Of a DNA stretch of 58,943 nt, positions 1 through 58,943 are shown in pieces. Positions within the stretch are counted from its first letter, which is position 1, and each line of letters opens with the position of its first letter. Made by a program: the position numbers and the translations under genes. The notes under the pieces were generated by a model that worked only from the letters and a program-made list of their open reading frames with translations, was not told the DNA's origin and did no database searches. Source of the DNA: Lentisphaera araneosa HTCC2155 (GTDB taxonomy: Bacteria > Verrucomicrobiota > Lentisphaeria > Lentisphaerales > Lentisphaeraceae). The DNA is taken from the NCBI RefSeq assembly GCF_000170755.1, contig NZ_ABCK01000031.1, forward strand, positions 1 through 58,943, in the 5' to 3' direction.

Positions 1-273
1 ATCAAAATGTGGAGTCTCGCCGCGAATAACGGCACCTAAACAAATTACGGCATCATATTTACCTGTAGCAGCAAGCTTGTCTGCAACTACGGGAATTTCG
101 AAAGCACCAGGGATAATCACTGTATCAATATTGTCTTCGGAAACTCCGTGGCGACGGAAACAATCAATCGCACCTTCTTCAAGCTTAAAAGTAATTAACT
201 CATTAAAGCGAGCAGTAACAATAGCAAACTTTTTTCCTTCTCCAGTGAGAAGTCCTTCAATTTTACGGCCCAT
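1..273 (-). CDS. ribH: 6,7-dimethyl-8-ribityllumazine synthase (partial, 3' end outside window)
   Basis: Penultimate enzyme of riboflavin synthesis: it condenses 5-amino-6-ribitylamino-uracil with 3,4-dihydroxy-2-butanone 4-phosphate to give the lumazine. Only the first 91 codons are present, as the gene runs off the left edge. The translation starts [19 protein letters not shown] and contains the family motifs [19 protein letters not shown] and [14 protein letters not shown], the last ending in the His/Phe substrate region. The ATG at 273 is preceded by a clear AGGAG ribosome binding site. It lies 17 bases after the ribB stop, so the two genes form an operon making both substrate and product of the lumazine step. 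The identification is firm; the C-terminal third cannot be judged. Confidence 0.93.
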
Positions 274-290
274 AATGAGCTCCTTCTTTA

Positions 291-893
291 TTATTTTTTT
301 AAGAACTGTACTAGATCTTCAATGGAGATCAACTTTAAGTCATGTTTTTGCACAAAGACTTTTAGTTCAGGAAGACGCGCCATCGAGCCATCTCCATTTA
401 AAATTTCACAAATGACTCCCACAGCTTGTGAGCCTGCCAATTTGGCTAAATCTACGGCCGCTTCAGTATGTCCTTCACGCTCTAAGACACCACCTGCTTT
501 GGCAATCAAGGGGAACATGTGGCCAGGACGCATAAAGTCGTCTGACGAAAAACTTGGGTCTGCTAAACGCTTAAGAGTAATGGATCGATCACTCGCAGAA
601 ATACCTGTCGTCGTATCATTCTTTGCGTCAACGGAAACTGTGAAGGCCGTTCCATAAGGACAGTCGTTGTAATCGGCCATGAGGGATAAATGTAATTCAT
701 CTGCACGTGCTTGAGTCATGGGAGCACAAATTAGGCCTCTACCATAAGTGGCCATAAAATTGACGGCTTCGGGATCTGCGAACTCCGCAACCATGAGTAG
801 GTCACCTTCATTCTCGCGATTTTCATCATCGACAACAACAATCATTTTACCTTGTTTTAGATCGTCAATGGCACTTTGTATTGAATCCAACAC
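291..893 (-). CDS. ribB: 3,4-dihydroxy-2-butanone 4-phosphate synthase
   Basis: Converts ribulose 5-phosphate to 3,4-dihydroxy-2-butanone 4-phosphate plus formate, one of the two feeder branches of riboflavin synthesis. At 200 residues it is a stand-alone RibB; there is no fused GTP cyclohydrolase II domain. Residues 22-31 read [10 protein letters not shown], the acidic metal/substrate loop of the family. Further on are the conserved RPGH stretch and [14 protein letters not shown] near residues 140-155. The start is GTG at 893 with only a weak purine-rich ribosome site. ribH follows after 17 bases in the same operon. No FMN riboswitch core is visible in the 160 bases upstream. Confidence 0.95.
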
Positions 894-1057
894 GTCAATT
901 TTCCGTTTCTAATTTAATCATTTTCTAAATAGTAGGCAACATAATAGGCTAAGAAGGCCGTTTGTCCATACATTCTCGTGTCATATACGCAATGTATAAG
1001 CTTTGATCCAGAGTTTAAAGCTTGTGCTGAAGAATGATGTTCGAAATAGGAAAAAAA

Positions 1058-1133
<76 letters not shown>

Positions 1134-1162
1134 GCATTAAAGCATCAAGTCTTGAAAAAAAA

Positions 1163-1238
<76 letters not shown>

Positions 1239-1255
1239 GCCTCAAGACGGGGACA

Positions 1256-1283
1256 AGTATACATGGAGACTTTACTTAGTCAA
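1256..1283 (-). promoter_or_regulatory. sigma70-type promoter of the tRNA-Glu pair
   Basis: On the minus strand TTGACT (1278-1283) and TATACT (1256-1261) are separated by 16 bases, close to a perfect housekeeping promoter. The bases after the -10 box are GC-rich (TGTCCCCGTC), a discriminator typical of stable-RNA promoters under growth-rate control. The second point is inference from known stable-RNA promoters. Confidence 0.75.
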
Positions 1284-1310
1284 CCGTCTTTCATGAAAAA
1301 AATTAAATTT

Positions 1311-2483
1311 TTATTTAGAGCCATTTTTAAGCAGGATTTTATACTCTTCTTCGAGTCTCTCCACCATGCGATCTGTGCTGAAAAGCTTTTTTACTAATTT
1401 ACAACCACTTGCACCCATTTCACGCCGCTTTTCAGAGGACTCACAAAGGGTACTGAGAGCCACTTTTACATCCTCTAAATTTTCCGCTCGACACAAGTAA
1501 CCCGTCTGCTCATTTTTCACGACTTCAGGAGCACCATCAAGGTTAAAGGCTATTGCAGGCTTAGCTGCAGCAAGACCTTGAACCACGGCACGCGGGAGAC
1601 CTTCTCGCAAAGAAAGGTGACAAAGAATATCTGACGCCAATACGTATCTCGGGACTTCTGTCGGTGGAACTAAACCCGTGAAACGAAATCGATCGCTCAA
1701 GCCTCGCTTCTTCAAATCGGCCTCTATCTCTTCTCTTAATAAGCCGTCACCGACTAAGACAAAGTAGAGCTTGGGGTGACTCTTACAGACTTCCTCGGCG
1801 GCATCAATTAAGAAGTCATGACCTTTCAATTCAAAAAGACGCGCCACTTTTACGACAACAACCGCATCTTCGTCTAAATTCAATTCTTCACGAACGACTT
1901 TGCGGACTCCGCTAGGGTCTTTCTCATCCGTGTAAGGCTCTAAATTCATACCACTGTGCACTGTCTTGAATTTTTCACGAGGAGCCACTCCAGCTTCCAC
2001 ATACTGATCCGTCATCGCGTCCGCCACGCAGAGCAATTGATGACAGCGCTTGGCTGCAAATTTTTCACTCTCGATATAAAGGCGATTTTTCCACGCTTTT
2101 TCATAGCGATGAAATGGTGGCCCATGTACCGTGTGAATAACGGCTGGAACTTTTTCTTTCCATGCCGCAGCTCGACCAATAATTCCCGCTTTAGAAGCAT
2201 GAGTATGGACCACGTCAAACTTTTCTTCTTTGATAATTTGGCGCAGGACAAAATAGCAACGCAAGTCTTTAAGAGGATTAATGCTCCTAATCAAATCTTC
2301 AACTTCAATAATTTTGAGTCCAGTCGTATCGTGTTTTTCGAGAAGCTTACCTTCAGGGCCGGTGGTTGGTCCTGTTATCAAAATGACTTCGTGACCATCT
2401 CTCACCTGCCCCATGCAGGATAAAAGAGTATTTTCTTGTGCACCCCCTATAATCATGCGGGTGATAATGTGAGCTATCTTCAA
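1311..2483 (-). CDS. GT4-family glycosyltransferase
   Basis: A retaining GT-B fold glycosyltransferase that moves a sugar from a nucleotide donor to an unknown acceptor at the cytoplasmic face of the membrane. The N-terminal acceptor domain starts KIAHIITRMIIGGAQENT (GGAQENT at residues 13-19) and has VHTHASKAGIIGR and HTVHGPPFH. The C-terminal donor domain has VARLFELKGHDFLIDA, LVGDG and, near residues 290-310, the E-x7-E type element REGLPRAVVQGLAA. There is no signal peptide. The start is TTG at 2483 with GGAG eight bases upstream. It stands alone, so the product (exopolysaccharide, LPS or glycolipid) is open. Confidence 0.88.
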   Translation of the reverse strand: MKIAHIITRMIIGGAQENTLLSCMGQVRDGHEVILITGPTTGPEGKLLEKHDTTGLKIIEVEDLIRSINPLKDLRCYFVLRQIIKEEKFDVVHTHASKAGIIGRAAAWKEKVPAVIHTVHGPPFHRYEKAWKNRLYIESEKFAAKRCHQLLCVADAMTDQYVEAGVAPREKFKTVHSGMNLEPYTDEKDPSGVRKVVREELNLDEDAVVVVKVARLFELKGHDFLIDAAEEVCKSHPKLYFVLVGDGLLREEIEADLKKRGLSDRFRFTGLVPPTEVPRYVLASDILCHLSLREGLPRAVVQGLAAAKPAIAFNLDGAPEVVKNEQTGYLCRAENLEDVKVALSTLCESSEKRREMGASGCKLVKKLFSTDRMVERLEEEYKILLKNGSK

Positions 2484-2770
2484 ATGGATCTCCGTGCTAT
2501 CTATAGCTGCGCATTATAAAACTTTTTCCCTATTGTCACAATAGCCATAAGAGAGGTGTAGTTTCAAATAGAGTTAAAATCACCAAAAAAAGTTGATTTT
2601 TACTCCATTTATCATATCATAAATAATTTTTAGCGAATAGAATAGCCTTTTTGAGGAAAATAAATTGTGTCTTAAATATGTAAAACATGTTAGATATTTC
2701 ATTCCTTTTCGTAAAGAATATGTAACTCATCACGTTTAATCATGAACACAAGAATTTTAAGGACTTTTGA

Positions 2771-5329
2771 TTGCTCTACAAAACCACATTAATTTTAATC
2801 TCACTTTGCTTCTCGACTTTTGCCGAACAAGCTAAGTTACAGCCCTATACGCCTGCTGTATCGTTAAGAGTGGAATCACAAGCCAAGAGTGCACAAAGCT
2901 TCAAATCCGGCCGCAGCACATCTGTCATCGATTTTATCCTGCCAGATGGAGCTGCAGTTAAAGAAGGTGACGTCGTCATTCGCTTTAACAGCGAGCGCGT
3001 TAGACACCGCTACGATCAAAAAGTTAACGCTAAGAACTCCTCCGAAATCACTTATAAAAATAAGATTTTTGACATCAATAACAACATCAAAGATCTCAAG
3101 AACGAACTTAAAGATCACAAAGAAGCCATCTTAACCCAAGAAGTCACACTCGATACCGTTCTCAATCTCCCCAAACAAGAAACCGTCAAGTTATCAAAAA
3201 GTAACCTGCGCGTTTCAGAAGTTGACTATGAAGCCGCAAAAGAAGAAATGGAGAAGGCCAAAGTTCGCTACGAAAAAGGCTATATCTCATCCGTTGAATA
3301 CGCTGAGATTGAATTGAATTACAATATTAAAAAGAACTCATTAAACCAAAAGCAAGAACTTCTTCAGATAAGTGAACGCAAAGCTGACCCTAGAGATGTC
3401 AAAAAACAAGAACTCAAACTAGAAAACAACAAGCTTCAGCATGCATTTTCCCTTAAAAGTTTAGCCGACTCCACAAAAATCGCTGACTCCAAAATTAAAA
3501 AACAAGAAAAATACCTTGAGAAGCTAGACGATGACATCGAAAGATATAGTGAACGTTTAGAAAAACTGTCTCACAAAGCTGAAATTGACGGCTATGTGAA
3601 ATACGCCAACATTTCTTCTCCTATTGAAGCAGGGAGCATTATCTACTGGGGGCAATCTGTGGCTTCAATACCCGACTTAAGTTCCACTTATTTCACGGCT
3701 TATCTCCCAGAAACCAAAATCAAACACTTTAAAGTTGGTGGTAAAGGAACTATACAAGTCAGTGGTCGTCTTGACACTCAGCTCAAAGTAAGAATCAGTA
3801 AAATATCTGCCACTCCGGAAGACATTGCCTATCAAACGAAAATAAGTTGGGGGAAAACGGCAAAAACCACTGGTGTTAAGTTTTATTTACTCACTTTGAA
3901 ACCCGAGGAACTCCCTTCTTGGCTTCGTCCTGGTATGACGGGCATGCTGGATTTAAGCACCGAAGAGCAAGAACGTTTTGCCGTACCCGCAGACCTAATT
4001 CACCACCGCGATAACAAAACTTATATTGCCTATGACAATATAATGAACGAAGTCAGCGGAGAGTTCCAAGGTAAATATTTTTTCTTCACACAACCTGAAG
4101 ATTATCAAAGTCGTTCTTTCCAAAAATCGGCTCCATGGCCACTAAAAGATGAAGCCATCAGTGAAGAGTTCACAGGTAACTCCCTCGTCTTACGCGGCGA
4201 AATGAATGCCGTTCGCGAGAACCTCGTCATCGTACCCTTTTTATCGGACAAAACGACAATTTCTTGGCTTATCCCTGAAGAATCTCGTGTCGAACAAGGC
4301 GAAATACTAGCTAAACTAGATGCCACTGAATTGGATGAAACTATTTTAAAGGCAGAGACTAAATTAGCTGATTTGGAGGAAGCTCTGGAAAACGCCAAAA
4401 CGAAACTTGAAAAAACTCAAGATGAATTTGCGTTTGACAAAAAACGCTTAAAGAATTCATTGGAGTCAGCTCGCTTCAGCAAAGACATTGTTGTGAACCC
4501 ACTATTGAGTGCAACTCTCGTTAACAAACGCTATACTTGGAAGTCATTAAAAATCCAATTAGATCATAAACAATTTCTATACAATAGATTAAAAGCTAAA
4601 CCGAGCCACCTCGTGTCTAGTAGCGAAATGGCCAAAGCTAAACTCGCCTATGAAGAAGCGGTACTGAAACTCGAAAAAGCTAAAATTGATTTAGATGAAG
4701 AAGAGAAAGGCGCTACTTCTGCTGAGATCGCAAAAGCTGAAATTGATTTCGAGTTAGCCAAAGATAATATTGACAGAGTGATTCAACGCATGCCCATAGA
4801 TATAGAAGAAGATAAAAATACCCTAAAAAGTGCTGAGATTGCTTTAGACAATCACAAAACATACCTAATTAAGCTCAAACAAGAATACGAAAGCCTGACG
4901 ATTAAAGCCCCCACTAAAGGCACCGTTCACTACAAAAAACTTTGGGGCTCAAATGGCGTGACGAAAGTTGATATTGGCACAGAAGTTCGATCTTGGAATC
5001 GTATACTTTCTCTTCCCGAAACTGATACTATGACGGTGAAGGTTAAAGTTTTGGAAAAGTTTCACCCCATGATCAAAGAAAATGTCGAAGTCAACATCAC
5101 CATTGCTTCAATTGAAGGTCGTGTATTTAAAGGGACACTGGGGAAGCCAGGCTTTAACTTTGAGCCAGATAACGAAATTGAACAAAGTACCGACCCCTAT
5201 TCTTCTAGAGAACCGACGGGAAAAGTTTTTAGTATCTACGAAATCAAACTCCCCCCACTTAATAAATATCATATAAAACCTGGATCAGTGGCGAAAGTTG
5301 AAATTCCTCTTGAGGGTGGCGAACTATGA
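2771..5329 (+). CDS. Tandem double membrane-fusion (HlyD/MacA-like) adaptor protein
   Basis: First gene of a four-gene efflux operon; a periplasmic adaptor expected to bridge the inner-membrane ABC transporter and the TolC-type channel. A signal peptide of about 18 residues (LYKTTLILISLCFSTFA) starts at a TTG codon. At 852 residues it is about twice the usual adaptor length and contains two successive adaptor modules. The first has a half-lipoyl motif near 50-70 (LPDGAAVKEGDVVIRF), a long coiled-coil hairpin, and a second half-lipoyl and beta-barrel near 270-330. The second has the same order: half-lipoyl near 490-515 (IPEESRVEQGEILAKLD), a coiled coil to about 710, then IKAPTKGTVHYKKLWG and a barrel. 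It overlaps the next gene by ATGA. The duplication is seen in the sequence; the assembly role is inference. Confidence 0.85.
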   Translation: MLYKTTLILISLCFSTFAEQAKLQPYTPAVSLRVESQAKSAQSFKSGRSTSVIDFILPDGAAVKEGDVVIRFNSERVRHRYDQKVNAKNSSEITYKNKIFDINNNIKDLKNELKDHKEAILTQEVTLDTVLNLPKQETVKLSKSNLRVSEVDYEAAKEEMEKAKVRYEKGYISSVEYAEIELNYNIKKNSLNQKQELLQISERKADPRDVKKQELKLENNKLQHAFSLKSLADSTKIADSKIKKQEKYLEKLDDDIERYSERLEKLSHKAEIDGYVKYANISSPIEAGSIIYWGQSVASIPDLSSTYFTAYLPETKIKHFKVGGKGTIQVSGRLDTQLKVRISKISATPEDIAYQTKISWGKTAKTTGVKFYLLTLKPEELPSWLRPGMTGMLDLSTEEQERFAVPADLIHHRDNKTYIAYDNIMNEVSGEFQGKYFFFTQPEDYQSRSFQKSAPWPLKDEAISEEFTGNSLVLRGEMNAVRENLVIVPFLSDKTTISWLIPEESRVEQGEILAKLDATELDETILKAETKLADLEEALENAKTKLEKTQDEFAFDKKRLKNSLESARFSKDIVVNPLLSATLVNKRYTWKSLKIQLDHKQFLYNRLKAKPSHLVSSSEMAKAKLAYEEAVLKLEKAKIDLDEEEKGATSAEIAKAEIDFELAKDNIDRVIQRMPIDIEEDKNTLKSAEIALDNHKTYLIKLKQEYESLTIKAPTKGTVHYKKLWGSNGVTKVDIGTEVRSWNRILSLPETDTMTVKVKVLEKFHPMIKENVEVNITIASIEGRVFKGTLGKPGFNFEPDNEIEQSTDPYSSREPTGKVFSIYEIKLPPLNKYHIKPGSVAKVEIPLEGGEL

Positions 5330-6750
5330 AAAAAATTGCTTTCATTGCTCTCCTAGCTTGTACCTGCTTCGCCTTTCTGCTCTACAAGCCTCGATCCAAA
5401 TCACAAATTTACGTCTCTGCCTCACTTGTTGATCAAGAGCAAAACCTTCTGGAAAGAGGTCATGTCAGCCCTGCCATCAAGTATCCCGTAGTCAGTGGTA
5501 GCAGTGGCAATTTACTAAGTATCCTCCCGAATAACACTTACGTAAAAAAAGGTGAGCTTGTCGCTTCGATTGACAACAAAACAATGTTAGATGAAATCCG
5601 AGGTTTAGAGAACAATCTAAATAATTACCAGCGTTACATAAATCTACAAAAGTTGACCATGGACCTAAACCTCAAGAGTTATGATGCCAGTGTCCGTACC
5701 TACAGAAGTAAGCTCAAACGTTCACGAGAAATTTATAGTTACGAGAAAAACAAACCTCATCCCCATGAAGTAAAAACTATGAAAATCAATCGCAAGCTTG
5801 CCGAGCTTAAACTTGCCGAAGATGAACGAGTTCTGAAAATCGAGAAAAAACTCTATGAAAAAAACTTCATCTCCGCGATGGCTTACGATAAATTCGTCAA
5901 GAATGTCAAGCTATCAAAGGAGAACCTTCGCCAAGTTATCACTGAAAACACCTCTTTGATGAAAGGTGTTGATGAAGATAAATTAAAAGTTCTTGATCAA
6001 AACATCGAAAATGCAAAAGTGGCTTTAGAGAAACAAGTTGAGATGCGTAAGCGACAAGAGGAATCATTAAACAATAAATTAAAAGAAACTCAAGCCAAAA
6101 TCGATACTATCTTAACTGACCTCAATTACAAAAAGAAAATTTCTAAACAAACACAAATTCTTGCACCCGAAGATGGCTACTTAAGAATTAAAAAGAAACG
6201 AGATTGGAGTTCTGGCGGGGTTTATCTCCCCTATAGAGCAGGTAATAGCGTTGGTCAAAACGTTATCATAGCCGACGTTATTAATCCAACAAAAATGGAA
6301 GTCAGTTGCACAGTCAATGAATCAGACTACGATAAAATCAAACCTGGCATGCCTGTCAACCTCGAGTTTATCGCCTACCCAGAACAAACTATGAAAGGAA
6401 AAGTTATCGACATCGCTGGCCTAGGTCAAGATAGAAATAACTGGGTTGATAGCCCCGACGGAAAGAGTCGAGTTTACCTCTTTGAAATTAAAATTGAACT
6501 TGCTTCAAATAAGCTCAAACTTCATCCAGGCATGAGCGTATCAGTTAACTTTAAACTTGCGAACAAACGTCAATACCTCACTATTCCTCGCTCAGCTATT
6601 ATACATAGTGAGTCAGGTCTCTATGTACGAACTTATGAGGGCCGTAAACTCGTGAAAGGCCGCGTCCTAGATCACTTTAATTTCATCATCGAAGAAGGCA
6701 TCTCTGAAGGCGAGCAAGTTCTACTCTACCCAGGAGGTAACAATGAGTGA
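5326..6750 (+). CDS. MacA/HlyD-like periplasmic adaptor protein
   Basis: Second adaptor of the efflux operon, 474 residues, with an N-terminal membrane anchor or signal sequence (KKIAFIALLACTCFAFLLY). A half-lipoyl motif (LPNNTYVKKGELVASIDNKT) is followed by a long charged coiled-coil hairpin at about 90-280. The second lipoyl half is ILAPEDGYLRIK, followed by a beta-barrel and a membrane-proximal domain (KPGMPVNLEF, LHPGMSVSVNF, LTIPRSAII). This is the standard MacA order. It overlaps the double adaptor by four bases and the ABC gene by eight, so translation is probably coupled. Having two adaptors for one pump is unusual and may mean a mixed hexameric tube (inference). Confidence 0.9.
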   Translation: MKKIAFIALLACTCFAFLLYKPRSKSQIYVSASLVDQEQNLLERGHVSPAIKYPVVSGSSGNLLSILPNNTYVKKGELVASIDNKTMLDEIRGLENNLNNYQRYINLQKLTMDLNLKSYDASVRTYRSKLKRSREIYSYEKNKPHPHEVKTMKINRKLAELKLAEDERVLKIEKKLYEKNFISAMAYDKFVKNVKLSKENLRQVITENTSLMKGVDEDKLKVLDQNIENAKVALEKQVEMRKRQEESLNNKLKETQAKIDTILTDLNYKKKISKQTQILAPEDGYLRIKKKRDWSSGGVYLPYRAGNSVGQNVIIADVINPTKMEVSCTVNESDYDKIKPGMPVNLEFIAYPEQTMKGKVIDIAGLGQDRNNWVDSPDGKSRVYLFEIKIELASNKLKLHPGMSVSVNFKLANKRQYLTIPRSAIIHSESGLYVRTYEGRKLVKGRVLDHFNFIIEEGISEGEQVLLYPGGNNE

Positions 6751-8707
6751 TCACCTCATCAAAATCCGTAATCTCCAACGCCATTATCACATGGGAGAAG
6801 AAACTGTAAAAGCACTTGACGGAGTTGACCTCGATATCCAAGCAGGCGAGTTCGTCATGATCATTGGTAGCTCGGGTTCAGGTAAATCCACCCTCATGCA
6901 CATACTCGGTTTACTTGATACTCCTGATGGGGGAACTCTCGAGTACAACGGCGTCGATGTCGCTCAAATGAAAGATGAAGAATTATCCTCCTTCCGAAAC
7001 CGTACCGTTGGCTTCGTTTTTCAGCAATTCAACTTACTCCCAACGCTCACCATTACCGAAAACATTGCTCTTCCTCTCGCCTATGCCGGTGGTGTAAAAG
7101 AAGACAATTTAGAAGTTGCCAAAGTATATGCCACCAAAATGGGCTTGGGAGAACGTCTAGGCCATAAACCCACAGAACTTTCTGGTGGTCAAAATCAACG
7201 TGTAGCTATTGCTCGTGCCCTAGTGAACACCCCAGACATCCTCATGGCAGATGAACCCACTGGTGCTCTCGACTCGAAAACGGGCCAAGAGATCATGGAT
7301 ATTCTTCATCAGCTCAACCGAGAAGGCAAAACGATCATCATGGTGACTCACGATCGTGAATTAGCCGAAACGGGAACACGTAAAATCACTATGAAAGATG
7401 GCGTCGTCATTGATGATACTGGCCATTCAAAACTTCCCGAGACCAAACAAGATAAACGCCCAGAAATTGGCTACGGCATCCGACTCCGCCAACTCGTCAT
7501 GTCTGGTGTGCGCGAGGGTCTGCTCCCACATAAAATGCGCTCATTCCTCACCATGTTGGGCATCATCATCGGTGTCAGCTCAGTCATTTGCATGTCTTCG
7601 TTCTCTTTGGGCAGTAAAAAGAAACAAGCCGATCAAATTAGAGCTCTAGGTTCAAATTTGGTCAAAATCACCAATACACCTCTCAAGGACCTTGAGCTCA
7701 ACCAAGCGCGAATCCGTGGCTCTCTAGGCCTCAGCCTCAAAGACTATCAAACCTTAACAGGTAAAGAAGGGCTCCAAGCTCACGCCGCACTTCGAGAAAC
7801 TCCCATGACCGTGCTGAACGATGGGCACTTACTCAAATCACGAGTGAGAGCGACTGAAGGTGACTTCCTTCGTGTGAACAACCTCAAACTAAGTGAAGGG
7901 CGTGACTTTGACCCCTTTGATCAAAACTTTGCTGCCAAAGTCTGTATAGTTGGTTCAAGTGTCGCTTCAAAAATTACTGAACCTGTCTTAGGAAAAACAC
8001 TCACCCTTGGTGGTGTCCCCTATACGATTGTCGGTGTCCTTAAAAATCAAAGCATTAATTTAGGCGGGCTTGAGGCCTCGGGACTTAAGGACTCTAACTC
8101 AGATATCCTCATTCCACTACAAACCGCACTCGCCCGCATTAACCAACAAAAATTACGTAGCCAACTCGATGAGATCCAACTGCAAGTTAAAAACGAAGAT
8201 CTTCTTATTTCCGCAGGTGCTGAAATCGCAAAAATCATTCAAGGGCTTCACAACGGCGTGAAAGACTTCGAGATTGTCATTCCCATCGATCTCTTACGCC
8301 AAAAGGAAGAGGCAGGTAAACTCTTAGACATTCTCACTGTGATTATCTCCTCAATCTCCATGGTGGTCGGGGGTATCGGTATCATGAATATCATGCTCGC
8401 ATCCGTTCGTGAACGCGTTCGCGAAATTGGTATCCGCCGCGCGACTGGCGCCTCTCAAAACAACATTTTAATGCAGTTCCTTGCTGAAGCGATTATCCTC
8501 TCCGCTACGGGTGGCGTTTTAGGAGTCGGCTTATCCATCATAGTCGTTTTTGCGACCTGTAGTCTCGTCGAAATCCCCGTGGTTTTTTCTATCCCCCTTT
8601 TATTTATTTCCTTTGCTGCATCCATGTCGACCGGTTTAGTTTTCGGTCTCTTCCCCGCAAAAAATGCAGCTGAACTTAACCCCGTAGAAGCATTGAGAAG
8701 CGAATGA
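6743..8707 (+). CDS. macB: MacB-like ABC transporter, fused ATPase and permease
   Basis: A non-canonical ABC transporter that works as a mechanotransmission engine, driving periplasmic substrates into a TolC duct. The N-terminal ATPase has Walker A GSSGSGKST (42-50), a Q-loop at FVFQQF, signature LSGGQ (146-150), Walker B ILMADE (166-171) and an H-loop TH near 202. One membrane helix follows at about 265-290, then a periplasmic MacB_PCD domain to about 525, then three helices with the FtsX-type motif VRERVREIGIRRATGA. Length 654 is typical. The start overlaps the upstream adaptor by eight bases and the stop overlaps the tolC-like start as ATGA. The symbol marks family membership; the substrate is unknown. 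Confidence 0.93.
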   Translation: MSDHLIKIRNLQRHYHMGEETVKALDGVDLDIQAGEFVMIIGSSGSGKSTLMHILGLLDTPDGGTLEYNGVDVAQMKDEELSSFRNRTVGFVFQQFNLLPTLTITENIALPLAYAGGVKEDNLEVAKVYATKMGLGERLGHKPTELSGGQNQRVAIARALVNTPDILMADEPTGALDSKTGQEIMDILHQLNREGKTIIMVTHDRELAETGTRKITMKDGVVIDDTGHSKLPETKQDKRPEIGYGIRLRQLVMSGVREGLLPHKMRSFLTMLGIIIGVSSVICMSSFSLGSKKKQADQIRALGSNLVKITNTPLKDLELNQARIRGSLGLSLKDYQTLTGKEGLQAHAALRETPMTVLNDGHLLKSRVRATEGDFLRVNNLKLSEGRDFDPFDQNFAAKVCIVGSSVASKITEPVLGKTLTLGGVPYTIVGVLKNQSINLGGLEASGLKDSNSDILIPLQTALARINQQKLRSQLDEIQLQVKNEDLLISAGAEIAKIIQGLHNGVKDFEIVIPIDLLRQKEEAGKLLDILTVIISSISMVVGGIGIMNIMLASVRERVREIGIRRATGASQNNILMQFLAEAIILSATGGVLGVGLSIIVVFATCSLVEIPVVFSIPLLFISFAASMSTGLVFGLFPAKNAAELNPVEALRSE

Positions 8708-10089
8708 AAAACTTATTATTTATCTTTCTTTTTGCATGTTCACTCCAAGCTCAGAAAAAAACTTGGGCCATTGATGACATCATTGAATATGCCGTTAAAA
8801 ACTCACACACCATTAAAACTTCTGAACTGAGTTTAGAAAACCGCGTTCAAAACTCCGCCATCGCTCGTGCCGCTTATGACCTATCTATAAGTTCAACCGC
8901 GAGTTCCAAGACGGACGGCAGCTCAGATGCTCAAACTTTTCGATTAAACCAACCCTTGCCTGCTGGTTTTGAGTTCAATGTGACGGGAGCTCACTCACAA
9001 GATGGCGATAATAACACAGATAATACCGACCTTGGTATCTCCCTTTCCAAACAAATTCTCGGTGGTGGCAGTCTTAGTACATCATTAAAGAATATCCGTA
9101 ATGCTCATACCGATGAATTGATTAGCCTCAACTCACTCAAACGCTCAAAACGCGATCTCGTGCGTGATGTCATGAATAGCTTTTACCGTCTCATTCGAGT
9201 CACAAAGTCACTCGATATTTCGAAGCGACGCCTCGAGACCTCTAAGAAAAACTTGGAGATGGCCATTGCTCGTGAAGATCCCCTCGATATTTCCTCGGCA
9301 AAAATCAACGTCCCTCGTGATGAGATCTCTGTTATTGCAGCAGGCGTGCGCTTAAAAAATGAACTCGATAATCTTCAAGTTCTCATGGGCTTAGCTCCAG
9401 AAGAAGAATTCAAAGTTGAAACCAATTTCGAATTCTCATTGGCAAAACCCAATAGCGTTGAAGACATGAAATACGCTCAACAAAATTCTGAAGACTTTCT
9501 CAACGTCGAACTCGCGCGAATTAAGCTGACTAGAGAACTCGAAGATCGCGATGAGAGAAACTCTGTAGATGTCAGCCTATTTGTACGACACAATTTAGAA
9601 AATGATACCAACGAAAATATTAACCTACGAGGTAAAGAAGATACAACTGTTGGAGTCAATGTAAATTGGACCCTTGGCAACCGTGCTGAAATTGCCCAAC
9701 TGCAAATTGCTAAAAATAATCTGCGTGAAAATAATTTTGACTACAAAATCCTCTATAATGATCGTTTACAAAGTCTGCGTAGCTTAGAACGTGCACTCAA
9801 TGAACTCAACACCTCTATTCAAGTTCAAATTCAAGAAATTAAATTCAATGAGGAACAAGTCGAGCTCTATAAAGACCGTTGGGAAAGTGGCAAAATGGCC
9901 ATCCTCGAATACCTACGTAGCCAAAACCGCCTCGAAGATTCTCGTATCCAACTCATCAATCTCCAGACCAACTATATGGAAACACTGCAAAACTACCTTT
10001 TTGATACGGGAATGTCCTACGCTCCAAACTTAACCATAGTGAAAAAAGAGAAGCTGACTGACCTCGAAGAAATCACCATCTTCAAATAA
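8704..10089 (+). CDS. TolC-family outer membrane efflux protein
   Basis: Last gene of the efflux operon and the predicted outer-membrane channel of the tripartite pump. It has 461 residues with a signal peptide (KNLLFIFLFACSLQA). The protein shows the two-fold repeat of the family, with long amphipathic helical stretches at about 115-215 and 320-430. Between them are strand-like segments such as TTVGVNVNWTLGNRAEIAQLQIAKNN. The late segment YKDRWESGKMAILEYLRSQNRLEDSRIQL matches the helical hairpin common to OEP proteins, given here by its start YKDRW and end RIQL. The start codon overlaps the macB stop, so the four genes form one coupled operon. Confidence 0.87.
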   Translation: MKNLLFIFLFACSLQAQKKTWAIDDIIEYAVKNSHTIKTSELSLENRVQNSAIARAAYDLSISSTASSKTDGSSDAQTFRLNQPLPAGFEFNVTGAHSQDGDNNTDNTDLGISLSKQILGGGSLSTSLKNIRNAHTDELISLNSLKRSKRDLVRDVMNSFYRLIRVTKSLDISKRRLETSKKNLEMAIAREDPLDISSAKINVPRDEISVIAAGVRLKNELDNLQVLMGLAPEEEFKVETNFEFSLAKPNSVEDMKYAQQNSEDFLNVELARIKLTRELEDRDERNSVDVSLFVRHNLENDTNENINLRGKEDTTVGVNVNWTLGNRAEIAQLQIAKNNLRENNFDYKILYNDRLQSLRSLERALNELNTSIQVQIQEIKFNEEQVELYKDRWESGKMAILEYLRSQNRLEDSRIQLINLQTNYMETLQNYLFDTGMSYAPNLTIVKKEKLTDLEEITIFK

Positions 10090-10092
10090 AAA

Positions 10093-10118
10093 AAGAGCGT
10101 GCCCTTAGGCACGCTCTT
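10093..10118 (-). terminator. Rho-independent terminator of the sod gene (may act both ways)
   Basis: An 11-bp perfect stem, AAGAGCGTGCC (10093-10103) with GGCACGCTCTT (10108-10118), and a 4-nt loop. Read on the minus strand it is followed by a run of T from the A-rich 10087-10094 stretch, making it a strong terminator for the superoxide dismutase gene. On the plus strand it follows the efflux operon stop by three bases, but there is no good T run. Confidence 0.8.
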
Positions 10119-10141
10119 ATACAATCAGGTTTTACTGAAAC

Positions 10142-10741
10142 TTAGGACGTAAAACGAGTATTGGCTGCATCCCAATCAAGCACATTCCAAAAAGCCTCAA
10201 TAAAATCGGGTCGGCGATTTTGGTACTGCAAGTAATAAGCATGTTCCCAAACGTCTAGAGTGAGTAAGGGCTTAGCGCCAGTCATTAATGGCGTATCTTC
10301 GTTGCCAGTAGAACTCACTTCAAGCTTGCCATTATTATCGCTTAACCAAGCCCATCCGCTACCAAACTGTGATGCGGCGGCCGCACTAAATTGACTGCGA
10401 AAAGCCTCATAAGAGCCAAAATCTCTCACGATTGCATCACCTAAAGCACCCACGGGTTCGCCACCACCTCGTGGAGATAAGCTTTCCCAATAAAGTTGGT
10501 GGTTATAATGTTGACCAGCAAGTTTTTTCACCGCTGCATACTTAGCTTCAGGCACGACTGACAAATCAGCTACGAGAGAGCATAGCTGTTTATCAATAAG
10601 TTCTGTATTTTCTAATGCCGCATTCAGTTTTGATACATAACCTGAGTGATGCTTAGTGAAATGAATCTCTAAAACACTGCGATCCAAATGGGGGGCTAAA
10701 TCATCAAAACCATAGGGCAAATCTCTTTGTACAAAAGTCAT
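10142..10741 (-). CDS. sodB: Superoxide dismutase, Fe-type
   Basis: Dismutates superoxide to oxygen and peroxide in the cytoplasm; no signal peptide is present. The 199 residues cover both domains, and all four metal ligands are visible: His27, His81, Asp163 and His167 (DVWEHAYY). Gln77 in AGQHYNH sits where Fe enzymes carry their active-site Gln; Mn enzymes usually have Gly there. The segment around residues 147-150 (GNEDTP) is not fully Fe-like, so a cambialistic enzyme is possible. The ATG at 10741 follows a GAGGT ribosome site. It is a single-gene unit ending in the hairpin at 10093-10118. Confidence 0.93.
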   Translation of the reverse strand: MTFVQRDLPYGFDDLAPHLDRSVLEIHFTKHHSGYVSKLNAALENTELIDKQLCSLVADLSVVPEAKYAAVKKLAGQHYNHQLYWESLSPRGGGEPVGALGDAIVRDFGSYEAFRSQFSAAAASQFGSGWAWLSDNNGKLEVSSTGNEDTPLMTGAKPLLTLDVWEHAYYLQYQNRRPDFIEAFWNVLDWDAANTRFTS

Positions 10742-10938
10742 GGTGTTACCTCTTATTTTATGTTAATTATTGTTATTCCTAATTTATGCCTTTTGCTTTG
10801 CCACCACAAACTTTTTACACACTTAAAACAAAATTTTAATAAAAGCGATTGACTTATCCTTTCTAAATAGAAAAAATTTATTGACCTTTATTCAAGAAAG
10901 ACTCAAGTAAAGAAAATATTTAAGTACAAGGAAAGAGT

Positions 10939-11310
10939 ATGGATGAAATAATTATTGACCCCGCAGATATACCTAAAGAAGAAAAAACCAACGCCATGAT
11001 TTGCCATTTGCTCGCATTCATAGGTTTTGCGGGCATTCCCTTTGGTGGGATCCTAGGCCCACTGATCTTTTGGGTAATAAAAAAAGATGAATCAGATTTT
11101 CTTGATGCTTGTGGCAAAGAAGCCATCAACTTCCAAATTGCCATGCTCATTTATTCGATCATTTCCATTGTCTTATGCTTAATTTTGATTGGCTATTTGA
11201 TGTTATTCGCACTTTTGATCGTCGATATCGTTTGCATCGTCAAAGCTGCCAACGCCGCCAATCGGGGAGAACTCTACAAATACCCTTGGTCATTACGCCT
11301 CATTAAATGA
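10939..11310 (+). CDS. DUF4870 small membrane protein
   Basis: A 123-residue protein of the DUF4870/Tic20-like group. A short acidic cytoplasmic start (DEIIIDPADIPKEEK) precedes NAMICHLLAFIGFAG. Three hydrophobic helices lie at about residues 23-50, 70-88 and 89-105. The family pattern of a helix, a KKDES-F loop and KEAINFQI is clear. Its function is not established. The ATG follows AAGGAAAGAG. The stop overlaps the start of the Nudix gene (ATGA), so the two are translated together. Confidence 0.85.
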   Translation: MDEIIIDPADIPKEEKTNAMICHLLAFIGFAGIPFGGILGPLIFWVIKKDESDFLDACGKEAINFQIAMLIYSIISIVLCLILIGYLMLFALLIVDIVCIVKAANAANRGELYKYPWSLRLIK

Positions 11311-11807
11311 ACAAAGCACAAGCCGCCGTCACTCTTGTTTTATGTCAAGATGAAATTTTGATCCTCAAGCGATCAATTCATGATAAAGATCCTTGGTCAG
11401 GGCACCTGTCCTTACCTGGCGGCAAAATTGACCCCGAAGACAAATCTCCTTTGGCTGCCGCCATTCGTGAAACACGTGAAGAATGTGGTTTCGAACTTGA
11501 CGCGAGTCATGATTTTAAAGAACTCGAATTGCTTTCTGCTGGTGGAAAGGTCGGGCGCCCCATGTGGGTTCAACCCTACTTCTTTGAGCTAGACAGCAAG
11601 CCACAAATCAATCTAGACCTCAGAGAACACAGCGAATCCTACTGGGTTCCGCTCACTTATTTGCGGAATACGCAATTCCATAGCAAAAAGAAAAAGTCAA
11701 AGAACTTTCCGAACTTTGACTTCCCTTGTATTGATATTGAAGGCACTGATTTATGGGGCTTTACTTACCACCTCATCATGACCCATTTTAAAATTCCTAT
11801 TCAGTAA
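11307..11807 (+). CDS. Nudix hydrolase, CoA pyrophosphatase-like
   Basis: A 166-residue Nudix pyrophosphohydrolase. The Nudix box lies at about residues 38-62, GGKIDPEDKSPLAAAIRETR followed by EECGF. It has two extra residues before the RE pair, as in CoA diphosphatases of the NudL group. Upstream, KRSIHDKDPWSGHLSLPGG also resembles the RHxGQVSFPGG element of that group, and the C-terminal DLWGFTYHLIMTHF matches its WGLT segment. CoA or related nucleotides are therefore the best guess for substrate, not proven. It overlaps the DUF4870 gene by four bases. Confidence 0.85.
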   Translation: MNKAQAAVTLVLCQDEILILKRSIHDKDPWSGHLSLPGGKIDPEDKSPLAAAIRETREECGFELDASHDFKELELLSAGGKVGRPMWVQPYFFELDSKPQINLDLREHSESYWVPLTYLRNTQFHSKKKKSKNFPNFDFPCIDIEGTDLWGFTYHLIMTHFKIPIQ

Positions 11808-12461
11808 CTACCACTCCAAAAGTTCTTCTTCATTTGTAAGCTTAAGCATCTGCATTTCTATGATTTTCCCTTTTAAACGCTTGCGCTTTTCAATCATTTT
11901 CTGCATTTCCTGAATCTCTTGCTTCATCTCTTCCACTTCTCTATGATAAGCCCGCAGTTTTAAATCAAAAAGCTGATTCAAATGTTGCGCTAATTTTTGA
12001 CTCATTTGTTGTTTTTCTTCAGAACTCTTTGCCTGGCGTATCATCTCCCCAATAAGATGTGATTGAACTTCCATAATCTCGACTTTAAGCATTAACTCGG
12101 CTCCGGGCTCTTGCTGATGCTCGATATATTCTAAATAGAGTTCTTCCATTTCTTCAATAAAGTCCTCACGATCATCTTCGTCTGCAGCTTCCCACAACTG
12201 TTTAGCAAAACCAAAGTGCTCTTTTAAAAAGACGTTAAATTCCTCTTCATTAAACTCTTCATGATCGTCGTCTTCATGATCGTCGTCTTCATCTTCGTGC
12301 TCTTCATGATCGTCGTCTTCATGATCGTCGTCTTCATCTTCGTGCTCTTCCTCTTCTTCATAAACAACTTTCAGCTCTGCTGAATCGAACTTTGTCTGAT
12401 TCGCAAAAGCTAAACCACTACTCACAAAAAGCAGCATAAACATCATCATTAACTTATTCAT
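11808..12461 (-). CDS. Secreted acidic/histidine-repeat protein of an ECF operon
   Basis: Third gene of the ECF operon: 217 residues with a signal peptide (NKLMMMFMLLFVSSGLAFA). The mature N-terminus (about 35-75) is almost only Glu, Asp and His, with repeated EDEDDDHEDDDHE units. The rest is a charged helical domain with coiled-coil heptads (about 80-210). There is no Cys. The composition suggests binding of divalent metal ions in the periplasm, and the helical part is reminiscent of Spy/CnrX-type metal sensors, but no family assignment is secure. The repeat comes from an exact 45-bp DNA duplication. The ribosome site AGGAG precedes ATG 12461, only 12 bases after the upstream stop. Confidence 0.75.
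   Translation of the reverse strand: MNKLMMMFMLLFVSSGLAFANQTKFDSAELKVVYEEEEEHEDEDDDHEDDDHEEHEDEDDDHEDDDHEEFNEEEFNVFLKEHFGFAKQLWEAADEDDREDFIEEMEELYLEYIEHQQEPGAELMLKVEIMEVQSHLIGEMIRQAKSSEEKQQMSQKLAQHLNQLFDLKLRAYHREVEEMKQEIQEMQKMIEKRKRLKGKIIEMQMLKLTNEEELLEW
12256..12345 (-). repeat. Exact 45-bp tandem duplication within the acidic protein gene
   Basis: Units 12256-12300 and 12301-12345 are identical at every base. Each encodes 15 residues of the Glu/Asp/His repeat. Within a unit, the 15-bp block TCTTCATGATCGTCG is itself repeated, so the tract arose by nested slippage or unequal exchange and keeps the reading frame. Confidence 0.95.
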
Positions 12462-12473
12462 CGTAAACTCCTA

Positions 12474-12899
12474 TTAACTATCAATTTTCTTTTTTAATTT
12501 CTTTAAACGAAGGCGAGTATTCGCCATTCTTTGCACTAGACTTTCTGGCTTATTTTTTTTCCAACGTTGAAATTTTTCTACCGCTTTCACTTCTTCTTTT
12601 CTCTTAGAAAAGATCATCCCCAATTCTTTTTCAAAGTCAGCTAATTCCTGGTAGGATACGACTTCAATTTCGACTTGCTTCTGTAAATTTTTGGAAGGGC
12701 TATCTTCTTGGGCAAGACTCTGAGATTCCTTTAAAGGGTTCACTTCCGTTTGCGGGTTCATGATTAAAAGGGCGATGATTGCGAGAGCCGCAAAAGCAGG
12801 GAGGGCTAAAGCGATTCTGTTTCTTGACGGGGCCTTGTGCAAGTCATTTCGCAATTCAAAAAATTGTTCCTTACTTAAACGGAATTCATCTTTTCTCAT
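12474..12899 (-). CDS. Predicted single-pass anti-sigma factor
   Basis: A 141-residue protein with a basic and acidic N-terminal cytoplasmic segment (RKDEFRLSKEQFFELRNDL), one membrane helix at about residues 31-48 (ALALPAFAALAIIALLIM) and a charged, mostly helical exterior domain. It has no HxxxCxxC zinc anti-sigma motif. Its role is inferred from position: its ATG overlaps the stop of the ECF sigma gene (ATGA) and the secreted metal-binding-like protein follows. This is the common layout sigma, membrane anti-sigma, periplasmic sensor. Confidence 0.65.
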   Translation of the reverse strand: MRKDEFRLSKEQFFELRNDLHKAPSRNRIALALPAFAALAIIALLIMNPQTEVNPLKESQSLAQEDSPSKNLQKQVEIEVVSYQELADFEKELGMIFSKRKEEVKAVEKFQRWKKNKPESLVQRMANTRLRLKKLKKKIDS

Positions 12900-13426
12900 G
12901 ATCTATCTCCTTGAAACTTGGGTTTCAAAAGTTTTAAAGCCTTTTTCATCCGCCATAAAACTGTCCCCAAAGGCGTTCCAGTTTTTTCGGCAATTTCCCG
13001 AAAATTCAGCTCTTCATAAATGCGAAGTTCAACTGTTTCTTTAAGTGACTGGGGAAGTTCATCCAAACACATGAGAATTTTTTCTTTTTGTTGCAGCCCA
13101 ATAATTTGGCTATCAGGAGCTTGCTCACCAGAATCATATTTATCTTCCAATTCACTAAAGCTAATTTTATGGCGACGCAAATGATCCATATATTGATTGC
13201 GAGCCACGCGAAAAAGCCAAGATTTTAAACTTTTTCCTGTAAATATCATGGGAGGTTTGCTAATGAGCTTTAAAAAGCTTTCCTGACAAACATCTTTGCT
13301 TAATTCAAGATCACCACTCAAACAGTAAACATAGGCTATCATCGCTTCTTGATGCAAACTCACTAGGTCTGATAGAGCTCGTTCGTCGCCATTTTTAAGC
13401 TGATCTAATAAATCGCTCTCATTCAT
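12896..13426 (-). CDS. ECF-family RNA polymerase sigma factor
   Basis: A 176-residue alternative sigma factor. Region 2 contains AYVYCLSGDLELSKDVCQESFLKL and the core-binding/-10 segment SWLFRVARNQYMDHLRRH. Region 4 contains LDELPQSLKETVELRIYEE and a helix-turn-helix (FREIAEKTGTPLGTVLWRMKKA). A longer reading from GTG at 13471 is possible, but ATG 13426 has AGGA seven bases upstream and gives the usual length, so I use it. A 7-bp inverted repeat upstream (TTGCGTT 13491-13497 with AACGCAA 13509-13515) may be part of its control region. It is the first gene of a three-gene operon. Confidence 0.92.
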   Translation of the reverse strand: MNESDLLDQLKNGDERALSDLVSLHQEAMIAYVYCLSGDLELSKDVCQESFLKLISKPPMIFTGKSLKSWLFRVARNQYMDHLRRHKISFSELEDKYDSGEQAPDSQIIGLQQKEKILMCLDELPQSLKETVELRIYEELNFREIAEKTGTPLGTVLWRMKKALKLLKPKFQGDRS

Positions 13427-13563
13427 AGCCGAATCCTGATAAAAACTCGTGTTTGTCAATAACTCTTTCACTCAATGTAAACTCTTAATTTTGCGTTGAT
13501 ACTGTTAAAACGCAAGAATCAAAAAAATTATTGGTGATCAAACAAAAAAATAAAGCTTTTTTA

Positions 13564-15261
13564 TTATGAATGCTTTTCCGACATTTCATCGGCGGCATTA
13601 AGAATCGCCTGCATATCCACTTTGGATTTACAGGTCATCGCTTTAACCATTTCTTCTTTGGACGAGAAATGTGAGGCTAAGACACTAATCAATTCCAGTT
13701 GACTTTCGGGGTCACTCAAAGGTGTAATGATCAAGGCAATCACATGGGCCTTGCCATCGTCAAAACAATCAAAATCTGCCCCTGATTCATGAAGGCCAAT
13801 CAGTAATATTGGCTTTTTCACTAAATCGGTTCGACAATGAGGCACGGCCAAACCCTTCTCAAGGCCCGTGGACATGAGTTGTTCACGACTAATCGTACTT
13901 TGAATGATATCTGCCTGTACTTCATGGTCAATATTCAGTTGCAAAACCATATCTTTGATAACGTGAGCAGGTGCAGGATGTTTGAGATCTGCAACAAAGG
14001 CTCCACGTCCAAAACTTGTCAATGCAGATGTTTTTGATCGCCGCTTCAAACTAATCTTCATCAGAGCACCGGAAGTCATCGATGTAAATAAGGCTAAAAT
14101 CACAATCGCGACAAAAACCGTATCGTTAATCACTTTGGCTTCTAAAGCAATAATCGCCAAAATAATTTCCATCACACCTCGAGCATTCATGCCCCAGCCC
14201 AAAGCCATAGATTCTCTTTGACTCATTCCACAAATTTTAGCGCCCACATAACTACCCACTATTTTTGTGATGGATCCAACAACAAGCAGAATCACGACCG
14301 CAAACAGATCGAAGTGAGTTAAGAAATTGACCTTGAGTCCAATCGTCGCAAAGAAAATAGGCGTCAGGATAAAGGAAATGAATTTCTCCATATACTCTTC
14401 AGTTTGGTGACGCAAATGAGGACTATCCCCTAAAGCCACACCAAACAGGAAGCTACCAAAAATTCCATGCACACCAATCCATTCGGCAACTGCAGCGGCC
14501 AATAAGGCTCCTGTAAGTATAAAGCCCATGACACCACCCGGCCAAGAGGCGTGGGCTTGCACTCGTGGAATCAGTGCAAGCACGATTTTACGTCCAATTG
14601 TCAACATGAAGGCGCCCGCAGCAACAATCCCCACAATTGTTCCCCAAGGAAAACCGCCCGAAGTATCGCTCATCAAACTCAGAACAATCGCAAAAATCAT
14701 CCAGCCCGTGAGGTCATTAAAAATGGCCGCCGCAATGATCGTCACACCCAAATCAGTTTTAATGAGTTTGAGATCCATTAAAATTTTTGTAATCACTGGC
14801 AAGGCCGAGATCGCTAAGGCCGTTGCCATAAAGAGTGCCGTCACAAAAGTTTTTTCTTGTGTATCAAAGGTCTTAGGAAAAAGGTAAACTAAAGCGAAAC
14901 CACCCGCGAAAGGCAGAATCATACTGCTTATGCCCACAACTGTGGCGGGTTTTGCCTGCTTCTTGAGGCATTTTAAATCCACTTCCATACCCGCAATCAG
15001 CATAAACAAGGTAATGGCAAGCATGCCAATGAACTCAAATGTTACATAGAGTGGGCCCGAGGAAGGGAATAAGGTCGCTTGTAAGTCAGGTGCGATGTAC
15101 GCAAACACAGTCGGCCCCAAAATGATCCCCGCAGCAATTTCGCCCAAGATAGATGGTTGACCAATTTTTTTACACAACTCTCCAAAAATTCGCGCCAAGC
15201 CAATTAAAATAGCAAGACTGAAGAAGAAAATCATAATTTGATGGTGAGTAATTTCTTGCAA
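13564..15261 (-). CDS. CPA2 cation/proton antiporter with C-terminal PTS EIIA domain
   Basis: A fusion of a Kef/NhaA-like monovalent cation:proton antiporter (about residues 10-400, twelve or so helices) with a PTS EIIA type-2 domain (about 430-560). The antiporter half has the transport-site pair Asn182-Asp183 in FNDLTGW and the inverted-repeat unwinding motif ILGEIAAGIILGP. The EIIA half has the phosphorylatable His475 in LAVPHCRT, with the fold intact to the end. This implies that phosphoryl flow through a nitrogen-type PTS controls ion exchange (inference). The start is TTG at 15261 with GGGA 11 bases upstream. It is monocistronic. Confidence 0.92.
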   Translation of the reverse strand: MQEITHHQIMIFFFSLAILIGLARIFGELCKKIGQPSILGEIAAGIILGPTVFAYIAPDLQATLFPSSGPLYVTFEFIGMLAITLFMLIAGMEVDLKCLKKQAKPATVVGISSMILPFAGGFALVYLFPKTFDTQEKTFVTALFMATALAISALPVITKILMDLKLIKTDLGVTIIAAAIFNDLTGWMIFAIVLSLMSDTSGGFPWGTIVGIVAAGAFMLTIGRKIVLALIPRVQAHASWPGGVMGFILTGALLAAAVAEWIGVHGIFGSFLFGVALGDSPHLRHQTEEYMEKFISFILTPIFFATIGLKVNFLTHFDLFAVVILLVVGSITKIVGSYVGAKICGMSQRESMALGWGMNARGVMEIILAIIALEAKVINDTVFVAIVILALFTSMTSGALMKISLKRRSKTSALTSFGRGAFVADLKHPAPAHVIKDMVLQLNIDHEVQADIIQSTISREQLMSTGLEKGLAVPHCRTDLVKKPILLIGLHESGADFDCFDDGKAHVIALIITPLSDPESQLELISVLASHFSSKEEMVKAMTCKSKVDMQAILNAADEMSEKHS

Positions 15262-15528
15262 AGTAATTCATTCCCTTTTGATAATAACAATGATTTGACC
15301 TAGCTCCCAAATGAAGCGCAGTTCAAATATTTCACACGAAATTAATTATTCCAATATAAACCTTCACCTTCTTATGACCCCTTTACTATTCTTTTATGAG
15401 CTCACGCCACAAATTAACTTCTTACAGGCATATCTAAGGCAAATCAGAGTAAAGCTGTAACAATGCAAAGTCCTTAGGAGTTTATACATTTTAGAAGTTA
15501 AAATTATCGTCAAAGGAAGCCATTCATA

Positions 15529-17256
15529 ATGATTCACAATCATACATCAAAATTACTACTCATATTACTGGTCACCATAGGCTCTTACTCTTTTGCAAAA
15601 GATGTCGTCAAATCACTTCCCAACGCTCTCCCTGGTGGACACATCTTCCTGAACCAGCATCCAAAATCTGACTTAAATGGCGACGGTGTTTTAAGCTATG
15701 AAGAAAAAGAAAATTACTGCATCGCAACAATTACCAAGACCTTAGGCGGAAATTACACTTTCGAGCGTCACATGATCCCCATGCGCGACGGCGTTAAACT
15801 CGCCACTGGTGTTTTCATCCCTAAAAAAGGTCCAGCAGCCGCAGTTCTCACTCGAACGGCTTACGGGATTTGGGGGGCAGCCTTCCATAATTCTCATCGA
15901 TTCACTGGTCAAAACCTTGTCTTTATCTGCCAAGATCCCCGTGGCGACGGTGAATCCGAAGGCAAAGGCACTTTCGATGCCAAGAGTTTTGATAATGAAA
16001 TTAATGATGGTTACGACACCATCGATTGGATCTCTAAGCAAGCTTTTTGTAATGGCAATGTGGCCATGATTGGTCAAAGTGGCCATGGCTTCTGTGCCTA
16101 CATGGCTTACCTAGCTAAGCACCCTGCCCTAAAAGCCGTTTACACGACAGTCAGCGGCGGCAATGCCTATAAATACTGGACCTACCACAATGGTGTACGT
16201 CGAGAGATGTATAACTGGCTTGGCCAGCGCAGTATCCCCATCCCCCAATGGCCAAAACCCACCATCACCCTCTTTGATCAGAAAGCCTACGACAAAACGG
16301 TTCAAAAAGCTTCCCTTAATAACAAAACTGTGTTCATCGCTAAAACGGGTTGGTACGATATCTTTGCGGAATCCGCACTGGATTATATGGAATCCTTTGG
16401 AGACAAAGGCAACATCATTATCCAAATGGATGCCTCAGGCCACGGTAATATGGTGGGACGCAAGAAACATATGGGCCCCGTACCCAAAGAATGGCAAATT
16501 CCAGATATCTCAACGGCATTAAAAGACAACAAACAGGGCAAGTCACGCATGGTCTATTTCCTCATGGGTGATGCGATTGATCCAAACGCTCCAGGTAATG
16601 AATATAAAATGACCACTGTCTGGCCTGTACCTCACACAAAAGAATCCTACTACATGCAGGCTGATGGCTCATTAAAACAAAATAAATCTTCAGCACAAAA
16701 GGCCTCACTCACTTTTAAATACGACCCGCGTAACCCCGTCCCCTCTGCCGGTGGCGATGTCTTTATCCATCAGGGTGTAGGTCCCAAAGATCAACGCGTC
16801 CATAAAGATCGCAAAGACATCCTGCGTTTCACATCTGATGTTCTCACTGAACCTCTAGAAATCACGGGGAAAGTCATGGCCGAACTCTTTGTTAAAACAG
16901 ATGTGGAGGACACAACCTTTACTGCTAAGCTCATCGACGTTTATCCCGATGGCTATGAAGCCATCCTTCGTGATTCCATTATCATGACCCGTTTCCACGA
17001 TGGTTTCGATAAAGAATCAAAAATTGAAAAGGGCAAGGTATATAAGTTGACTATCGATATGTGGAGTACAGCTTACGTGCTCAACAAAGGTCACAAACTC
17101 GCCGTGCATATTTCCAGCTCAAATAGTCCGAAATACGAAGTTCACCCCAATACCTATAAACCCGTCATGAACTTCAATAATTCACCTGTGGCAAACAACA
17201 CCATCATGCTCTCTAAAGAGCATCCCTCAAGAATCATCCTGCCCATTGTTAAATAA
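15529..17256 (+). CDS. Secreted CocE/NonD-family (peptidase S15) hydrolase with EF-hand
   Basis: A 575-residue exported alpha/beta hydrolase of the X-Pro dipeptidyl-peptidase/cocaine esterase family, which cleaves ester or amide bonds. A signal peptide (about 1-23, LLLILLVTIGSYSFA) is followed by an EF-hand loop at 48-59 (Asp48, Asn50, Asp52, Glu59 in DLNGDGVLSYEE), which is unusual for this family. The catalytic domain begins at PMRDGVKLATGVFIP. The nucleophile is Ser184 in IGQSGHGF, preceded by QDPRGDGESEG; the likely His is in DASGHGN near residue 305. The C-terminal jelly-roll domain (about 420-570) is the S15 cap. An AAGGA ribosome site precedes ATG 15529. Confidence 0.88.
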   Translation: MIHNHTSKLLLILLVTIGSYSFAKDVVKSLPNALPGGHIFLNQHPKSDLNGDGVLSYEEKENYCIATITKTLGGNYTFERHMIPMRDGVKLATGVFIPKKGPAAAVLTRTAYGIWGAAFHNSHRFTGQNLVFICQDPRGDGESEGKGTFDAKSFDNEINDGYDTIDWISKQAFCNGNVAMIGQSGHGFCAYMAYLAKHPALKAVYTTVSGGNAYKYWTYHNGVRREMYNWLGQRSIPIPQWPKPTITLFDQKAYDKTVQKASLNNKTVFIAKTGWYDIFAESALDYMESFGDKGNIIIQMDASGHGNMVGRKKHMGPVPKEWQIPDISTALKDNKQGKSRMVYFLMGDAIDPNAPGNEYKMTTVWPVPHTKESYYMQADGSLKQNKSSAQKASLTFKYDPRNPVPSAGGDVFIHQGVGPKDQRVHKDRKDILRFTSDVLTEPLEITGKVMAELFVKTDVEDTTFTAKLIDVYPDGYEAILRDSIIMTRFHDGFDKESKIEKGKVYKLTIDMWSTAYVLNKGHKLAVHISSSNSPKYEVHPNTYKPVMNFNNSPVANNTIMLSKEHPSRIILPIVK

Positions 17257-17260
17257 AATA

Positions 17261-17284
17261 GGCCCACAGCTTTCACTGTGGGCC
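17261..17284. terminator. Hairpin between converging genes
   Basis: A 9-bp perfect stem, GGCCCACAG (17261-17269) with CTGTGGGCC (17276-17284), loop CTTTCA. It starts four bases after the S15 hydrolase stop and lies 22 bases beyond the stop of the minus-strand gene at 17307. T runs are weak on both sides, with the minus side slightly better, so it probably serves both genes. Confidence 0.6.
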
Positions 17285-17306
17285 CAAAATAATTGTGTTC
17301 GCGAAC

Positions 17307-17903
17307 TTAAATATCCGTTACTGTCACTTTACCTTTTTTGCCGCCGGCATCACCACCAGAGTTTTCCTTGAGCGACATATTGCGGATTTCGACTGTGCCC
17401 TGGAATTCGCCAATAAGAATTTTGATTGAAGGAACTTGATCGGAATTGGGATTTTCTGTCGCCGTGAACTCGCAGGTGTACTTCTTCCAACCCGATTGAA
17501 GGTCTTTTTCTTTGTGAGCGAGGCCTAGCGTAACTAATTTATTTTTTGTTTTGGCTTTATTTTTATTACGTCCCTTTTTGCCTGACTCTTTTTTGGTCGT
17601 ACGTGCACAGATATTCACCATGCCCTGACCATCGCAATTCATCTCAAAAGTCAAAAGATATTTTTTCCCTTCGCGCAAATCAACTGGACCCACCAAACCG
17701 TAGTAATGTGATTCCGAGGTGTGCTTTGTCGTCACTGAGAAAACGCCTTTCTTAATCACTGGCTTATATGATTCATATTCATTATGAGGCTTGACCCACC
17801 AATAATCTTTAAACTTTTTAAACGAGGGGTCTTTAAACAATTCTTTAGCAAAAGAACTATTCGCCATAAATAAAACAGCCATAAATAATGTAAGTAAACG
17901 CAT
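17307..17903 (-). CDS. Secreted beta-sandwich protein, possible carbohydrate-binding
   Basis: About 198 residues with a signal peptide (RLLTLFMAVLFMANSSFA). I place the start at ATG 17903, preceded by AAGGATAGAG, and not at the in-frame ATG 27 bases earlier. The mature part reads like one jelly-roll module of the CBM4/9/22 type: DPSFKKFKDYWW at the start, LREGKKYLLTFEMNCDG in the middle and GTVEIRNMSLKE at the end. This pattern is seen but not diagnostic. A Lys-rich insertion (KKESGKKGRNKNKAKTKNK) interrupts it, and the end is Gly/Lys-rich. There is no catalytic motif. It converges with the S15 hydrolase, and no operon partner is visible. Confidence 0.6.
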   Translation of the reverse strand: MRLLTLFMAVLFMANSSFAKELFKDPSFKKFKDYWWVKPHNEYESYKPVIKKGVFSVTTKHTSESHYYGLVGPVDLREGKKYLLTFEMNCDGQGMVNICARTTKKESGKKGRNKNKAKTKNKLVTLGLAHKEKDLQSGWKKYTCEFTATENPNSDQVPSIKILIGEFQGTVEIRNMSLKENSGGDAGGKKGKVTVTDI

Positions 17904-18156
17904 ATCTCTATCCTTCTTAATTTCGATCATTAATTCAACTCAGTCAGAGTTTCTCGGTTGCTAATAATAATCGTTTACCCCCAGTAAAAATGACAAGCTC
18001 AATAAAAAAACTTCAAAGAAGGTCGAATCGAAGCCTCACTCCAGCTTGGCTTTGCCTGCTGATGAACTTGAATTACCCACAAAATCAAATGATTAATTTT
18101 CAATCCCGTTCAAGTGCATTACTTTAGCGCGATTAAATTTATTCGGAGACACAATC

Positions 18157-20898
18157 ATGGCTTTGTCCAACAAATACAATGCTGCCGACAGCGAAAAAAA
18201 GTGGCAGCAGTTCTGGGATCAAGAAGGCATCTATGCCTTTGATGAACAATCAGATAAAGAAACTTTCTCAATCGACACCCCACCACCCACCGTTTCAGGT
18301 AAACTTCACATCGGTCACGTTTTCTCTTACACGCAAGCAGAGATCGTAGCTCGCTACCAGCGCATGCTCGGCAAAAATGTCATGTATCCCTTTGGTTTTG
18401 ACGACAATGGTTTACCGACAGAGATCCTCACTGAACGCGAAAAAGGCATCAAGGGTTCACAAATGCCCCGCGCCGAATTCGTTAAAAATTGTGAAGAAGT
18501 TTCCGAAAAATACCGTGCGCAATTCAAGGACCTCTGGCAGAGCCTCGGCTTCTCTTGTGCTTGGGAGAGTGCTTACTCAACGATTAGTGAAAAATCACAA
18601 CGCATTTCTCAGCGTTCTTTCCTCGACTTGCTCGAGCGCGACAAAGTAAAATATAATCAGAGCCCCACACTCTGGTGTACAAAGTGCCAAACTTCTTTTG
18701 CTCAAGCCGAAGTCGATGACGTCAACAAGGGTACGATCTTCAATTACCTCAACTTCAAAAGTGCTGATGGCGAAGACATCCCGATTGCCACAACTCGTCC
18801 GGAACTCCTCCCAGGTTGTGCCGCCATGTTCATTCACCCCGAGAACGAAAAGTATAAGCACCTCATTGGCCAAGACGCCACTGTTCCTCTCTTTGGACAT
18901 AAAGTTAAAATCCTCGCCGACGAAAAAGCCGACCCCGAAAAGGGTACGGGTATCGTTATGTGCTGTACTTTCGGTGACGTAACAGATATTGACTGGTGGC
19001 GTGAACACGAACTCGAGATGAATGTTTGCTTCAGCCTCGAAGGCATCATGAATGAACGTGCAGGCGAATTCGAAGGCCTCACAATTGACGAAGCACGCAC
19101 TGCGATCATCGCAAAGCTCAAAGAAGAAAACATCATTTTCAAACAAGAAGATCTCGCTGCAGAAACTCGCGTTGTGAACACACACGAACGTTGTGGAACT
19201 CCGGTTGAATATCTTCCCACCAAGCAGTGGTTCATCAAAGTTGTTGAACACAAAGAAGAACTTCTTGCCCAAGGCGAAAAAGTCAATTGGTTCCCTTCTT
19301 TCATGGGCAAGCGTTACCGCGACTGGGTAGAAAACCTCGGTTGGGACTGGGCGATTTCTCGTCAGCGTTACTTCGGTGTACCAATCCCCGTTTGGTACGC
19401 TCCCGATGGCACCGTTGTTCCCGCATCTCCTGAGCAACTCCCCGTCAACCCACTCGTTGACAAGCCTCTCGATTGCAAGGGCTACGATCCCGAAACTCTC
19501 ATCCCTGAATCCGATGTCCTCGATACTTGGGCAACTTCTTCAAGCACTCCGGAGCTTAATTCACGCTGGGGTGAAGAAGACGAACTCCCCCAAATCCGCC
19601 CCATGTCAATGCGCCCTCAGGCTCACGACATCATTCGTACTTGGGCTTTCTACACCATCGTAAAATCTTATTTTCACTTCAATGATGTACCTTGGAAGGA
19701 CGCCGTTATCTCTGGCCACGTGATCAAAAAAGATCAGCAAGTCGAAGCTCAAAAAGTTGAGGGTAAGGCCTTTGCTCGCAAATCCAAAATCTCCAAATCA
19801 AAAGATGGCGACCGCTTCTCTCCACTTGCGATGATCGCAAATCACGGTGCCGACCAAATCCGTTACTGGGCTTCCTCTGGTACGCTCGGTACTGACATTG
19901 CTTTTGACGAAGATGAGATCGAAGGTTCTAGTAAGCTTCTCACCAAACTCTGGAACTCGACACGTTTTGCCGAAGGCTTTCTCGAAAACTTTGACGCTTC
20001 GGCGCCAATGCCGACGCTCACAGCGGTGGATAAATGGGTGCTCACGCGTTTCGACGAAGTGATCAAAGCCTACCATAAAGCTTTTGAAAAATACGAATTC
20101 TTCCCAGCTCGTAATGCCTTAGAGCAATTCTTCTGGTCTGACTTCTGCGACAACTATATCGAAATGGTCAAGCACCGCCTCTATGGCGACGAAAGTGCGG
20201 AAGATGCAAAAGCTGCTCGTTGGACGCTCTACAAGATCCAGCTCGGCATTATTAAACTCTTTGCTCCTTACATGCCTCATATCTGTGAAGAAATCTACCA
20301 AGATGTTTTCCGTGAGCGCGAAGGCGACAAATCAGTGCACATCTCACTTCTCCCCAGCGTTCCTGCCGAAGCAATTTGCGAAACTGGCAAAAAAGCCGGC
20401 GCCCTCCTACTCGAGCTCGTGACTTTAGTAAGAACTTATAAATCAAAGAACAACTACTCCATGAAGCTCGCCGTTGAAACACTCAGCGTTGAAGCTAGCG
20501 AAGAAGATCAAGTGCTCATTAACCTTATCGTTGAAGACCTCTGCGGCGTTTGCAAAATTGCGGAACTCGCAAAAGTTGCCGTAGCTGAACCTTGGGAAGG
20601 ATCTAACGATCGCTTCAAACTTGCGGTCAAGATGGATGAAGATGCACTTCTCAGAACTGAACTCGTTGCCGATATCAAGAAAGTCATTCTTCCTATCAAG
20701 CAAGCCAACGGACTCAAATCGAAGTCACCGGTGAAGGCCATTGTGGTTCAAGCAGACGATCAATACCTCGAACTTCTCCAAGCCGAACCCGGCCAGCTCA
20801 AAGCTGCTGCCCGTTCCGAAGAAGTGCACTTCAATCAAGAAGGACTCGAGTACACAGAGGCTCGCGAAGGCCTCGCCATTACTCTCATCATCGAGTAA
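18157..20898 (+). CDS. valS: Valyl-tRNA synthetase, archaeal-type
   Basis: A class Ia aminoacyl-tRNA synthetase that charges tRNA-Val and edits misactivated Thr. At 913 residues it is complete. The HIGH signature is at 51-54 within DTPPPTVSGKLHIGHVFSY, and the KMSKS loop appears as KISKSKDGDRF near residue 545. The CP1 editing domain includes IATTRPELLPGCAA, the Val-type pattern, with GIVMCCTFGD later. The N-terminus (NKYNAADSEKKWQQFW) and the GFDDNGLPTE segment resemble the archaeal/Rickettsia branch of ValS. The usual C-terminal coiled-coil arm is short. Codon use is rich in C-ending codons compared with neighbours, fitting high expression. A strong terminator follows. Confidence 0.96.
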   Translation: MALSNKYNAADSEKKWQQFWDQEGIYAFDEQSDKETFSIDTPPPTVSGKLHIGHVFSYTQAEIVARYQRMLGKNVMYPFGFDDNGLPTEILTEREKGIKGSQMPRAEFVKNCEEVSEKYRAQFKDLWQSLGFSCAWESAYSTISEKSQRISQRSFLDLLERDKVKYNQSPTLWCTKCQTSFAQAEVDDVNKGTIFNYLNFKSADGEDIPIATTRPELLPGCAAMFIHPENEKYKHLIGQDATVPLFGHKVKILADEKADPEKGTGIVMCCTFGDVTDIDWWREHELEMNVCFSLEGIMNERAGEFEGLTIDEARTAIIAKLKEENIIFKQEDLAAETRVVNTHERCGTPVEYLPTKQWFIKVVEHKEELLAQGEKVNWFPSFMGKRYRDWVENLGWDWAISRQRYFGVPIPVWYAPDGTVVPASPEQLPVNPLVDKPLDCKGYDPETLIPESDVLDTWATSSSTPELNSRWGEEDELPQIRPMSMRPQAHDIIRTWAFYTIVKSYFHFNDVPWKDAVISGHVIKKDQQVEAQKVEGKAFARKSKISKSKDGDRFSPLAMIANHGADQIRYWASSGTLGTDIAFDEDEIEGSSKLLTKLWNSTRFAEGFLENFDASAPMPTLTAVDKWVLTRFDEVIKAYHKAFEKYEFFPARNALEQFFWSDFCDNYIEMVKHRLYGDESAEDAKAARWTLYKIQLGIIKLFAPYMPHICEEIYQDVFREREGDKSVHISLLPSVPAEAICETGKKAGALLLELVTLVRTYKSKNNYSMKLAVETLSVEASEEDQVLINLIVEDLCGVCKIAELAKVAVAEPWEGSNDRFKLAVKMDEDALLRTELVADIKKVILPIKQANGLKSKSPVKAIVVQADDQYLELLQAEPGQLKAAARSEEVHFNQEGLEYTEAREGLAITLIIE

Positions 20899-20916
20899 GT
20901 CTCGCCTTTACTCCAT

Positions 20917-20948
20917 AAAAAAAGCCTCCCATTGCGGAGGCTTTTTTT
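20917..20948 (+). terminator. Rho-independent terminator of valS
   Basis: AAAAAAAGCCTCC (20917-20929) pairs with GGAGGCTTTTTTT (20936-20948) around a 6-nt loop, ending in a T7 run. It sits 19 bases after the valS stop. The stem and about 25 bases beyond it are nearly repeated at 24377-24432. Confidence 0.93.
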
Positions 20949-21066
20949 GTACTTATGGTGAAGAAACTCAGCGGGGATGGGGAGAAAACTCACTAGAATA
21001 TGTCATCAGCTTTAGTCCACAAGCCCAATAGATCATCCCCCTCATACATGGTATCACTCTTCTTGT

Positions 21067-21405
21067 CTACTGAGCCACGGCATGGGGAACTTGTTCGAGT
21101 TCAGCAGTCATTGATTTTTCTATAAAGTCCAATTCAAAACCATTTTGCATATTAACCCAGAAAGCTAAACTATTATCAAAATAACGAGCAAGTAAGACTC
21201 CAGTTTGGACCGTGATTTTCTTTGACCCATTAAGTATTCCGCTAATTGTTCCACGATTGAGCTTAAGGTCTTTGGCTACTTTGTAAGCGCTCAAGTTCAT
21301 ATCTTCGAGATTATCTTTGAGTATTTCTCCAGGGTGACAAGTAAGAGGATAGCCATTCGCTACTAACCAATCACACATTTCTTTGTTTGTTAAGTTCGTT
21401 TTCAT
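21067..21405 (-). CDS. higA: HigA-family antitoxin (XRE)
   Basis: A 112-residue antitoxin of the HigA/VapI group: CHPGEILKDNLEDMNLSAYKVA opens the XRE helix-turn-helix, and the recognition helix region is KLNRGTISGILNG (about residues 49-61). The C-terminal helices ARYFDNSLAFWVNMQNGFEL match the family. It should neutralise HigB and repress the shared promoter. It is the second gene of the operon, 63 bases after higB, with its own AAGGAAAAAGAAG ribosome site before ATG 21405. The toxin-first order is typical of hig loci. Confidence 0.93.
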   Translation of the reverse strand: MKTNLTNKEMCDWLVANGYPLTCHPGEILKDNLEDMNLSAYKVAKDLKLNRGTISGILNGSKKITVQTGVLLARYFDNSLAFWVNMQNGFELDFIEKSMTAELEQVPHAVAQ

Positions 21406-21468
21406 CTTCTTTTTCCTTTTTCCTTTGTTCTATTGAACCTTTTCGAAAGTGACCAAACGCCCACCTCC

Positions 21469-21741
21469 TTAATGGTAATCTACAATTTCAACTTCATCAG
21501 CTTCATCATTCCACTTAAAACACACGCGCCATTGATCGTTTATACGGATTGACCATTGACCTTCACGATCACCACTAAGCTTTTCTAGGCGATTGCCTGG
21601 CGGTATACGAAGATCTTCTGGGCTTGCAGCATACTTCAAGCGCATTAATTGCCTAAAGGCTTTCTTTTGAATCTGCTGAGGAAGTTTGCGACTCCCCTGT
21701 CCTTCAGCAATCTTTTCAGTTTCCTTGCATTTGAAAATCAT
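21469..21741 (-). CDS. higB: HigB-family toxin (RelE superfamily mRNA interferase)
   Basis: A ribosome-dependent mRNA endonuclease of the RelE fold, 90 residues from ATG 21741 (MIFKCKETEKIAEGQ). It contains AASPEDLRIPPGNRLEKLSG, QWSIRINDQWRVCFKW and the C-terminal DYH expected for HigB. An in-frame ATG at 21789 would add 16 residues, but it lies upstream of the transcription start predicted from the promoter at 21776-21803. ATG 21741 also has a GAGG ribosome site seven bases away, so I prefer the short form. It is the first gene of the higBA operon. Confidence 0.93.
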   Translation of the reverse strand: MIFKCKETEKIAEGQGSRKLPQQIQKKAFRQLMRLKYAASPEDLRIPPGNRLEKLSGDREGQWSIRINDQWRVCFKWNDEADEVEIVDYH

Positions 21742-21775
21742 TCTTAACCTCGACTTAAGTTCCTTATCCATTCTT

Positions 21776-21812
21776 AGTATACATCTCATAGACGTTTATT
21801 CAAAATAAACGT
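21776..21812 (-). promoter_or_regulatory. higBA promoter with overlapping operator dyad
   Basis: On the minus strand TTGAAT (21798-21803) and TATACT (21776-21781) are 16 bases apart. The -35 box lies inside a perfect 9-bp dyad, ACGTTTATT (21792-21800) and AATAAACGT (21804-21812), with a 3-bp centre. This is a natural HigA operator: binding there would block RNA polymerase and give autorepression. The sequence elements are seen; HigA binding is inference. Confidence 0.78.
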
Positions 21813-22029
21813 TTACTAAAAGTAACGTACCCCGAGCTTATTCTCTTCAAAATCTGATTAATATTTATTAATTGTCTGAGTAAGGTCATTATTATTGCTA
21901 TATGCATGAAGGGCCGCACTGAAATTTACTTATTAAATTGAGTGTCACTCTTTAAGAAGTTTTAAGCACGTGTAATTTTTCGATATTGTAAGTATAATAA
22001 AAATATGATCTGGGGGCAGGTAAGTCAAA

Positions 22030-22239
22030 ATGAAATTAAAATATAGATTTGAATTTAAAAGTCGTGAACTTTTTAGGATTTTAAATAAAAAAGCTAAAGA
22101 AATCAGCAGAGAATTTTCTGTTTTCGACGGTTATAATAAATTTTGGTTTAGGGAAGATAATGTTGATTTACTCGAGTTTTTAGAGCTTACTGCTCTTGTT
22201 GAAGAATATGAACTCCAAAGAAGTGATCGAATTTTTTGA
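22030..22239 (+). CDS. Unknown protein, N-terminal fragment ending at an in-frame UGA
   Basis: A 69-residue reading frame rich in aromatic and charged residues (KLKYRFEFKSRELFRILNKK), with no signal peptide, preceded by GGGGCAGG and a TATAAT box at 21993-21998. It stops at TGA 22237-22239. The same frame then stays open through 22240-22269 (CDNGYYSETK) straight into the 453-residue reading frame that follows. The two are therefore probably one gene of about 533 codons interrupted by a single stop codon. I do not recognise the family. Base composition is more AT-rich than the flanking housekeeping genes, which suggests acquired DNA. Confidence 0.5.
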   Translation: MKLKYRFEFKSRELFRILNKKAKEISREFSVFDGYNKFWFREDNVDLLEFLELTALVEEYELQRSDRIF

Positions 22240-22269
22240 TGTGATAATGGGTATTACTCAGAGACAAAA

Positions 22270-23631
22270 TTGGAATATGAAGATGCAGATAGGTTTTCAG
22301 CTGCTTATGTCAGTTTTTATACTGATACGGAATATAGCACAGATAAGTACTATAACGAAATAATCAACGATGAGCTCATTTTTGAGAAAAAAACTCTTGG
22401 TAATTTTAAGTTACTACAACTCAATATATTATTCGATGACACACGTGTTTTAATTGTTAAAAAGCAATTTGTTCAACTCTTCGAACAAAATGACCTAAAG
22501 GGCGCGAGTTTTAAACCAGTTTTAGTTAAAGCTTTAACAGGTGAAACAAAACCCAGTCGATCAGTATACTGGGCTAAAATTGAAAATGATTTTGAAGACT
22601 CAAATGGTGTGTTTAGAGGCGGATGTAGAGATAAGTTTAGACAAAGTATTCCCCCATCAATTTCTCCTGATTTTGCCTCTTCCATAAATAAATTTGATTT
22701 ATTTTCAGTAGGTAGAAAAATGTTAATGAGTCAAAAACTATACCGTATATTATATGACAATGCCTTATTAGGAGACTTATCTTGTACTTCTTACTGGAAT
22801 ATAGGTTATTATGGGGGAAAAACCAGTTCAAAACTCAAAGACGTACTGATTAGTCAAGGCACTTATGATGATGATCTTGATGCTGTATTTCAGAAAGAAC
22901 GCGACGAACTTGCCGTAAGACTAGCTAAAAACGCTATAGATCCAAAGTCAATAGCTCAGAAAGTAAAAGATGAAACTGAAGAAAAAGAGAGACTGGCTGA
23001 ACATCGACAGAAAATGGAAAAACGTTTTGGGAAACAAGAACCCAACAAAATCGAAATGAATTACTTTCAAGCAGATTTTGAATTTCTAGCCTGGAAACCG
23101 CTTGATGATGCCAAATGTGATCTTACTGGAGAACAAGGAATTTGTTTACGCCCCAATGTAAACGCTTATGATGAATCATTTAAAGTGGATATTAGTGAGC
23201 AAGAGTTAAGAGATCTTGTGGAACAGAACCATCCTGGGGATTATTTCTTTTATGTGCACCTTAATGCCATCGCCAACGGGACATTAAAAGTTATTCATGA
23301 AATTGATTATGACTTCCAGGAAGGGCTTAACGAAGAAATCCACGACAAACTCAGTCGAACCCCACCTTATGAAGATGAAGGAGCGTGGTTTATTGTTGAT
23401 GAAGATATTCTAACTTTTATTGGCATCTGGACTTCAGAAGATGTTAAAGAGAACTTTAAAACTAAAAAAGCTCAAAAAGCTCAAAAAGAATTTGTTAGCT
23501 CAATTAATGGTCAGTATCAAGAAGAACCTTTAACAATAGAATCCATGGACAAAGAAGGACGAACAATCGTCTTTCAAAACCCCAAAGATCAAAGCCTTTT
23601 TGCCGTCTATAAATACACACATGGTTTTTAA
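22270..23631 (+). CDS. Unknown protein, possibly the C-terminal part of an interrupted gene
   Basis: 453 residues from a TTG codon with no ribosome site, which argues against an independent start. It is in phase with the 69-residue frame upstream, separated only by TGA 22237. The protein is soluble and acidic. Features include repeated Tyr/Asp-rich stretches near the start (SFYTDTEYSTDKYYNE), TSYWNIGYYGGKTSS near residue 180, a charged helical linker (about 210-260) and KKAQKAQKEF near 400. No known catalytic motif is visible. The gene sits between higBA and a secreted protein and looks AT-rich. It could be an immunity-type or defence-associated protein, but this is not supported by a motif. 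Confidence 0.55.
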   Translation: MEYEDADRFSAAYVSFYTDTEYSTDKYYNEIINDELIFEKKTLGNFKLLQLNILFDDTRVLIVKKQFVQLFEQNDLKGASFKPVLVKALTGETKPSRSVYWAKIENDFEDSNGVFRGGCRDKFRQSIPPSISPDFASSINKFDLFSVGRKMLMSQKLYRILYDNALLGDLSCTSYWNIGYYGGKTSSKLKDVLISQGTYDDDLDAVFQKERDELAVRLAKNAIDPKSIAQKVKDETEEKERLAEHRQKMEKRFGKQEPNKIEMNYFQADFEFLAWKPLDDAKCDLTGEQGICLRPNVNAYDESFKVDISEQELRDLVEQNHPGDYFFYVHLNAIANGTLKVIHEIDYDFQEGLNEEIHDKLSRTPPYEDEGAWFIVDEDILTFIGIWTSEDVKENFKTKKAQKAQKEFVSSINGQYQEEPLTIESMDKEGRTIVFQNPKDQSLFAVYKYTHGF

Positions 23632-23661
23632 TTAAGAAAGTCATTTCCTTTCCATCAAATT

Positions 23662-24093
23662 CTAAAATAAATGCACCGTCATTTCTGTGGGTGATGCTTT
23701 AAGTTTTGTTTTCTTACCCTGAGCATCCTCTATTTCTAGAGCCACTAGTACACCTTTCCCTGCCCAACTTGGCAGGGCACGGACCACACAGCCAGACTCT
23801 CGTATTTCGCTAACTTTCTTATGAAACCGTCTCGTACATCCAGGGAAACTTAAAGATAGAATTTTGTACTCACTCACAATCTTTTTACCATCATTCATGT
23901 TTAAATTCACAATCATATAGCGCTTCGATTTTTGCTCACCAATACTCGGCATCTTATTAATAATGATTTCTGCTTTACTAATCGAAACAATTTGCTCACC
24001 TAATTGCACTGATTCTTTGTATTGGCGCATATCTATCTTCGCCCAAGCTGAAACAGAGATAAACAAACTTACTAAGCCTATAAAATATTTCAT
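23662..24093 (-). CDS. Small exported protein of unknown function
   Basis: A 143-residue protein with a clear signal peptide (KYFIGLVSLFISVSAWA) and a compact, strand-rich mature domain. Two Cys (in SFPGCTRRF and ESGCVVRAL), about 19 residues apart, could form a disulfide in the periplasm. No family is recognised. It converges with the orphan gene ending at 23631 and has no operon partner. The ATG at 24093 is preceded by AAAAAAGGATT, a good ribosome site, so a real gene is likely. Confidence 0.65.
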   Translation of the reverse strand: MKYFIGLVSLFISVSAWAKIDMRQYKESVQLGEQIVSISKAEIIINKMPSIGEQKSKRYMIVNLNMNDGKKIVSEYKILSLSFPGCTRRFHKKVSEIRESGCVVRALPSWAGKGVLVALEIEDAQGKKTKLKASPTEMTVHLF

Positions 24094-24155
24094 AATCCTT
24101 TTTTATCTATGACGAACAAGTGGGGGATTTATTACAGAGGAAATTAAAATAATAT

Positions 24156-24345
24156 ATGGGACTCTGTCCCAAACTCTGCAAGGAGCTGCCACTCCTTGAC
24201 CAGGCGGATGGTTTTAGTATAAATTATAGGTAAACCAGTACTCTCTTAACAAATAGTAAGCGTAGGAGCAGGCGACAAGCTTAGGGATTCTTAAGGGTAC
24301 AAGCACCCTTAAGCGGGTCTTGGGCAGCGCCCCAAGATTCATTCC
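24156..24345. repeat. Pair of inverted two-hairpin repeat modules
   Basis: The gap between 24094 and 24424 has no gene but is full of structure. Module one (24156-24203) has hairpin GGGA/TCCC (24158-24170), then AACTCTGC, then hairpin AAGGAG/CTCCTT (24180-24197). Module two lies inverted (24281-24345). Read on the minus strand it gives CTTGGG/CCCAAG (24319-24336), GACCCGC, then CTTAAGGGT/ACCCTTAAG (24290-24313). Both follow the same plan of a G-rich hairpin, a short C-rich spacer and a second hairpin, but the arms differ and compensate. It resembles a dispersed structured repeat, perhaps a MITE-like unit of two opposed copies. Confidence 0.6.
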
Positions 24346-24376
24346 ATGCATAAAGCTTTGACCCCATTTATTAAAT

Positions 24377-24406
24377 AAAAAAGCCTCCCGTAATGGAGGC
24401 TTTTTT
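24377..24406 (-). terminator. Terminator of the DUF4126 gene
   Basis: AAAAAAGCCTCC (24377-24388) pairs with GGAGGCTTTTTT (24395-24406) around the loop CGTAAT. It lies 18 bases beyond the stop of the minus-strand DUF4126 gene, and the A6 arm gives a U run on that strand. The stem matches the valS terminator at 20917-20948 apart from the loop. Confidence 0.9.
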
Positions 24407-24424
24407 GTATTTATGATGAAGAAA

Positions 24425-25012
24425 CTAAGCGGGCGATTGCTGAACGATTTCAGCTTTGGGCTTCTTTCGCATCACACGGAAACCTAAATAAATCAGAGCT
24501 CCCATAACGAGAATGACTGCTGCGATCGGAACAAACACGGCGAGTAGGGTCACGCCCGTTGCACCTGCGAGTTCCCCTGCGGCTACAATTGGATTGCCAA
24601 GGCCACCAGTCGTAGCTGTGGACGTTCCGCGAACAACGGTAGTCACTGCTTGTACTGTGGCAGCTGCACCACCGCCGGCAATCAAGGCTAATGACCATTT
24701 AAGTACAGGGCTCATTTCCCCTGTCATTGCGCCCGTTAAAATTGTCCCTGCCACAATTGCTGCGGGAGCCGCAATCGTATCGAGTAAATTATCTACCCAC
24801 GGCACAAAGTAGGCCGCGACTTCACAAATGGTGGCGATCAGTAAAACAATCATCGCTAGGTCGCCACCCAACCATTCAAAACCTGAACCCAATTCCATAT
24901 GCCCAGCACGTGAAGCCAAGCTCACACCCAACATAGGCACAAAAACCCTAAAACCACAAGCGGCACTGAGTCCAATACCGATACATAAACCCGTCAATAA
25001 TTCTATTTCCAT
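24425..25012 (-). CDS. DUF4126 family membrane protein
   Basis: A 195-residue inner-membrane protein with about five helices. The N-terminus, TGLCIGIGLSAACGFRVFVP, is the hallmark of DUF4126. The central Ala/Gly/Thr-rich region contains DTIAAPAAIVAGTILTGAM and VVRGTSTATTGGLGNP, also typical. A short basic tail (RVMRKKPKAE) is cytoplasmic. The family has no established function. It starts at ATG 25012 with AAGGAAGAGAC upstream and is a single-gene unit followed by a strong terminator. Confidence 0.85.
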   Translation of the reverse strand: MEIELLTGLCIGIGLSAACGFRVFVPMLGVSLASRAGHMELGSGFEWLGGDLAMIVLLIATICEVAAYFVPWVDNLLDTIAAPAAIVAGTILTGAMTGEMSPVLKWSLALIAGGGAAATVQAVTTVVRGTSTATTGGLGNPIVAAGELAGATGVTLLAVFVPIAAVILVMGALIYLGFRVMRKKPKAEIVQQSPA

Positions 25013-25168
25013 TGTCTCTTCCTTTTAATTATCAATTACTTAAGATACCATAATTTCACTGCTCATTCAAGGACTCGTGAAAATATCTAGTCGTGTCCTT
25101 TAATTTCCCGGTATTCTATACATATTAAAAATTATCATTTTTAACAGAACAAAAAATACTACTTTCTT

Positions 25169-25810
25169 ATGGAAAACCACATTAGCTGCCCCAATTGCGA
25201 CGCCCCCATTGAATACGAAGTCATAGACTCGATCCACGAACAAAGTTCAGCGATTCAGGAACTCTTTGAAGGCACTTTAAACCGCGTCAATTGTCACGCT
25301 TGCGCAATTGAATTCCACGTACAAACTCCAATCACTTTTCGTAGTGAAGATGGTCAATACATTATCTTTTTCAAACCTCATGTCGAAGGCGAAGATTGGC
25401 GTGAAACTGAAAAGCAAATGCAAATCGTTCTCGATGAAATGGCTTCTGAGCTCCCTCCCGAACTCGATCCTGAAGCGCGCCTGGTTTTAGACCGCAATCA
25501 GTTCATTGAAAAAATTGCCACCTACATCAATAATATTGATGACCGCATCATGGAATACATTAAATTTGTCATGTACCGCAATGGCGATGCCGTCTGGCCT
25601 TTACAGGATTTATACTACGACTTCAATACCAAAGAAACGGATCATTTGGAGTTTACTATGATGAACCGTAAATCGGGCAAAGCTGAACAGACTCTCTCTG
25701 TGCCGATGAATGTCTATCAACAATTTATCGATGACGAACACGATGAATTCGATCCCGACGCCATCTTCCCTAGCCTTTATGTTCAAGTCGAAAGTCTCTT
25801 GGAAAAATAA
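25169..25810 (+). CDS. CpXC zinc-ribbon domain protein
   Basis: 213 residues. The N-terminal CpXC-type domain has two Cys pairs, CPNC (7-10) and CHAC (42-45), that would hold one zinc ion. The rest is acidic, with FKPHVEGEDWRE and a helical section (about 80-160) and no known catalytic residues. Proteins of this family are mostly uncharacterised and cytoplasmic. The gene is two bases from the next one, a membrane protein, so they are likely an operon acting together. The ATG at 25169 lacks a strong ribosome site. Confidence 0.8.
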   Translation: MENHISCPNCDAPIEYEVIDSIHEQSSAIQELFEGTLNRVNCHACAIEFHVQTPITFRSEDGQYIIFFKPHVEGEDWRETEKQMQIVLDEMASELPPELDPEARLVLDRNQFIEKIATYINNIDDRIMEYIKFVMYRNGDAVWPLQDLYYDFNTKETDHLEFTMMNRKSGKAEQTLSVPMNVYQQFIDDEHDEFDPDAIFPSLYVQVESLLEK

Positions 25811-25812
25811 AG

Positions 25813-26403
25813 GTGGAAGACCTAATCGATCAGCTCGATTCTTGGATTATATACATCCTGCCCCTTTTAGCCCTACTCTTTATTTTTAAGGGCTTAAAAC
25901 TCTTTAAAGCGCTCTTGGCCATTGCCTGTGCTTTGAGTTTGGGTTTCCTAGGATGGATAATCGGAATACAGATCGATCATAGTTCGCTTTGGATTCCTTG
26001 TACAATCAGTGGGATTTTAGCCATTTTTGGACTCTGGCTCTCAAAAGTTGTCCATAGTGCAGGCACCTTTATTTTGGGTGCTTCCAGCGCGCTTATGCTC
26101 TACCCATTTATCCAAGGCTTTGTCCCTCATGACCCCAACTGGCTACCCATGGCCGCCGCTATAACTCTCTCCCTATTTTTGGGGATGATTACCGCTCTCA
26201 TGAAAGACAGAGTTGTGGTGCTGATTACCTCACTCTACGGTGCAGCCCTATTTACCCACAGCTTTTTCCTCATCCTCTCGCTGCACGACATCATTAGCCT
26301 CAATGTTTTTGTGACAAACTCAAAGACCTTCCATATTGTTTGGTTAGTCTTGTTTGGGATTCTTACCCTAGCGGGTGTTTTCAGCCAAGGTAAGGGGAAA
26401 TAA
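25813..26403 (+). CDS. Multi-pass membrane protein, DUF4203-like
   Basis: 196 residues with about seven hydrophobic helices, starting at GTG 25813 directly after the CpXC gene stop. The pattern of short Gly-rich helices separated by brief loops, such as KGLKLFKALLAIACALSLGF and GTFILGASSALMLYPF, resembles the DUF4203/TM198-like group. That assignment is from pattern only. No transport signature is seen. Close coupling with the CpXC protein suggests a two-protein membrane-associated unit of unknown role. Confidence 0.65.
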   Translation: MEDLIDQLDSWIIYILPLLALLFIFKGLKLFKALLAIACALSLGFLGWIIGIQIDHSSLWIPCTISGILAIFGLWLSKVVHSAGTFILGASSALMLYPFIQGFVPHDPNWLPMAAAITLSLFLGMITALMKDRVVVLITSLYGAALFTHSFFLILSLHDIISLNVFVTNSKTFHIVWLVLFGILTLAGVFSQGKGK

Positions 26404-26495
26404 TTACCTTAACTGAGGAATCAGTCAACGATTCCCCTTAGTCTGTGTACAGCTCCTTCAGGACATAATAAGGATCAAAAAGCGCTTTATTAAAG

Positions 26496-26528
26496 AAATC
26501 GAGCGGCTCAAAGAAGAGCCCGATTTTT
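26496..26528 (+). terminator. Likely terminator of the CpXC/DUF4203 operon
   Basis: AAATCG (26496-26501) and GGCTC (26505-26509) pair with GAGCC (26516-26520) and CGATTT (26521-26526), leaving a 3-nt bulge and the loop AAAGAA. It is followed by TT. It lies about 90 bases after the operon stop. Confidence 0.65.
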
Positions 26529-26912
26529 AGCCTAAATCTTCGCGAGTAAGTGTTTCATACTGATGAAATATCATGGGTTAATTTTCATGTTAATGATTTC
26601 TTAAGCACAACTTATATTTTTCTAAAAGATTTTTTCCAAAAAAGTGTAACTCCCTTCTCAAAGCTTCGTTTATTATGTCATAAACTAAGAAACGATAAAA
26701 ATTTGATTAAGGGAGAAAAAAGCTCTTTACAAAATGCTCAGAACACCTCTTGTGTCATAAATCTTATGACACGAGGAACAAAATAAACATTTCCAAAATA
26801 CACTTTTTGCTTCGGCAATTTTGGCTGACAGGCGATCAAGAGATCCCGAGCCTACTATAAAACTCAGCTACGGCTGAAAACGTATCTCATACGATACCCC
26901 AACAAGGAAAAA
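26529..26912. other. Gene-free leader region before ppdK, with a dyad
   Basis: Nearly 400 bases without a convincing gene. The clearest element is the dyad GTGTCATAA-ATC-TTATGACAC (26752-26772), a 9-bp perfect inverted repeat with a 3-bp centre, about 140 bases before the ppdK start. It lacks a T run, so it is more like an operator than a terminator. An open frame at 26550-26786 spans it but has no ribosome site or coding character. Confidence 0.5.
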
Positions 26913-29717
26913 ATGATGAAAACACAGGTCCAAACTGAAGTAGACACAGCGGCCGAAACTGACGTCAATCCATTCATGGTCTATCATTTCGGTAAAATTA
27001 AAAATGATGGTAACGCATCCATGAGAAATCTCTTGGGGGGCAAGGGTGCAAACCTTGCTGAAATGTCATCCATAGGTATCCCCGTGCCTCCTGGATTCAC
27101 CATTCCAACCACCATGTGCACATATTATAACGAGAAGGGACAAGTACTCCCTAATGAACTCAAAGACGAAGTCAATGAGGCCATTAAATTAATGGAAGAA
27201 CAGACTGGAACTGAATTTGGTTCTGAAAGCAACCCTCTACTCGTATCTGTTCGCTCTGGTGCTCGAGTCAGTATGCCCGGAATGATGGACACTGTCCTCA
27301 ACCTCGGTTTAACTGACATCGCTGTTCAGGGTCTAGCGACTAAAACGAATAATGAGCGCATGGCTTACGATTCATACCGACGCTTTATTGTCATGTATGC
27401 CGATGTAGTAAAAGGCTTTAATGGTGAAGATTTTGAACACATCATTGATGCAGCTAAAGCGAAAGCAGGTGTGGAACAAGACACGGAACTCAATATTGAA
27501 CAGCTCAAAGAAATTTGCTTGGAACTCAAAGAACTCTACGCCAAACTTAGCGGTGAAGATTTCCCACAAGAGCCCCGTGAACAACTCTACTCTGCTATCA
27601 ACGCTGTTTTTGATTCTTGGAACACGGAGCGCGCCATGCTCTACAGAAAAATTCAAAACATCCCTTCTGATTGGGGTACAGCAGTCAATGTACAAGCCAT
27701 GGCTTTTGGTAATAAAGGTGTTACATCTGCAACTGGTGTTGCTTTTACTCGAAATCCTTCCACTGGTGAGAAAACTTACTTTGGTGAGTACCTCATTAAT
27801 GCCCAAGGTGAAGACGTTGTGGCTGGTATTCGTACTCCACTTCCCATCTCTGCGGAAAGCGCCAAAGCTAAGGGCTTAGAGAAGCAGTCTATGGAAGAAG
27901 TCATGCCAGAGACTTTTGCTGAGCTCACCGCCGTTTTTGAGACTTTAGAGCAGCATTACACGGACATGCAAGATGTTGAGTTTACTGTAGAAGAAGAAAA
28001 ACTCTACATCCTACAAACTCGTAATGGTAAGCGCAGTGGTTTTGCTCAAGTCAAAATCGCCGTTGACATGGTCGAAGAAGGTTTAGTTGACGAGAAAACT
28101 GCCCTAGGTCGTGTAGAGCCTGGATCTATTGAACAGATGCTCTCTCCCATTTTTAAAGCAGAAGATAAAGCGAATGCAAAAGATCAGCTCATTGGCCGCG
28201 GCCTTAATGCTGGCCCAGGTGCGGCTTCTGGTGTCGTTGCACTGACCGCCAAGAAAGCTGAATGGTACAAAGAACAAGGTTTTCCTTGTGTTCTCGTTCG
28301 TACAGATACTTCTCCTTCTGACTTCGGTGGTATGATGGCTGCCGAAGGTGTACTCACTGTTCGTGGTGGTGCGACTTCTCACGCTGCGGTTGTCGCAAGA
28401 CAATTTGGTAAGCCATGCGTTTGTGGTCTCACTGGATTACTAGTCAATGAAGAAAACAAAACCATTACTTTTGGCAATCAGGTTATCAAAGAAGGCGATA
28501 ACATTTCTATTGATGGTTGCACGGGTGAAGTTTTCTTCTGTAAAATCGAGACTTCTCCTTCTGAGATTAGCCAAGCTTTCATTGAGAAATGTATCGATCC
28601 AAAAGACTCTGAAGTCTGTGGTCACTACGAAAAGATTATGACTTGGGCTGATAAGTTCCGTACACTTAAGATTCGTACAAACGCTGATACAGCGAGAGAT
28701 CTAAATGTCGCTCTTAGCTTAGGTGCTGAAGGTGTCGGTTTAACTCGAGTCGAACACATGTTTAGTGATGAACAACGTCTCTTACTCTTGCGTCAGGTGA
28801 TGCTTGCCAAAGATGAAGAAATCAAAACTCTCGCTTTAAATCATATTGAGCACTTTCTCAAGGATGATTTCTCTGCTCTCTTCCAAACTTTGGATGGTCG
28901 CCCTGCTACAGTTAGACTTCTCGATCCACCGATGCACGAATTCATGCCTCATAGTGACGGTGATACAGCGAAAACCGCAAAAGCGATCAAAGTGACTGAG
29001 GCCGAGCTCAAATCAAGCCTTGGTGACATGGCTGAGCACAATCCAATGTTGGGTTTCCGCGGTTGCCGTCTAGGGATTCTCAAGCCAGAACTCACACGTG
29101 TTCAGGTTAGAGCTATTTTGACTGCTGCACTTGAATTAAATAACGCTTTAATTCCCTGTAAGCCGGAAATTATGGTTCCCATTATCATGCACGAGAATGA
29201 GCTTATTCACCAACGTAACTTGATTGACAAAGTTGCGGAAGAACTCTTTGCAGAACTCAATATCAAAGTTGCCTACTCTGTGGGAACGATGATTGAGTTG
29301 CCAAGAGCAGCCCTCCAAGCAGATGAAATTGCAAAACACGCAGATTTCTTCTCTTTCGGTACCAATGACCTAACTCAAACCACTCTCGGTATTTCTAGAG
29401 ATGATGCAAATCACTTTTTACCCACTTACAAAAATGGTGTTAGTGATCCCCTCACTGGAACAGGCAACTTCGAGGTTTACCCCGACGACCCCTTCCAAAC
29501 ACTTGACCAAAGTGGTGTAGGTAAATTAGTTCAGGTCGGCGTTAAAGGTGGCAGAAGTACTTCTGAAAACCTTAAAATAGGTATCTGTGGTGAGCACGGT
29601 GGTGATCCAGCTTCTATCGATTTTTTCCATAGAACAGGTCTCGACTATGTGAGTTGCTCCCCTTACCGAGTACCAGTGGCTCGTTTGAGTGCTGCACTTT
29701 CTGCGATTCGCAACTAA
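26913..29717 (+). CDS. ppdK: Pyruvate, phosphate dikinase
   Basis: Interconverts pyruvate, ATP and phosphate with PEP, AMP and pyrophosphate, giving reversible glycolysis or gluconeogenesis. The 934-residue protein is complete. The nucleotide-binding domain has GGKGANLAEM, GIPVPPGFTI and SVRSGARVSMPGMMDTVLN. The swivelling His domain has RGGATSHAAVVARQFG with the phospho-carrier His490. The PEP/pyruvate barrel has TVRLLDPPMHEFMPH, FGTNDLTQTT and the C-terminal ICGEHGGDP. The short N-terminal extension (MKTQVQTEVDTAAETDVN) is not part of the core. The ribosome site AAGGAAAAA precedes two adjacent ATGs; I use the first. It is monocistronic with its own terminator. Confidence 0.97.
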   Translation: MMKTQVQTEVDTAAETDVNPFMVYHFGKIKNDGNASMRNLLGGKGANLAEMSSIGIPVPPGFTIPTTMCTYYNEKGQVLPNELKDEVNEAIKLMEEQTGTEFGSESNPLLVSVRSGARVSMPGMMDTVLNLGLTDIAVQGLATKTNNERMAYDSYRRFIVMYADVVKGFNGEDFEHIIDAAKAKAGVEQDTELNIEQLKEICLELKELYAKLSGEDFPQEPREQLYSAINAVFDSWNTERAMLYRKIQNIPSDWGTAVNVQAMAFGNKGVTSATGVAFTRNPSTGEKTYFGEYLINAQGEDVVAGIRTPLPISAESAKAKGLEKQSMEEVMPETFAELTAVFETLEQHYTDMQDVEFTVEEEKLYILQTRNGKRSGFAQVKIAVDMVEEGLVDEKTALGRVEPGSIEQMLSPIFKAEDKANAKDQLIGRGLNAGPGAASGVVALTAKKAEWYKEQGFPCVLVRTDTSPSDFGGMMAAEGVLTVRGGATSHAAVVARQFGKPCVCGLTGLLVNEENKTITFGNQVIKEGDNISIDGCTGEVFFCKIETSPSEISQAFIEKCIDPKDSEVCGHYEKIMTWADKFRTLKIRTNADTARDLNVALSLGAEGVGLTRVEHMFSDEQRLLLLRQVMLAKDEEIKTLALNHIEHFLKDDFSALFQTLDGRPATVRLLDPPMHEFMPHSDGDTAKTAKAIKVTEAELKSSLGDMAEHNPMLGFRGCRLGILKPELTRVQVRAILTAALELNNALIPCKPEIMVPIIMHENELIHQRNLIDKVAEELFAELNIKVAYSVGTMIELPRAALQADEIAKHADFFSFGTNDLTQTTLGISRDDANHFLPTYKNGVSDPLTGTGNFEVYPDDPFQTLDQSGVGKLVQVGVKGGRSTSENLKIGICGEHGGDPASIDFFHRTGLDYVSCSPYRVPVARLSAALSAIRN

Positions 29718-29767
29718 AAAACACTTGTATTAGTGAAATGAATTGAACCTCATTTCATCTTTGTGGG

Positions 29768-29804
29768 AAAGGCTGCCAAATTTTATTTGGTAGCCTTTTC
29801 TATT
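29768..29804 (+). terminator. Rho-independent terminator of ppdK
   Basis: AAAGGCTGCCAAA (29768-29780) pairs with TTTGGTAGCCTTT (29786-29798), with one G-T wobble and the loop TTTTA, followed by a T-rich stretch. It starts about 50 bases after the ppdK stop. I see no gene in the 220 bases that follow. Confidence 0.88.
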
Positions 29805-30027
29805 CTTTCACAACTAGATCGTATTAAGCCATAAATACATGGAATTCATCATAGTATACCTTGTGATTTGTTAAAATTTGAACAATTCCCGCCAACATTA
29901 CTAATTCTCGCAGTAAAGCTTGTAACACATTTCACATTAAATAGTTAGATTAACTAAAAGGCATATGTAGAGAAAATAGGCCTCTTCTAATTAAGATATG
30001 AACACCTTTGCAGACAAGGATAGGATT

Positions 30028-31131
30028 ATGAATAACACAAGTGATCAAGAAACTGTTGATGAAAGCACTAAAGACGGCCTACTAAAACGCCTCAATCTTC
30101 ATACATCTCTTCCACCCTTAAAAAGACGCCATACTCAACTTGAGATGGAACTTCCTGATGATTTTTATCTTCCCGGTAGAGAAACGCAAGGCAATATCGA
30201 CCGTATGATTGCCGAAGATAACGAAACTTCTTCAGAAGAAACCGAAGTCTACCAATTGGAAATTACCTGTGCTCAATGTCATGGGACGAGTTTCTACGAA
30301 ACCACCACACTTTTTGAAAGGGTACAATGCCCCAACTGCTCAAGCCGTTTTCGCGTTCCTATTGAAACGGAAAAACACATTTATGATAAGCACATTTACG
30401 AAAGTGATTTTATCAATATTTTCCGAGCCCAAAACAAAGAAACAGAGCACTACGGCGACGTTCTTGTCTATGAGAAAATCAATCCTCATTCGACTCTTGA
30501 AGATATTAAAGATATCCTCACTCAACATTCAGTGCTTCATGTAGATGGCTATCTCAGTCCTCTCCACTTCACTGAAGATGAAACTGCCTATTATTTTCAA
30601 CGCGATAATGCGCCTTATCGCATGAACCTCTACCTTCATAAGTTTGGAGCTCTCCCCAAAAATCAAGTCGCCCTTACCCTCAGTCAAATCGCAGAAATTG
30701 CAGATACGCTCTCTGATGAAGGTATCTATGGTGCCTTCCTTGCTTCAGACGTCATGTTAGAACTCAATGGTGACACAAGGCTTTGTGACTATGGACTGCG
30801 AGAAGCCGTCTTAAACCGCATGAAAATCAGCAAAGGCATCCCCGCCTATTTCTTAGCGACTGAAACTATATTCACAAAGATTCATACGCGCAAGTCTGCT
30901 GTTTACTCTCTCGGGATTCTCGCGATTGCTTTCATCACTGGTCAGTATCCCTTTTTAGCCACTGACCCCGAAGTAATAAAAGATGAACGCTTGAACTTTC
31001 TTGATGAATTCAAAGATAAAAAGCTCCCGGCATTCCTCAGACTGATGCTGGATCCTGACCCCGAAAATCGTCCGAATTTTGCTCAATGTAAGGATTATTT
31101 TGCGCGTCTGCATCGTCAAAATATTCGCTAA
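30028..31131 (+). CDS. Zinc-ribbon pseudokinase
   Basis: 367 residues from ATG 30028, which has AGGATAGG just upstream. An in-frame ATG at 29998 would add ten residues but has no ribosome site. An acidic N-terminal region is followed by a zinc ribbon with two CxxC pairs (CAQC and CPNC). A protein-kinase-like C-terminal domain follows. The catalytic-loop position reads GIYGAFLASDVMLEL with no HRD Asp, the DFG site is CDYGL, and the C-lobe landmarks AVYSLGILAIAFITGQYPF and LDPDPENRPNFAQC are kept. A Lys-containing VAIK strand is not recognisable. It should be inactive as a kinase, acting as a scaffold or regulator (inference). There is no membrane helix. Confidence 0.75.
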   Translation: MNNTSDQETVDESTKDGLLKRLNLHTSLPPLKRRHTQLEMELPDDFYLPGRETQGNIDRMIAEDNETSSEETEVYQLEITCAQCHGTSFYETTTLFERVQCPNCSSRFRVPIETEKHIYDKHIYESDFINIFRAQNKETEHYGDVLVYEKINPHSTLEDIKDILTQHSVLHVDGYLSPLHFTEDETAYYFQRDNAPYRMNLYLHKFGALPKNQVALTLSQIAEIADTLSDEGIYGAFLASDVMLELNGDTRLCDYGLREAVLNRMKISKGIPAYFLATETIFTKIHTRKSAVYSLGILAIAFITGQYPFLATDPEVIKDERLNFLDEFKDKKLPAFLRLMLDPDPENRPNFAQCKDYFARLHRQNIR

Positions 31132-31286
31132 ATGTAAAAACCACACCTCGTTCGCCTGTCTACGAACTTGTCTATTCGACACTCATAAATGTCCATATTT
31201 TTAGCTAAAATCTTGCTTTTATTGTAGCAAGTCCGTGTTTTATTTGTTTAAGATTTTATTAACATCAATCTCAAACTCGGAGCCCT

Positions 31287-33725
31287 ATGATTTTGCGGCA
31301 CACTTTTTTTCTATTGCTTTTATCCCTTTTCTCCTGTACGGAAAATGTCGCCACTGCGAGCCCAAGTGTTCAAAACGCTAGCGCGAACACCACTGCCGCA
31401 CAAGAAGCTTTTAATGAACACAAAGATTTCAGTCGCAGCTACTGGTTAGGGAAACTCAACGCCGAAAAGCCGAGCTTTGCGATGGAGAGCAACTATTTTT
31501 ACGCAGAAATCTCAACTAAGAAATTTGGCTTAGACACTCTTGCTTGGAGAGATGGCAGCAAAGCCTCAAACAATACAAAGGGCCTCAATATCCCTTTCAA
31601 AATCACTAAGCAGTTACAAGGCATCAACTTTGAACTCAATGGTTTCAATGACAAGAAAATGATGGCCAATTGCGATCTCATTGAGAGCGGTCGCTACTTT
31701 CAGCGACGTACCATTAGAGAACTCATTTGGAATCAAAATAATCCTGCTATCAACGACTACCTCGAGGTTTCATCTTGGCCAGATAGCTTGAAATTTTCAG
31801 CTGATTTCCAAGACTGCGATCACGTCGAGTGGCAACTCGACTTAAGGAGGTTTTCCACTGTTGAGATCAAGGATTTAAACCAGGCACTTTTGACCAATAA
31901 AGCCGGACAGCAATTCACTCTCATCGTAATCCAAGGTCATTTGCACCAAGACGGCAAAATTCTTTCCGTTCGAGCACGGAGCAATAAGGTTAATTTTAAA
32001 ATATGTCCTAATTCATCTAAGCAAAACCATCAAAATGATACTTTAGTTAAAGTGATTGCTCAGCAAGAATTACCCGTAAAACAAAAAATTCCTGTGACTT
32101 ACGATAATGAATTAGATGCCTACGCCTTAGACATCGATCACCTAAACACAAATCGCAGCCCAGGCGCTGTCAATAATCGTGAAGAACTCATTAAAGTCCG
32201 TATTCAGAATCGCAACAGTGAAGATAAAGTCCTTCGCTTTGTCTTCCGTAAGCTCAAAAATACAGGTCCTATTACGGGGATCTCTGCAATGCTTAGAGAT
32301 GAGTCAGGACTACCATCTGGCAAGCATGTTCAAATATCAAAAAACTGGCATCAAGGCAAATTTCATAAATATCAAGGCCCCTGGGTTCGAGCTTACACAC
32401 TTGTGACAGTTCCTGCAGGAAGCATCCTCGAATTTCAGTATCTTGGCGTCAATGGCTTTTGGAAAGGCCTGCCTGCGGCCTCTCACAATCAACTAGCTCT
32501 TCCAGGTTATAAAGGTCATCGCAATCACCTTTGGGAACAATCCGCTCTCGGTGCTTGGGGTGAATCGATCTGCTACGATCCGGAAAATGGTCTTTCAGCC
32601 AGTATCACTGACGTGCGCCCCCTCATGGTGACACCCATGCATAAAGGGAATAGTAAGTGGACTTGGACTAACAATGTTGGTGGAGGCGAATTTTTCTCAG
32701 TCTATAAAGCCTCAAACAAAGCACGTCTGGCTCATATTCAAGTTAACAACGACCACATTCGCAATTGCCCTCTACTCACAGAAGTGAACTACTCAAGTGT
32801 TCTGGAAGATCAATCTGCAGCTATGTCCTACACCGCGTCACTTTCTCGTAGCGATGATCTCGTCCGAGGCATCTACAACGTTGAATACAAAATCTTAAAA
32901 GACATGAACTTTGATCGCTTAGTGCTTTTTCAAATTGGTGCCGATCGCTACAACTACGCAAAAGAAACGGCTCTCGCTCATGGCCATGCTAAAACACTCA
33001 TTAAAGATTGGCCAACTGCACCGGGTAACAATCAATACAAAGGCGAAGCCTTCAAGCTCGATCAGAAAAACCCTTGGGTCGCCCTCTACAAATCGGCTCC
33101 TCAAGCCTATGGCGCCGCTGCCACGCGCGGAATCATTTTGCGCAATTGGCAAGCTAAGATCCAAGGTCAAGATAAGCATGCTTACCTTCGTGAGCGCGGT
33201 GTAGAACTCGGCCGTAGGAAAGTATCAATCGCCGATATCACTCTCGCGCCTCAAATTAAATCTCTCAAAGCTGGCGACAGCATTAAAGCTTGCTTCGAGA
33301 TGATCATTGGACCGCAATATGCCAATGATTATTACGGTCCAAACAGCGCTCTTAAAACTGCCCTTTTAAAATACGGTGATAGTTGGAAAATGATTGCCAG
33401 AGAAGCCAGCGATAACAGCCTCGACATCGAATGTAATGTGGGCACATTACTGCGTCAGCGCCCTGTACTTATTCAAACCCACAATAATAAAGCCGAATTC
33501 AAAGTAAGTAATGGCCTCGCCTTCCAAGCCGTCACTTTCACGGGGATCGACACAAATAAACCGGGCCTATTAGAAATTAAAACAGGTGAAAACTGGAAAA
33601 AATGTTCTCAATCTGACTTCTATCAAGTCGACTACAATTCCAAATCAAAATGCTGGGAATACAGCTTTAGCATGCCCCTCGATAATGCAAAAACTCAAGA
33701 ATTCCGTTTTTCTCTTCAAGAATAA
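31287..33725 (+). CDS. Large lipoprotein of unknown function
   Basis: 812 residues. The N-terminus ILRHTFFLLLLSLFSC has a lipobox-like end (LFSC), so it is probably a lipid-anchored envelope protein. The mature protein is strand-rich throughout, with many aromatic residues, and reads like several beta-sandwich domains. One stretch (about 385-420, FQYLGVNGFWKGLPAASHNQ) and DEYGPNSAL-like segments give no family match. I find no catalytic signature for a known glycosidase, lyase or sulfatase. The genomic setting next to a beta-helix protein and a sulfatase suggests polysaccharide handling, but only by association. ATG 31287 follows GGAGCCCT. Confidence 0.6.
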   Translation: MILRHTFFLLLLSLFSCTENVATASPSVQNASANTTAAQEAFNEHKDFSRSYWLGKLNAEKPSFAMESNYFYAEISTKKFGLDTLAWRDGSKASNNTKGLNIPFKITKQLQGINFELNGFNDKKMMANCDLIESGRYFQRRTIRELIWNQNNPAINDYLEVSSWPDSLKFSADFQDCDHVEWQLDLRRFSTVEIKDLNQALLTNKAGQQFTLIVIQGHLHQDGKILSVRARSNKVNFKICPNSSKQNHQNDTLVKVIAQQELPVKQKIPVTYDNELDAYALDIDHLNTNRSPGAVNNREELIKVRIQNRNSEDKVLRFVFRKLKNTGPITGISAMLRDESGLPSGKHVQISKNWHQGKFHKYQGPWVRAYTLVTVPAGSILEFQYLGVNGFWKGLPAASHNQLALPGYKGHRNHLWEQSALGAWGESICYDPENGLSASITDVRPLMVTPMHKGNSKWTWTNNVGGGEFFSVYKASNKARLAHIQVNNDHIRNCPLLTEVNYSSVLEDQSAAMSYTASLSRSDDLVRGIYNVEYKILKDMNFDRLVLFQIGADRYNYAKETALAHGHAKTLIKDWPTAPGNNQYKGEAFKLDQKNPWVALYKSAPQAYGAAATRGIILRNWQAKIQGQDKHAYLRERGVELGRRKVSIADITLAPQIKSLKAGDSIKACFEMIIGPQYANDYYGPNSALKTALLKYGDSWKMIAREASDNSLDIECNVGTLLRQRPVLIQTHNNKAEFKVSNGLAFQAVTFTGIDTNKPGLLEIKTGENWKKCSQSDFYQVDYNSKSKCWEYSFSMPLDNAKTQEFRFSLQE

Positions 33726-33795
33726 ACTTTGTCTAAGCTGATTTTCCTTTGCAAAGACTCGTTTTACTCTTTAAGTTCAAAAAACAGGATTTAGC

Positions 33796-34398
33796 ATGAG
33801 CGAACAATACAACACTAGAGAAACACTTTTACAGAAGCTGCAAAAAGCCGAAGACGAGCATTCCTGGGATGATTTCGTCAAGTACTACGAAGGTTATATA
33901 TATGTTGTGATTCGCAGTTTTGGTGTCGATATGACCACGAGCAAAGACCTGCTTCAAGATGTTCTAGTGAAAGTTTGGAAAGCTCTCCCTAAATTTGAGT
34001 ACCAAAACGAAAAGTGCCGTTTCCGTACTTGGCTTTGCGTCCTCATTCGCAATACGACTTATAATTACTTTAAGTCAAAAGCCAATCGTCAGAACCTGCA
34101 AAATGTCAGCGGCGACAATCTACTTGAAACCTTGCACATGATTTCTGAACCCGAAATTGATAAGATTGCCGAACTCGAATGGAAAAGCTACGTGTCAAAT
34201 ATGGCTTGGAGTAATGTTAAAGACAGTTTTTCGGACATCGCTAGACTGAGTTTCGAAGACTCCATCAATGAATTAGATAATGTGGCCATCGCAAAAAAGC
34301 ACGACATCCCAGAAAGTAGTGTTCGCGTTCACAAATCTCGTGTCCGCAAAGTCATGATCAAAGAAATCGCTCGCCTCAATCTCGAACTCGGTGGCTAA
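33796..34398 (+). CDS. ECF-type sigma factor paired with a Ser/Thr kinase
   Basis: A 200-residue sigma factor of the type common in Planctomycetes and relatives. Region 2 has DLLQDVLVKVWKALPKFE and the segment FRTWLCVLIRNTTYNYFKSK. Region 4 has AIAKKHDIPESSVRVHKSRVRKVM, the promoter-contacting helix-turn-helix. The long linker (about 105-140) is family-typical. It lies five bases from the kinase gene, so both are one operon. In such pairs the kinase probably replaces an anti-sigma factor as the input, which is known for some PVC ECF groups and inferred here. An AGGA ribosome site precedes the ATG. Confidence 0.88.
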   Translation: MSEQYNTRETLLQKLQKAEDEHSWDDFVKYYEGYIYVVIRSFGVDMTTSKDLLQDVLVKVWKALPKFEYQNEKCRFRTWLCVLIRNTTYNYFKSKANRQNLQNVSGDNLLETLHMISEPEIDKIAELEWKSYVSNMAWSNVKDSFSDIARLSFEDSINELDNVAIAKKHDIPESSVRVHKSRVRKVMIKEIARLNLELGG

Positions 34399-34403
34399 AT
34401 TTC

Positions 34404-36428
34404 ATGTCTCGCCCCGAAGACTCCTTTAACAAAAATATGGCTTCGCTCTTTGATGAAGTCAGCGAGCTCGATGCCACGCCACTTACCGATATCATCAGTT
34501 CTGCCAAAGAACGTTATCACGACTTTGAGTTTTATACCGAAGGGGGACTCAAAAAAATCTTCCGTTGCCAAGATCGCAAAACTGGACGCGAAGTCGCCAT
34601 GGCATCACTCAAAGATGAGCTTAATGACGCCCGTAAAGAATCCTTTTTTCGCGAGGCTCGACTCAGTGCCTCACTCCAGCACCCAAATATTGTCCCCGTT
34701 TACGATATCGGCTTAAAGGGCAATTCCCCCTGGTTCACCATGAAATTTATTTCTGGTCAATCACTCGACGAACTTATCAAGACTCATCCTCAACTCAACC
34801 AAAAGCTCGATATCTTCCTTAAAATTTGTGACGCCATGGCCTACGCCCATTCCCGCGGTGTCATTCACTTGGATTTAAAGCCCGACAATATACGCATCAA
34901 TGAATACGGCGACGTCGTAGTCGTTGACTGGGGTTTAGGACAAATCCTTGCTTCAGAATGCGATGATGATTTACTTGAGTGTTATTCCTTCAACTCTCAC
35001 GATCTCGATACCATGACCATCGATGGTAATATTAAAGGAACTCCTGGTTACATGGCACCCGAACAAACCAGCCTCGTCAAAGATAAGAAAGGCACTCATA
35101 CGGACATCTTTTCACTTGCTTGCATCCTCTATACTCTTCTCACACATCAAAAACCTTTTACAGGTAAGGACCTTGAACATCTCATAAGAAAAACGGCTGA
35201 ATGTCAATTTGTAAAACCATCTGAAAGACGCCAAGATATAGAAATACCCCTTCCTCTAGAAGCCGTTTGCCTCAAAGCCATGTCAGCTAAACCTGAAGAT
35301 CGCTACCAGTCCGTCTCCAAACTCCAGCGCGAAATCCTTAATTTCCGCGATGGCTTTGCGACCTCCGCAGAAAACGCTTCCCTTTTCAAGCTACTCCAAC
35401 TTTGGATCAAGCGCCATAAGCCTCTCGCTATTGCCTCCGCTTTTGCTTTTATCTTCAGTATCGCTGCTGTCTTCGCGGTCATGAACAACCTCAAACTCGC
35501 CGAAGAAAATGCCCTGCAATTGGCCGAAAAACTTCGTATCGAAAAAGACTACGCAATCAAAATAAATAAGGATGCTGCACCCCGCTTCCTCGAACGTGCT
35601 GAATACGCCTACCAAACCTTTAATTTTGCGGATGCCGCAAACTTTTCCAGTAGTGCGGTAGAACTCGACCCCTCACTTAAAAAGGGCTGGTTACTCAAAG
35701 GAAAAATCCATTTTAACGCACAGGAATTCAACGCTGCTTTAAAAGCCTTTTCAAAGACCTCAGTCAACTCCCAGCTCATTGAGATTTGTAAAAAATACAT
35801 TGCCATTAAACCAGATGATTCATTACAATTGCCTAACGATGATTTTTTAGATCTCTTTTGGGAATGTATCAAAGCCAAACTCAAGCCCCAAGTCGCAGGG
35901 CTCATGCACAACAAAGCCTTCTCCGATATCGACCTTGATGAACGCATTGCCTTTTGTAAAGGGGTACTCACCATTCACAATAAATTAGAGTCTCTCCACT
36001 TTGAATATCACAGGGACACAAGACACCTCGATATATCAAATAACCCAGAAATTGGAACTGCATTAACAATTCAAAATTTCCCTTGTAGAAGCATTGACGC
36101 CTCACACACTTCAATCAATAATTTCATCTGCTTCCGCTCACAGCCTTTAGAGGAACTCAATGTAAGCCACACAAAAATCATTGAACTTCACACCTTACAG
36201 GTCGAAGACATCCGCAAGCTTAATATCTCTCATACTTCAGTCTCTAACCTTACCAAACTTCATGGCTCAAAAGTAACCGACCTCAATATCAGTCACACCA
36301 ACGTCCAAGACCTCAGCTTTATCAAAGAAATGCCTCGCCTCAAAAGGCTTACCCTACACAAAGACCAATTTAAGCAGCAAGAGCTTTCCCAAATTAAGAA
36401 AGACCTGGAAATCGTCTACGCTCTCTAA
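34404..36428 (+). CDS. Membrane Ser/Thr protein kinase with TPR-like and LRR-like exterior
   Basis: 674 residues in four parts. The kinase domain is about 35-310: catalytic loop HLDLKPDN near 155-162, DWG in place of DFG near 175, and activation segment end GTPGYMAPEQ near 212. The beta-3 motif reads VAMASLK (about 64-70), so the usual VAIK Lys is Ala; the Lys three positions on may substitute. A membrane helix lies at about 340-358. Beyond it are helical TPR-like repeats (about 370-480, e.g. LDPSLKKGWLLKGKIHFNAQ) and short leucine-rich repeats (about 530-670) with the recurring motif LNISHTxVxxL. It shares an operon with the ECF sigma gene upstream. The likely role is an envelope sensor kinase. 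Confidence 0.88.
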   Translation: MSRPEDSFNKNMASLFDEVSELDATPLTDIISSAKERYHDFEFYTEGGLKKIFRCQDRKTGREVAMASLKDELNDARKESFFREARLSASLQHPNIVPVYDIGLKGNSPWFTMKFISGQSLDELIKTHPQLNQKLDIFLKICDAMAYAHSRGVIHLDLKPDNIRINEYGDVVVVDWGLGQILASECDDDLLECYSFNSHDLDTMTIDGNIKGTPGYMAPEQTSLVKDKKGTHTDIFSLACILYTLLTHQKPFTGKDLEHLIRKTAECQFVKPSERRQDIEIPLPLEAVCLKAMSAKPEDRYQSVSKLQREILNFRDGFATSAENASLFKLLQLWIKRHKPLAIASAFAFIFSIAAVFAVMNNLKLAEENALQLAEKLRIEKDYAIKINKDAAPRFLERAEYAYQTFNFADAANFSSSAVELDPSLKKGWLLKGKIHFNAQEFNAALKAFSKTSVNSQLIEICKKYIAIKPDDSLQLPNDDFLDLFWECIKAKLKPQVAGLMHNKAFSDIDLDERIAFCKGVLTIHNKLESLHFEYHRDTRHLDISNNPEIGTALTIQNFPCRSIDASHTSINNFICFRSQPLEELNVSHTKIIELHTLQVEDIRKLNISHTSVSNLTKLHGSKVTDLNISHTNVQDLSFIKEMPRLKRLTLHKDQFKQQELSQIKKDLEIVYAL

Positions 36429-36510
36429 GGCACAGCTTTAAAATCCTCAAAATTTGTAACAACACGCTTCCTCTTAAGTTAATTGTGATTAAACAACTTA
36501 TGGGATCTTC

Positions 36511-38730
36511 ATGTCACTTATTAAAATCTTATTCTTCACCAGCCTTTTCTTTTGCGGCTTAGCCAAGGGAGAAAACTATTACCTTGCTCAGAATGGTACT
36601 GATGCGAATCCTGGCACAAAAGCTCAACCCTTCGGGACTTTTGCGAAGGCCGCAAAAGTTTTAAAAGCAGGAGACAGCCTCTTTATCCGAGAAGGTCGCT
36701 ATCGAAATACCATGAGCTTACAAAATCTTTATGGCCAAGTCTCTGCGCCCATCATCATTAAATCTTACCAAGGTGAAAAAGTCTTTATCGATGGCACTTA
36801 TCCCATTCAATCGAAATGGACTCTTTATAAAGAAAATATCTACGTCACGACTCTCGATCGCGATATCTGGCAAGTCTTCGTCAATAAGAAAATGATGATG
36901 CCCGCCCGCTGGCCCAACGCTCGTCTTGATGATGGCTCTGTATGGGAGCAGGACAAAACTTGGGCTCATGGTTCCCGTGAAAGTGAATTTGGAAAAATGG
37001 TCACCCGTCTCGGCAAGGGGCGTACCGATTTGGCCGCAACAAACTTCGATTTCACTGGCGCCATGGCGGTTCTCAATATTGGCAAATACCAAACCCATTC
37101 CCGCAGAGTTCTCAAACATCAAGCGGGTTCAAATGAATTCACCTATCAGCCTGACAATCCAGTCGTCAAACATAAAGTTTTTTGGGATGATGGCTACTGG
37201 GAAGAAACCCAGCGCTACTACCTAGAGGCACATATCAATTGTCTAGATGCTGAAGGAGAATGGTATTACAATCCTGAGACAAAGAAGCTTTACCTATGGG
37301 CACCAGGTGGCAAGAAACCAAAAAATGTTACTGGCCAAATACGTGACTATGGTTTAAAAGCCGAAAACGTTAGTCATGTCATTCTACAGGGAATCAACTT
37401 CTTCGGCTGCACTTTTTATTTCAATAATGCCACAAACTGCCATGTCCAAGACTGCCGCTTCACCTACTATGAGCATAGCAAACGCATGCTCGGCGTCGAA
37501 GACCCTGGCCTCCACGACGATTTCACTTGTTCGACGCGCATGCTAGGACCTAAAAACGGTTCTTGGAATAACATTGTTAACTGCACTTTCTCTTACTGCG
37601 ATGGCGGTGGCCTCGAAATGTCCGGGAAATATAACCGCCTCGAGAATATCCTTGCCCACGATATCGATTGGTCCGGTGTGGGATACCATAGCCTCCATCT
37701 TCAACATTCCGAAGATACAATCATTCGCCGAGTCACCGCCTATAATTCTGGTGCCTCAGAATTCCTCAACGCGGCTAAAGGTAGCCTCATTGAACTTTGC
37801 GATCTCGGCAAAGGCATCGGTTCACTTCAGCAGGACGGCGCCTCTATACAGCTGCGTCCCCATCAGCATTTCGGAACTATCGTACGCAAAAACTGGATTC
37901 ACGACAATACAAAATTTGGCATTCGTGCTGATATCGCCGGTGAGCTCCTTACACAGGAAAAAGATCCCACCGAATCTGAAGGCTCAAACATGACCGTCCA
38001 CAACAATGTCCTGTGGGGAATAAAAAAACGCCAAACATATAAACCTGCCATCCACATAGAAGGCGATCGTCATATGGTTTATAACAACACCTCATTCGCC
38101 AACGAAATTCGTGATATCTGCCTACCAGCTCATTCAGGCTGGGGCAATAAAAACACCATAACCCGCAATAATGTAACCGGCCCCAAGGGCATTGGTCTCA
38201 CTCGCTTCGATAAAGATGACCGCATCCCGGGCCAAGCTGACCGAAACTGGATGGGAAAGGTGCAAGAGCAACTAAGGGATTCAAGCCAAAGGGATTTCCG
38301 CCCCCGAAAAGATTCTGAGCTCATTGCCAAGGCCTACACCGTTCAGGGTCTAACTGAAAGCTTTTGGATGCGCAGGGGTGACTTAGGTGCCTATGATCAC
38401 GATTGTGAAAACTACTGGATCCCCGGCTTTCAAAGCTCTTTAGCCACTCACCCTATCCCCGCGGACTTTGCAAAAGCCAAAATTGATAGCGATCTTATCT
38501 GGCGGCAAGCTTGGCAATCAGACCAGGCTTTCGTTTACTTTGGAGAAGATAAAAACAAAATTCAAAATGCCACCGCAAGTTCCCCAGAATTGCTTTGCCG
38601 TAGTGATAAGAACATTGTAAAAATCAAACAAAATCTGATCCCAAATAAAACCTACTACTGGCGAGTCGACGCCATCCACAAGTCAGGTAAAATCCTCAAG
38701 GGTAAAGTTTGGTCTTTCGTTACGCAGTAG
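36511..38730 (+). CDS. Secreted right-handed parallel beta-helix protein
   Basis: 739 residues with a signal peptide (SLIKILFFTSLFFCGLAKG). The start of the mature part, YYLAQNGTDANPGTKAQPF followed by GDSLFIREGRY, is the DUF1565-like opening of many parallel beta-helix carbohydrate-active enzymes. The helix coils run to about residue 560 with repeated N/D-rich turns such as YNRLENILAHDIDWSGVGYH. The C-terminal 90 residues look like a fibronectin-III-like module (NKTYYWRVDAIHKSGKILKG). Polysaccharide lyase or glycosidase activity is plausible from the fold, but I cannot identify catalytic residues. It lies between the kinase operon and a sulfatase. Confidence 0.75.
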   Translation: MSLIKILFFTSLFFCGLAKGENYYLAQNGTDANPGTKAQPFGTFAKAAKVLKAGDSLFIREGRYRNTMSLQNLYGQVSAPIIIKSYQGEKVFIDGTYPIQSKWTLYKENIYVTTLDRDIWQVFVNKKMMMPARWPNARLDDGSVWEQDKTWAHGSRESEFGKMVTRLGKGRTDLAATNFDFTGAMAVLNIGKYQTHSRRVLKHQAGSNEFTYQPDNPVVKHKVFWDDGYWEETQRYYLEAHINCLDAEGEWYYNPETKKLYLWAPGGKKPKNVTGQIRDYGLKAENVSHVILQGINFFGCTFYFNNATNCHVQDCRFTYYEHSKRMLGVEDPGLHDDFTCSTRMLGPKNGSWNNIVNCTFSYCDGGGLEMSGKYNRLENILAHDIDWSGVGYHSLHLQHSEDTIIRRVTAYNSGASEFLNAAKGSLIELCDLGKGIGSLQQDGASIQLRPHQHFGTIVRKNWIHDNTKFGIRADIAGELLTQEKDPTESEGSNMTVHNNVLWGIKKRQTYKPAIHIEGDRHMVYNNTSFANEIRDICLPAHSGWGNKNTITRNNVTGPKGIGLTRFDKDDRIPGQADRNWMGKVQEQLRDSSQRDFRPRKDSELIAKAYTVQGLTESFWMRRGDLGAYDHDCENYWIPGFQSSLATHPIPADFAKAKIDSDLIWRQAWQSDQAFVYFGEDKNKIQNATASSPELLCRSDKNIVKIKQNLIPNKTYYWRVDAIHKSGKILKGKVWSFVTQ

Positions 38731-38844
38731 CAATATACTCCGATTTTCCAGTTGATATCGAAACCAATACGGCTCCCTCTTGAAAAGTTCTTTCTTGCTT
38801 TTTCATCATACTCATCATAACGTTTTGAACTTCAGCTTATATAC

Positions 38845-40247
38845 ATGAATAAATACGTAAATCCGGATCAAGCTATGAAAAACTTTTGTACTCTTTTATT
38901 CCTATTCTTAACCCCCTGCCTTATGGGAGCTCAAGAAAATAAAAACTATACCAACTTTGTCATCATTTTTCTCGATGATGCTGGCTGGGAAGATTTCCAG
39001 CCCTTTGGAGAAGATCATTTTCAGACTCCTCAAGTCAAAAAATGGCCTCCGAGGGCTCCACCTTTTTACAATTTTATGTTCCCCAAGCTATTTGCTCAGC
39101 CTCTCGTGCCGCTCTTCTCAGTGGCTCTTATCCACACAGAACTAATGTTTTTGGTGCCCACGGCCCCAATGGCAGAGGACCCCCAACTGAGTTTGCGACC
39201 ATCGCAGAGCCACTGAAAAAATCCGGATACAACACAGTTCATTTTGGCAAATGGCATTGCGGTGATACTAACGCCACACGACCTCTTGCTCGCGGTTTTG
39301 ATGAACATGCTGGTCTGATGTATTCCAATGATATGTGGCACCTCCACCCCATGCAGCCAAAGCATTGGGGTAAATTCCCCCTACGCTTCTGGAATAATGG
39401 CGAAATAGAGATTGAAGATATTCAGCCTAAAGATCAAAAAAACCTCACCAAGTGGGCAACAGAAAAATCAGTAGATTTCATTAAGCGCAATAAGGATCAA
39501 CCCTTTTTTCTCTATACCACACATTCCATGCCCCATGTCCCCCTCTATGTGAGTAAAGAGTTTGAAGGCATCTCTGGCCAAGGACTCTACGGTGATGTCC
39601 TTGCCGAATTAGACTGGTCAGTTGGTCAAATTAATCAAGCATTAAAAGATAATGGTATTGAAGATAAGACTATGATTATTTTCAGTTCTGATAATGGCCC
39701 ATGGGCGGGTTACGGTGACCATGCTGGCAAGCCCCCCTACCGCGAAGCGAAAGCTACCAGTTTTGATGGCGGAACTCGCAGTCCACTCATCGTTAAATAT
39801 CCAAAAATGATTCCGCCCAATAGCGCCTCGAAGAAAGTTTTTTGCTCAATTGACCTCATGCCCACTATTTTAGATCTCGCTGGAGGCCCTCATCCTGACA
39901 ATAAAATTGATGGCAAAAATGTCTTGGACTTAATGACTGATAAAAAAGGAGCCAAAAACCCACATCACTACTACTATTTTAGTACTGGCCGACACCTAGA
40001 AGCTATCATGAGTGCAAATGGCCGTTGGAAACTTCACCTGCCTCATAGTTACCGCCATGTACAAGTCGCAGGTGCAGATGGCTTCGATGCCAAATACTCT
40101 AGGCCTCAACAGCCTCTAGCACTCTACGACATGAAAAATGACCCCATGGAATCCAAGAACATCATTTCCAATTATCCTGAGTTAGCCGACGAACTCAAAC
40201 AAGCTGCCCAAGCCTATATAAAAAAGCCCCAAAGTAAACAGAAATAA
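38845..40247 (+). pseudogene. Formylglycine-dependent sulfatase, frameshifted
   Basis: A type I sulfatase that would remove sulfate esters from polysaccharide. The first frame (38845 on) gives a signal peptide and NFVIIFLDDAGWED, the Asp-Asp metal site, up to TPQVKK. The reading then continues in the -1 frame from 39042 with MASEGSTFLQFYVPQAICS. The active-site motif CSASR, with its formylglycine Cys at 39093-39095, then HFGKWHCGD, FSSDNGPW and a normal C-terminal subdomain all lie in the second frame. The break falls in the run of six A at 39037-39042; seven A would restore one 468-codon gene. This may be a true mutation, a sequencing error or slippage. ATG 38875 is an alternative start. Confidence 0.85.
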
Positions 40248-40414
40248 TCACATATAGCAAGCCTAGATATACCAACTCGTCCCTCTCCTTATGTTACTAC
40301 AGTAAATGATCAAATTGATCAATTTTTTTATACAAATTAAAAACAAATATTATAACAGATCTTTCATACGGTTGTCTAGTTAAGTAGAATCATATCAATC
40401 CTGGAGCTTTATCA

Positions 40415-41074
40415 ATGAAGTTATTTCTTAGTCTATCACTATTCATCGCCTCTTTTTCATTTGCATCTGAAAAACCCGAGGGTGCAATCCAGCTCATCGG
40501 TCCTGAGGGTATTAAAAATTTAGTTAATGAACAGAATCCCGATCAAAAGCTAAGCTGGACATTTAAAGATGGTGTCGCCACTGCAGCGAAAGAACATATT
40601 GTCACCAGCATGCCGGTAAATAACTTTAAAGCTCATGTCGAGTTCAAAGTTGTTAATAATCCAAATAAGAAAAAGAATAAAACTCGAGGTAACAATGGCA
40701 ATAGCGGAGTTTATATCCAACAACGCTACGAAATCCAAATACTCAACTCCTTTGGTCACGATGACGACTATCAAAAGTATGACTGTGCATCCATCTACAA
40801 ATTCAAAAAGCCCGATCACATCGTCTGCAAACCAGAAGGTGAATGGCAAACATATGATATTGAATTTTACGCAGCCAAATGGCAAGGGAAGAAAAAAATT
40901 GCCAATGCTCGATTAACATTGATTCATAATGGCGTCAAAGTTCACGACAATGTAGAACTACCCAATAAGACAGGTCACGGTAAAAAGGAGTCCCCAGAGC
41001 CACTTCCCCTCCGCCTGCAATACCATAGTAATCCCGTACAATTCAGAAATGTATGGATCAAAGAAATCAAATGA
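40415..41074 (+). CDS. DUF1080 protein (3-keto-glycoside hydrolase/lyase-like)
   Basis: 219 residues with a signal peptide (KLFLSLSLFIASFSFA). The single concanavalin-like domain has the DUF1080 core GNSGVYIQQRYEIQILNSFG near residues 95-115 and ends in LQYHSNPVQFRNVWIKEI. Members of this family have been shown to act on 3-keto-glycosides, splitting them after another enzyme has oxidised the sugar at C3. The neighbours fit: a cytochrome c (start overlapping by ATGA) and a beta-propeller dehydrogenase follow in the same operon. The activity is inferred from family and context. Confidence 0.87.
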   Translation: MKLFLSLSLFIASFSFASEKPEGAIQLIGPEGIKNLVNEQNPDQKLSWTFKDGVATAAKEHIVTSMPVNNFKAHVEFKVVNNPNKKKNKTRGNNGNSGVYIQQRYEIQILNSFGHDDDYQKYDCASIYKFKKPDHIVCKPEGEWQTYDIEFYAAKWQGKKKIANARLTLIHNGVKVHDNVELPNKTGHGKKESPEPLPLRLQYHSNPVQFRNVWIKEIK

Positions 41075-41955
41075 GAATCCTCATCGCACTTGCCGTTTTC
41101 TTGGCCTTTGCGATGGATGCAGATGCCAAGCCTAAAAAGAAGATGGCTAAGGCCGATCCTATAGCCAAAAAACTTTTTGAAGCCAATTGCCTCGCCTGTC
41201 ACGATCCAGTAAAAATGATTGCTGGTCCGACATTACACGAGATTCACAAACTCTACGAAAAGAACCCTCAAGGTATAGTGACTTGGGCGAAAAAACCTGG
41301 GCGAAAAAGACTCCAAGGCATTGCGATGCCCGCAATGGCTCACCTCCCCGAGAAAGACCTCAAACTCATTGCCGATTACATGATTTTTGCTGGAGCGCGA
41401 ATTTCTCCGAAGAAAAATAATAGAAAAAAAACCTTTAAAGAAGACTTAGGCAAAATTCAGCGAACTTTCATGCCAAACTCAAGTGTGGTCTCTTTTGCCA
41501 TTAAATACTCCGATGACCTCTCTCTCTGCTGGGATGCCGAAAAGGGTGCAACTCGCTATATCTGGCAAGGAACGCTGGACCCAAAAAGCCACTTTACGAG
41601 TAATGGTAAAACGATCCCCGAAATTGTCGGCAATGTGATCTATAAGTCACCTGAACCTTTATTCAAAAATATCCCTGAAAAAATCAACTTCCTCGGTTAT
41701 AAAGTGAATGATCAGGGCCTCCCAAGCTTTATCTACCAAAGGGGTGATTATCAATTCAGAGAAAGTCATAAATTCAGTGGGGGAAATATTTACTGGAATT
41801 ATCAAATTTCTGGCCTCGATGAATTGAGCTTAAAACTTCCAGAAATAAAAGGATACAAAACATCCGTGACTAAGGGAACGATGCAGCAGGGCTTAGTAGT
41901 GCTCAGCAAAAGCGATCTCAGTAATTTCACCCTAATCTTAAGCAAGGAGAAATAA
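41071..41955 (+). CDS. Exported c-type cytochrome with C-terminal beta domain
   Basis: 294 residues from ATG 41071, which overlaps the DUF1080 stop as ATGA; a longer reading from 41053 lacks a sensible signal peptide. Signal peptide RILIALAVFLAFAMDADA. One heme-binding motif, CLACH (in NCLACHDP), lies near residue 45, and the axial Met is probably in GIAMPAMAHLPEKD. The second half (about 125-294) is a strand-rich domain containing WQGTLDPKSHFTSNG, of a type found in PVC cytochrome proteins; its function is not known to me. It probably takes electrons from the dehydrogenase next door. Confidence 0.85.
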   Translation: MRILIALAVFLAFAMDADAKPKKKMAKADPIAKKLFEANCLACHDPVKMIAGPTLHEIHKLYEKNPQGIVTWAKKPGRKRLQGIAMPAMAHLPEKDLKLIADYMIFAGARISPKKNNRKKTFKEDLGKIQRTFMPNSSVVSFAIKYSDDLSLCWDAEKGATRYIWQGTLDPKSHFTSNGKTIPEIVGNVIYKSPEPLFKNIPEKINFLGYKVNDQGLPSFIYQRGDYQFRESHKFSGGNIYWNYQISGLDELSLKLPEIKGYKTSVTKGTMQQGLVVLSKSDLSNFTLILSKEK

Positions 41956-41957
41956 GC

Positions 41958-43451
41958 ATGCATAAATTGATCTTACTCATCACATGCCTCTTCTCACTCT
42001 TCCTCAATGCTGGCTATAAGATTGAACGCATTGATACGCCAAAAGGAGTGGATGCTCAAATTGGTGGGCTTGCTTTCATGCCCGATGGTCGCCTTGCAGT
42101 TTCCTTCAACTACGGAAAAATCTTTACTTACAATCCAAAAACCAATGAATGGAAACTCTTTGCCGAAGGCTTGCACCTCCCCCTTGGAATGGTCGCAATT
42201 AACAACCACGAACTCATGGTCATGCAACGCCCCGAACTCACTCGCATCATCGATTCAAACAAAGATGGTCGCGCCGATACCTATCTAAAATTTTACGATG
42301 ATTTTGGTCTATCTGGAAATTATCATGAATTTAATTTCGGCCCTGTAAGAGATAAAGACGGAAATTTTTATATCGGTCTCAATGTCGCCTCCAATAATGG
42401 CGGCATCCTCGAGGAACCACGCGGAAAATTCCTCAGTTACGATATTGAGAAAAAGGATCTAGAGGGGAAATACGACGTTAAACTCGTCAAAAAAACTGTC
42501 ACACGTATGTATAGCTGTGTTCCTTATCGTGGCTGGATCATGAAAATTGACCCCAAAGGAAAGGCGACTCCCTACGCCTCTGGTGTACGTTCACCCAATG
42601 GCCTGGGCTTTGATCACAAAGGTCGCCTCTTTGTCAGTGATAACCAAGGTGATTGGCTCGGAACAAGTAAGCTTCACCACATTCGCGAAGACGCCTTCCA
42701 CGGTCATCCCGCTTCTTTAATTTGGAAAGAAGGCTGGACCAAAGATCCCAAGAAAATGTCAGCTCAGGAACTCAATAAAATGCGCCAGCCCGCGGCTGCT
42801 CTCTTCCCCCAAGGTATTTTAGCTAATAGTCCCACTCAGCCACTCCTTGATTCTACACAGGGGAAATTCGGCCCCTTTAGCAATCAAATGTTCATTGGAG
42901 AAATGAATCTCAAGCGCCTCCTACGCTTTATTCCCGACGAAGTCAACGGCACCGTACAAGGTACACTCATTCACTTTCTCGATGGCAATGACTTGGGCAA
43001 TGGTAATAACCGTCTCGCCTTTGATAAAGATGGTGCTTTATGGCTAGGGAAAACGCATCTCTCTTGGGCGGGAGACGAAGGCTTAAAGAAAATTACTTGG
43101 GATGGCGAAGTCGATTTTGACGTGCACTCAGTAAAACAAATCCCCAATGGTTTCAGCATCAAATTTACTCAAAAAGTCGATGCGAAAATTGCGCTTTCCG
43201 CAAAGCATTATGCCATCAAAAAATATAGCTTTGATTATCACGCCAAATACGGTTCACCACGTAAAAACGAAGCGAATATCATCCCAAAATCAATTCAAAT
43301 TGCTGCGGATGGCATGAGTGTCAGCATCATTTTTGACGCACTTCAAAAAGCTCAAGTTTATCAATTTGAGCTCGCTAAAATCAAAAGTGCTTCAGGCAAA
43401 AAATTAGCCAGCCCCCTGTTCTGCTACAACTTAATAGAAAATCTCCAATAA
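41958..43451 (+). CDS. Exported PQQ/sorbosone-type sugar dehydrogenase-like beta-propeller
   Basis: 497 residues with a signal peptide (HKLILLITCLFSLFLNA), starting two bases after the cytochrome stop. The protein is a six-bladed-propeller type related to PQQ-dependent sugar dehydrogenases: GLAFMPDGRLAVSFN, EGLHLPLGMVAI, a Ca-loop-like DSNKDGRAD, GVRSPNGLGFDHKGRLFVSDNQGDW and NRLAFDKDGALWLGKTH. Unlike the blade motifs, the C-terminal extension (about 390-497) is not familiar. Together with the cytochrome it could oxidise a sugar to the keto form that the DUF1080 protein would cleave (inference). Confidence 0.82.
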   Translation: MHKLILLITCLFSLFLNAGYKIERIDTPKGVDAQIGGLAFMPDGRLAVSFNYGKIFTYNPKTNEWKLFAEGLHLPLGMVAINNHELMVMQRPELTRIIDSNKDGRADTYLKFYDDFGLSGNYHEFNFGPVRDKDGNFYIGLNVASNNGGILEEPRGKFLSYDIEKKDLEGKYDVKLVKKTVTRMYSCVPYRGWIMKIDPKGKATPYASGVRSPNGLGFDHKGRLFVSDNQGDWLGTSKLHHIREDAFHGHPASLIWKEGWTKDPKKMSAQELNKMRQPAAALFPQGILANSPTQPLLDSTQGKFGPFSNQMFIGEMNLKRLLRFIPDEVNGTVQGTLIHFLDGNDLGNGNNRLAFDKDGALWLGKTHLSWAGDEGLKKITWDGEVDFDVHSVKQIPNGFSIKFTQKVDAKIALSAKHYAIKKYSFDYHAKYGSPRKNEANIIPKSIQIAADGMSVSIIFDALQKAQVYQFELAKIKSASGKKLASPLFCYNLIENLQ

Positions 43452-43488
43452 GCTTAAGAAAGACGAAAACTTAAAGGAGATTTTACAA

Positions 43489-45438
43489 TCAGAGCTTAAT
43501 AGAACTAGGACTTGCAGTAGCTACTGAGCTTTCCTTAACAATAACTATGTCGGCCTTATCAACACCCGCTTTTATCATGAATGATTTACCATGAGGCACA
43601 TGAGGGGTGAAAGTTTTGCCTTTGATCCTCAAGGTGTACAGAATCTCACCCGATTCTTTTTCCACTAATTGCACAAGCGGGTTTTCTTTATTGAAAGTCA
43701 GGGTTCCCAGTTTCCCCCAATCAGCGGGAGAATAATTATCCAATTGGGAAATAACTTTCGGCCAAGCTTTAAATTGCTGAGCACCCGGCTTGGACAAATC
43801 CGCGTCGCGTGGCCAACATTCCGCAGTTATCTGACGCGTCTGCTTATTAAAACGAGCAATCACAAATCCCGCTGCTTTATTATCGAGGTTCTCGGGCTCA
43901 TTTGCATTCACATAAGCATGCATGGTCACTTTATTATTAAAACCATCTAGGTACTCACCCGTATAAGGCAAGGGGTTACCTGGAGCTTTATTGGCTCCCG
44001 CCTTCTCATCTTCAGGGTGCCAGTAACGACCATAAATACTATTGACAATCGCCGGTGAAACAATTGACCAAGGGCCATCATTGAATTCATCTATACCATG
44101 CTGTAGAAGAGTACTCAAATGCTGGTCCCCTGCTAAGTGAACTGAAAAACTTTTGCGGATGGCTTTTAAAGCTTTATTACGACCCGTTTGTGGCCAGCCA
44201 TTGGAATCCATATCTGCATGTAAACGTCTCTTGATAGGATCGGAGCCACCATGTAAATGTGCTGCCCCCGCAAATGGTGTTTGCGACAAAATAGCTTTCA
44301 TCTCTACTCCCTGCCATTGCGTACCCCATTCTTCGAGAAAATTCAACTGACGCTCACCAAGCAAAACTAAGCCCGGAACATCCACCGAGGCTGGATCGTA
44401 TTCAGGATTGCGTATGTGATCCGGACGCGGTCCCTGCTTTGGAATCTTACCATTGGGCCCTGACTTAAACTTCCTATCTTCTAAAATAGCAAAGTCGACG
44501 CCTCCAAGATTATAAGAGGTAAAATAAACGCCAATGCCTTGACCAATGGGACCTGGGTCAACAGGATCCGGTAAATGAGCCGTCTGACAGCGCTCTACCT
44601 GCTTAACGTATTCGGGATGATAAAAATACCCCCCCGTATTGCCATTGGGATGATCCGCTTTTTTGCCACTCTCACCCCATAAGTTCGCCTGACCCACATC
44701 GTGATCATCGGGAATGGTCACCACTGAGCGGTCTCTGAATGTTTCACGAAACTGCATGCCAAACATCAACCAGCCTGCCGTATGCTCTGTATGATCGTAG
44801 TGCTGATCTCCAGCAAAAAACAGCATATCTGGATCTGCTGCCAGAATATTTCTTACGTAGTTTGGGCGCCCCATACGGTCGCGAGATGAATTGCACGAAA
44901 GACTTGCAACTGAAATCTCGTCCTGATTTATCGGGTTCTTGCGAATTGAGCCTTTAAATTCCGCCTTGGCTCCGTGCCGAACTCTGTAGGCAATGGTCTT
45001 TGAATCGTCCCAATTTTCTATCCTAAAAAGTGCGGACCAACCAAGGTCATTGACCTTAGCTTTGGCAATTTCCTGCCAACCATTGCCCCTATCCACTTCC
45101 AAACTCACTTCTCGACTTTCATCTGGATACAAAGGAAAGAGCTGGGCACTCATTTTAAGTGTTTTATTATGTACTGTATATAAAGCAAAGGCCACGACTT
45201 CTTCTCGTGCTACTTTCAAATCGAGAAAATGCTGCCCCGTTACCGTCACACTCTTCTTCGGATGCCTCTTACCTCCGAGTTTGCCCTCTCGAGCTGCGTC
45301 TGCGACCTCCCACCATTTATTCGTTGCGGCTTTATCCAAATTATCTGGGTAAGGAGATTTCACTGGAACGTCACCCGGTTTTTGGGCTTGCATCGTCAGG
45401 CTCGCGAATAGCAGAGAAGTTAATAATTTTTTCAGCAT
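43489..45438 (-). CDS. PhoD-like metallophosphatase (alkaline phosphatase D family)
   Basis: 649 residues with a signal peptide (KKLLTSLLFASLTMQA). After an N-terminal beta-sandwich (about 60-185), the metallophosphatase core shows FAGDQHYDHT, TIPDDHDVGQ and, late in the domain, HLAGDQHLSTLLQHG, which carry the Asp, Asn/His and His metal ligands expected for PhoD. A C-terminal strand-rich extension follows. The family releases phosphate from diesters or monoesters outside the cell or in the periplasm using Ca/Fe. The gene converges on the DUF1080 operon. ATG 45438 has AAGGAAG upstream, and no operon partner is seen. Confidence 0.87.
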   Translation of the reverse strand: MLKKLLTSLLFASLTMQAQKPGDVPVKSPYPDNLDKAATNKWWEVADAAREGKLGGKRHPKKSVTVTGQHFLDLKVAREEVVAFALYTVHNKTLKMSAQLFPLYPDESREVSLEVDRGNGWQEIAKAKVNDLGWSALFRIENWDDSKTIAYRVRHGAKAEFKGSIRKNPINQDEISVASLSCNSSRDRMGRPNYVRNILAADPDMLFFAGDQHYDHTEHTAGWLMFGMQFRETFRDRSVVTIPDDHDVGQANLWGESGKKADHPNGNTGGYFYHPEYVKQVERCQTAHLPDPVDPGPIGQGIGVYFTSYNLGGVDFAILEDRKFKSGPNGKIPKQGPRPDHIRNPEYDPASVDVPGLVLLGERQLNFLEEWGTQWQGVEMKAILSQTPFAGAAHLHGGSDPIKRRLHADMDSNGWPQTGRNKALKAIRKSFSVHLAGDQHLSTLLQHGIDEFNDGPWSIVSPAIVNSIYGRYWHPEDEKAGANKAPGNPLPYTGEYLDGFNNKVTMHAYVNANEPENLDNKAAGFVIARFNKQTRQITAECWPRDADLSKPGAQQFKAWPKVISQLDNYSPADWGKLGTLTFNKENPLVQLVEKESGEILYTLRIKGKTFTPHVPHGKSFMIKAGVDKADIVIVKESSVATASPSSIKL

Positions 45439-45929
45439 AATGGGCTTCCTTCTGTTTTAAAAGTTTTTACTTAACACTCTAAACATTCGTTGCTCATAGT
45501 GAAATCTTTCGCCCACAAACAAAGAAAAATTATCATAATCTTTCATGATTACCCATAAAGCGGGGCAAAGCCCTTAATCGCCTGGTAGAGAATCTTGCCA
45601 GATAGGCGAATAAAAAGCATTTGCCCATACGGCAGTATCTTGCTGGGGGAGCTCGAGGGGGATAGCGTCTCCCCTCGTATGGGTCGCATCATGCCTGTGG
45701 GCAATCGTGTAATCTTTTACATACACACAATAAAAGTTATCCCTTCACCCAAAAAACTGATTGCCATAAGCTTTCAAATAATAGGAAACACGGCACCTAA
45801 GCATTTGATCCCATAGATAAAAACATTCTTTAGCTCTAAATTTTTGTATGAGTTCATGAATATTTTTGTATGAATTCTGCGTTTTTTGTAATGAATCGTT
45901 CAAAATGAAGTCTTTGTTAAAAAACTGAG
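45439..45929. other. Gene-free, hairpin-rich stretch left of the IS
   Basis: I see no convincing gene. The stretch holds several stem-loops: TCGCCT/AGGCGA (45578-45609) with an inner GG/CC pairing, and a larger nested structure with outer arms CCCATACG (45624-45631) and CGTATGGG (45676-45683) and inner arms GAGGGG (45655-45660) and CCCCTC (45671-45676). The nested unit contains GGGGGAGCTC, a sequence also next to the palindrome at 57981-58006, so it may be a dispersed palindromic repeat. Confidence 0.5.
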
Positions 45930-45978
45930 TTCTTCCTGAATCCGTGAGCTGAGGCTGAAAAATACAGCTAAAACAAGA

Positions 45979-46034
45979 AAACCTGTTGGTTTATAGTAAT
46001 TTAAGTTACCACACCAAAATCACCCAACAGGTTT
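45979..46034 (+). promoter_or_regulatory. Inverted repeat that can sequester the transposase ribosome site
   Basis: AAACCTGTTGG (45979-45989) is the exact complement of CCAACAGGTTT (46024-46034). The right arm contains the AGG ribosome site just before ATG 46039. A TATAGT box (45992-45997) lies in the 34-base loop. Transcripts entering from outside would carry both arms and hide the start; transcripts from the internal promoter would lack the left arm. Confidence 0.65.
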
Positions 46035-46038
46035 CCTC

Positions 46039-47358
46039 ATGAATAAAGCATTCAAACTCGACACAGGCAATGATTCTCTTCACAGTATTGGCGGAATATT
46101 TTTAGGAGGTCAAGTTCTTCAACAAAGTGAAATTGACGATGAGTTCAGAACAGATCACAAAGCTAATCATATCTTTCAAGATGTAGATATCTTCAAGTCT
46201 CAGGTTGGGTTGCTGATTCAGGGGCGTGAACGCTTCACAGATATTAGTCAGTTTCGAGAAAACGAAGTTTTTACGAAATCACTTGGATTAAATAAAGTTC
46301 CATCAGAGGAACGTTTGCGTCAACGATTAGAAATCATGTCCTCTGAGCATGAAGTGCGTTTAAAGTCAGCTAATACGAAGCTTATTAAAAAGCAATCGAT
46401 AGGTAGCTTATCAAGAGGCGGAATGGATTTTATTCCACTCGATATGGACGTATCACCCATGGATAACTCCGGAAGTCACAAAGAAAATGTGAGTTGGACG
46501 TATAAAAATCATGATGGTTTTTCTCCTATGTTTGCCTACCTCGGAATTGAGGGTTTTATGCTGAACAATGAACTACGTCCAGGTTCACAACATGCACAAA
46601 AAGGAATGCCTGAGTTCTTAGACGAAAGCTTTACTATGATCAAAAAATTAAAGCTTAAACACCCCGTTCTACTTCGTTTAGACTCCGCTCACGATGCTGA
46701 AGTTAATTTCGATCACCTCCCTGATGACCAATACTTTCTGATTAAACGGAACCTGAGAAAGGAATCCAAAGAACAGTGGTTATCCAACGCACGGCGTTTA
46801 GGGCGACAGCTTAAATCTCGAGATGGTAAGAATGTATTTGTCGGTGAGCTCCATCACAGACAACCTGGAAACAATGAAGAGCGTAAAGTGGTTCCTTTTA
46901 TTTTTAAAGTTACGGAGCAACTCGAGGATCAAGACGGCAATCGACTTTTGATGCCAGAGATCGAAGTGGAAACCTATTGGACCAATTTACCTCTGGAAGC
47001 CGAGGATGTGATCGAACTTTATCACGATCATGGAACCAGTGAACAGTTCCATAGCGAATTAAAGAGCGATATGAATGTAGAGCGTTTGCCATCCGGAAAA
47101 TTCAAAGCGAATCAATTCTTTTTACACTGCGCCATGCTGGCCTTTAATGTTCTCAGAGTCATTGGCAATCACCTTATCCATAATAAATCTTTGGCTCCAA
47201 TAAAAATCAAAGTTCAACGGCGACGCTTACGTTGTGTAATACGTGACTTAATTTTTATCGCTTGTAAACACGTAAAACACGCAGGAGATGAATTCCTTAA
47301 ATTTGGACGACATTGCCCTTGGTTTAAGCTGTATCAAAAAATATCTTTTAGTCTTTAA
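46039..47358 (+). CDS. IS1380-family transposase
   Basis: A 439-residue DDE transposase. The first acidic site is in FIPLDMDVSPMDNSGSHKE, the second is LLRLDSAHDAEVNF, and the C-terminal Glu site is DHGTSEQFHSELKSDMNVER. The end carries the conserved ANQFFLHCAMLAFNVLR element. The overall order and spacing match IS1380-type transposases, and no frameshift or stop interrupts it. It would cut and paste the 45935-47589 element. Translation may be held down by the inverted repeat at 45979-46034. Confidence 0.93.
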   Translation: MNKAFKLDTGNDSLHSIGGIFLGGQVLQQSEIDDEFRTDHKANHIFQDVDIFKSQVGLLIQGRERFTDISQFRENEVFTKSLGLNKVPSEERLRQRLEIMSSEHEVRLKSANTKLIKKQSIGSLSRGGMDFIPLDMDVSPMDNSGSHKENVSWTYKNHDGFSPMFAYLGIEGFMLNNELRPGSQHAQKGMPEFLDESFTMIKKLKLKHPVLLRLDSAHDAEVNFDHLPDDQYFLIKRNLRKESKEQWLSNARRLGRQLKSRDGKNVFVGELHHRQPGNNEERKVVPFIFKVTEQLEDQDGNRLLMPEIEVETYWTNLPLEAEDVIELYHDHGTSEQFHSELKSDMNVERLPSGKFKANQFFLHCAMLAFNVLRVIGNHLIHNKSLAPIKIKVQRRRLRCVIRDLIFIACKHVKHAGDEFLKFGRHCPWFKLYQKISFSL

Positions 47359-47661
47359 TACCGCCAAGATATCATTCTCAAAAGTTCTGATTAAAGAACT
47401 TCTGCTTCCCTGTGCTCAAATTACGGCAATTTGCCGTGGAGGACTCTAGTTTTTGAGGTTTTCGTAGTCCATACACATCTCTGTCATCATAGCAGATAGA
47501 AAAAATTTCATAAGACGGACTTAAATGCTCCTCAAATTGACCAACTACAGCTTTTGAGGTAGTTCACAAATCCTTGTCACGGATTCAGGTTCTTTATTGT
47601 ATCAGCAAAAATCAACCCTTGCTTAAATATTTGAAATCAATTACTTAGACAAGGATCACTT

Positions 47662-48438
47662 ATGAAAAAGCAAAAATTCACTCTCATTGAAGTTCTCGTT
47701 GTGATTGCCATTATCGGTATCCTCGCTTCCCTTATTCTCCCAGCTTTGGGCAAAGCCAGAAAAAAATCTCAAATGTCGGTATGCAAAAGCAATATGAAAC
47801 AATTACATGTCGCCTCTATGATGTATACGGATGATAACAATGATTACTTCCCTTTCGATATAGTCGATATGTCATGGAATGATCATTTAGCTGGCTATGA
47901 TGGGAGAAATGTTGATTACTCAGACCTCAACACAAACACTCCATTAAGTGCAAGTCAATACTCCGAAGGTGTCTACGCCTGCCCCTCTGATAATGTTGAA
48001 AGAGCTGCCGATGTTTTAACTCTAAGTTATTCTCCTGTTCAATTAACTATTCATGGAGGCTCTTTTATTAACACGGGGCAGCGAGGAATTACGGGTATTC
48101 ATTGGGGTAGTAGCGCGCCTGTCTCAGCAAAAATAAGTGAAATAAATCAAACTAGCGGTACTATTTCAACTTTTGAGTATATGGCTGCAAATAACTCTGT
48201 AGGGGCTGGGGGACGACACCCATCCAAATATGGGGGAGGTGGCTTTAGCGTAGTTCTGCCAGGCACCTTTTTTGGGAGTCTCGATAACATTCCTCATGAA
48301 GAATCTGGAAAATCTAATTTCTTATTTGTTGATGGCCACGTAGCATCTCACACTCCTCTAGCAACCCTCGTAATTAGTGGTGGCGGAGTAGGATCAGCAG
48401 GGGATACTACAGGTACCATGTGGGACGCGCATAAGTAA
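47662..48438 (+). CDS. Type II secretion pseudopilin-like protein (first paralogue)
   Basis: 258 residues with a class III prepilin leader: KKQK then FTLIEVLVVIAIIGILASL, cleaved before Phe and methylated by prepilin peptidase in the usual system. The C-terminal domain has conserved CKSNMKQL and YACPSDN, and ends in NFLFVDGHVASH, the H-x9-DG-type tail of PVC pseudopilin-like proteins. Lentisphaera-type genomes have very many such genes, with mostly unknown roles in surface or secretion structures. It is 64 bases right of the IS target duplication. The paralogue at 48730 has the same layout. Confidence 0.9.
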   Translation: MKKQKFTLIEVLVVIAIIGILASLILPALGKARKKSQMSVCKSNMKQLHVASMMYTDDNNDYFPFDIVDMSWNDHLAGYDGRNVDYSDLNTNTPLSASQYSEGVYACPSDNVERAADVLTLSYSPVQLTIHGGSFINTGQRGITGIHWGSSAPVSAKISEINQTSGTISTFEYMAANNSVGAGGRHPSKYGGGGFSVVLPGTFFGSLDNIPHEESGKSNFLFVDGHVASHTPLATLVISGGGVGSAGDTTGTMWDAHK

Positions 48439-48729
48439 GATCTATTAAGTAATTTGCCCTTAAAATATTTCTCTTGGATCCATTTAGCTTGCCATTTATC
48501 GAGGCACTGCTCGAGTTTGGAGTCCTCCACTTCTTCAGCAACAACTTGATTGAAATGCTACAATTAAACCTTAAAAATTAGCCCATTCTCATCAAGGGAA
48601 AATACTTAAAATCGCTTATGATATGCCCCCCATAGTGAGTAACAATAAAACAATATCTGAGTTTTTGTAACGTGAGAAAACTTCTTATTGTATAAACCCT
48701 TTAGAATTTAAAATTATAAGGTTTGTACC

Positions 48730-49497
48730 ATGAACAAAAATAAGTTTACACTCATCGAACTCTTAGTTGTCGTCTCCATAATCGGAATCTTAGCTTCTTT
48801 GCTTTTACCCGCACTTAGCTCCGCACGTGATAAATCAAAATTGGCCGTTTGTAAATCCAACATGAGGCAAATTCAGGTTGCCTATCAAATGTATTTTGAT
48901 GATAATGATGGATATTATCCAACTGATAGTCCCCAAATGAGCTGGGATGACAGACTAAACGGCTACGATGGAAGAAATGTTCCTTTGAGCGATTTAAACT
49001 CCGCGTGGCCCTTAGAAAAAAGTCTCTACAATTCTGAAATCTATGCTTGCCCCGATGACGAGATCTCGCGTATATGGGGAGTCGATACAGATGTTTTAAC
49101 TTTATCTTATTCACCAACAACTTATATGTACTATGTGAATGCGGGGTCTATAAATAGTAGTAAAAGAGGTATAACTGGTTTTAATTGGAAAGGAGCCCTA
49201 GATGGCTACGCTTCGAGTAAAATCTCTGAAATTAACCAAGCTAGCAGTACCATCTCTACTTTTGAACACATGACTGAAGGGCGCTGTTTAGGGCGTGACG
49301 ACCAGAGCTCCGTCAGCCCAGAAAGTTTTTTCTTAAGTACGGCAAATGTTCCTCATGAGGGCTTCAATAAATCCAACTTTTTATTTGTTGATGGTCACGT
49401 GGAATCCCTCAATGCCTACTCTACTCTTTCCATAGATGGCGGTGGGATGGGTAGCGATACAAACACCACTGGAACAATGTGGGATGCGCATAGATAA
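48730..49497 (+). CDS. Type II secretion pseudopilin-like protein (second paralogue)
   Basis: 255 residues with the leader NKNK and FTLIELLVVVSIIGILASL. It is clearly paralogous to the protein at 47662: shared landmarks include CKSNMRQIQVAYQMYFDDN, YACPDDE, DVLTLSYSP, a KISEINQASSTISTFEHM core and NFLFVDGHVESL near the end, and both stop at GTMWDAH plus one residue. The differences are in the middle loops. The two genes are separated by 291 bases with no gene, so they were probably produced by local duplication and are transcribed separately. Confidence 0.9.
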   Translation: MNKNKFTLIELLVVVSIIGILASLLLPALSSARDKSKLAVCKSNMRQIQVAYQMYFDDNDGYYPTDSPQMSWDDRLNGYDGRNVPLSDLNSAWPLEKSLYNSEIYACPDDEISRIWGVDTDVLTLSYSPTTYMYYVNAGSINSSKRGITGFNWKGALDGYASSKISEINQASSTISTFEHMTEGRCLGRDDQSSVSPESFFLSTANVPHEGFNKSNFLFVDGHVESLNAYSTLSIDGGGMGSDTNTTGTMWDAHR

Positions 49498-49625
49498 TGC
49501 CTCTGTAGTGCATCGGAGTAATAACTAAATTATTCGATTGAAATCCGTAAATTATTGTGGTGTTTGTAACACTCAATTGATTTCCATTGTAAATCATTAT
49601 AAGTATTAAAAAACGATCCCTACAT

Positions 49626-52340
49626 ATGAAATACCATTTGACCTTAATCACTCTTCTTTTTATACCTTTCTTAAGCAAGGCCAAAAGCCCCGATTTTGCC
49701 AAAGAAATTCTGCCTATCTTATCTGATAAATGCTTTGCTTGTCACGGCCCAGATTCCAAAGAAAAAGATCTTCGCTTAGATAGCTTTGAGCACGCCACCA
49801 AAGATCTCGATGGCTACAAAGCTATTGATATTCAAAATCCAGAAGAAAGCGAAGTCATCTACCGCATTAATGATGATGATGACCCCATGCCTCCAGAGGA
49901 CGAAAAGCAACTCACCGACAAAGAACGTAAACTGCTCACTCAATGGATCAAATCGGGTGCGAAGTACGCAAAACACTGGGCCTATGTCTTAGCAAAAAAA
50001 CATGACACACTCAATAGCATAGATGATTTTATCAAAGCCGATTTCCCCAAGGGCAAGACCTTTGCCCCCGCAGCTGATAAACGCACTCTCGCTCGTCGTG
50101 CCGCGCTTACTCTCACTGGCTTGCCACCAAATCAACAAGAACTCAATCGCTTCCTCAATGACACCAGTTCCAAGGCCTATGAGACTTACCTTGATCAGCT
50201 ACTCGCCAAACCCACTTACGGCGAACACCAAGCTCGTTATTGGTTAGATGCGATTCGCTATGGCGATACCCATGGACTGCACCTAGATAATCGTCGCGCC
50301 ATCTACCCCTACCGCGATTGGGTCATCATGGCCATGAACGACAACCTGCCACTCAATGATTTTATCACCTGGCAAGTTGCCGGGGACCTACTCCCCAATC
50401 CAAGTTTGGAACAGCAGGTTGCCACTGGCTTTGTACGCATGAATCCGACCACTGGTGAAGGGGGCGCCTTGGAAGAAGAGTTCCAAATGAAAAATAATTT
50501 TGACCGCGTCGAGACACTAGGTACCGCACTGCTTGGTTCTAGCCTGCTCTGCGTCCGTTGTCACACGCATAAATACGACCCCATCATCCATGACGAATAC
50601 TACAAGCTCATGGCCTTTTTTAATAATACCGCAGAGAAATCCGTCGATGGCAATCGCTACGATTACGCACCCGTCATTAAAGCTCCCGGCAATATTCACG
50701 ATTGGCAGCAATGGAATAAGATCAAGGCTAGCGGAAAAAGAAGTCCTCAGCCTATTTTTACTGCGCTAAAAAGTCAGAGTAGCAAAACCGCCACGCCAAA
50801 AGCAAAACACCAAACATACACTTTTGATATCACTGAACTCAGCCCTCAAGTGGATGGTTTTAAACTTGAAATCCTCAATTATAAAAACTTAAAAAACCCC
50901 AAGCCTAAAACTCAGCAGTTTTTTATAAAAAAGCTCCAAGCCAAATATATTCATGAGGATGGCACGACAAAAGAAATTGAGTTTGATTCCATCTCCGGAA
51001 CTTCGTCTCACAATCGCTTCAAAGTCGATAATATCCTCAAAGAAAAAACGAATTCTGGCTGGCGCATTGACCTAAGTAAAAACTTCAATCATAGCGCAAC
51101 GCTCAGCTTTGCGGATAGACTCAAGTTCTCCAAAGGCGATAGGCTGCAAATTGAACTTCATATCGACACTCATGCCATTGATCTCAAGCGCTTCAAAATC
51201 TCCAGTGGCATGCACCTTGTACCGCAAACGCCTCTAGATAAAATCGAACACCGCTTTGCCACCACTCTTATTGCAAAAGAAGGTAAAAAACGCGATACTT
51301 TTGTTCTTGAGCGTGGTGAATATACCAATCCCATTGGCAAAGCTCTCGAACCCGGAGTCATTTCAGTCATGGGCGAAATGCCGGAAGGCGCTCCCAAAAA
51401 TCGCCTTGGCCTTGCGCAGTGGCTGACCTCGCCCAATCACCCCACTGTCTCTCGCGTTTTAGTTAACCGCATTTGGCAACGCGTTTTTGGCGCAGGCCTC
51501 GTGCGCACTCCCGAGGACCTTGGCCTTCAAGGTGACCACCCCACTCACCCAGAGTTACTCGATTGGCTCGCCCTCAAACTCCAGGAAGATGGCTGGGACC
51601 TAAAAAAGACTCTGAAGATGATGCTCTTGAGCCAGACTTTCCAACAATCCTCTAAATGGCGCCAAGATCTTAGTGACCCCGAAAATAAACTCTTCGCTCG
51701 TGGCCCTTCTTATCGTCTCGATGCCGAAGTCCTCCGCGATATGGGACTCTGGGCCAGTGGCTTACTCGACCCCCACATGGGCGGCGAAGGCGTCAAACCT
51801 TACCAACCAAGTGGCTTATGGAAAGCTCTCGCGCATCCCTCTAGTGACACCAAGGAATACACCAGAGATACCGGCGACAAACTCTATCGTCGCAGCCTCT
51901 ACGTCTATTGGAAGCGAACTAGCCCCCACCCCATGATGAATTTATTTGATGCGCCCAGTCGCGAGGTCAGTTGCGTCCAACGCTCTCGTTCCAATACGCC
52001 ACTGCAATCTCTCGCACTGTTAAACGAGACCCAGCGTATCGAAATGGCCCGTTCACTAGCCGAAAGGCTTTTGACTGAAGCAAAAGATGATCAATCCCGA
52101 CTGCAAATGATTTTCCAAGTCATTTCCTCGCGCTCACCCTCGGCACAAGAGCGTCAGGTTTGTCTCAAGCTGCTCAAGCAAATGAAAGAAAAATTCCGTG
52201 CCTCACCCCAAGACGCCAAAGAGTTGCTCTCCACTGGGGATAAATTGCGCAATCCGCAAATTGACCTCATTGAACATGCCGCTTGGACGCAAGTTTCCGC
52301 CACCATCTTAGCCTCTGATTTGGCTCTTCTACTCTATTAA
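49626..52340 (+). CDS. PSCyt1-DUF1549-DUF1553 cytochrome protein
   Basis: 904 residues with a signal peptide (KYHLTLITLLFIPFLSKA). The N-terminal planctomycete cytochrome C domain has heme motif CFACH (36-40) in DKCFACHGPDSKEKDLRLD. DUF1549 follows at about 140-340 (TFAPAADKRTLARRAALTLTGLPP, then YGEHQARYWLDAIRYGDTHG and CVRCHTHKYDP, a second CxxCH). DUF1553 is at about 590-860 (PTVSRVLVNRIWQRVFGAGL, FDAPSREVSCVQRSRSNTPL). Such proteins are a PVC hallmark and always come with a DUF1501 partner, as here. The function is not established; electron transfer in polymer degradation is suspected. Confidence 0.93.
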   Translation: MKYHLTLITLLFIPFLSKAKSPDFAKEILPILSDKCFACHGPDSKEKDLRLDSFEHATKDLDGYKAIDIQNPEESEVIYRINDDDDPMPPEDEKQLTDKERKLLTQWIKSGAKYAKHWAYVLAKKHDTLNSIDDFIKADFPKGKTFAPAADKRTLARRAALTLTGLPPNQQELNRFLNDTSSKAYETYLDQLLAKPTYGEHQARYWLDAIRYGDTHGLHLDNRRAIYPYRDWVIMAMNDNLPLNDFITWQVAGDLLPNPSLEQQVATGFVRMNPTTGEGGALEEEFQMKNNFDRVETLGTALLGSSLLCVRCHTHKYDPIIHDEYYKLMAFFNNTAEKSVDGNRYDYAPVIKAPGNIHDWQQWNKIKASGKRSPQPIFTALKSQSSKTATPKAKHQTYTFDITELSPQVDGFKLEILNYKNLKNPKPKTQQFFIKKLQAKYIHEDGTTKEIEFDSISGTSSHNRFKVDNILKEKTNSGWRIDLSKNFNHSATLSFADRLKFSKGDRLQIELHIDTHAIDLKRFKISSGMHLVPQTPLDKIEHRFATTLIAKEGKKRDTFVLERGEYTNPIGKALEPGVISVMGEMPEGAPKNRLGLAQWLTSPNHPTVSRVLVNRIWQRVFGAGLVRTPEDLGLQGDHPTHPELLDWLALKLQEDGWDLKKTLKMMLLSQTFQQSSKWRQDLSDPENKLFARGPSYRLDAEVLRDMGLWASGLLDPHMGGEGVKPYQPSGLWKALAHPSSDTKEYTRDTGDKLYRRSLYVYWKRTSPHPMMNLFDAPSREVSCVQRSRSNTPLQSLALLNETQRIEMARSLAERLLTEAKDDQSRLQMIFQVISSRSPSAQERQVCLKLLKQMKEKFRASPQDAKELLSTGDKLRNPQIDLIEHAAWTQVSATILASDLALLLY

Positions 52341-52363
52341 TCTGCGTATCAAAGGAAATGAAT

Positions 52364-53893
52364 ATGTTTGAACAAAATCCCATACGTGAAAATGATCTGA
52401 TGATGACTCGCCGCAACTTATTTGGCCAGGCCAGTCTTGGTCTTGGCACCATGGCCATGGCCATGGCCATGGCAAACCTTTACGGCGCAGATTCAAGCAA
52501 TCCTCAACTCAGACAAAAAGCTGAACTCAATGGGGGAATCCATCACAAAGCCACCGCCAAGCGAGTTATTTACCTCTTTATGAGTGGCGGCCCCAGCCAT
52601 CACGATACCTGGGACTACAAACCCAAAATGACCGACATGTTTGGCAAAGAACTCCCCGATGAAATCCGCGATGGTCAGCGCGTCACGGGCATGACTGCGG
52701 GCCAAAAGAGTTTCCCTGTTTGCCCCAGTAAATACAAGTTCAAAAAATACGACAACAATGAAAATGGCGTCCACGTCAGTTCGCTCTTGCCCCACACCGC
52801 AAAAGCGGTCAAAGAAATGTGCATCGTCAATAGTACTTTTACCGAGGCAATCAATCACGACCCCGCCATCACCTATATCCAAACTGGTAGTCAAATCCCT
52901 GGTCGCCCTAGCCTTGGCGCCTGGCTGAGCTATGGCCTTGGCAGTGACAACAAAGACCTCCCGGGTTACGTAGTCATGCACGCCAGAAGTCAACACGCGG
53001 AGCAAAGCCTCTTTGGTCGCCTCTGGGGAAGTGGCTTCATGCCTTCTGATCATCAGGGCGTTCTGCTTAGGAGTCAAAAAGATGCCGTGCTCTATCTCAA
53101 TAATCCCAAAGGTGTGAGTCGCGCTAATCGTCGTCAACAACTCGATGCCCTCGCAGCACTTAATCAACAACATCACGACTCCTTTGGTGATCCTGAGATT
53201 CTTGCTCGCATTCGTCAACACGAAATGGCCTACCGCATGCAAACCGCCGTTCCTGAACTCATGGATATTTCTCAGGAACCTGAGCATACCTACAAACTCT
53301 ATGGTGAAGACGCTCGCACCCCGGGTACTTTTGCCGCTTCTTGCCTCAATGCTCGACGTCTAGCGGAACGCGGAGTTCGCAATATTCAGATCTTTCACCG
53401 CGGTTGGGATGCCCACCGCAACCTCCCACATGAGCACGAAAATCAGTGCCGTGATATCGATCAAGCCTGCTATGGGCTTATTATGGACCTCAAGCAACGC
53501 GGCATGTTAGAAGATACCCTTGTTGTTTGGGGTGGTGAATTTGGTCGTACAGCTTATTGCCAAGGGCCGCTCACAAGAGAAAACTATGGTCGCGATCATC
53601 ACCCGCGTTGCTTCACAACTTGGATGGCTGGTGGCGGTATTAAACCTGGTATCACTTATGGTCGCACCGATGATTATGGCTACAATATTACGGATAAAGA
53701 TGGCAACATACTCAAACCGCAACCGAGTAAAGATGACAAATGGGTTCCCGGCACCATGCACATCCACGATCGCAACGCCACTATCTTACACCTCATGGGC
53801 ATTGATCATCGCAAACTCACTTATCGCTATCAAGGTCGCGACTTCCGCCTCACCGACGTCCACGGCCACGTCATCCACGATATTATGGCTTAA
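52364..53893 (+). CDS. DUF1501 family protein with Tat signal
   Basis: About 509 residues. I use ATG 52364 because AAAGGA at 52351-52356 is seven bases from it and too close to the ATG at 52358. A twin-arginine signal (TRRNLF) is followed by a hydrophobic core GQASLGLGTMAMAMAMANLYG. The body has VIYLFMSGGPSHHDTWDYKP, DTLVVWGGEFGRT and the C-terminal MGIDHRKLTYRYQGRDFRLT, all typical of DUF1501, an alkaline-phosphatase-superfamily group. It is the partner of the PSCyt1 protein 23 bases upstream. The final codons and 3' flank recur at 55803-55927 and 57969-58032. Confidence 0.93.
   Translation: MFEQNPIRENDLMMTRRNLFGQASLGLGTMAMAMAMANLYGADSSNPQLRQKAELNGGIHHKATAKRVIYLFMSGGPSHHDTWDYKPKMTDMFGKELPDEIRDGQRVTGMTAGQKSFPVCPSKYKFKKYDNNENGVHVSSLLPHTAKAVKEMCIVNSTFTEAINHDPAITYIQTGSQIPGRPSLGAWLSYGLGSDNKDLPGYVVMHARSQHAEQSLFGRLWGSGFMPSDHQGVLLRSQKDAVLYLNNPKGVSRANRRQQLDALAALNQQHHDSFGDPEILARIRQHEMAYRMQTAVPELMDISQEPEHTYKLYGEDARTPGTFAASCLNARRLAERGVRNIQIFHRGWDAHRNLPHEHENQCRDIDQACYGLIMDLKQRGMLEDTLVVWGGEFGRTAYCQGPLTRENYGRDHHPRCFTTWMAGGGIKPGITYGRTDDYGYNITDKDGNILKPQPSKDDKWVPGTMHIHDRNATILHLMGIDHRKLTYRYQGRDFRLTDVHGHVIHDIMA
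52451..52474 (+). repeat. ATGGCC hexanucleotide tract in the Tat signal
   Basis: Three perfect ATGGCC units and a fourth, ATGGCA, encode alternating Met-Ala in the hydrophobic core of the DUF1501 signal peptide. Unit changes keep frame, so only the signal length would vary. Confidence 0.9.
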
Positions 53894-53952
53894 GCCTATT
53901 CAATAAACGGCGCCCTGGGTACACCAAGCACCAGCTTGGCCTTGTCTCAAAA
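53801..53952 (+). repeat. Tail copy A: native 3' end and flank of the DUF1501 gene
   Basis: The original of a sequence repeated downstream. It covers the last codons (IDHRKL through HDIMA), the stop, and 60 bases of flank including stem CCAAGC/GCTTGG (53924-53939). The hexamer run between CGACG and TCAT has two NCCACG units here, three in copy B and one in copy C. Confidence 0.9.
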
Positions 53953-53994
53953 TAATAATGGTGGAATTATCACTACTTTTTCTAAGTAAATCAG

Positions 53995-54474
53995 TTAGGG
54001 ATTTTCAAAAATCTCTATCAACGCATTGAGTTCACTAAAATTAACTCGCCAGGATTCGAGTTGTTCTTTAGAGATTCGTCTTGCCCATTCATCCTTATCA
54101 ATCTTCTGGGCTTCTCGGCTGAAATAAGTTTCAAAAGTCGATTTAATATTTTGACTTACACTTTGATCGTAAACTATCTTTAACAAAAAAGCCTCTAAAC
54201 AAGGACTTATTCGTAGTGAAGTAATACTCCGTGGAATTGACATAGTTATATCTTTATCATTATCACTTATACAATAAACTTCATCATAGCCTGAACATAT
54301 TTTCTTAGCCCTTCTAATAACTGATTGAGGATCACCACCAGCTTTCTCAACCCTAAATGACCAAGTACTATTCTGATATGTTTGCTTTAAAAAATCCAAA
54401 AAACTCTTATCCGCTTTACCTTCGCAAACAATAAGACATGTAGTTTTCTGCTGACGTCTCCTCCTACCATTCAT
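53995..54474 (-). CDS. RloB-like TOPRIM protein (cassette 1, second gene)
   Basis: A 159-residue protein of the RloB/AbiLii type. The TOPRIM fold is marked by Glu18 in IVCEGKADKSF and Asp71/Asp73 in ISDNDKD. The segment SPCLEAFLLKI (about 90-100) matches the (N/S)PCFExWLL element of RloB. A basic N-terminus (NGRRRRQQK) may bind nucleic acid. It should be a nuclease partner of the ATPase that ends two bases upstream. Such pairs have been linked to phage defence (AbiL) and to restriction loci (RloA/RloB). Activity here is inferred. Confidence 0.82.
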   Translation of the reverse strand: MNGRRRRQQKTTCLIVCEGKADKSFLDFLKQTYQNSTWSFRVEKAGGDPQSVIRRAKKICSGYDEVYCISDNDKDITMSIPRSITSLRISPCLEAFLLKIVYDQSVSQNIKSTFETYFSREAQKIDKDEWARRISKEQLESWRVNFSELNALIEIFENP

Positions 54475-54476
54475 AA

Positions 54477-55664
54477 CTACGCCTCTACAGGTATACCGCC
54501 ATACGCTCCAGCATGATACTTTTCGCGTAAGTTATCGACACGACGCACTCCTTTAATGTCTTTGATAAAGTAAGCATCCGTAACGCAATTCTCGTCTTTT
54601 TCCGTAAGGATAATTTGCTCCTTTTCCAAATAAGACATGATATAATCCGCATGACCCGTAAAAATCAATTGCGCTCCATGAGGGTTACTTTCCTCATCGT
54701 AAAATAACTCTAAGAAATTTTTAAGCATGTGCGAATGGAGATAGGCATCAATTTCATCAATAACTGCAACGCCTCCGTGTTTCAATGTATTGAGTACATC
54801 AAAAATCAATACATAAAGAGACTGAGTGCCATTAGACTCCTGACCAATGAAAAGAGATTGGCGATCTCCGTTGATTTCATGAAAAACGAATGGAATTGTT
54901 TCAACTACAGCTTTGTCACCCTTTATCACTTCTTTGGTTTTAAACTGAATATCTACTAAACCTAGATCGAACGAGGACAGTAATTGCACAGCCTGATCTT
55001 TGATATCTTCATTAAGTTTATATTTTTCGGTAGAACTAAAAATTTTATCTAATAAAGGCGAGGTCAAATTATCGCGCCCCATGCTCGTGACATTACTTAC
55101 TGAATTTAAGAAAGCATTAATAGGAGAATTAAGAGCTGCAATCTCAATATCATTGTGATAGCAAAATGATAATAAAGACACCTTTACTGAAAAAATATCC
55201 GATAATTTAGCAATCTCTTTAATAGGAGATTTAATGGTTTTACCAATTCGGGTAAAGATGGTCGCCTTTTTAAGTCGCGTTTTAAGCGACTCTCTTACAA
55301 TCCCTTCCGACTTTACTTCTAAAGTGTATAAATAGATTTCTCCATAAGCATCAAACTCCAGTTCAAACTTAGACGTCGCATCTTTAGTTTCTTCACAAAA
55401 CTTAAAACCTAACACTGGTATATCCTGATCTTTGTCTAGTAGATAAGAGTCCGTTGTAAAGTACTTCAAAAATGCTAAAGCTTTAACTAAATTTGTTTTC
55501 CCTGATGCATTATGACCAAAAACCGCGACAACCTTTGGGTAACGACCACCGTCACAATTTTCATAAAAGGCCTCCAAGGGGGGTGCATTTTTTGGAATAG
55601 AGAAATTAAGTGCCACCTTGTCGCGAATGCTGTAAAAGTTTTCAACAGTAAATTTTCGTATCAT
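54477..55664 (-). CDS. AAA_15/RloA-like ATPase (cassette 1, first gene)
   Basis: A 395-residue SMC-like ATPase. N-terminus IRKFTVENFYSIRDKVALNF, Walker A GHNASGKT (50-57), a long middle region without coiled-coil, and a Walker B/signature region late in the protein: GQESNGTQSLYVLIFD, then GGVAVIDEIDAYLHSHM near 300 and TGHADYIMSY. This is the RloA/AbiLi-type sensor of defence pairs. It stops two bases before the RloB-like gene. A perfect 11-bp dyad lies 62 bases upstream. Cassette 1 is on the minus strand, opposite to the DUF1501 gene. Confidence 0.85.
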   Translation of the reverse strand: MIRKFTVENFYSIRDKVALNFSIPKNAPPLEAFYENCDGGRYPKVVAVFGHNASGKTNLVKALAFLKYFTTDSYLLDKDQDIPVLGFKFCEETKDATSKFELEFDAYGEIYLYTLEVKSEGIVRESLKTRLKKATIFTRIGKTIKSPIKEIAKLSDIFSVKVSLLSFCYHNDIEIAALNSPINAFLNSVSNVTSMGRDNLTSPLLDKIFSSTEKYKLNEDIKDQAVQLLSSFDLGLVDIQFKTKEVIKGDKAVVETIPFVFHEINGDRQSLFIGQESNGTQSLYVLIFDVLNTLKHGGVAVIDEIDAYLHSHMLKNFLELFYDEESNPHGAQLIFTGHADYIMSYLEKEQIILTEKDENCVTDAYFIKDIKGVRRVDNLREKYHAGAYGGIPVEA

Positions 55665-55725
55665 CGTTAAACCAAAGAATATTTAATAATACATAATAAA
55701 TGTTCCAAAAATCCCATTAATCAAC

Positions 55726-55753
55726 CAACTTTGACAAAATAATGTCAAAGTTG
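55726..55753. promoter_or_regulatory. 11-bp perfect inverted repeat upstream of cassette 1
   Basis: CAACTTTGACA (55726-55736) and TGTCAAAGTTG (55743-55753) with a 6-base centre, in the gap before the ATPase start at 55664. Both arms contain a TTGACA or TGTCAA core. It could be a regulator's operator for the cassette; no local regulator gene is seen. Confidence 0.55.
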
Positions 55754-55802
55754 TTTATTTATGCCATTCTTTATTCCTTTTAGAACCTGGTTAACTTTAC
55801 CC

Positions 55803-55927
55803 ATCAATCACCGCAAACTCACCGACGTCCACGGCCACGGCCACGTCATCCACGATATTATGGCTTAAGCCTATTCAATAAACGGCGTCCTGGGTACACC
55901 AAGCACCAGCTTGGCCTTGTCTCAAAA
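55803..55927 (+). repeat. Tail copy B: duplicated 3' end of DUF1501 and flank
   Basis: Nearly identical to 53801-53952 from the CGACGTCC stretch through the stop codon and on to CTCAAAA, with one base change in the flank. It lacks 33 in-frame bases present in copy A, lost between two CTCAC repeats, and has one extra NCCACG hexamer. There is no gene body before it. The rest of 55665-56020 holds the cassette 1 upstream dyad and a hairpin TTGCCGTA/TACGGCAA (55933-55955) just before cassette 2. Confidence 0.92.
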
Positions 55928-56020
55928 AACCCTTGCCGTAGTTTTTTTACGGCAAACCTTGATAAGCTCTATTTCACCTCTAAGTTCTTAGCAATTATGT
56001 AATAAGGCTAGGACTATCAA

Positions 56021-57157
56021 ATGCTACGAAAGTTTTCAGTAACTAACTTTAAAGGTTTTAAAGATAAATTTACACTTGACTTTACAGACTCTAAAAGCTT
56101 TGAATTTAATCAAGAATGTATAAAAGATGATACCATTTATAAAGCTCTTATATATGGCGTAAATGGATGCGGAAAATCGAATTTAGGTTGTGCTATCATG
56201 GATATCCAATTCCATTTAACTGATTGGAACCTTCATGAAAAACGAGACCTATATAAAAATTATATTAATGCACTATCTAATGAAAAATACGCTAAATTTT
56301 CATACGAATTTTATTTTGCTGGTGACACTCTCATATACGAATATTGGAAAGAGAATGCGGATGAAGTGATTGCGGAAAAAATCATTATTAATAATAAAGA
56401 GCTTATACACATAGATAAGAGAACTGATCAAAATGGTACAGTTCTACTAAAAGGTGCAGAGAGCCTAAAAACAGATATGGCAGGAAAATCGCTATCATTC
56501 GTGAAATTTATTCACAACAACTCTGTATTAGACGATGAAAATCAAGAAAATAAAACTTTTAATCGTTTCATAAATTTTGTCAACTATATGAGAATGATAA
56601 AAACTGTCGATACGCACAAAACAATGAGCTACAAAACATCTTTAGCTTCAAACTATATTCTCGAAGAAGCAGATGGGCTGCAAAAATTCGAAAGTTTTCT
56701 TAACTCATGTAATATAAAATGTTCATTAACAACCATTGATGTAGGTGAAGAAGATCCACATATAGCTTTTAATTTTGATTCAAAAGCTATTAGTTTTTTT
56801 GATGTCGCTTCTACAGGAACATTATCACTTGGCTATTTATATGTCTCATTGTTAATTCTAAAAAGACATATTAAAGAATATGGCGCTACATTCATTTATA
56901 TTGATGAATTTGATGCTTTCTATCATTACCTCTTAGCTAAAAAACTTATTGATTTATTAAAAAATGAAGATGGTGTTCAAGCTGTATTCACAACTCATAA
57001 TACCGACTTAATGAATAATGATTTAATGCGTCCCGATTGTTTATTTAACATGACTGAGAGTGAAATTAATCCTTTCCATAAATTAACTAAAAAAGATTTA
57101 CGAAAAGCTCATAACAATCAAAAGATGTTTAAAGCTGGCATGTTTAATGAGTTATAA
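56021..57157 (+). CDS. AAA_15-type ATPase (cassette 2, first gene)
   Basis: A 378-residue SMC-like ATPase. N-terminus LRKFSVTNFKGFKDKFTLDF, Walker A GVNGCGKS (46-53), signature area ASTGTLSLGYLYVSLLIL and Walker B IYIDEFDAFYH near 290, then an H-loop VFTTHNTDLM. It has the same domain order as the ATPase of cassette 1, but little similarity outside these motifs, so the two are different lineages. Codon use is markedly AT-rich compared with the degradative genes nearby, a sign of transfer. Its stop overlaps the start of the TOPRIM-like gene by 11 bases. Confidence 0.85.
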   Translation: MLRKFSVTNFKGFKDKFTLDFTDSKSFEFNQECIKDDTIYKALIYGVNGCGKSNLGCAIMDIQFHLTDWNLHEKRDLYKNYINALSNEKYAKFSYEFYFAGDTLIYEYWKENADEVIAEKIIINNKELIHIDKRTDQNGTVLLKGAESLKTDMAGKSLSFVKFIHNNSVLDDENQENKTFNRFINFVNYMRMIKTVDTHKTMSYKTSLASNYILEEADGLQKFESFLNSCNIKCSLTTIDVGEEDPHIAFNFDSKAISFFDVASTGTLSLGYLYVSLLILKRHIKEYGATFIYIDEFDAFYHYLLAKKLIDLLKNEDGVQAVFTTHNTDLMNNDLMRPDCLFNMTESEINPFHKLTKKDLRKAHNNQKMFKAGMFNEL

Positions 57158-57859
57158 AATATTATTTGTTTTTGAAGGTTTAAAACTGAACCAAAGATAA
57201 GTAATTGTTTACAAGAGCATTTCTTCACTGATGATAGCTCCAGTATTATTCACAATGTTTTCGGAAGTAACATCTATTCTCTTTACGATGTGATAAAACG
57301 AGATGAACATGCAGATGTTTTTGAGGTATTAAGAGAGCAAAACATACTAACTGATGACCTGAAAAATTTAGATCGTGATGATGTTGGTGAAATATATTTA
57401 TTTTTTGACCATGATGGCCATGACACACGAGCCGACATTCAAAAAATTTCAGAACTACTATCCACGTTTGATAACGAAACCGAAAATGGTCGTCTTTATT
57501 TAAATTACCCTATGGTAGAAGCCATTAAAGAAACTGATCTATTGAAAAATAAAACTTGGAAAATCACAAAGAATAAACAGTACAAAAGCTATGTGAGTGA
57601 ATTAGATCATTATAATGACTTGATGCGTCTATCGAAAGATGACTGGAACAAAGTGTGTGTAAGGCATCTAAAAAAAGCTAATTGGATCGTCAATAATGAT
57701 TACGCTCTTAGCACTAAAAACTCAATTGAACAAAACACCATATTTGAGGGGCAAGTGGCTAATTTCATTCAACCATCAAATTCTGTCTCAATTCTAAGTG
57801 CATTCCCTTTATTTGTTGATGACTACTTCCAGGAAAATGAATTAGAATATAGACAGTAA
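57147..57859 (+). CDS. TOPRIM-like protein, split by a -1 frameshift (cassette 2, second gene)
   Basis: ATG 57147 overlaps the ATPase stop and opens MSYKILFVFEGLK, the first TOPRIM strand with its Glu. The frame then ends at TAA 57198. A -1 shift at TTTAAAA (57179-57185, read as T TTA AAA) continues with TEPKISNCL and stays open to 57859. The joined protein of about 237 residues has the second TOPRIM acid pair in IYLFFDHDGHD and a Glu in YPMVEAIKE. Without the shift only a GTG at 57290 could start the rest and the catalytic Glu is lost. Choices are programmed frameshifting, a recent one-base deletion (A5 to A4) or a sequencing error. Confidence 0.7.
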
Positions 57860-57968
57860 GCTGCAAGTTCTTTAAGGCCCCCTACATTTAGAAGGATACT
57901 GCACTGGCTTATTCAGGCGATCTCAAAGAATTGCCGATTTCATTGACACACAATGGAACAAGACGATC

Positions 57969-58032
57969 GATCACCGCAAACTCACTTCCAATGCGTTGGA
58001 AGTGAGCTCCCCCCTGCCGACGGCCACGTCAT
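57969..58032 (+). repeat. Tail copy C: fragment of the DUF1501 3' end with palindrome insert
   Basis: GATCACCGCAAACTCACTT (57969-57987) matches copy A, then an 11-bp perfect palindrome CTCACTTCCAA (57981-57991) and TTGGAAGTGAG (57996-58006) plus GCTCCCCCCTG interrupts, and CGACGGCCACGTCAT (58018-58032) resumes the tail. The stop codon and flank of copies A and B are missing. No gene lies in 57860-58043. Confidence 0.75.
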
Positions 58033-58043
58033 AAAAAATATAT

Positions 58044-58943
58044 TTATTTAGTTGACTTCTCAATGGCTTCTTTGCCGTTGATTTGATCCCAGGTAAAGCT
58101 TTGCTTGCGAATCTGCCCATGGCCAGAGCGGTAAACTTCTAAAGTGACTTGGGGGGGATTCTGGGTCGTATCGAGTTCAAAAACACTAAACATTTTACCT
58201 TGAGTCTCTTTGAAAATCATATCCTTGTTAATTCGAGGTCTTGCATTGCCACTTCCTAGAGGGCCACTGGTAACTTCCAGAGTTTCTCCTCGATTATGAT
58301 AAGCTCCCGTAAAATGTCGATCACCAGAAATCAAAATCACCCCTGGAGTTGCCTTGAATAAGTCGAGGACTTTTTTCTGCTCAACCCGGAAGCCACTGAA
58401 ACCATCGGATGATCCGAACATTTGAAATTCACTACCACAAGCCACGACTTTTATTTTGGCTTGTGACTCTTCCAAAGTTCTCTTCAACCAAGCGAGCTGC
58501 TTATCCCCAAGTAATTTCTTCTTCGGATCATCAGCCTTCATGCTGCCATTTGGAGTTCTATGATAACGGCTGTCCAATAGAATGAACTGAACATCACCAT
58601 AGTGAAATGTTGTGTAAATCCCAGGGTTATCGCTCTCACCAAAACTAGGATTCGCCCAATGCTTTTTAAAGATTTCTAGTGATTTCTCTTTGCCGGGAGT
58701 CTGGCCGTCGGAATTGTTGGGGCCAAAATCGTGGTCATCCCAAATACCATAGGTCGATGTTCTCGCTGTGACAGACCTATAACTAGGGAGTGAGCGGTGA
58801 TTGATATAACGCTTTGTAATTACTTTTGGGTCAGTTGTATCGGCATAGTGATTGTCCCCTAACTGAAACAGCAAATCTAAGTCATCCATTTTGGCGATAT
58901 CTAACCAACTCACATCTTCATCAAATCCACTACGTCCAGAACA
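58044..58943 (-). CDS. PhoD-like metallophosphatase (5' end outside window)
   Basis: A second phosphatase of the PhoD/metallophosphatase group; 299 codons are visible. The frame stays open to the right edge (CSGRSGFDED precedes the GTG at 58913), so the true start lies beyond the window. Metal-ligand motifs are LQLGDNHYADT, GIWDDHDFGPN and ILISGDRHFTG. LLDSRYHRTPNGS lies between them. It is shorter and not closely similar to the 649-residue protein at 43489. It follows tail copy C in convergent orientation to cassette 2. Phosphate release from organic esters outside the cytoplasm is the likely role. Confidence 0.88.
   Translation of the reverse strand, partial: CSGRSGFDEDVSWLDIAKMDDLDLLFQLGDNHYADTTDPKVITKRYINHRSLPSYRSVTARTSTYGIWDDHDFGPNNSDGQTPGKEKSLEIFKKHWANPSFGESDNPGIYTTFHYGDVQFILLDSRYHRTPNGSMKADDPKKKLLGDKQLAWLKRTLEESQAKIKVVACGSEFQMFGSSDGFSGFRVEQKKVLDLFKATPGVILISGDRHFTGAYHNRGETLEVTSGPLGSGNARPRINKDMIFKETQGKMFSVFELDTTQNPPQVTLEVYRSGHGQIRKQSFTWDQINGKEAIEKSTK

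Follow-up and report, generated by a model that had tools for sequence, protein, structure and literature searches.

For many small defence systems that move, no mobile element is visible. Nobusato et al. in 2000 and Furuta et al. in 2010 reportedly described insertion with long target duplication for restriction-modification genes of Helicobacter pylori and other organisms. Another process, homology-facilitated illegitimate recombination, gives classic products that include a deletion. Long target duplications of restriction-modification genes are the subject of passages in three papers (PMC1643837; PMC3031569; PMC3874152). Passages of a paper on Escherichia coli report that 56 of 60 clones gave a PCR product of gene-end duplication, and that the duplications in 14 sequenced clones, 109–950 bp long, were attributed to single crossover (PMC3240628). 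T6SS effector-immunity displacement arrays of Vibrio cholerae are described in part of a further paper, where Rhs orphan ends are also named (PMC5361080).

Here we describe a locus at the 3′ end of a DUF1501 gene of the marine bacterium Lentisphaera araneosa HTCC2155, located in the window, that is, the whole analysed stretch of 58,943 nucleotides (positions 1–58,943 of contig NZ_ABCK01000031.1). The genome (G000) was compared with those of two other, related species (G001 and G002), with a single genome per species. As in insertion with long target duplication, a small defence unit is accompanied by a direct repeat of approximately 100 bp of the host target, without a known mobile element. 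However, in contrast to the published cases, the AbiL and PDC-M12 genes are not restriction-modification genes, two insertions are stacked on one gene end, and other phyla are involved. One homologous anchor would be combined with one non-homologous join, as in homology-facilitated illegitimate recombination and in single-crossover gene-end duplication, though, unlike in the former, no deletion is seen here and we infer the event from one genome. As in the V. cholerae arrays, so far as that part of the paper describes them, additions behind a conserved anchor shift older pieces down and 3′ remnants stay; the displaced part in those arrays is an effector or effector end, whereas here the anchor gene is whole and the cargo unrelated. 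Unlike integrative elements that sit at the 3′ end of a gene, the locus has no recombinase ORF between or beside the tail copies, and the ends duplicated at other AbiL loci belong to different genes.

Results

The anchoring, housekeeping-like DUF1501 gene is intact (52358–53893, plus strand; 511 amino acids; PF07394, E = 4.7e-149), and its DNA is 78% and 80% identical to the matches in G001 and G002, respectively. Its last codons, stop codon and 3′ flank, with a REP-like palindrome, form tail copy 1 (53801–53952, plus strand). Cassette 1 lies on the minus strand and consists of an AbiLi ATPase gene (54477–55664; PADLOC AbiLi, 9.9e-71; AAA_21/AAA_15) adjoining its partner, an AbiLii/RloB-like TOPRIM gene (53995–54474; PF13707 RloB, E = 3e-8; PADLOC AbiLii, 2.5e-8). 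Beyond it are the orphan tail copy 2 (55803–55927, plus strand), which includes the REP-like palindrome, and the 23-nt hairpin TTGCCGTAGTTTTTTTACGGCAA (55933–55955, plus strand), which heads the PDC-M12 module. In the second interval, the adjacent profiles PDC-M12A and PDC-M12B mark cassette 2 on the plus strand. The PDC-M12A ATPase gene (56021–57157; PADLOC PDC-M12A, 2e-127) has an amino acid match of 96% in G001. The PDC-M12B gene (57147–57859; PADLOC PDC-M12B, 2.2e-68) is frameshifted near its start, its open part covering 57290–57859 and its profile match beginning at profile position 49; it is thus not intact in this draft contig, and the G001 counterpart is one open frame of 237 amino acids. 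The orphan tail copy 3 (57966–58041, plus strand) is decayed and interrupted by a hairpin. A PhoD-like phosphatase gene (58044–58943, minus strand; PF09423, E = 2.2e-21), incomplete and open at the contig end, forms the right border. Both gene pairs are predicted, from profile matches, to be small antiviral defence modules, and the arrangement of one two-gene cassette per interval, on opposite strands, is that given by an earlier, sequence-only reading of this DNA.

The same reading had noted that the DUF1501 tail recurs at 55803–55927 and, in a broken form, once more, which the repeat search and shuffles bore out. Positions 53856–53952 and 55831–55927 matched at 98% over 97 nt, and around the AbiL pair an alignment of 110 nt at 93.6% was obtained, the PDC-M12 flanks being much weaker. 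The flank-match scores were 188 for the AbiL interval, against a shuffle maximum of 29, and 35 for the PDC-M12 interval, against a maximum of 27 (0/500 shuffles in each case). A 22-nt upstream part of the repeat occurs at 53801, 55803 and 57966. In the organism's own genome, the 20-mer ATCRATCACCGCAAACTCAC matched only the three tail copies at up to two mismatches, and at up to three mismatches six sites, of which three are the tail copies. The small indels noted earlier can be read directly from the sequence: compared with copy 1, copy 2 has one hexamer more and, between two CTCAC words, is shorter by 33 bases. A hairpin at 57981–58006 splits copy 3, and the evidence for this copy consists of two short blocks of 20 and about 14 nt. 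The core of the hairpin occurs only once in the genome when up to two mismatches are allowed, and a dispersed repeat at that place was rejected. At E = 0.01, the flank at 57868–58043 had no other match in six genomes of the order; the sole hit was that of the hairpin with itself.

The part CTGGGTACACCAAGCACCAGCTTGG is a dispersed REP-like palindrome (53905–53952, plus strand; hairpin CCAAGC-ACCA-GCTTGG, present in the DNA fold) with more copies across the genome and a related copy 3′ of the G001 DUF1501 gene; therefore, only the remainder of the repeat is locus-specific. DNA folding of tail copies 1 and 2 showed no excess over shuffles (z = −0.69 and −1.08), while copy 3 had a z of −4.25, due to its hairpin.

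Could the tails be what remains of duplicated DUF1501 genes, the bodies of which were replaced by cassettes? The genome does hold about 20 further DUF1501-like ends. However, leaving aside copy 2 and the gene itself, 18 of 20 matches lie in open frames of at least 427 amino acids elsewhere, copy 2 bears the 3′ flank of the DUF1501 gene at this locus, and the stretches fetched from G001 and G002 each contain one DUF1501 gene. Remnants of extra DUF1501 genes were rejected, as no gene bodies were seen, and recombination between duplicated DUF1501 loci, raised in the earlier reading, finds no second body at the locus in any of the three genomes; we regard such an origin as very improbable.

The comparison with relatives proposed earlier covered two other species. 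In the stretches fetched from G001 and G002, the DUF1501 locus lacks a cassette and its tail is single; what follows DUF1501 downstream is a different set of genes in each of the three species. In G001, the PDC-M12 pair is at a different locus, which matches window positions 55908–57892 only (91% over 1987 bp) and has neither tail. Thus, the tails belong to the site and not to the cassettes, and the tail as a piece of a mobile cassette was rejected. A second PDC-M12 pair of G000, on contig C12, is preceded by letters identical to TTGCCGTAGTTTTTTTACGGCAA, and in G001 the first base alone of this hairpin differs. A direct repeat of 37 bp, which duplicates the 5′ end of the next gene, flanks the AbiL pair of G001 (score 57, shuffle maximum 32; 0/500), and at the corresponding locus in G000 and G002 the next gene is single and AbiL absent. 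No flanking repeat was found at PDC-M12 elsewhere (G001; C12 of G000) or at two AbiL-like loci of G002.

In the survey of AbiL loci in other genomes, flanking direct repeats occurred at 6 of 79 loci, compared with 15 of the 1234 placements used as controls (p = 0.001), though the 15 control matches come from only four loci (L162, L169, L170 and L225), so that the placements are not independent. At L225, the repeats are part of repeat proteins; without this locus, 5 of 79 remained (p = 0.005). With 300-bp flanks, 1/76 AbiL loci and 1/674 controls reached a score of 44, and at a score of 30 the enrichment was not clear (4/76 vs 26/674). The repeat is clearly a gene end at L171 (5′ end, 100 bp, 93%) and L212 (3′ end, 142 bp, 90%). 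Weaker cases are L184 (298 bp), L224 (72 bp, in an upstream region) and L169, on a contig titled as of 1.1-fold coverage; at L170, the gene-tail copy lies before AbiL and not around it. The duplicated ends at AbiL loci come from different genes and measure 37, 100, about 110 and 142 bp, so that the same sequence is not reused at these sites.

This variety bears on site-specific integration, in which a recombinase acting in trans would recognise the DUF1501 tail for attachment, the cassettes being small non-autonomous elements. Such a process would suit the position of the cassettes at a gene 3′ end, the left-edge nucleotide shared by copies 2 and 3 even though their left-hand modules differ, and the start of the PDC-M12 module where the REP-like sequence ends, in the window and in G001. 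Nevertheless, the ends duplicated at other AbiL loci differ in sequence and length, the G001 module copy has no tails, and, as the earlier reading had stated for integrases, no ORF between the tail copies or next to them encodes a recombinase; of the 16 ORFs scanned in the window, the nearest candidate is the DDE transposase at 46039–47358. We consider site-specific integration very improbable. The common left edge would also follow if one insertion had founded the array and its second unit had then been built from a tail-plus-cassette circle that carried this edge and was excised and re-integrated by homologous recombination between tails. The left-hand DNA of copies 2 and 3 differs, however, so that two matching junctions would still be needed, and little likelihood attaches to this route.

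Gene-end copies also border non-defence modules, in 4 of 40 sampled stretches of G000 and 0 of 40 in the two relatives (p = 0.058), a weak excess. The G000 count was reduced from 43 rows in six stretches to four stretches: L313 and L309, which on visual inspection looked like low-complexity arrays of repeats, were left out, as was a second L261 row, a dispersed intergenic repeat. The four modules, without a known defence gene, are at L261, L263, L316 and L325. At L263, the sulfatase has one tail in G001, and both relatives have the cargo elsewhere; at L325, similar prepilin-like genes lie on either side, so that the copy may stem from a local duplication. L269 (86 bp, 100%) was not counted because the repeat is inside a small gene. 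A defence-only hotspot was rejected in view of these modules with the same gene-end copies.

Gene ends are also duplicated without cargo, exactly over 146 bp at L272, and at a G002 sulfatase, where the copies lie about 300 bp apart and match at 88% over 244 positions. These cases are precedents for a duplication-first order, which fits them equally well: the DUF1501 tail would have been tandemly copied by slippage or unequal exchange, and cassettes would have entered between the copies afterwards. Against it, the window cassettes have no leftover tandem piece alongside, and orphan copies, mostly at other loci, show a synonymous bias that favours separate alleles. Between orphan and intact copies, the pooled pN/pS was 0.37, and the synonymous fraction of 0.417 exceeded the 0.325 predicted by in-place duplication plus decay (p = 0.009), in a test that pooled nine pairs, some poorly aligned, treated sites as independent and forced the alignment of window copy 3 through the hairpin. 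The coding difference between copies 1 and 2 is too small to tell separate alleles. On balance, duplication before insertion appears unlikely.

Discussion

Considering these results, we favour, with some reservation, the explanation that two defence modules were added successively at the 3′ end of DUF1501 by insertion with long target duplication. It builds on the repeats, the cassettes, the single cassette-free tail in two relatives, the tail-less PDC-M12 copy of G001 and the pattern around other modules. A long direct repeat bounds the block; the repeat is host sequence that is single in relatives lacking the insertion; and its length and sequence vary among insertions. The insertion process is known in kind but little studied. 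The earlier reading had suggested that the mechanism may be new, which is not upheld, as insertion with long target duplication has already been published for restriction-modification genes. Its proposal of a hotspot holds insofar as the cassettes appear to have come in behind a conserved gene, at its 3′ end, and to have left truncated copies of that end, but not as a site specific to defence genes.

We propose the following scenario. The incoming DNA may have carried a module adjoining an allele of the DUF1501 tail, and the donor tail would have recombined by homology with the resident tail on one side. Re-entry into the chromosome may have occurred slightly upstream of the exit point, by end joining or, if the donor was a circle with the gene end on it, by a single crossover. 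The outcome would be a whole gene, nothing deleted and a truncated tail beyond the module. A first event would have placed copy 3 behind PDC-M12, and a second copy 2 behind AbiL. In this scenario we infer which event came first, that RecA took part, that the copies derive from alleles and that the donor was linear or circular. The left edge common to copies 2 and 3 counts against insertion with long target duplication, since random re-entry does not predict it, as do the repeat-free PDC-M12 loci of G001 and C12 and the two repeat-free AbiL-like loci of G002.

It seems a long shot that AbiL-type ATPase–TOPRIM modules are themselves mobile across phyla, entering at gene ends with long target duplication after the module's own TOPRIM nuclease has opened the target; repeated insertion at one gene end would then build an integrase-free defence array that RecA could recombine.

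The DUF1501 locus and the AbiL survey extend long target duplication from restriction-modification genes to ATPase–TOPRIM systems, with cases in Lentisphaera as well as in an Akkermansiaceae genome and a Streptosporangium. As a simple signature, the orphan gene end that lies past a cassette allows such insertions to be detected and their borders to be located. The locus also suggests a neutral reason for stacking, in that an insertion re-entering upstream of its exit damages neither neighbouring gene.

Results

The recurrence of the DUF1501 gene tail claimed by the sequence-only reading is present in the window. Tail copy 1 (53801-53952) comprises the end of the gene together with the adjoining 3′ flank. 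Copy 2 (55803-55927) agrees with it at 98% over 97 nt and then, past the 33-base loss already noticed in that reading, over 20 more weakly matched nt, and copy 3 (57966-58041) retains two short blocks. The flank matches of both intervals exceeded those of 500 of 500 dinucleotide shuffles, and with up to two mismatches allowed, the left-edge 20-mer occurs in the genome only at the three tails. Part of the tail repeat, CTGGGTACACCAAGCACCAGCTTGG, is also a dispersed REP-like palindrome.

On the minus strand, interval 1 (between copies 1 and 2) carries AbiLi (PADLOC, 9.9e-71) and an AbiLii/RloB-like TOPRIM gene; on the plus strand, interval 2 (between copies 2 and 3) carries PDC-M12A (2e-127) and PDC-M12B (2.2e-68, with a frameshift near its start). 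The proposed arrangement of one ATPase and TOPRIM pair per interval, on opposite strands, holds for pairs and strands. PDC-M12B, given no Pfam family, reads as a TOPRIM protein from its motifs. Its frameshift (57147-57300 of this draft contig), absent from the single open frame of the counterpart in G001 (one of two other species of the genus, with G002), reflects either decay of the system or a sequencing error close to the contig end. As the sequence-only reading had it, no integrase separates the copies: none of the ORFs between or beside them encodes a recombinase, and the nearest recombinase among 16 window ORFs scanned is a DDE transposase (46039-47358).

The genome of the window (G000) has 6,023,180 bases in 81 contigs, of which the window is C31. 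The DUF1501 gene of G001 and G002 shares 78% and 80% DNA identity with the window gene, respectively, and within 18-kb stretches each locus has a single tail and no cassette. A single-tail site was found in both relatives, but not as a strict empty site, because the genes 3′ of DUF1501 are unlike in all three species.

Relatives of PDC-M12A were found in 18 plasmid records, four phage records and 14 viral-contig loci, indicating that the PDC-M12 module is mobile. G001 carries the module at another locus, without tails 2 and 3, matching window 55908-57892 at 91% over 1987 bp. This match begins within the right-hand arm of the REP-like repeat, so the module may join preferentially at a REP border, judging from about 30 letters. 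Contig C12 of G000 holds a second, diverged PDC-M12 pair (68% amino acid identity), and neither this pair nor that of G001 has a flanking direct repeat within 400 bp. A 23-nt hairpin, TTGCCGTAGTTTTTTTACGGCAA (55933-55955), possibly a regulatory element, heads the window module and is letter-identical ahead of the C12 pair, whose ATPase is only 68% identical. Just upstream of the C12 pair (at 117109-118242; stretch L121) ends a frame resembling, by eye, the C-terminal residues of a tyrosine recombinase; it had no Pfam match.

The AbiL pair of G001 (45% amino acid identity) lies between 37-bp repeats of the 5′ end of the following gene. At this locus in G000 and G002, that gene occurs once, AbiL is absent and other genes are present. 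The gap between sigma-factor-like and DUF1456-like genes (stretches L146, L122 and L147; names by eye) is filled differently in the three species, with AbiL only in G001; the gap is thus itself a variable site. Neither of two AbiL-like loci in G002, which are more distant, had a flanking repeat.

The wider survey covered 79 AbiL loci from named genomes, drawn from the best 80 of at least 121 relatives. With 300-bp flanks, repeats scoring at least 44 were found at 1/76 testable loci versus 1/674 control placements, and a score of 30 gave no clear enrichment (4/76 versus 26/674). Wider flanks, short at six loci, gave repeats ≥35 bp long and ≥80% identical at 6/79 AbiL loci versus 15/1234 control placements (p = 0.001), the 15 matches being uninspected and stemming from four loci, and placements not being independent. 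Inspection removed L225, leaving five of the 79 (p = 0.005). In L171 (Akkermansiaceae), a gene's first 100 bp stand on either side of AbiL, adjoined by a type III restriction gene; in L212 (Streptosporangium canum), the repeated part is the last of an 870-aa gene; L169, L184 and L224 are weaker cases. In L169 (100-3500; Verrucomicrobia MAG, contig coverage only 1.1-fold), three gene-end copies set apart AbiL and a small second module, much like the window.

Gene-end direct repeats with an orphan copy (lacking the rest of the gene) 0.5-8 kb away were scored in 20-kb stretches. Once L309 and L313 were dropped, they occurred in 4/40 G000 stretches (L261, L263, L316 and L325), chosen by position rather than at random, versus 0/20 in G001 and 0/20 in G002 (p = 0.058). 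The names sulfatase, esterase, ECF sigma factor, DUF1456, guaA and acyltransferase in these stretches were assigned by eye. The L263 sulfatase has a single tail in G001 and, in G002, a cargo-free duplication whose copies are some 300 bp from each other (88% over 244 positions); the cargo of the G000 locus is located elsewhere in the G001 and G002 genomes, and no second full copy of it exists within G000. In L316 (8597-18283, C4), a DUF1552/DUF1592 pair lies between orphan ends of its neighbours, a 3′ end of one and a 5′ end of the other, and a sulfatase-like gene separates the true 5′ end from the orphan tail. In L272 (8586-8877, C5), a gene 3′ end is tandemly duplicated (146 bp exact) without cargo, and in L261 (9791-11412, C1), the orphan tail, together with a dispersed repeat, is closely followed by an IS110-family transposase.

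Discussion

Copies 2 and 3 start at the identical nucleotide, yet the DNA upstream of each is unlike. This common start is the strongest argument for a site-specific step, and it could also have arisen by chance, from a favoured breakpoint or through exchange among the tails. Had gene ends been copied in place and then decayed, a synonymous fraction of 0.325 would be expected; nine orphan–intact pairs, leaving out G001 AbiL, L169 and L212, showed 70.5 synonymous differences in 169 (0.417, p = 0.009; two alternative constraint assumptions gave p = 0.019 and 0.002). The test, though rough, favours copies that are two joined alleles, diverged while functional.

The mechanism had been thought possibly new; ‘insertion with long target duplication’ has already been described for restriction-modification genes of Helicobacter (cited in PMC1643837, PMC3031569, PMC3874152, PMC3154945, PMC4978471). 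T6SS modules are reported to stack behind an anchor and leave 3′ remnants (PMC5361080), as proposed for the window. A narrow literature search returned no report of AbiL or PDC-M12 insertion by such a route, and the term PDC-M12 was not found in the literature searched. For E. coli, one study reports a PCR product of partial gene-end duplication in 56/60 clones, with 14 sequenced duplications of 109-950 bp, credited by its authors to single-crossover events involving a circle whose gene end was shortened (PMC3240628).

We propose the following scenario for the window. One homologous anchor in the gene end, combined with a non-homologous join at a position upstream of the exit, would yield exactly a whole gene, cargo and a truncated tail, and two rounds of such insertion would give the observed arrangement. 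Copy 3 would then be the oldest tail, which is consistent with its decay. Homology-anchored joining with non-homologous re-entry, in two rounds, most likely built this locus. Among the cargo of the four G000 stretches are prepilin-like, sensor kinase and cytochrome-type genes, and gene-end duplication is not confined to defence modules.

Follow-up and report, generated by a model that had tools for sequence, protein, structure and literature searches.

Pairs of an ATPase and a TOPRIM protein turn up often among candidate defence systems, and for most the means by which they stay silent before infection is not known. In PARIS (AriA/AriB) the ABC ATPase and the TOPRIM are separate proteins, as they are in the PDC-M12 genes considered here, and the same ATPase and TOPRIM logic is found in OLD and in GajA of Gabija, although there the two are fused in one polypeptide, while PDC-M12 consists of two genes wherever the second gene was found. 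GajA recognises a near-palindromic 15-bp site (PMC8136825). AbiL combines an AbiLi/RloA-type ATPase with a small AbiLii/RloB TOPRIM. PDC-M12 itself was already known as a PADLOC candidate defined by profiles; our literature search found no paper naming the system and no description of its upstream element. What is new is that element, which is conserved.

The window, that is, the whole stretch of 58,943 nucleotides analysed, contains two such pairs side by side, cassette 1 on the minus strand (53995-55664) and cassette 2 on the plus strand (56021-57859). The features of the region are:

52358-53893, plus strand: DUF1501 gene (PSD1 partner; PF07394, E=4.7e-149), with the cassettes at its 3' end
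53856-53952, plus strand: direct repeat copy 1, 97 nt, 98% identical to copy 2; it spans the end of the DUF1501 gene and the 59 nt that follow, with a REP-like palindrome
53995-54474, minus strand: cassette 1 TOPRIM, AbiLii/RloB (PF13707 3e-8, 34.5 bits against a cut-off of 31.5; AbiLii 2.5e-8)
54477-55664, minus strand: cassette 1 ATPase, AbiLi/RloA type (AbiLi 9.9e-71; AAA_21 6.6e-27)
55726-55753, no strand: perfect palindrome CAACTTTGACA-AAATAA-TGTCAAAGTTG upstream of the AbiLi gene, from the sequence and an inverted-repeat scan
55831-55927, plus strand: direct repeat copy 2, a DUF1501 3'-end fragment, 97 nt, 98% identical to copy 1
55934-55954, no strand: PDC-M12 element TGCCGTA-GTTTTTT-TACGGCA, core CCGTA-N7-TACGG at 55936-55952, from conservation across loci
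56021-57157, plus strand: cassette 2 ATPase PDC-M12A (PDLC04426, E=2e-127; AF2 model with Rad50/SMC-head fold, pLDDT 87.9)
57147-57859, plus strand: cassette 2 TOPRIM PDC-M12B, frame-broken (PDLC04432, E=7.2e-85 on the read-through of the broken frame)
57966-58041, plus strand: degraded third DUF1501 3'-end fragment, split by a hairpin at 57983-58004
58044-58943, minus strand: PhoD-like phosphatase (PF09423, 2.2e-21), cut by the contig end

The coordinates and gene order of both cassettes agree with those in an earlier note on this DNA, and its description of each pair as an SMC/AAA_21-type ATPase with a small TOPRIM protein was borne out by profiles and by the M12B model. That note mentioned neither the palindromic element, nor the DUF1501 3'-end repeats, nor the PADLOC entry PDC-M12. 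Cassette 1, which it had called RloA/RloB (AbiL)-like, is AbiL by gene content: profile searches found an AbiLi-type ATPase and an adjoining AbiLii/RloB TOPRIM, with the RloB match above the gathering score. Cassette 2 had been left outside any named system, and this no longer holds, since both of its genes match PDC-M12, a two-gene operon catalogued as a candidate system in PADLOC-DB. The matches run along the length of both genes, the M12A profile covering the whole protein (residues 1-377, profile positions 1-369 of 369), and the M12B gene begins at 57147, within the end of the ATPase gene at 57157, the same order and overlap being found in intact PDC-M12 homologues.

In the window, M12B is broken near 57180 and only 57290-57859 is visible as a separate ORF, so that this copy lacks the two intact genes of a complete PDC-M12. 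M12B is intact in the homologues L130 and L131, and intact copies are present elsewhere in the same genome and genus; downstream of the break dN/dS is 0.12. T-TTA-AAA, the sequence at the break, looks slippery, but a programmed frameshift was rejected because the homologues inspected are in frame, which makes a recent mutation or a sequencing error the simpler explanation. If the break is no sequencing error, the PDC-M12 copy in the window may be non-functional. Structure prediction of M12B gave an AF2 model of pLDDT 92.5 with a beta-alpha core of TOPRIM topology, in which E10 follows strand 4-9 and D88-x-D90 stands at the end of strand 80-88. E10 and D88-x-D90-x-H92 are conserved. The model had no significant fold match in the PDB, its similarity to OLD and GajA being weak and non-significant, and no DNA-binding domain was recognised in M12A or M12B.

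The two pairs had also been taken as unrelated, a view that the comparisons argue against. M12A aligns with the cassette 1 ATPase (hhalign probability 98.3%, E=2e-14) and matches the AbiLi profile (E=7.9e-36), the M12B family aligns with RloB/AbiLii (profile alignment 87%, E=4e-6), and Pfam RloB is matched by 18 of 49 M12B members. By profile comparison, M12B is a divergent RloB-type TOPRIM. As part of the overall explanation given below, and with the same slight lean in its favour, AbiL and PDC-M12 would belong to one ATPase-TOPRIM superfamily. AbiL has the ATPase superfamily and the RloB-type TOPRIM in common with cassette 2, but the M12 proteins form families of their own, and the distant AbiL homologues checked (all <=45% identical) have no shared upstream palindrome corresponding to that of cassette 1. 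M12A also matches AriA, weakly (6.5e-17); no DUF4435 match was listed by Pfam among the 49 M12B members and no AriB chain was matched among PDB sequences, and on neither count is there support for placing M12B in PARIS.

DUF1501 3'-end fragments flank each of the cassettes, the second repeat copy extending in full from near 55803, with an in-frame internal deletion. The same-genus orthologues of the DUF1501 gene (L065 and L066; 88% and 85% identical) have no adjoining cassette, and the relative of the PhoD-like phosphatase in genome G001 is located away from that genome's DUF1501 orthologue. Between species, M12A has a dS of 0.27 versus ~2 for DUF1501, and PDC-M12 has, on this sequence comparison, been horizontally transferred recently. 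The tandem, from which a defence island had been proposed, would more aptly be read as a pair of insertions at the 3' end of a single DUF1501 gene. No larger defence island is seen in the window: no defence genes were found among the other larger proteins of the window (20 searched by Pfam and 10 by PADLOC, partly the same), apart from one ABC-transporter-like cross-match; the scan was limited to the window, whose right side is bounded by the contig end at 58943.

The element upstream of the M12 ATPase gene has the consensus CCGTA-(A/T)7-TACGG. Exact CCGTA-N7-TACGG was found 40-160 bp upstream of the ATPase in 73 of 97 homologous loci, drawn from Bacteroidota, Bacillota, proteobacteria, Kiritimatiellota relatives, viral contigs and small plasmids, versus one match in 1.04 Mb elsewhere; 88 of the 97 have it with <=2 mismatches, and about nine have no recognisable element. 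Most of the ATPases at these loci are ~40% identical, and the element is also found with several homologues near 30% identity. Its arms reach 1.7-2.0 bits per column, against <=0.8 in the flanks. In carrier genomes the element is near-exclusive to M12 loci: 14 of 20 carriers have a single exact copy of the A/T-spacer form, which in 13 of them is at M12A, and the four exact full-length sites found across 40 related genomes each belong to an M12A gene.

The promoter around the element follows the host. In Bacteroidota, a host-type -7 promoter motif lies 13-19 nt after the element, and TAnnTTTG stands between element and start codon in 30 of 35 loci, where 1.7 would be expected; outside Bacteroidota, -10 motifs are weakly enriched downstream of the element (50 against an expected 43.5). 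In Lachnospiraceae the element does not cover the -35 but lies immediately upstream of it, which would allow activation and not repression alone. Since the promoter type changes while the element stays constant, the likeliest role of the element is that of an operator for a protein of the system itself, and we predict that PDC-M12 binds it. A 17-bp site that moves with the pair between phyla while the promoter becomes host-type points to built-in control, and its presence at PDC-M12 across phyla, including some viruses and plasmids, suggests that the system recognises its own DNA.

The explanation that we favour overall, by a little more than an even chance, is that of two mobile ATPase-TOPRIM candidate defence cassettes, one of them with an M12 operator. 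The AbiL and PDC-M12 cassettes would have been inserted successively behind the DUF1501 gene. M12A, Rad50/SMC-head-like, would probably be the infection sensor, and M12B would probably cut nucleic acid after release. Most likely M12A, M12B or their complex would bind CCGTA-(A/T)7-TACGG near the promoter and keep expression low, until infection disturbs the complex and frees both promoter and nuclease. In this we infer an antiphage role, self-binding, repression and nuclease activity for PDC-M12. A tentative extension, well short of an even chance, is that the complex recognises its palindrome as part of infection sensing or self-discrimination, beyond expression control.

It is unlikely that the element acts as a hairpin, be it a terminator, a structure in RNA, or a cruciform or single-stranded hairpin sensed by the ATPase or TOPRIM. 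Extra pairing averages 1.67 versus 0.77 with shuffled flanks, some single-arm changes would preserve G-U pairing, and in a few loci the arms continue perfectly for 18, 14, 10 and 10 extra pairs; yet most loci have arms of 5-8 bp only, and a general hairpin with compensatory arms was set aside on that ground. A terminator was rejected as well, with T-runs after the element in only 15 of 78. The promoter motifs downstream mean that the element is probably outside the operon mRNA, and the spacer A-tract occurs either way round (41 T-rich, 37 A-rich), so that a double-stranded site fits. Quite unlikely is a host regulator such as LexA or another stress repressor, with PDC-M12 as a stress-induced passenger in each host. 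The element sits at the promoter and resembles an SOS box in layout, and locus L206 has CTGTA-N7-TACAG. The E. coli SOS box is CTGT-N8-ACAG, and compared with that box most loci differ, having CCGT arms and nine nucleotides between CCGT and ACGG; LexA boxes vary between phyla while the element is the same across them, and about one exact copy per carrier genome is unlike a regulon. Another thought is a cis site for self-immunity, with a logic comparable to that of the BstA aba element. Such a self-immunity or sensor site, or a nuclease target, in place of a plain operator is very improbable, as the element stands steadily 50-115 bp before the ATPase start near promoter motifs, operator-like, even though phage- and plasmid-borne copies have it too and GajA, another ATPase-TOPRIM enzyme, recognises a specific DNA site (PMC8136825).

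A travelling site of this kind makes the regulation of the family, and perhaps its sensing, testable by a simple binding or reporter assay, and the element is a DNA signature for locating and annotating PDC-M12 operons, broken ones included. Exclusivity to M12 finds no support in viral contigs, ~69 of which have the exact 17-mer without M12A, probably as background in a very large collection.

It is the element upstream of PDC-M12, the palindrome CCGTA-N7-TACGG, rather than the gene pair (AbiL beside PDC-M12) that lifts this finding. The earlier note had located both cassettes correctly, and their genes and the element are as follows:

53995-54474, minus strand: cassette 1 TOPRIM (AbiLii match 2.5e-8, above the Pfam RloB cut-off)
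54477-55664, minus strand: cassette 1 ATPase (AbiLi match 9.9e-71)
55934-55954, upstream of the M12A start: PDC-M12 element, TGCCGTA-GTTTTTT-TACGGCA
56021-57157, plus strand: cassette 2 ATPase, M12A (PADLOC PDC-M12A 2e-127)
from 57147, within the ATPase end, plus strand: cassette 2 TOPRIM, M12B (PDC-M12B 7.2e-85, break read through)

Cassette 1 thus belongs to the known family AbiL, in agreement with its earlier description as RloA/RloB (AbiL)-like. Cassette 2, for which that note knew no named system, matches PADLOC PDC-M12 in both genes and is a member of an already catalogued candidate family. PDC systems are candidates from guilt-by-embedding, most of them still without validation (PMC12988326), and our literature search for PDC-M12 found no paper. 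The two pairs had also been called unrelated; judged by profile alignment, they are relatives, as the M12A profile aligned with the cassette 1 ATPase over almost its full length (probability 98.3%, E=2e-14) and the M12B profile with that of RloB/AbiLii (probability 87%, E=4e-6), and 18 of 49 M12B members have a Pfam RloB match and 7 of the same 49 an AbiLii match. In the predicted structure of M12B (pLDDT 92.5), the order of strands and helices together with the conserved residues E10 and D88-x-D90-x-H92 fits a TOPRIM domain; a Foldseek search of this model against the PDB gave no significant match, OLD and GajA entries being weak. The M12A model (pLDDT 87.9) is predicted to be Rad50/SMC-head-like, with retron PtuA among the fold matches.

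In the window, the M12B frame is broken near 57180 and an in-frame ORF resumes at 57290-57859, while the homologues inspected are in frame. With dN/dS at 0.07 in M12A and 0.12 in the part of M12B past the break, the break must either have arisen recently or be a sequencing error. The break site (57178-57185) reads T-TTA-AAA, resembling a -1 slippery heptamer.

Attention fell on the element because the window shares a stretch of 23 identical nt with an intact second PDC-M12 copy on contig 12 of the same genome (L130, 8413-10243; ATPase 68% identical, same upstream element) that is 71% identical overall, and because the same design also precedes plasmid and inovirus copies. The exact palindrome lies 40-160 bp upstream of M12A in 73 of 97 loci (88 with up to two mismatches), compared to 1 other exact match in the 1.04 Mb of the same loci. 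Several M12A homologues near 30% identity keep it, exactly or with one mismatch, and A-rich and T-rich spacers are about equally frequent. Among 40 related genomes, exact TGCCGTA-N7-TACGGCA has 4 sites, every one upstream of an M12A gene. In 20 carrier genomes of other groups, the A/T-spacer form CCGTA-W7-TACGG has a single site in 14 and none in 6; 13 of those 14 sites sit 30-90 bp upstream of M12A, the lone exception, in carrier genome G314, having no adjacent M12A. The exact 17-mer is also found on about 69 viral contigs that lack M12A, so its near-exclusivity applies to each cellular genome and not to a very large set of viral contigs. Among the open-licence papers searched, none was found that describes the element.

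The element's position relative to promoter motifs differs between Bacteroidota and Lachnospiraceae. In Bacteroidota, TAnnTTTG stands between element and start codon in 30 of 35 loci (shuffled sequences predict 1.7), usually 13-19 nt past the element, which places the latter near the -33 region. In Lachnospiraceae, TATAAT/TATACT follows at a constant 29 nt, and the element directly precedes a -35-like sequence. For all non-Bacteroidota loci together, the -10 signal is weak, with 50 occurrences against an expected 43.5. The arms stay constant across hosts while the promoter type varies, and carrier genomes have the site almost exclusively at M12 loci; the most economical reading is a putative operator read by the M12 system's own ATPase, TOPRIM or their complex. 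An ATPase-TOPRIM enzyme can recognise such a site, since GajA is sequence-specific for a near-palindromic one (PMC8136825). By analogy with self-controlled defence operons, the M12 system would repress its own operon through the element, and infection would release the repression. Possibly a cellular regulator reads the element instead, or the element may be a self-immunity site. It might also work as a hairpin; extra pairing beyond the arms is modest (mean 1.67 vs 0.77), with 10-18 extra pairs in four loci. Upstream of AbiLi, 62-89 nt before its start, lies a separate perfect palindrome, CAACTTTGACA-AAATAA-TGTCAAAGTTG (55726-55753), which is possibly AbiL's own operator; the distant AbiL homologues compared have no counterpart.

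Public genomes of several phyla yielded at least 80 M12A loci, and a viral scan 27 relatives, part of them weak. M12 pairs are carried by 4-kb E. coli plasmids in 9 of 5,426 genomes (chromosomes, 0), by Acinetobacter and Pectobacterium plasmids and by a Vibrio inovirus. At loci L141 and L142, the pair makes up the main cargo of mobilizable 4-kb E. coli plasmids and accessory genes of a Vibrio filamentous phage. Direct neighbours of the sampled loci are mostly housekeeping genes and sometimes mobile-element genes. The ATPase of the intact copy in G001, a genome of the same genus, is 95.5% identical to that of the window. Synonymous divergence between these M12A genes is 0.27, whereas the adjacent DUF1501 orthologue reaches about 2, so the cassette has moved recently. 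A near-identical variant element, GGTGTAATTTTTTTACGGTGCC, is common to a 4.5-kb Marinifilum scaffold (L164) and the E. coli plasmid L141, through either contamination or plasmid transfer.

A 97-nt direct repeat (98%) on both sides of cassette 1 is made up of the 3' end of DUF1501 and the sequence downstream of it, and three such fragments bracket the two cassettes:

53856-53952: DUF1501 3'-end fragment, copy 1
55803-55927: copy 2, reading frame kept despite an internal deletion
57966-58041: copy 3, degraded, 3' of cassette 2

This arrangement suggests that the cassettes likely arrived by serial insertion behind the DUF1501 gene. None of the same-genus DUF1501 orthologues has a cassette beside it, and the G001 relative of the neighbouring PhoD-like phosphatase gene is located elsewhere. 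The scanned parts of the window showed no integrase, though a DDE transposase lies at 46039-47358; the contig terminates at 58943. A hairpin, CACTTCCAATGCGTTGGAAGTG, present as a single copy in this genome, lies within fragment 3 (57983-58004). A REP-like palindrome, GGGTACNCCAAGCNCCAGCTTGGC, occurs at 53917-53940, at 55892-55915 and at about 38 further sites in the genome; allowing up to two mismatches, its 40 places (reversed control, 0) are often clustered.
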